Positions 1 through 8,678 of a stretch of 8,678 nucleotides of DNA are shown one piece after another. The stretch comes from Candidatus Nomurabacteria bacterium (GTDB taxonomy: Bacteria; Patescibacteriota; Minisyncoccia; Phycocordibacterales; Phycocordibacteraceae). The stretch is from positions 1 through 8,678 of the forward strand of contig CALRDY010000023.1 in NCBI GenBank assembly GCA_943355045.1, read 5' to 3'. The translations under genes were made by a program, and so were the position numbers. How positions within the stretch are numbered: the stretch's first letter is position 1; each line of letters starts with the position of its first letter. The notes beneath the pieces were generated by a model, which worked only from the letters and a program-made list of their open reading frames with translations, made no database searches and had not been told where the DNA came from.

Positions 1-291
1 ACCGTTAAGGTCGTAGGATACAATCAGCAATCGTTCCTCACGTCAGTCGTGCGAGTGGCTACCGAGGCTGCGATTGCAGTGCCAGCGGCGCACTTTACTA
101 CCAACGCCTTTAATCTTGAAGGTAATTTGGTTATGGAGGACGGCCGCATGGTGGAATTTACCGAACTTCCTGAAACAAGGGAGAGCGGAAGAACATTCCG
201 GTACCTTCTGGAAAGAATGGCCCGGCAAGTTGTCGGAGATGTTTTTACGAGCAAAGGGCTCTACAAGGCTCATAAGCTCGGCCTCTATTAG
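1..291 (+). CDS. C-terminal part of an unrecognised protein (5' end outside window)
   Basis: An open frame enters from the left edge in frame 1 and runs 96 codons to a TAG at 289-291. I do not recognise the family. The visible part looks like a folded, soluble protein: an alternating hydrophobic N-terminal stretch rich in Val and Ala, then an acidic middle with MEDGRMVEFTELPETRES, then a basic helix-like end (FRYLLERMARQVVGDVF) finishing with KAHKLGLY. There is no evident membrane segment or cysteine motif. Two things support it as real: the frame is open from the edge, and it ends nine bases before a very strong intrinsic terminator on the same strand. An ATG-less start within the window (GTG at 49) is possible, but the frame is open upstream of it, so a longer gene is more likely. 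Function unknown. Confidence 0.7.
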   Translation, partial: TVKVVGYNQQSFLTSVVRVATEAAIAVPAAHFTTNAFNLEGNLVMEDGRMVEFTELPETRESGRTFRYLLERMARQVVGDVFTSKGLYKAHKLGLY

Positions 292-299
292 AGGCGGCG

Positions 300-352
300 G
301 GGCCCGCATTTTCTCTACCCACCAGGGAGAGAAAATGCGGGCCCTTTTTTTT
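300..352 (+). terminator. Strong intrinsic terminator of the gene ending at 291
   Basis: A perfect 17-bp GC-rich stem (300-316 with 328-344) has a further three C-G pairs (318-320 with 325-327) and a four-base loop ACCA. It is followed directly by eight T residues at 345-352. It starts nine bases after the TAG of the + strand gene. Confidence 0.93.
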
Positions 353-370
353 ATTTACGGCGACCGAAAT

Positions 371-414
371 AAAAAAAGGGCCCCACACAGACGGATGTCT
401 GGTGGGGACTTTTT
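371..414. terminator. Bidirectional intrinsic terminator between convergent genes
   Basis: The stem 381-392 pairs with 397-407 with one bulged A and a GGAT loop. On the + strand it is followed by a T-rich tract from 410 onward. On the minus strand it is followed by a seven-T run (the A-run at 371-377), so it should stop transcription both ways. It sits just beyond the stop codon of the minus-strand 53-aa ORF (stop at 420-422), which it would serve, and it backs up the first + strand terminator. Confidence 0.85.
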
Positions 415-419
415 GTTTT

Positions 420-581
420 TCATTTTGCGGAGGAGGCCGCTTGCGACTGCGCGGCGGTGGCCTCTTCTTTGCTTACGACCACTTTCGGCTGCTCGGGTTC
501 TTTTTCAAACAAAGTCGCAAAGCGCTCGAGAGCCGTGACGAGGCATGATTGTCGCGTCCAAGACGATGCTACCTGATTCAT
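420..581 (-). CDS. Small 53-aa hydrophilic protein, unknown function, with strong Shine-Dalgarno
   Basis: This short ORF encodes 53 residues. I do not recognise it. The first half (MNQVASSWTRQSCLVTALERFATLFEK) could form an amphipathic helix. The second half is low complexity, rich in Glu, Lys, Ala, Ser and Gln, and looks disordered. There is no signal peptide or membrane segment. The ATG at 581 is chosen because AGGGAGG lies 6 bases before it, the only strong Shine-Dalgarno found in this window. The in-frame ATG at 641 would lie inside the promoter spacer. A full -35/-10 promoter (623-651) upstream and a bidirectional terminator just downstream make a complete small transcription unit, which is the main support for a real gene. 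A small regulatory or structured RNA with an incidental ORF is an alternative. Confidence 0.6.
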   Translation of the reverse strand: MNQVASSWTRQSCLVTALERFATLFEKEPEQPKVVVSKEEATAAQSQAASSAK

Positions 582-622
582 GACGACCTCCCTGTGAAAA
601 AATGTGAACTGCTCTGCTCGCA

Positions 623-651
623 TGTATACCACGCTTTTCATTTTTTAACAA
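623..651 (-). promoter_or_regulatory. Promoter of the 53-aa ORF
   Basis: Read on the minus strand: a -35 TTGTTA (646-651), exactly 17 bp of spacer, then an extended -10 TGG-TATACA (hexamer at 623-628). The predicted transcript start is around 615-617, leaving a leader of about 35 nt that contains the AGGGAGG ribosome binding site. This is the only promoter here with a normal-length leader. Confidence 0.65.
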
Positions 652-653
652 TC

Positions 654-688
654 CGCCCCTGTCCAACACCGAGTGTTGGACAGGGGCG
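654..688. repeat. Perfect 16-bp hairpin with an adjoining third arm
   Basis: The arm 654-669 (CGCCCCTGTCCAACAC) pairs perfectly with 673-688 around a three-base loop. The right arm is then partly repeated: GTTGGACAGGG occurs at 675-685 and again at 688-698, so the left arm has two possible partners. It lies between the transglycosylase stop (709) and the -35 box of the next minus-strand unit. There is no T-run on either strand, so it is not a canonical intrinsic terminator. It may protect or end the upstream mRNA in another way, or be a palindromic repeat element. Confidence 0.75.
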
Positions 689-708
689 TTGGACAGGGTG
701 GGCGCATA

Positions 709-2097
709 TCAACCGCCGAGCAGATTGATGTCCCGCTGGAAGTTCGCTGCGAAGCCCATCACGCCGTCGCCGTAGAAAGCATAGGCGGATTTACCGGCAC
801 CTCCCCAGCCGGCGAAGTAGCGTAGTGCGGCGAGCCGCTCAGCGGCATACGTCTGTTTCGCCGCACCATTGTCAGCCATGAGCATTGCGGTCGCCATTAT
901 AGCCACCTGCGCGCTCCAGGGATTGCTCGGAGAGGACGCTCCGAGGAGCTTGCGTACGCGGTCCTTGCTCGCGACATACGTCCACGGACCTTGATAGAAC
1001 TGATCCCACGTAAGGCTCCCCCGATTACTGCAACTATTAGTATTTGTATTTATAAAGCCGCCGTAGCAGATCCACGTCGAGGGGATGAACTGCCCCGGGC
1101 CCATCGCGCCGCCCCATCCATACCACGGCTTCTTCGAGACCGGCATCTTCCCGGGATCAAGGCCGAGCGCCTGAGTGATATACGTGAATATCGGCCGGTC
1201 GCGGGTCGGGTGCATGTCGACTCGCCACGTACCGGTGCCGAGATTTTCCCCGAGATTTGTCTCCTGCTTGAGTACCGCGAGCGTGACCGCCGCGCGCGTG
1301 CCGGTCGCCCGCTCGGCCGCTTGCGCATAGGAGAGCGCCAAGCCGAACGGGATGGACGCGCTGTCGCGCAGCATGAAGAGCTCCGAGCGTATCTGCGCCG
1401 CCGTCTTCTGCGAGACCGCGATGAGTTTCTGGTAGTTCGCCTCGATACCCTTCGTCTGTGCAAGCAGCTTCTGCTTCTCTTTCTCCTGCGCCTGGACCGC
1501 CTGCTTCGCAAGCTGCGCCACAGTCCGCAGCTGCTCCTGCTCCGCAAGCCGTGCCTGGAGCGCCTCCTTTTCCGCTTCAGTCGAAGCGCTCGTCTGCTCG
1601 ATCTCATTAAAAGAATCCGCGAGCGCGCTCTTGATGGACGTGAAGGCGTCGAGGTCGCTGAAAAAGCCCGAGACGCTCTGCGAACCGAGCGCGACGTTGA
1701 CAGCCGAATACTCATCAAGCATCTGCGTCTGTCGCAGGATCTGCGCGAGCGACTCTTTCTCCGCGACGAGCCGCGCCGAAAGCTGCGAGAGCGTCTGGTT
1801 ATGCACGCCGATATTGTCGTTCAGCTGCGCGATGGTAAGCGTGATCGCTTTTATCTGAAGCTGCGTCTTCTTTATTTCCGCATTGAAAGCGTCTATCTGA
1901 GTTTGTAGTGTCTGATGCTGGTTCTGCGCGACATCAAGCAGCTGCTGCTGCGCGGCGATCTGGCTTTCGAGGGCGCTGAGCTGATTCTTGAGCTCCTGCT
2001 GGCGATTCGCGACGGCCGACATCGGGCTCTGCGCGAACGCGAAGGATGGCAGGAAACCGATTGCCCCCACGAGGATAAAAAGTAAAAACCGGCGCAT
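709..2097 (-). CDS. Secreted coiled-coil lytic murein transglycosylase (MltB/SLT-like)
   Basis: The 462-aa product should be exported and cut peptidoglycan glycan strands at the cell surface. A signal peptide covers residues 1-22 (basic MRR, hydrophobic core, AFA-QS cleavage). Residues 30-125 and 165-245 are long Gln/Ala/Glu-rich coiled coils, similar in style to EnvC or PcsB/CwlO-type wall hydrolase regulators. The C-terminal 250-462 is a lysozyme-like transglycosylase domain. E279 in LKQETNLG fits the catalytic Glu, AMGPGQFIPSTW (331-342) is the typical MltB-family signature, and RYFAGWGG plus YGDGVMGFAANFQ near the end fit the substrate-groove motifs. Two cysteines (C344 and C356) flank an Asn/Thr-rich loop and could form a disulfide outside the cell. 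It follows L25 by 33 bp but has its own -10 box, TAAAAT. No Shine-Dalgarno is visible. The domain call is firm; the partner and the exact reaction are inferred. Confidence 0.88.
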   Translation of the reverse strand: MRRFLLFILVGAIGFLPSFAFAQSPMSAVANRQQELKNQLSALESQIAAQQQLLDVAQNQHQTLQTQIDAFNAEIKKTQLQIKAITLTIAQLNDNIGVHNQTLSQLSARLVAEKESLAQILRQTQMLDEYSAVNVALGSQSVSGFFSDLDAFTSIKSALADSFNEIEQTSASTEAEKEALQARLAEQEQLRTVAQLAKQAVQAQEKEKQKLLAQTKGIEANYQKLIAVSQKTAAQIRSELFMLRDSASIPFGLALSYAQAAERATGTRAAVTLAVLKQETNLGENLGTGTWRVDMHPTRDRPIFTYITQALGLDPGKMPVSKKPWYGWGGAMGPGQFIPSTWICYGGFINTNTNSCSNRGSLTWDQFYQGPWTYVASKDRVRKLLGASSPSNPWSAQVAIMATAMLMADNGAAKQTYAAERLAALRYFAGWGGAGKSAYAFYGDGVMGFAANFQRDINLLGG

Positions 2098-2106
2098 TGT
2101 CCGGTC

Positions 2107-2115
2107 ATTTTACCA
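2107..2115 (-). promoter_or_regulatory. Extended -10 box of the transglycosylase gene
   Basis: The minus strand reads TGG-TAAAAT, an extended -10 ending nine bases before the ATG at 2097. Transcription would start about 2-4 nt before the ATG. It lies in the 33-bp gap after the L25 stop, so the gene could be transcribed both from L25 read-through and from this site. No -35 box is evident. Confidence 0.45.
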
Positions 2116-2130
2116 CGCGCACGAGGTGCA

Positions 2131-2769
2131 CTAGGCAGCTGGAGCTTCTGCCTCAGCCTCCTCCTTACCCTTCTTCTCGACTTCAATCGACGAGATGTCC
2201 GCCGCAGCGACCTCTACCTTCTCTTCAACGACTTCCTGCGCGAGCGCGACGATCTCTTCAGGCTCGACGGCGAGTTCTGTGCCGGCCGGGAGCACGACGT
2301 CTTTCGCATGAATCTTATTGCCGACCGCGACGAGCACCGAAAGGTCGACAGAGATATCGTGCGGGAGATTCATCGGGTCTGCCTTCACTTCGAGCTCGTG
2401 GAGCACCTTCACGAGGTTTGCGCCTGCCTTCACTGCTGGAGACTCGCCGACGAACACGAGAGGGATGGCGACCTGCACTTTCTTGCCCTTAGTCACGGCG
2501 TAGAAGTCGACATGGCGCGGGAGATTCGTAATAGGGTCGAGATCAACCTCATGAATGAGGGTCGGAAGCGGCTCGCCGAGACCCGCGAGCGAGACGATTG
2601 TAGCCTCGCCTGCCTCGCGCAATACCTTCTCGAAAGCGCGCACCGGAACCATGATCGGCGTCGACGCCTGGTGGGCACCGTAAACGACCGCCGGGATGAA
2701 ACCCGTACGGCGAAGCGCCGGCGCGCGAACGCCAGTCTTTTCGCGTTTCTCTACTGAAAGCGTAAGCAT
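2131..2769 (-). CDS. rplY: 50S ribosomal protein L25 (general stress protein CTC/TL5 type)
   Basis: The 212-aa product binds 5S rRNA in the central protuberance of the 50S subunit. It has the two-domain CTC/TL5 layout rather than the short E. coli form. The N-terminal L25 domain (about 1-95) shows GFIPAVVYG (23-31) and HVDFYAV (86-92). The C-terminal domain (about 97-180) has LHELEVKA, LPHDISVDLSVL and the closing LAVEPEEIVALA. An acidic Glu/Ala-rich tail (180-212) is probably disordered. The ATG at 2769 is chosen because the protein then starts MLTLSVEKRE as the family does. An in-frame ATG at 2790 would lie upstream of the -10 box. A good promoter ends nine bases before the ATG and no Shine-Dalgarno is present. 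It is divergent from the transposase gene, and the palindrome at 2813-2843 lies between their promoters. Confidence 0.93.
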   Translation of the reverse strand: MLTLSVEKREKTGVRAPALRRTGFIPAVVYGAHQASTPIMVPVRAFEKVLREAGEATIVSLAGLGEPLPTLIHEVDLDPITNLPRHVDFYAVTKGKKVQVAIPLVFVGESPAVKAGANLVKVLHELEVKADPMNLPHDISVDLSVLVAVGNKIHAKDVVLPAGTELAVEPEEIVALAQEVVEEKVEVAAADISSIEVEKKGKEEAEAEAPAA

Positions 2770-2778
2770 GATTTGCGC

Positions 2779-2807
2779 ACTATACCGCATCCATCTTCAC
2801 ATCGCAA
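2779..2807 (-). promoter_or_regulatory. Promoter of the L25 gene
   Basis: On the minus strand: -35 TTGCGA (2802-2807), 17 bp of spacer, -10 TATAGT (2779-2784). Transcription should begin at about 2771-2773, leaving only 2-4 nt before the ATG at 2769. Confidence 0.7.
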
Positions 2808-2812
2808 CAATC

Positions 2813-2843
2813 CCCATGTAGGACGTACGACGTCCTACATGGG
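2813..2843. repeat. REP-like palindrome, copy 1, in the transposase promoter
   Basis: The arm 2813-2826 pairs perfectly with 2830-2843 (14 bp) around the loop ACG. The core arm ATGTAGGACGT is shared with copies 2 and 3, and the outer CCC/GGG pairs are unique to this copy. It lies between the divergent L25 and transposase promoters and covers the position where the transposase -35 box would be (2824-2829). Confidence 0.93.
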
Positions 2844-2846
2844 TTA

Positions 2847-2852
2847 TATAAT
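2847..2852 (+). promoter_or_regulatory. -10 box of the transposase gene
   Basis: A consensus TATAAT ends directly against the ATG at 2853. Transcription would start at about 2858-2860, which coincides with the second in-frame ATG at 2859. There is no -35 consensus; that position falls inside the palindrome. Confidence 0.6.
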
Positions 2853-2858
2853 ATGTGT

Positions 2859-3533
2859 ATGCAGCTGTACCATGTGATTAATAAGGGAGTGGATGGGCGC
2901 GATATATTTCTAGATACGCAGGATTACGCGCGTTTTGTGCATGATCTTTATGAATTCAACGATGTCGCGCCAGCACTTGAATTTACTCGCGCCAATTCTC
3001 GTACTTTACATGTAGGACGTACGACGTCCTACATTCGTAAACAATTAGTCGAGATACATGGGTGGGTACTCGTGAAAAACCATTATCATCTCTTGCTGTC
3101 GGAACGCATTGAAGGCGGCCTCACTCTTTTTTTACGCAAGTTAAGTGGCTATGCAAGATATTTTAATGAACGGCATGAACGTCAAGGTACGTTATTCCAA
3201 GGACGCACCAAGAAGATTCTTATAGAGCGCCACGAACATTTCCTCTACATCCTTCATTACCTTCACTTAAATCCGCTCGACTATCTTCCGGGTGCGAAAA
3301 AATGGCGTGAACGTGACAAAGGAAGTATCCGAGATATTCCTGAAGTGCTTGAATATCTAAAAAAGTATCGTTGGAGCAGCTACCTCGATTATTGCAACAT
3401 ACCGAATTTTCCATCAATTCTCACTAAGAAATTTTTTGAACATTCTCTCGGAGCCGATTATCTTTCTATAATCGAGGAATATCTTGCGGAAAGGGCGGTA
3501 GAAGAAATTGATCCAAAATCACTCGAATATTAG
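2859..3533 (+). CDS. RAYT-type Y1/HUH transposase (IS200-like, REP-associated)
   Basis: This 224-aa product should be a single-strand DNA nicking and joining enzyme of the Y1 transposase family, of the kind linked to REP palindromes (RAYT). It opens with MQLYHVINKGVDGRDIF, the usual start. The metal-binding HUH motif is HYH in VKNHYHLLL (residues 75-77 from this start). The catalytic Tyr is expected in GYARYFNERHERQGTLFQGR (Y98 or Y101), followed by the typical YLHLNPLDY. Nothing looks truncated. The ATG at 2859 is preferred to the one at 2853 because TATAAT abuts 2853 and transcription would begin near 2859. A copy of the palindrome (3010-3034) lies inside the frame and encodes HVGRTTSY between the N-terminal strand and the HUH core. 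The gene is more AT-rich than its neighbours, which suggests transfer. There is no TnpB partner. It is convergent with aldolase. Confidence 0.9.
   Translation: MQLYHVINKGVDGRDIFLDTQDYARFVHDLYEFNDVAPALEFTRANSRTLHVGRTTSYIRKQLVEIHGWVLVKNHYHLLLSERIEGGLTLFLRKLSGYARYFNERHERQGTLFQGRTKKILIERHEHFLYILHYLHLNPLDYLPGAKKWRERDKGSIRDIPEVLEYLKKYRWSSYLDYCNIPNFPSILTKKFFEHSLGADYLSIIEEYLAERAVEEIDPKSLEY
3010..3034. repeat. REP-like palindrome, copy 2, inside the transposase gene
   Basis: The same 25-bp core as copy 1 and in the same orientation: arm ATGTAGGACGT (3010-3020), loop ACG, complementary arm 3024-3034. Flanking TTAC (3006-3009) and GTAA (3037-3040) could extend the stem with a small bulge. It is read in the transposase frame as HVGRTTSY plus the next codon, one of the two stop-free frames of the core on this strand. 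Confidence 0.93.
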
Positions 3534-3534
3534 C

Positions 3535-3577
3535 CCTATAATCATGTAGGACGTCGTACGTCCTACATGATTATAGG
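3535..3577. repeat. REP-like palindrome, copy 3, inverted, with a 20-bp stem
   Basis: The arm 3535-3554 pairs perfectly with 3558-3577 (20 bp) around the loop CGT. The loop is the complement of the ACG in copies 1 and 2, so this copy is in the opposite orientation. The 25-bp core is 3544-3568; the outer CCTATAATC/GATTATAGG pairs are unique to it. It starts just after the transposase TAG and includes the aldolase TAA (3571-3573), so it ends both convergent mRNAs. No T-run follows on either strand. Confidence 0.93.
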
Positions 3578-4563
3578 CGGGCGGCGGAGACTTTGGCGAG
3601 GCGGGCGAGGAAGGCGGCGCGGGCGGCGGGGGCATTCTCTTCCTTCCCTTTCCATATTGAAAGAGCTTCTTCCTGAAGAGCGCGAGCATAGGAAAACGTA
3701 AGCGGCCACGGAGCATTCAGCTCCTTCGCCTTACGCATTATCGCTGCGAGATTTGCGGTCGCCTCGTCCGGCGTCTGCCCGCCCGAAAGGAAGACGATAC
3801 CTGCCACCTGGCGCGGCACATTCGACATAAGTGCGGCGAGCGTGTCTTCCGCGATCTCTTCCGGCGTATCCTTCTTCCCGCTCTCGCTCCCCGCAAGCGC
3901 CATAGAGGTCTTCAAGATCACGCTCGCAGGGTCGACCGAGTGCTCCTCGAGCACGGAGAAGAGCGTACCGAGCACCTCTTCGAGCACTGTGCGAGAACGA
4001 GCGCGGCTATGCTTCCCTTCGAGAAGTACTTCCGGCTCTACAATCGGCACAAGGCCCGCGCTCTGCACTTCCTTCGCATAACTCGCGAGGCGCTTGGCAT
4101 TCTCATGTATCGCAGCCGAGGTGGGTAGTTGATCGCCGTCAATACGTATCGCCGCGCGCCACTTGGTAAAGACCGCCCCCTGCTTCTTGTACTCGGCGAG
4201 GCGCTCAGGAAGGTCGAGGAGGCCCTGTGTGATGAACTCGTGCGGGCTCGTGCTGATAGGCTCGGTGCCGAGATCGACTTTTACCCCGGGTGCTATGCCG
4301 CGCGCCGCGAGCGACTTCGGAAATAATTTCTTGTCGCTTCCCTTTTCGAGCAGCGTCTCAGAAAAAAGAATGATGCCGGAAAGATAGCGTTCGACACCTT
4401 CCGCACCGAAGAAGAGGTCCCGATACTGCCGGCGCATCTCGGCGCTCGTAGGGATGCCGTAGGACGCGAGGCGTGCGGTCGCAGTGTGCACGCTCTCATC
4501 GGCAGCGAGAATTCCCTTACCCTGAGCGAACAAAGAACGCGCGGTCGCGACGAGATCAGTCAT
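3571..4563 (-). CDS. Class I fructose-bisphosphate aldolase
   Basis: The 330-aa enzyme splits fructose 1,6-bisphosphate to dihydroxyacetone phosphate and glyceraldehyde 3-phosphate (or the reverse) in the cytoplasm through a Schiff base. It is the animal/plant-like class I type. Visible motifs are GKGILAADES (15-24), FTKWRAAIRID (132-142), VPIVEPEVLLEGKHSR (172-187), the Schiff-base Lys K218 in VILKTSMALAG, the phosphate-binding FLSGGQTPDEA (258-268), and LTFSYARALQEEAL (288-301). It is shorter than rabbit aldolase (363 aa) and ends without the C-terminal Tyr, as some bacterial members do. The ATG at 4563 follows an extended -10 by six bases. It is divergent from a PfkB kinase that may supply its substrate, with a long palindrome between them. 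Its stop codon lies inside palindrome copy 3. Confidence 0.94.
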   Translation of the reverse strand: MTDLVATARSLFAQGKGILAADESVHTATARLASYGIPTSAEMRRQYRDLFFGAEGVERYLSGIILFSETLLEKGSDKKLFPKSLAARGIAPGVKVDLGTEPISTSPHEFITQGLLDLPERLAEYKKQGAVFTKWRAAIRIDGDQLPTSAAIHENAKRLASYAKEVQSAGLVPIVEPEVLLEGKHSRARSRTVLEEVLGTLFSVLEEHSVDPASVILKTSMALAGSESGKKDTPEEIAEDTLAALMSNVPRQVAGIVFLSGGQTPDEATANLAAIMRKAKELNAPWPLTFSYARALQEEALSIWKGKEENAPAARAAFLARLAKVSAARL

Positions 4564-4569
4564 ACCCGC

Positions 4570-4578
4570 ATCATATCA
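4570..4578 (-). promoter_or_regulatory. Extended -10 box of the aldolase gene
   Basis: The minus strand reads TGA-TATGAT (hexamer 4570-4575), ending six bases before the ATG at 4563. The predicted transcript starts on or next to the ATG. No -35 consensus is seen; that region lies in the palindromic element 4581-4693. Confidence 0.6.
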
Positions 4579-4580
4579 CG

Positions 4581-4693
4581 CACGCGAAACGCAGCCGGAC
4601 ATTTTGGAGCGTCCGGAGCGCGACGGCGCGAGGCAGAGCAAATTTCCAGCAGGAAATTATGCGGCTCCAAAATGTCCGGCCGCGTGAAGCGTG
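4581..4693. repeat. Long imperfect palindrome between divergent aldolase and kinase promoters
   Basis: A perfect 17-bp inverted repeat (GCCGGACATTTTGGAGC at 4594-4610, complement at 4664-4680) extends outward to 30 bp with four mismatches (4581-4610 against 4664-4693). Inside is a second hairpin, AATTTCC (4641-4647) with 4652-4658 around the loop AGCA, plus GC-rich unpaired sequence. Both ends of the palindrome reach the extended -10 boxes of the flanking divergent genes, so both -35 regions lie within it. It may be a shared operator or supercoil-sensitive cruciform, or an inserted palindromic repeat. Confidence 0.8.
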
Positions 4694-4700
4694 TTACACT
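4692..4700 (+). promoter_or_regulatory. Extended -10 box of the PfkB kinase gene
   Basis: TGT-TACACT (hexamer 4695-4700) ends 11 bases before the ATG at 4712. The predicted transcript start is about 4706-4708, a leader of about 5 nt. The same TACACT hexamer, also with TG upstream, precedes the epimerase-like gene. No -35 box is seen outside the palindrome. Confidence 0.55.
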
Positions 4701-4711
4701 ATATCGAACAT

Positions 4712-5695
4712 ATGGACTTCATCGCTATCGGCGACACGGCGGTCGACGAATTCATCAAACTCAAGGAAGCGCGTGTTACCTGTGACATCAATGACCAGGA
4801 CTGCACCATCTCAATGAAGTGGGGCGACAAGATCCCGTACGACTTCGCCGTCCTCGTGCCGGGTGTCGGCAATGCAGCCAATGCTGCGGTCGCCGCAGCG
4901 CGCCTCGGCCTCTCCTCTGGATTTATTTCAAATGTCGGTAACGACCGCTACGGCGAAGAGATCCTCGCGGCTTTCACGAAAGAAAACGTCGATACGAAAC
5001 ACGTCGTCGTGAATAAGGGTCTCCCGACCAATCATCACTACGTGCTCTGGTACGAAGCGGAACGCACGATCCTCATCCGTCACGAGGCATATCCATATGC
5101 CATGCCGGAAGGGTTTGTCGCGCCGAAATGGATCTATCTCTCTTCGACTGGCGAAAACGCGGAAGCGTTCCACCTTGAGCTTGCCGCATGGCTTGCCGCA
5201 CATCCGGAGACAAAGCTCGCTTTTCAGCCGGGCACCTTCCAGATATCCATGGGTAAAGAAAAACTCGCGGCACTTTACGCGACAACTGAACTCATCGCGT
5301 GCAATAAGGAAGAAGCAGAGCGTATCCTCGGACTCGGCGAAACGGAAATCCCGACCCTGCTCGAGAAGATGCGCGCGCTCGGACCGAAGATCGCGCTCAT
5401 TACCGACGGTCCGAATGGCGCCTACGTGTCTGACGGCGCTGAGATGCTCAAGGTCCCGATGTATCCCGACCCGAAGCCGCCCGTAGACCGCACTGGTGCC
5501 GGTGATGCGACGACGTCGACCTTCGTCATCGCGCTCGCGCTCGGGAAATCGCTCCGAGAAGCGCTCCTTTGGGGACCCGTGAACTCCATGTCGGTCGTAC
5601 AGGAAGTCGGCGCGCAGAAAGGCCTCCTCACGCGCGAAAAAATCGAAGAATATCTCGCCGCCGCTCCTCCAACCTACGCAGTTACCTCTCTGTAA
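4712..5695 (+). CDS. PfkB/ribokinase-family carbohydrate kinase
   Basis: The 327-aa cytoplasmic enzyme should transfer phosphate from ATP to a sugar, sugar phosphate or nucleoside. The N-terminal substrate-binding signature is GVGNAANAAVAAARLG (51-66), followed by FISNVGNDRYGE. The C-terminal signature DRTGAGDATTSTF (259-271) carries the anion hole GAGD and the catalytic Asp D265. TDGPNGA (231-237) is the nucleotide-site glycine motif. The insert at 20-48 (with C24 and C31) would fit the lid. The substrate cannot be read from sequence. The divergent aldolase suggests fructose 6-phosphate (a Pfk-2-like role) as the most useful guess; ribose, nucleosides or tagatose 6-phosphate remain possible. 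The ATG at 4712 is chosen over a GTG at 4691, which lies within the promoter. There is no Shine-Dalgarno. Confidence 0.9.
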   Translation: MDFIAIGDTAVDEFIKLKEARVTCDINDQDCTISMKWGDKIPYDFAVLVPGVGNAANAAVAAARLGLSSGFISNVGNDRYGEEILAAFTKENVDTKHVVVNKGLPTNHHYVLWYEAERTILIRHEAYPYAMPEGFVAPKWIYLSSTGENAEAFHLELAAWLAAHPETKLAFQPGTFQISMGKEKLAALYATTELIACNKEEAERILGLGETEIPTLLEKMRALGPKIALITDGPNGAYVSDGAEMLKVPMYPDPKPPVDRTGAGDATTSTFVIALALGKSLREALLWGPVNSMSVVQEVGAQKGLLTREKIEEYLAAAPPTYAVTSL

Positions 5696-5723
5696 AAATT
5701 ACTTGGCGGTTTAACCGCCAAGT
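5694..5723 (-). terminator. Intrinsic terminator of the 55-aa membrane protein gene
   Basis: The stem ACTTGGCGG (5701-5709) pairs with 5715-5723 around TTTAA. On the minus strand it is followed by AATTTTTA, a short U-tract overlapping the kinase stop codon. It lies seven bases past the stop of the small minus-strand gene. On the + strand no T-run follows, though the hairpin could still protect the kinase mRNA end. Confidence 0.7.
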
Positions 5724-5730
5724 CGACGGC

Positions 5731-5898
5731 TCACTGTTTCAATATCGAATCTCGAAGCGGCGCATATTTCGCTTCGTTGCCGCCCACCGTGGTAGTAAAA
5801 TTATTCGCCGTTACGACATGAATGATGAGCCCCGTCGCACCCGCGGCAGCGATAACGATGAGCAGTACGGCGAAATAGAAGTTTACATTGTCTTTCAT
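5731..5898 (-). CDS. Small 55-aa single-pass membrane protein, unknown function
   Basis: The product has one hydrophobic helix at about residues 8-30 (FAVLLIVIAAAGATGLIIHVV) after a short polar MKDNVNFY. A 22-residue polar tail follows (TTTVGGNEAKYAPLRDSILKQ). It could be a membrane-anchored small protein or have an uncleaved signal anchor; the orientation is not clear. I do not recognise a family. The ATG at 5898 is chosen because a perfect TATAAT ends six bases before it; an upstream in-frame ATG at 5919 lies before this box. A terminator-like hairpin follows its stop. So it appears to be a complete transcription unit squeezed between the kinase and transketolase genes, with its -10 box overlapping the transketolase stop codon. 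Confidence 0.7.
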   Translation of the reverse strand: MKDNVNFYFAVLLIVIAAAGATGLIIHVVTANNFTTTVGGNEAKYAPLRDSILKQ

Positions 5899-5904
5899 TT
5901 TTTG

Positions 5905-5910
5905 ATTATA
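5905..5910 (-). promoter_or_regulatory. -10 box of the 55-aa membrane protein gene
   Basis: The minus strand reads a consensus TATAAT, six bases before the ATG at 5898, overlapping the TAA (5906-5908) of the transketolase C-terminal subunit gene. The predicted transcript begins on the ATG. No -35 consensus is visible. Confidence 0.6.
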
Positions 5911-6892
5911 TACGAACAAACGCGCGTGCGACCTCCTCTATGTGGAAAGTGTCGAGCCCATAGTGTGCGAGGAGTTCGTCGGGAGAACCTGACTGCCCGA
6001 ACTGGTCGGCGATGCCGAGCAGGCGCATCGGCACCGAGTGATGCTGCGAGAGAAATTCCGCGACAGCGCTACCGAAGCCGCCAGCCGCCTGATGCTCTTC
6101 GACAGTAACTACGCGGCCGGCGAGCTTCGCTGCGGCGAGCACCGCCTCCTCGTCGAGCGGCTTTATGGTCGGCACATGAAGCACGATGGACTCGATGCCT
6201 TTCTCGGAGAGCGCGCGAGCTGCCGTGAGCGCTGCGTAGCCCACAGAACCGGTCGAGAGTATCGCGACTTTCGGCGCGTCTGATTTCCAGAGCATTGTCG
6301 CTTTACCGATTACGAAAGGAGTATCGCTCGTCGTGAAGACCGGCGTCGCCGAGCGACTGAAGCGGATGTACACGGGACCATCCGTCTTCGCCGCTGCCAC
6401 GACCGCTTTCCGCGCTTCTTCCGCGTCCCCGGGCGCGATGACCGTCATGCCTGGCAGCATGCGCATCATGCCGATGTCTTCGAGCATCTGGTGCGTTGCG
6501 CCATCGGGACCGACCGAAACGCCCGCGTGCATGCCGCAAATCTTGACCGGCACCTGATTGAGCGCGATGGTCGTGCGAATCTGCTCGTAATTACGGCCCG
6601 GATTGAACACCGCGTAGCTCGCGATGAACGGAATTTTCCCCGCCGCTGCCATGCCGCTCGCAACCGTCGCCATGTTCTGCTCGGCGACGCCCATCTCGAC
6701 GAAGCGCTCGGGAAATTCTTTCTGGAACCAATCCGCGCGCGTACTCTCCGCGAGGTCGGCGCAGAGCACGACGACGCGCGGATCCGCCTTCCCCGCTTCC
6801 ACCGCGCCTTTCCCGAAGCCGTCGCGCGTCGGCGCTTTCTCGATATCGTCCGCGAAGATCTTCGCGGAAAGTTTTGCGTCGGGATTAAGCAT
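5906..6892 (-). CDS. Transketolase, C-terminal subunit (split enzyme)
   Basis: The 328-aa product carries the pyrimidine-binding and C-terminal domains of transketolase and pairs with the product of the next gene upstream. Together they move two-carbon units between ketose and aldose phosphates with thiamine diphosphate. VEMGVAEQNMATVASGMAAAG (65-85) holds the catalytic Glu E71 that activates the cofactor. HAGVSVGPDGATHQMLEDIGMMRMLPGMTV is the typical pyrimidine-domain signature. The C-terminal domain shows VTVEEHQAAGGFGSAVAE and GIADQFGQSGSPDELLAHYGL. The ATG at 6892 overlaps the end of the N-terminal subunit gene by eight bases (ATGCTTAA), which suggests translational coupling and equal amounts; no Shine-Dalgarno is seen. 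A split transketolase is normal in archaea, many anaerobes and CPR bacteria, so this is not a broken gene. Confidence 0.95.
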   Translation of the reverse strand: MLNPDAKLSAKIFADDIEKAPTRDGFGKGAVEAGKADPRVVVLCADLAESTRADWFQKEFPERFVEMGVAEQNMATVASGMAAAGKIPFIASYAVFNPGRNYEQIRTTIALNQVPVKICGMHAGVSVGPDGATHQMLEDIGMMRMLPGMTVIAPGDAEEARKAVVAAAKTDGPVYIRFSRSATPVFTTSDTPFVIGKATMLWKSDAPKVAILSTGSVGYAALTAARALSEKGIESIVLHVPTIKPLDEEAVLAAAKLAGRVVTVEEHQAAGGFGSAVAEFLSQHHSVPMRLLGIADQFGQSGSPDELLAHYGLDTFHIEEVARAFVRI

Positions 6893-7784
6893 ATTCGTGA
6901 GGGACTTTGCCGCCCATGGTGCGTATCTCTTTCAAGAATCGCTTCCCTTCTTCAGGGGTAGGCGGCTTGCCGTGCCAGCGATAGTCGAACTCGATCTCCG
7001 GCACGCCTTTGCCGGGAATGGTATGCGCGATGATGAGCGTCGGTTTCTCATAAATGGCTTTCGCTTCGTCAACCGCCGCGATGAAAGCCCGCATATCGTG
7101 ACCGTTCACTTCGATCACATGCCAGTTGAACGCGCGATACTTGTCTGCGATCGGCTCAAGCGGCATCACGTCTTCCGTCATGCCGTCGATCTGGATGTTA
7201 TTGCGATCCATGACCGCGATGAGATTCGAGAGCTTGTACTTCCCGGCAAACATCGCCGCTTCCCAGACATTTCCCTCTTCCTGTTCTCCGTCGCTCATGA
7301 GGCAATACACGCGCTTTGTTTTCCCCGACGCCTTGGTCGGGGAGCCGACCGGAGCGTCGGCTTTCCCATCCATACGAAAAGAGTATGCGATGCCGGCGGC
7401 TTGCGAGAGGCCCTCGCCGAGCGGTCCCGACGTCGTTTCAAGCCCCGGCAGACGCAGACGCTCCGGGTGCCCCTGGAGCCGACTGCCAAATTTCCGAAGC
7501 GTGAGGCATTCTTCAACCGGGAAATAACCGGCATGCGCCATCGCGGCGTAGCGCACCGGACAGATGTGCCCATTGGAAAGTATGAGCCGATCGCGCTCCT
7601 CCCATTCGGGATTCTTCGGATCGTGCTTGAGGATATGAAAATAAAATGCCGCGAAGATATCCGCCATGCCGAGCGGACCGGCGGTGTGACCGCTCCCCGC
7701 CGCGACAAGCATCGTAATGAGTGTCTCGCGGATCGCTTCCGCGCGCGTCTCGAGCCCGACAATCTCTGAATCGATAAGCGCCAT
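6885..7784 (-). CDS. Transketolase, N-terminal subunit (split enzyme)
   Basis: The 299-aa product is the thiamine-diphosphate-binding half of transketolase. Motifs in order are GSGHTAGPLGMADIF (30-44), LILSNGHICPVRYAAM (67-82), GHPERLRLPGLETTSGPLGEGLSQAAG (105-131), then the cofactor and Mg motif SDGEQEEGNVWEA (164-176) ending in DRNN (193-196), and WHGKPPT (270-276). The usual GDG is SDG here. A short insert, about 140-157 (Ala/Gly/Lys/Thr-rich), precedes the cofactor motif. The ATG at 7784 is chosen over a GTG at 7805 because the protein start fits the family and TATACT ends six bases before it. It is the first gene of a two-gene operon with the C-terminal subunit. Its promoter overlaps the left inverted repeat of the element at 7793-7935. 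It is downstream of an epimerase-like gene of the same pathway. Confidence 0.95.
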   Translation of the reverse strand: MALIDSEIVGLETRAEAIRETLITMLVAAGSGHTAGPLGMADIFAAFYFHILKHDPKNPEWEERDRLILSNGHICPVRYAAMAHAGYFPVEECLTLRKFGSRLQGHPERLRLPGLETTSGPLGEGLSQAAGIAYSFRMDGKADAPVGSPTKASGKTKRVYCLMSDGEQEEGNVWEAAMFAGKYKLSNLIAVMDRNNIQIDGMTEDVMPLEPIADKYRAFNWHVIEVNGHDMRAFIAAVDEAKAIYEKPTLIIAHTIPGKGVPEIEFDYRWHGKPPTPEEGKRFLKEIRTMGGKVPHEYA

Positions 7785-7790
7785 GACTTG

Positions 7791-7796
7791 AGTATA
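7791..7796 (-). promoter_or_regulatory. -10 box of the transketolase operon
   Basis: The minus strand reads TATACT, six bases before the ATG at 7784, giving a transcript that starts at the ATG. Four of its six bases (TATA) belong to the terminal inverted repeat that begins at 7793, so the inverted-repeat element forms part of this promoter and all of the -35 region. Confidence 0.6.
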
Positions 7797-7935
7797 CCCG
7801 AACACTCACTTCGGCATTACTGTCTCATGTGTTTAACGCATCAGACAGTAATTGCGCGCCTTGAGCTAGGCACGTCCTTCATGCTCTCGTACCCACAGCA
7901 AAAAGGAAATATGCTGAAGTGAGTGTTCGGGTATA
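7793..7935. mobile_element. 143-bp MITE-like inverted-repeat element
   Basis: The ends are 25-bp inverted repeats with one mismatch (7793-7817 and 7911-7935; outer part TATACCCGAACACTCACTTC). The element starts TATA and ends TATA, so a TA target duplication, as for IS630/mariner-type elements, is possible but not proved. There is no ORF inside worth calling. It fills nearly the whole gap between the epimerase-like gene and transketolase and carries an inner hairpin (7816-7852). It could instead be a structured RNA or an inverted promoter duplication. Confidence 0.6.
7816..7852. repeat. Inner hairpin of the inverted-repeat element
   Basis: ATTACTGTCTCATG (7816-7829) pairs with 7839-7852 with one mismatch, loop 7830-7838 (TGTTTAACG or similar). 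It lies next to the left terminal repeat, leaving about 58 bases of unpaired sequence before the right repeat. No T-run follows on either strand. Confidence 0.75.
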
Positions 7936-7944
7936 ACCGATTTC

Positions 7945-8643
7945 TTATACCCCGAACGGACTCTCGAGCGCTTCAAGCTGCGCAAAGGCCGCAACCGGAT
8001 CGCTCGCGCGCACGATGCCCGAACCGACGACGAGATTGGAGACGCCGAGAGCGAGGAGCGGACGCGCGCTCTCGAGCGTGACGCCGCCATCCACTTGCAC
8101 AGGGACTTCCGGGTGGCGATTACGGAATATGCGGATCTTCTCGAGGACGCGCCGGTCGAAGAGCTGTCCTTGCCGCCCTATCCGCGAGATGCCCATGAAC
8201 TGCACGTACTCGACTTCGCCGAGATGAGACTCGAGGATTCCGAGATCGCTTGCGATATTGAGCGCGAGGCCGAAAGAGATGAAGTGGCCGTACTGATCCC
8301 GAGCGGAGGCGAGGAGCCGCGGCAGGTCGCTCGCGCTCTCGGCATGAAAAGTGAGTCGCGTGGCCCCGAGCGCGAGCCACGCTCCCACCGCGCGCTCGGC
8401 GTCATGACACATGAGGTCGATCTCGTATGCGATGCGGTCGAGCGCGGGCAGCATCTCATTCCGTTCGATCAAAGCGCTCAATTCCGCGGGAGCAGAATAC
8501 GGCCACGAAGCAGGCGATGCGAAATGACCATCGACGACATCAATCTGTACGCGAGAGACCGAAGGGATTGATGCAAACAACGCAAGTTTCTCCTCAAGGT
8601 CTTTGTGCGAGGAAGGGAGCACTGCTGGGACGATGAGGCTCAT
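7945..8643 (-). CDS. Divergent ribulose-phosphate 3-epimerase-like protein
   Basis: The 232-aa TIM-barrel protein resembles ribulose-phosphate 3-epimerase, which interconverts ribulose 5-phosphate and xylulose 5-phosphate, the latter a transketolase substrate. Family landmarks are VPAVLPSS (5-12), VQIDVVDGHF (32-41), YEIDLMCHDAE (73-83), LTFHAES (97-103), FMGISRIGRQGQLF (149-162) and VQVDGGVTLESARPLLALGVSNLVVGSGI (182-210). By my alignment to E. coli Rpe, the two metal-binding His residues (HFDVMD and VHLM) are Q33 and D76 here, while Asp D35 and D185 are kept. The Ser of the N-terminal PSIL motif is Ala, and the phosphate loop is altered. So it may use a different metal geometry or a different substrate. 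The ATG at 8643 follows an extended -10 TACACT by seven bases. Neighbouring transketolase genes favour a pentose phosphate role. Confidence 0.82.
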   Translation of the reverse strand: MSLIVPAVLPSSHKDLEEKLALFASIPSVSRVQIDVVDGHFASPASWPYSAPAELSALIERNEMLPALDRIAYEIDLMCHDAERAVGAWLALGATRLTFHAESASDLPRLLASARDQYGHFISFGLALNIASDLGILESHLGEVEYVQFMGISRIGRQGQLFDRRVLEKIRIFRNRHPEVPVQVDGGVTLESARPLLALGVSNLVVGSGIVRASDPVAAFAQLEALESPFGV

Positions 8644-8650
8644 GACATAA

Positions 8651-8659
8651 AGTGTATCA
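8651..8659 (-). promoter_or_regulatory. Extended -10 box of the epimerase-like gene
   Basis: The minus strand reads TGA-TACACT (hexamer 8651-8656), ending seven bases before the ATG at 8643. The predicted transcript starts 0-2 nt before the ATG. The -35 region is at the window edge and cannot be judged fully. Confidence 0.55.
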
Positions 8660-8678
8660 CTCTGCTGACGTCGCGAAA

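Follow-up and report, generated by a model that had tools for sequence, protein, structure and literature searches.

Why would a transposase gene carry, within its own reading frame, a copy of the palindrome that stands on either side of it? The question is raised by an 8,678-nt patescibacterial sequence (hereafter the window, meaning the whole stretch of DNA analysed), and its answer draws on relatives of the gene across many genomes. With a confidence that is evenly balanced, we propose that a RAYT gene is flanked here by two likely recognition palindromes and holds a third copy in frame, that the gene is probably a substrate of its own enzyme, and that the arrangement is self-limiting.

A locus with three palindromes

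When up to three mismatches are allowed, the pattern ATGTAGGACGTNNNACGTCCTACAT matches exactly three times in the window, with 0 mismatches each (2816-2840, 3010-3034 and 3544-3568), against a mean of 0.00 in 200 shuffled windows, so that the three identical 25-bp copies described in an earlier note, and the lack of any other in the window, are confirmed. The shared core of all three palindromes is ATGTAGGACGT-NNN-ACGTCCTACAT. The loop is ACG in the left and internal copies, and the right copy is the reverse complement with loop CGT; left and right palindromes are inverted and 100% complementary across 27 nt, in agreement with the opposite orientation claimed for the outer copies. The internal palindrome reads LHVGRTTSYIRK in frame, and the ORF stays open. 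The features of the locus are as follows.

2131..2790, minus strand: gene on the left, for ribosomal protein L25/TL5 (Pfam PF01386 and PF14693); a marker of the orthologous site
2813..2843 (core 2816-2840), plus strand: left palindrome with loop ACG and perfect arms of 14 bp; lies upstream of the transposase
2859..3533, plus strand: gene for a predicted HUH/Tyr transposase of the RAYT type; listed as an ORF of 226 codons from 2853
3010..3034, plus strand: internal palindrome, loop ACG; in frame, codes for HVGRTTSYI in a low-confidence model loop, residues 40-61
3535..3577 (core 3544-3568), plus strand: right palindrome, loop CGT, inverted relative to the left one, 20-bp perfect arms; overlaps the end of the aldolase ORF
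3571..4563, minus strand: gene on the right, for a class I fructose-bisphosphate aldolase (Pfam PF00274); a marker of the orthologous site

The transposase probably starts at 2859 rather than 2853, because homologous sequences mostly begin at MELYH. A search of its own assembly (452,166 bases, 51 contigs, 87.78% complete) found no 25-bp copy beyond these three, exact or with 3 mismatches; with 3 copies in total, a dispersed REP population is rejected for the assembled part of this genome. The earlier note would have abandoned its coupling of enzyme and palindrome if the core were absent elsewhere and not conserved beside homologous transposases: the core is indeed absent elsewhere in its own genome, but palindromes are conserved beside homologous transposases, so that only half of that condition applies.

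Other inverted repeats occur in the window. Directly after a pfkB-type kinase gene, a lone perfect palindrome, ACTTGGCGGT-TTA-ACCGCCAAGT, occupies 5701-5723; its arms are those of the palindrome of another RAYT clade (L032, genome G023), and it is the sole exact copy in the assembly, with 2 further places at 2 mismatches. At 7793-7935, between transketolase and pentulose-phosphate epimerase genes, two inverted arms of 25 bp are 96% complementary, are separated by 93 nt and enclose a further hairpin (7816-7852); the whole resembles a larger miniature element. Another pair of inverted arms, of 30 nt with 87% complementarity and a spacing of 53 nt, lies at 4581-4693 between the aldolase and pfkB genes.

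The encoded enzyme

The H-Y-H codons of the HUH motif lie at 3081-3089 and the likely catalytic tyrosine codon at 3258-3260 (YLHLNP). The corresponding residues His77, His79 and Tyr136 (numbering of the 226-aa ORF) are invariant across 33 aligned homologues, which were taken from the best 120 of 1965. NCBIfam returns a single match, NF047646 (REP-associated tyrosine transposase), at 28.6 bits and thus under the cut-off of 80, and neither the Pfam search nor the PDB sequence search gives a match. The AlphaFold model has a mean pLDDT of 66.7 and two stretches under pLDDT 50, the longer of which, residues 40-61, contains the palindrome-coded peptide. In Foldseek, the top PDB match of this model is 4er8 (E 8e-5), in which the RAYT of E. 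coli is in complex with a REP hairpin, followed by the IS608 and ISDra2 transposases. The protein is therefore predicted to be a RAYT-like (REP-associated HUH/Tyr) transposase, and the RAYT-type assignment of the earlier note is upheld by the sub-threshold family match together with the best fold match.

The genome holds one close copy of this transposase. Its nearest named loci are from Kaiserbacteria, in agreement with the CPR (patescibacterial) host group that had been proposed. Carriage by a virus was rejected, 53 candidate stretches in viral contigs having yielded 0 relatives.

The internal copy across relatives

Comparison was made over the window and 80 named loci, mainly from Kaiserbacteria and also covering Adler-, Wolfe-, Yanofsky-, Portnoy-, Nomura-, Lipton-, Uhrbacteria and others. 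By eye, most of the best 120 of 1965 homologues have a peptide encoded by a palindrome at this position (VGRTTSYI, SGRTTSRH, VGPQRSYI and the like). The transposase is thus not 'interrupted' by the palindrome, as had been suggested: the middle copy is in frame, and a comparable insert sits there in most of these homologues. A hairpin score of at least 8 is reached by the loop region in 56 of 81 loci vs 4 of 160 control windows taken from these genes, which rejects chance hairpins in RAYT genes as a source of the internal copy.

When decayed copies are counted (hairpin score of at least 8, or 18 of 23 positions shared with a flank), the internal copy is present in 69 of 79 loci (the window and 78 relatives); L121 (5' truncated) and L139 (a run of N) were excluded from this count, from the tree and from the synonymous recoding described below. 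Gains and losses of the copy on the tree add up to 13 or more changes. Ten loci are without it (L075, L080, L083, L091, L098, L117, L123, L125, L128 and L131), nine of which retain a flanking pair alike at 18 or more of 23 positions; L098 is scored as lacking the copy, though its remnant matches the flanks at 17 of 23. As far as sequence comparison goes, the internal palindrome is a clade trait, and the earlier note overlooked that this middle copy changes along with the flanking ones.

Internal and flanking copies change together

Covariation was tested over the window and all 80 named loci, the upstream flank being scored in 79 and the downstream flank in 76. The internal 23-mer matches its own upstream flank at a mean of 20.48 of 23 positions (at least 20 in 61 of 79 loci) vs 13.59 of 23 for the upstream flanks of other loci (at least 20 in 144 of 6320 pairs). 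Its own flank outdoes that of every other locus in 39 of 79 cases and lies above the 95th percentile of the others in 67 of 79. Permutation of upstream flanks never reaches the observed sum (0 of 10,000), in a test that retains the relatedness among loci. For the downstream flank, the corresponding counts are 54 of 76 own flanks vs 128 of 6080 pairs with other loci.

Among the 63 loci that have both flanks and in which one match or more reaches 19 of 23 positions, mean identities are 21.60 of 23 for internal-left, 21.27 for internal-right and 21.06 for left-right, where flank copies were chosen as best matches to the internal copy, a choice that favours the first two values. The flanks are alike at 22 or more of 23 positions in 37 of these 63 usable relatives. 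The internal arms fall into 33 clusters and change at least 41 times on the tree (69 tips). For example, L084 has an imperfect palindrome whose identical mismatches recur upstream (23 of 23). An exception is L087 (genome G116), where the internal copy matches the flanks at 16 and 19 of 23 positions, which counts against the reading proposed here. The E. coli rayT control gives a best flank-to-gene 23-mer match of 16 of 23, with 23 for flank-to-flank. This joint change of all three copies, seen in dozens of relatives, makes it likely that the enzyme targets the gene from which it is made.

Constraint acts on the nucleic acid

All three reading frames are represented: 40 loci have the central loop base of the palindrome at codon position 0, 14 have it at position 1 and a single locus at position 2. 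The frame of the palindrome changes at least 6 times on the tree. When the peptide of the loop region was recoded synonymously (200 recodings per locus), the real hairpin exceeded the recodings at p <= 0.01 in 53 and at p <= 0.05 in 61 of 79 unselected loci; in 55 loci picked for a strong hairpin, and hence a biased choice, 52 did so at p <= 0.01. Read from these alignments, the constraint on the loop acts on the nucleic acid and not on the peptide, because the match to the flanks persists despite wide divergence of the palindrome and differing frames. A peptide-level function of the loop is rejected on account of the three reading frames and of pairing above that of synonymous recodings.

Nucleotide-level palindromy that is kept whatever the reading frame, in a copy usually cognate to the flanks, would also suit autoregulation without cutting, in which the RAYT would attach to the internal hairpin of its gene or mRNA and thereby lower its own production. 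We regard this as improbable: the flanking hairpin that precedes the start codon directly could suffice for such control, and RNA binding by RAYTs goes unmentioned in the accessible parts of the RAYT literature consulted.

Other RAYT clades and a second RAYT in the same genome

Twenty-six loci of other RAYT clades, all within the same order, include 20 with matching flanks and 7 with an internal copy that matches a flank. In 12 of the 26, which form a sister group, the flanks match, the internal copy is absent and the protein is shorter, at 213-220 aa. L030 and L032 each have two internal copies, and L022 has one, at a second place; a copy at the first site alone is found in 73 of 105 tree rows (the 69 loci above and four loci of other clades). 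Across the wider phylum, sampled as 30 distant loci of which 7 had no ORF found, an internal copy occurs in 2 of 23 readable loci.

The second RAYT of the genome itself, L342 (contig 31, gene 755-1435), has, read by eye, in-frame internal copies at 939 and 1233 and flanking copies at 716, 1440 and 1486, all of another palindrome. Internal cognate copies thus occur at more than one place, as L030, L032, L022 and L342 attest. The internal copy appears dispensable for RAYT persistence, because the sister clade and nine of the ten loci without a copy keep matching flanks, a point against the proposed self-limitation. In L341 (G082, contig 32), a frame break follows the internal palindrome and the RAYT reads as two ORFs.

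One site, several states

The L25-aldolase neighbours were compared across 71 genomes. A RAYT in the orientation of the window occupies this site in 11 genomes (G101 being a fragment without the L25 end) and one in the opposite orientation in 5 (loci L157, L174, L175, L251 and L265 of G126, G116, G120, G008 and G050, respectively, with G008 and G050 as fragments without the aldolase end). The opposite orientation could reflect inversion between the flanking palindromes or a separate insertion. Single palindromes stand at the site in G038, G039 and G055, and these would be leftovers of a lost RAYT. Compact gaps of 19-52 bp without a palindrome detected by script are found in 24 of 71 genomes, although that of G044 looks by eye like a decayed one; apart from a left-internal remnant in G017, described below, the rest have other sequence or were not assigned to a state.

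An IS200/IS605-like element transposing as a unit through its hairpin ends, with an accidental middle copy, would account for the fold matches to the IS608 and ISDra2 transposases, for the up to 12 hits to the window protein in one genome (G047) and for the presence of the gene in both orientations at the L25-aldolase site. Such an element is nevertheless very improbable: 11 genomes have the gene at that same site in one orientation and 5 have it in the opposite one, its own genome has one close copy, and the middle copy is a clade trait. The idea of a unit moving as a whole, which the likeness to an IS200-like element in the earlier note suggests, is not supported: the site shared by many genomes argues for residence, which does not account for the two orientations found there.

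No more than two partial-deletion derivatives were found. At a site orthologous to that of the window, G017 has the left palindrome and residues 3-62, one palindrome and then immediately the aldolase flank, and is without the middle-to-right part of the locus. L121 begins at the internal palindrome, and its upstream translations contain no 5' gene part, so that the left-to-middle part is missing. Such losses would be predicted if an internal and an outer copy can pair up, via the enzyme or via ordinary recombination; RecA or slippage at the repeats could account for the absent segments, and the enzyme would not be required.

In the mechanism that we favour, the HUH/Tyr enzyme would recognise all three copies as single-stranded hairpins, and part of the gene would be deleted when the enzyme acts at the internal and outer copies or when these recombine with each other. 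Activity would therefore tend to end in loss of the enzyme, with palindromes staying behind, and this would give the internal copy a self-limiting role. Continuing turnover of the palindromes would keep the three copies alike, and the same activity may seed copies elsewhere, of which in-frame ones in surface loops would be tolerated.

Dispersed copies and host genes in relatives

A degenerate family pattern with 14 fixed bases, for which the control count is zero in every genome, occurs in 28 of 92 genus genomes. Among 58 same-genus genomes compared for a hit to the window protein (E <= 1e-3, any RAYT clade), the pattern is present in 20 of 35 with a hit and 0 of 23 without (Fisher p = 2e-6, relatedness uncorrected), in line with the earlier prediction that genomes lacking the transposase also lack the palindrome.

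Nine genomes with family-pattern palindromes both at a RAYT or remnant and dispersed were tallied by hand (G048 qualifies and was left out). In total, 16 of 45 dispersed copies equal the palindrome of the resident RAYT or remnant: 2 of 3 in G118, 3 of 4 in G126, 2 of 2 in G116, 4 of 9 in G050 and, for a remnant, 5 of 11 in G017. Four of the nine have no cognate dispersed copy (G112, 0 of 6; G120, 0 of 5; G039, 0 of 4; G121, 0 of 1). Three of the four copies in G039 are identical to the fourth, which is the lone palindrome of the L25-aldolase site. G000, G108 and G013 have no dispersed copy. The self-limitation reading has against it that the genome of the window is without dispersed cognate copies and that 4 of 9 tallied genomes are likewise without a match to the resident RAYT. 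Palindrome doublets, 28 bp from start to start (3-bp gap), are seen at L204 (G012), L298 (G116) and L227 (G042); some lie in open frames, and they resemble REPIN or BIME units.

Away from RAYT genes, 38 of 47 copies read in their sequence context lie in an open frame of at least 200 codons, which alone is no proof of a gene. Ten host proteins sent to NCBIfam, all from relatives and not from the window's own genome, carry the family palindrome in frame; their best matches are TrmD (2), AlaRS (2), Tgt, UvrC, HolB, PheT, DnaX and a TatD-family enzyme, and the curated cut-off is passed by 3 of 10 (one AlaRS, Tgt and the TatD-family enzyme). In the Tgt of G017, the insert region lies opposite a 13-residue gap in the solved Tgt 4hsh. 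Alignment of TrmD to PDB chains did not place the insert cleanly, and genus members were compared instead: a clear palindrome of the family type is present, by eye, in 3 of 11 TrmD loops. Across genomes the TrmD loop (L268-L297) appears as a common landing place, holding unlike palindromes in some and being short in others; its fillings include GC-rich palindromes in G005 and G033 and long hairpins in G118 and G126.

The strongest rival is a neutral one, in which family palindromes fall into many genes and survive in frame in flexible loops, so that the internal copy is a tolerated passenger without function and turnover keeps it like its flanks. We consider this possible, at well short of even confidence. 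It is favoured by the in-frame palindromes in 10 of 10 host proteins, by the variable filling of the TrmD loop and by the low model confidence of the RAYT loop, and such insertions have been read as possibly neutral (Quentin 2018, PMC6006769; De Nocera 2013, PMC3733652, both for the parts accessible). However, the loop is occupied in 69 of 79 RAYT loci vs 3 of 11 TrmD loops (by eye), hairpins are stronger than synonymous recoding would give in 53 of 79 unselected loci, and a second place in the gene carries internal copies in other RAYT clades.

A bolder version of self-limitation would make the internal palindrome a built-in off switch, the enzyme cutting its own gene and an active RAYT deleting itself and leaving palindromes, and would also make such enzymes the mover so far missing for RPE-like coding palindromes, placing their hairpin in frame in loops of essential proteins including TrmD, AlaRS and Tgt; this we think unlikely, if only a little more so than the neutral account.

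Relation to known systems

RAYT genes flanked by coevolving inverted REPs are described in the available text of Nunvar 2010 (PMC2817692). As far as the accessible parts of PMC2817692 and Corneloup 2021 (PMC8266576) go, RAYT/TnpAREP REPtrons share with the window an HUH/Tyr enzyme, two inverted coevolving flanking palindromes and a resident gene with no evidence of mobility. The locus has the HUH motif and single catalytic tyrosine in a Y1-transposase fold and the two inverted flanking palindromes of such systems; it is without many dispersed cognate palindromes, and its NF047646 score (28.6 bits) is below the cut-off of 80. Unlike REPtrons, the window has a third copy inside the gene and a genome without dispersed cognate copies, and in its relatives dispersed copies are often in open frames and no GTAG foot is conserved across loci. 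The earlier note held near-perfect palindromes to be atypical of REPs, but group 3 REPs are generally perfect according to the accessible part of PMC8266576. IS200/IS605 transposons share the HUH/Tyr fold and a hairpin-flanked gene with the window, which differs in showing no sign of unit movement and in its shared orthologous site.

In-frame REPs inside tnpAREP are given as a unique feature of subclass 2.4 (RAYT group 4), generally between HUH and Tyr, and this subclass is reported mainly from Cyanobacteria and Bacteroidetes (Quentin 2018, PMC6006769, accessible part). The window shares with it the in-frame REP in tnpAREP and a double-foot palindrome (GTAG...CTAC). Its palindrome, however, lies ~20 residues before HUH (over 54 measured loci, 19-29 residues separate the palindrome centre from the HUH motif that follows), and its motifs are NHYH and YLHLNP as opposed to the NH[IFV]H and YIxNNP of subclass 2.4. 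The window family instead has the motifs that the same source, in its accessible part, gives for subclass 2.1 (RAYT group 1), namely NHVH/NH[YF]H, FQ and YIELNP/Y[IV]HLNP: NH[YF]H is found in 75 of 80 proteins, Y[ILVM]H[LA]N in 74 of 80 and FQG or LQG in 67 of 80, by comparison of motifs. Subclass 2.1 is reported there without REP-like sequences, whereas palindromes flank and enter the gene in the window.

REPs in frame in replication and repair genes are described by De Nocera 2013 (PMC3733652, accessible part). Intragenic REPs and Rickettsia palindromic elements have in common with the present family short in-frame palindromes in genes, many of them for replication or repair (PMC3733652 and PMC10969869, accessible parts), and the same palindrome in frame in unrelated genes is seen in relatives of the window, not in its own genome. 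CGTC-type repeats, including RPE-4 and RPE-6, are reported without a dedicated transposase in the available text of PMC3733652, whereas palindromes of the same type accompany RAYT genes here.

The window differs from these known systems in the copy before HUH, in the subclass 2.1-like motifs and in the patescibacterial host. The words Parcubacteria and candidate phyla are absent from the main text of PMC6006769, and no report of REP-flanked or REP-containing enzymes in Patescibacteria is among the matches listed by searches of open-licence literature. Internal-flank covariation over a large clade and segment-wise natural derivatives do not appear in the accessible parts of PMC2817692, PMC6006769 and PMC3733652.

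Implications

The arrangement puts REP-flanked and REP-containing enzymes in a motif class reported as REP-less (PMC6006769, accessible part), and in Patescibacteria. Moreover, it offers a test of what moves in-frame palindromes in essential genes, a question left open for CGTC-type repeats, some Rickettsia elements among them, in the available text of PMC3733652. Finally, this is a large natural series in which transposase, flanking sites and in-gene site covary, from which enzyme-site specificity could be read in sequence.
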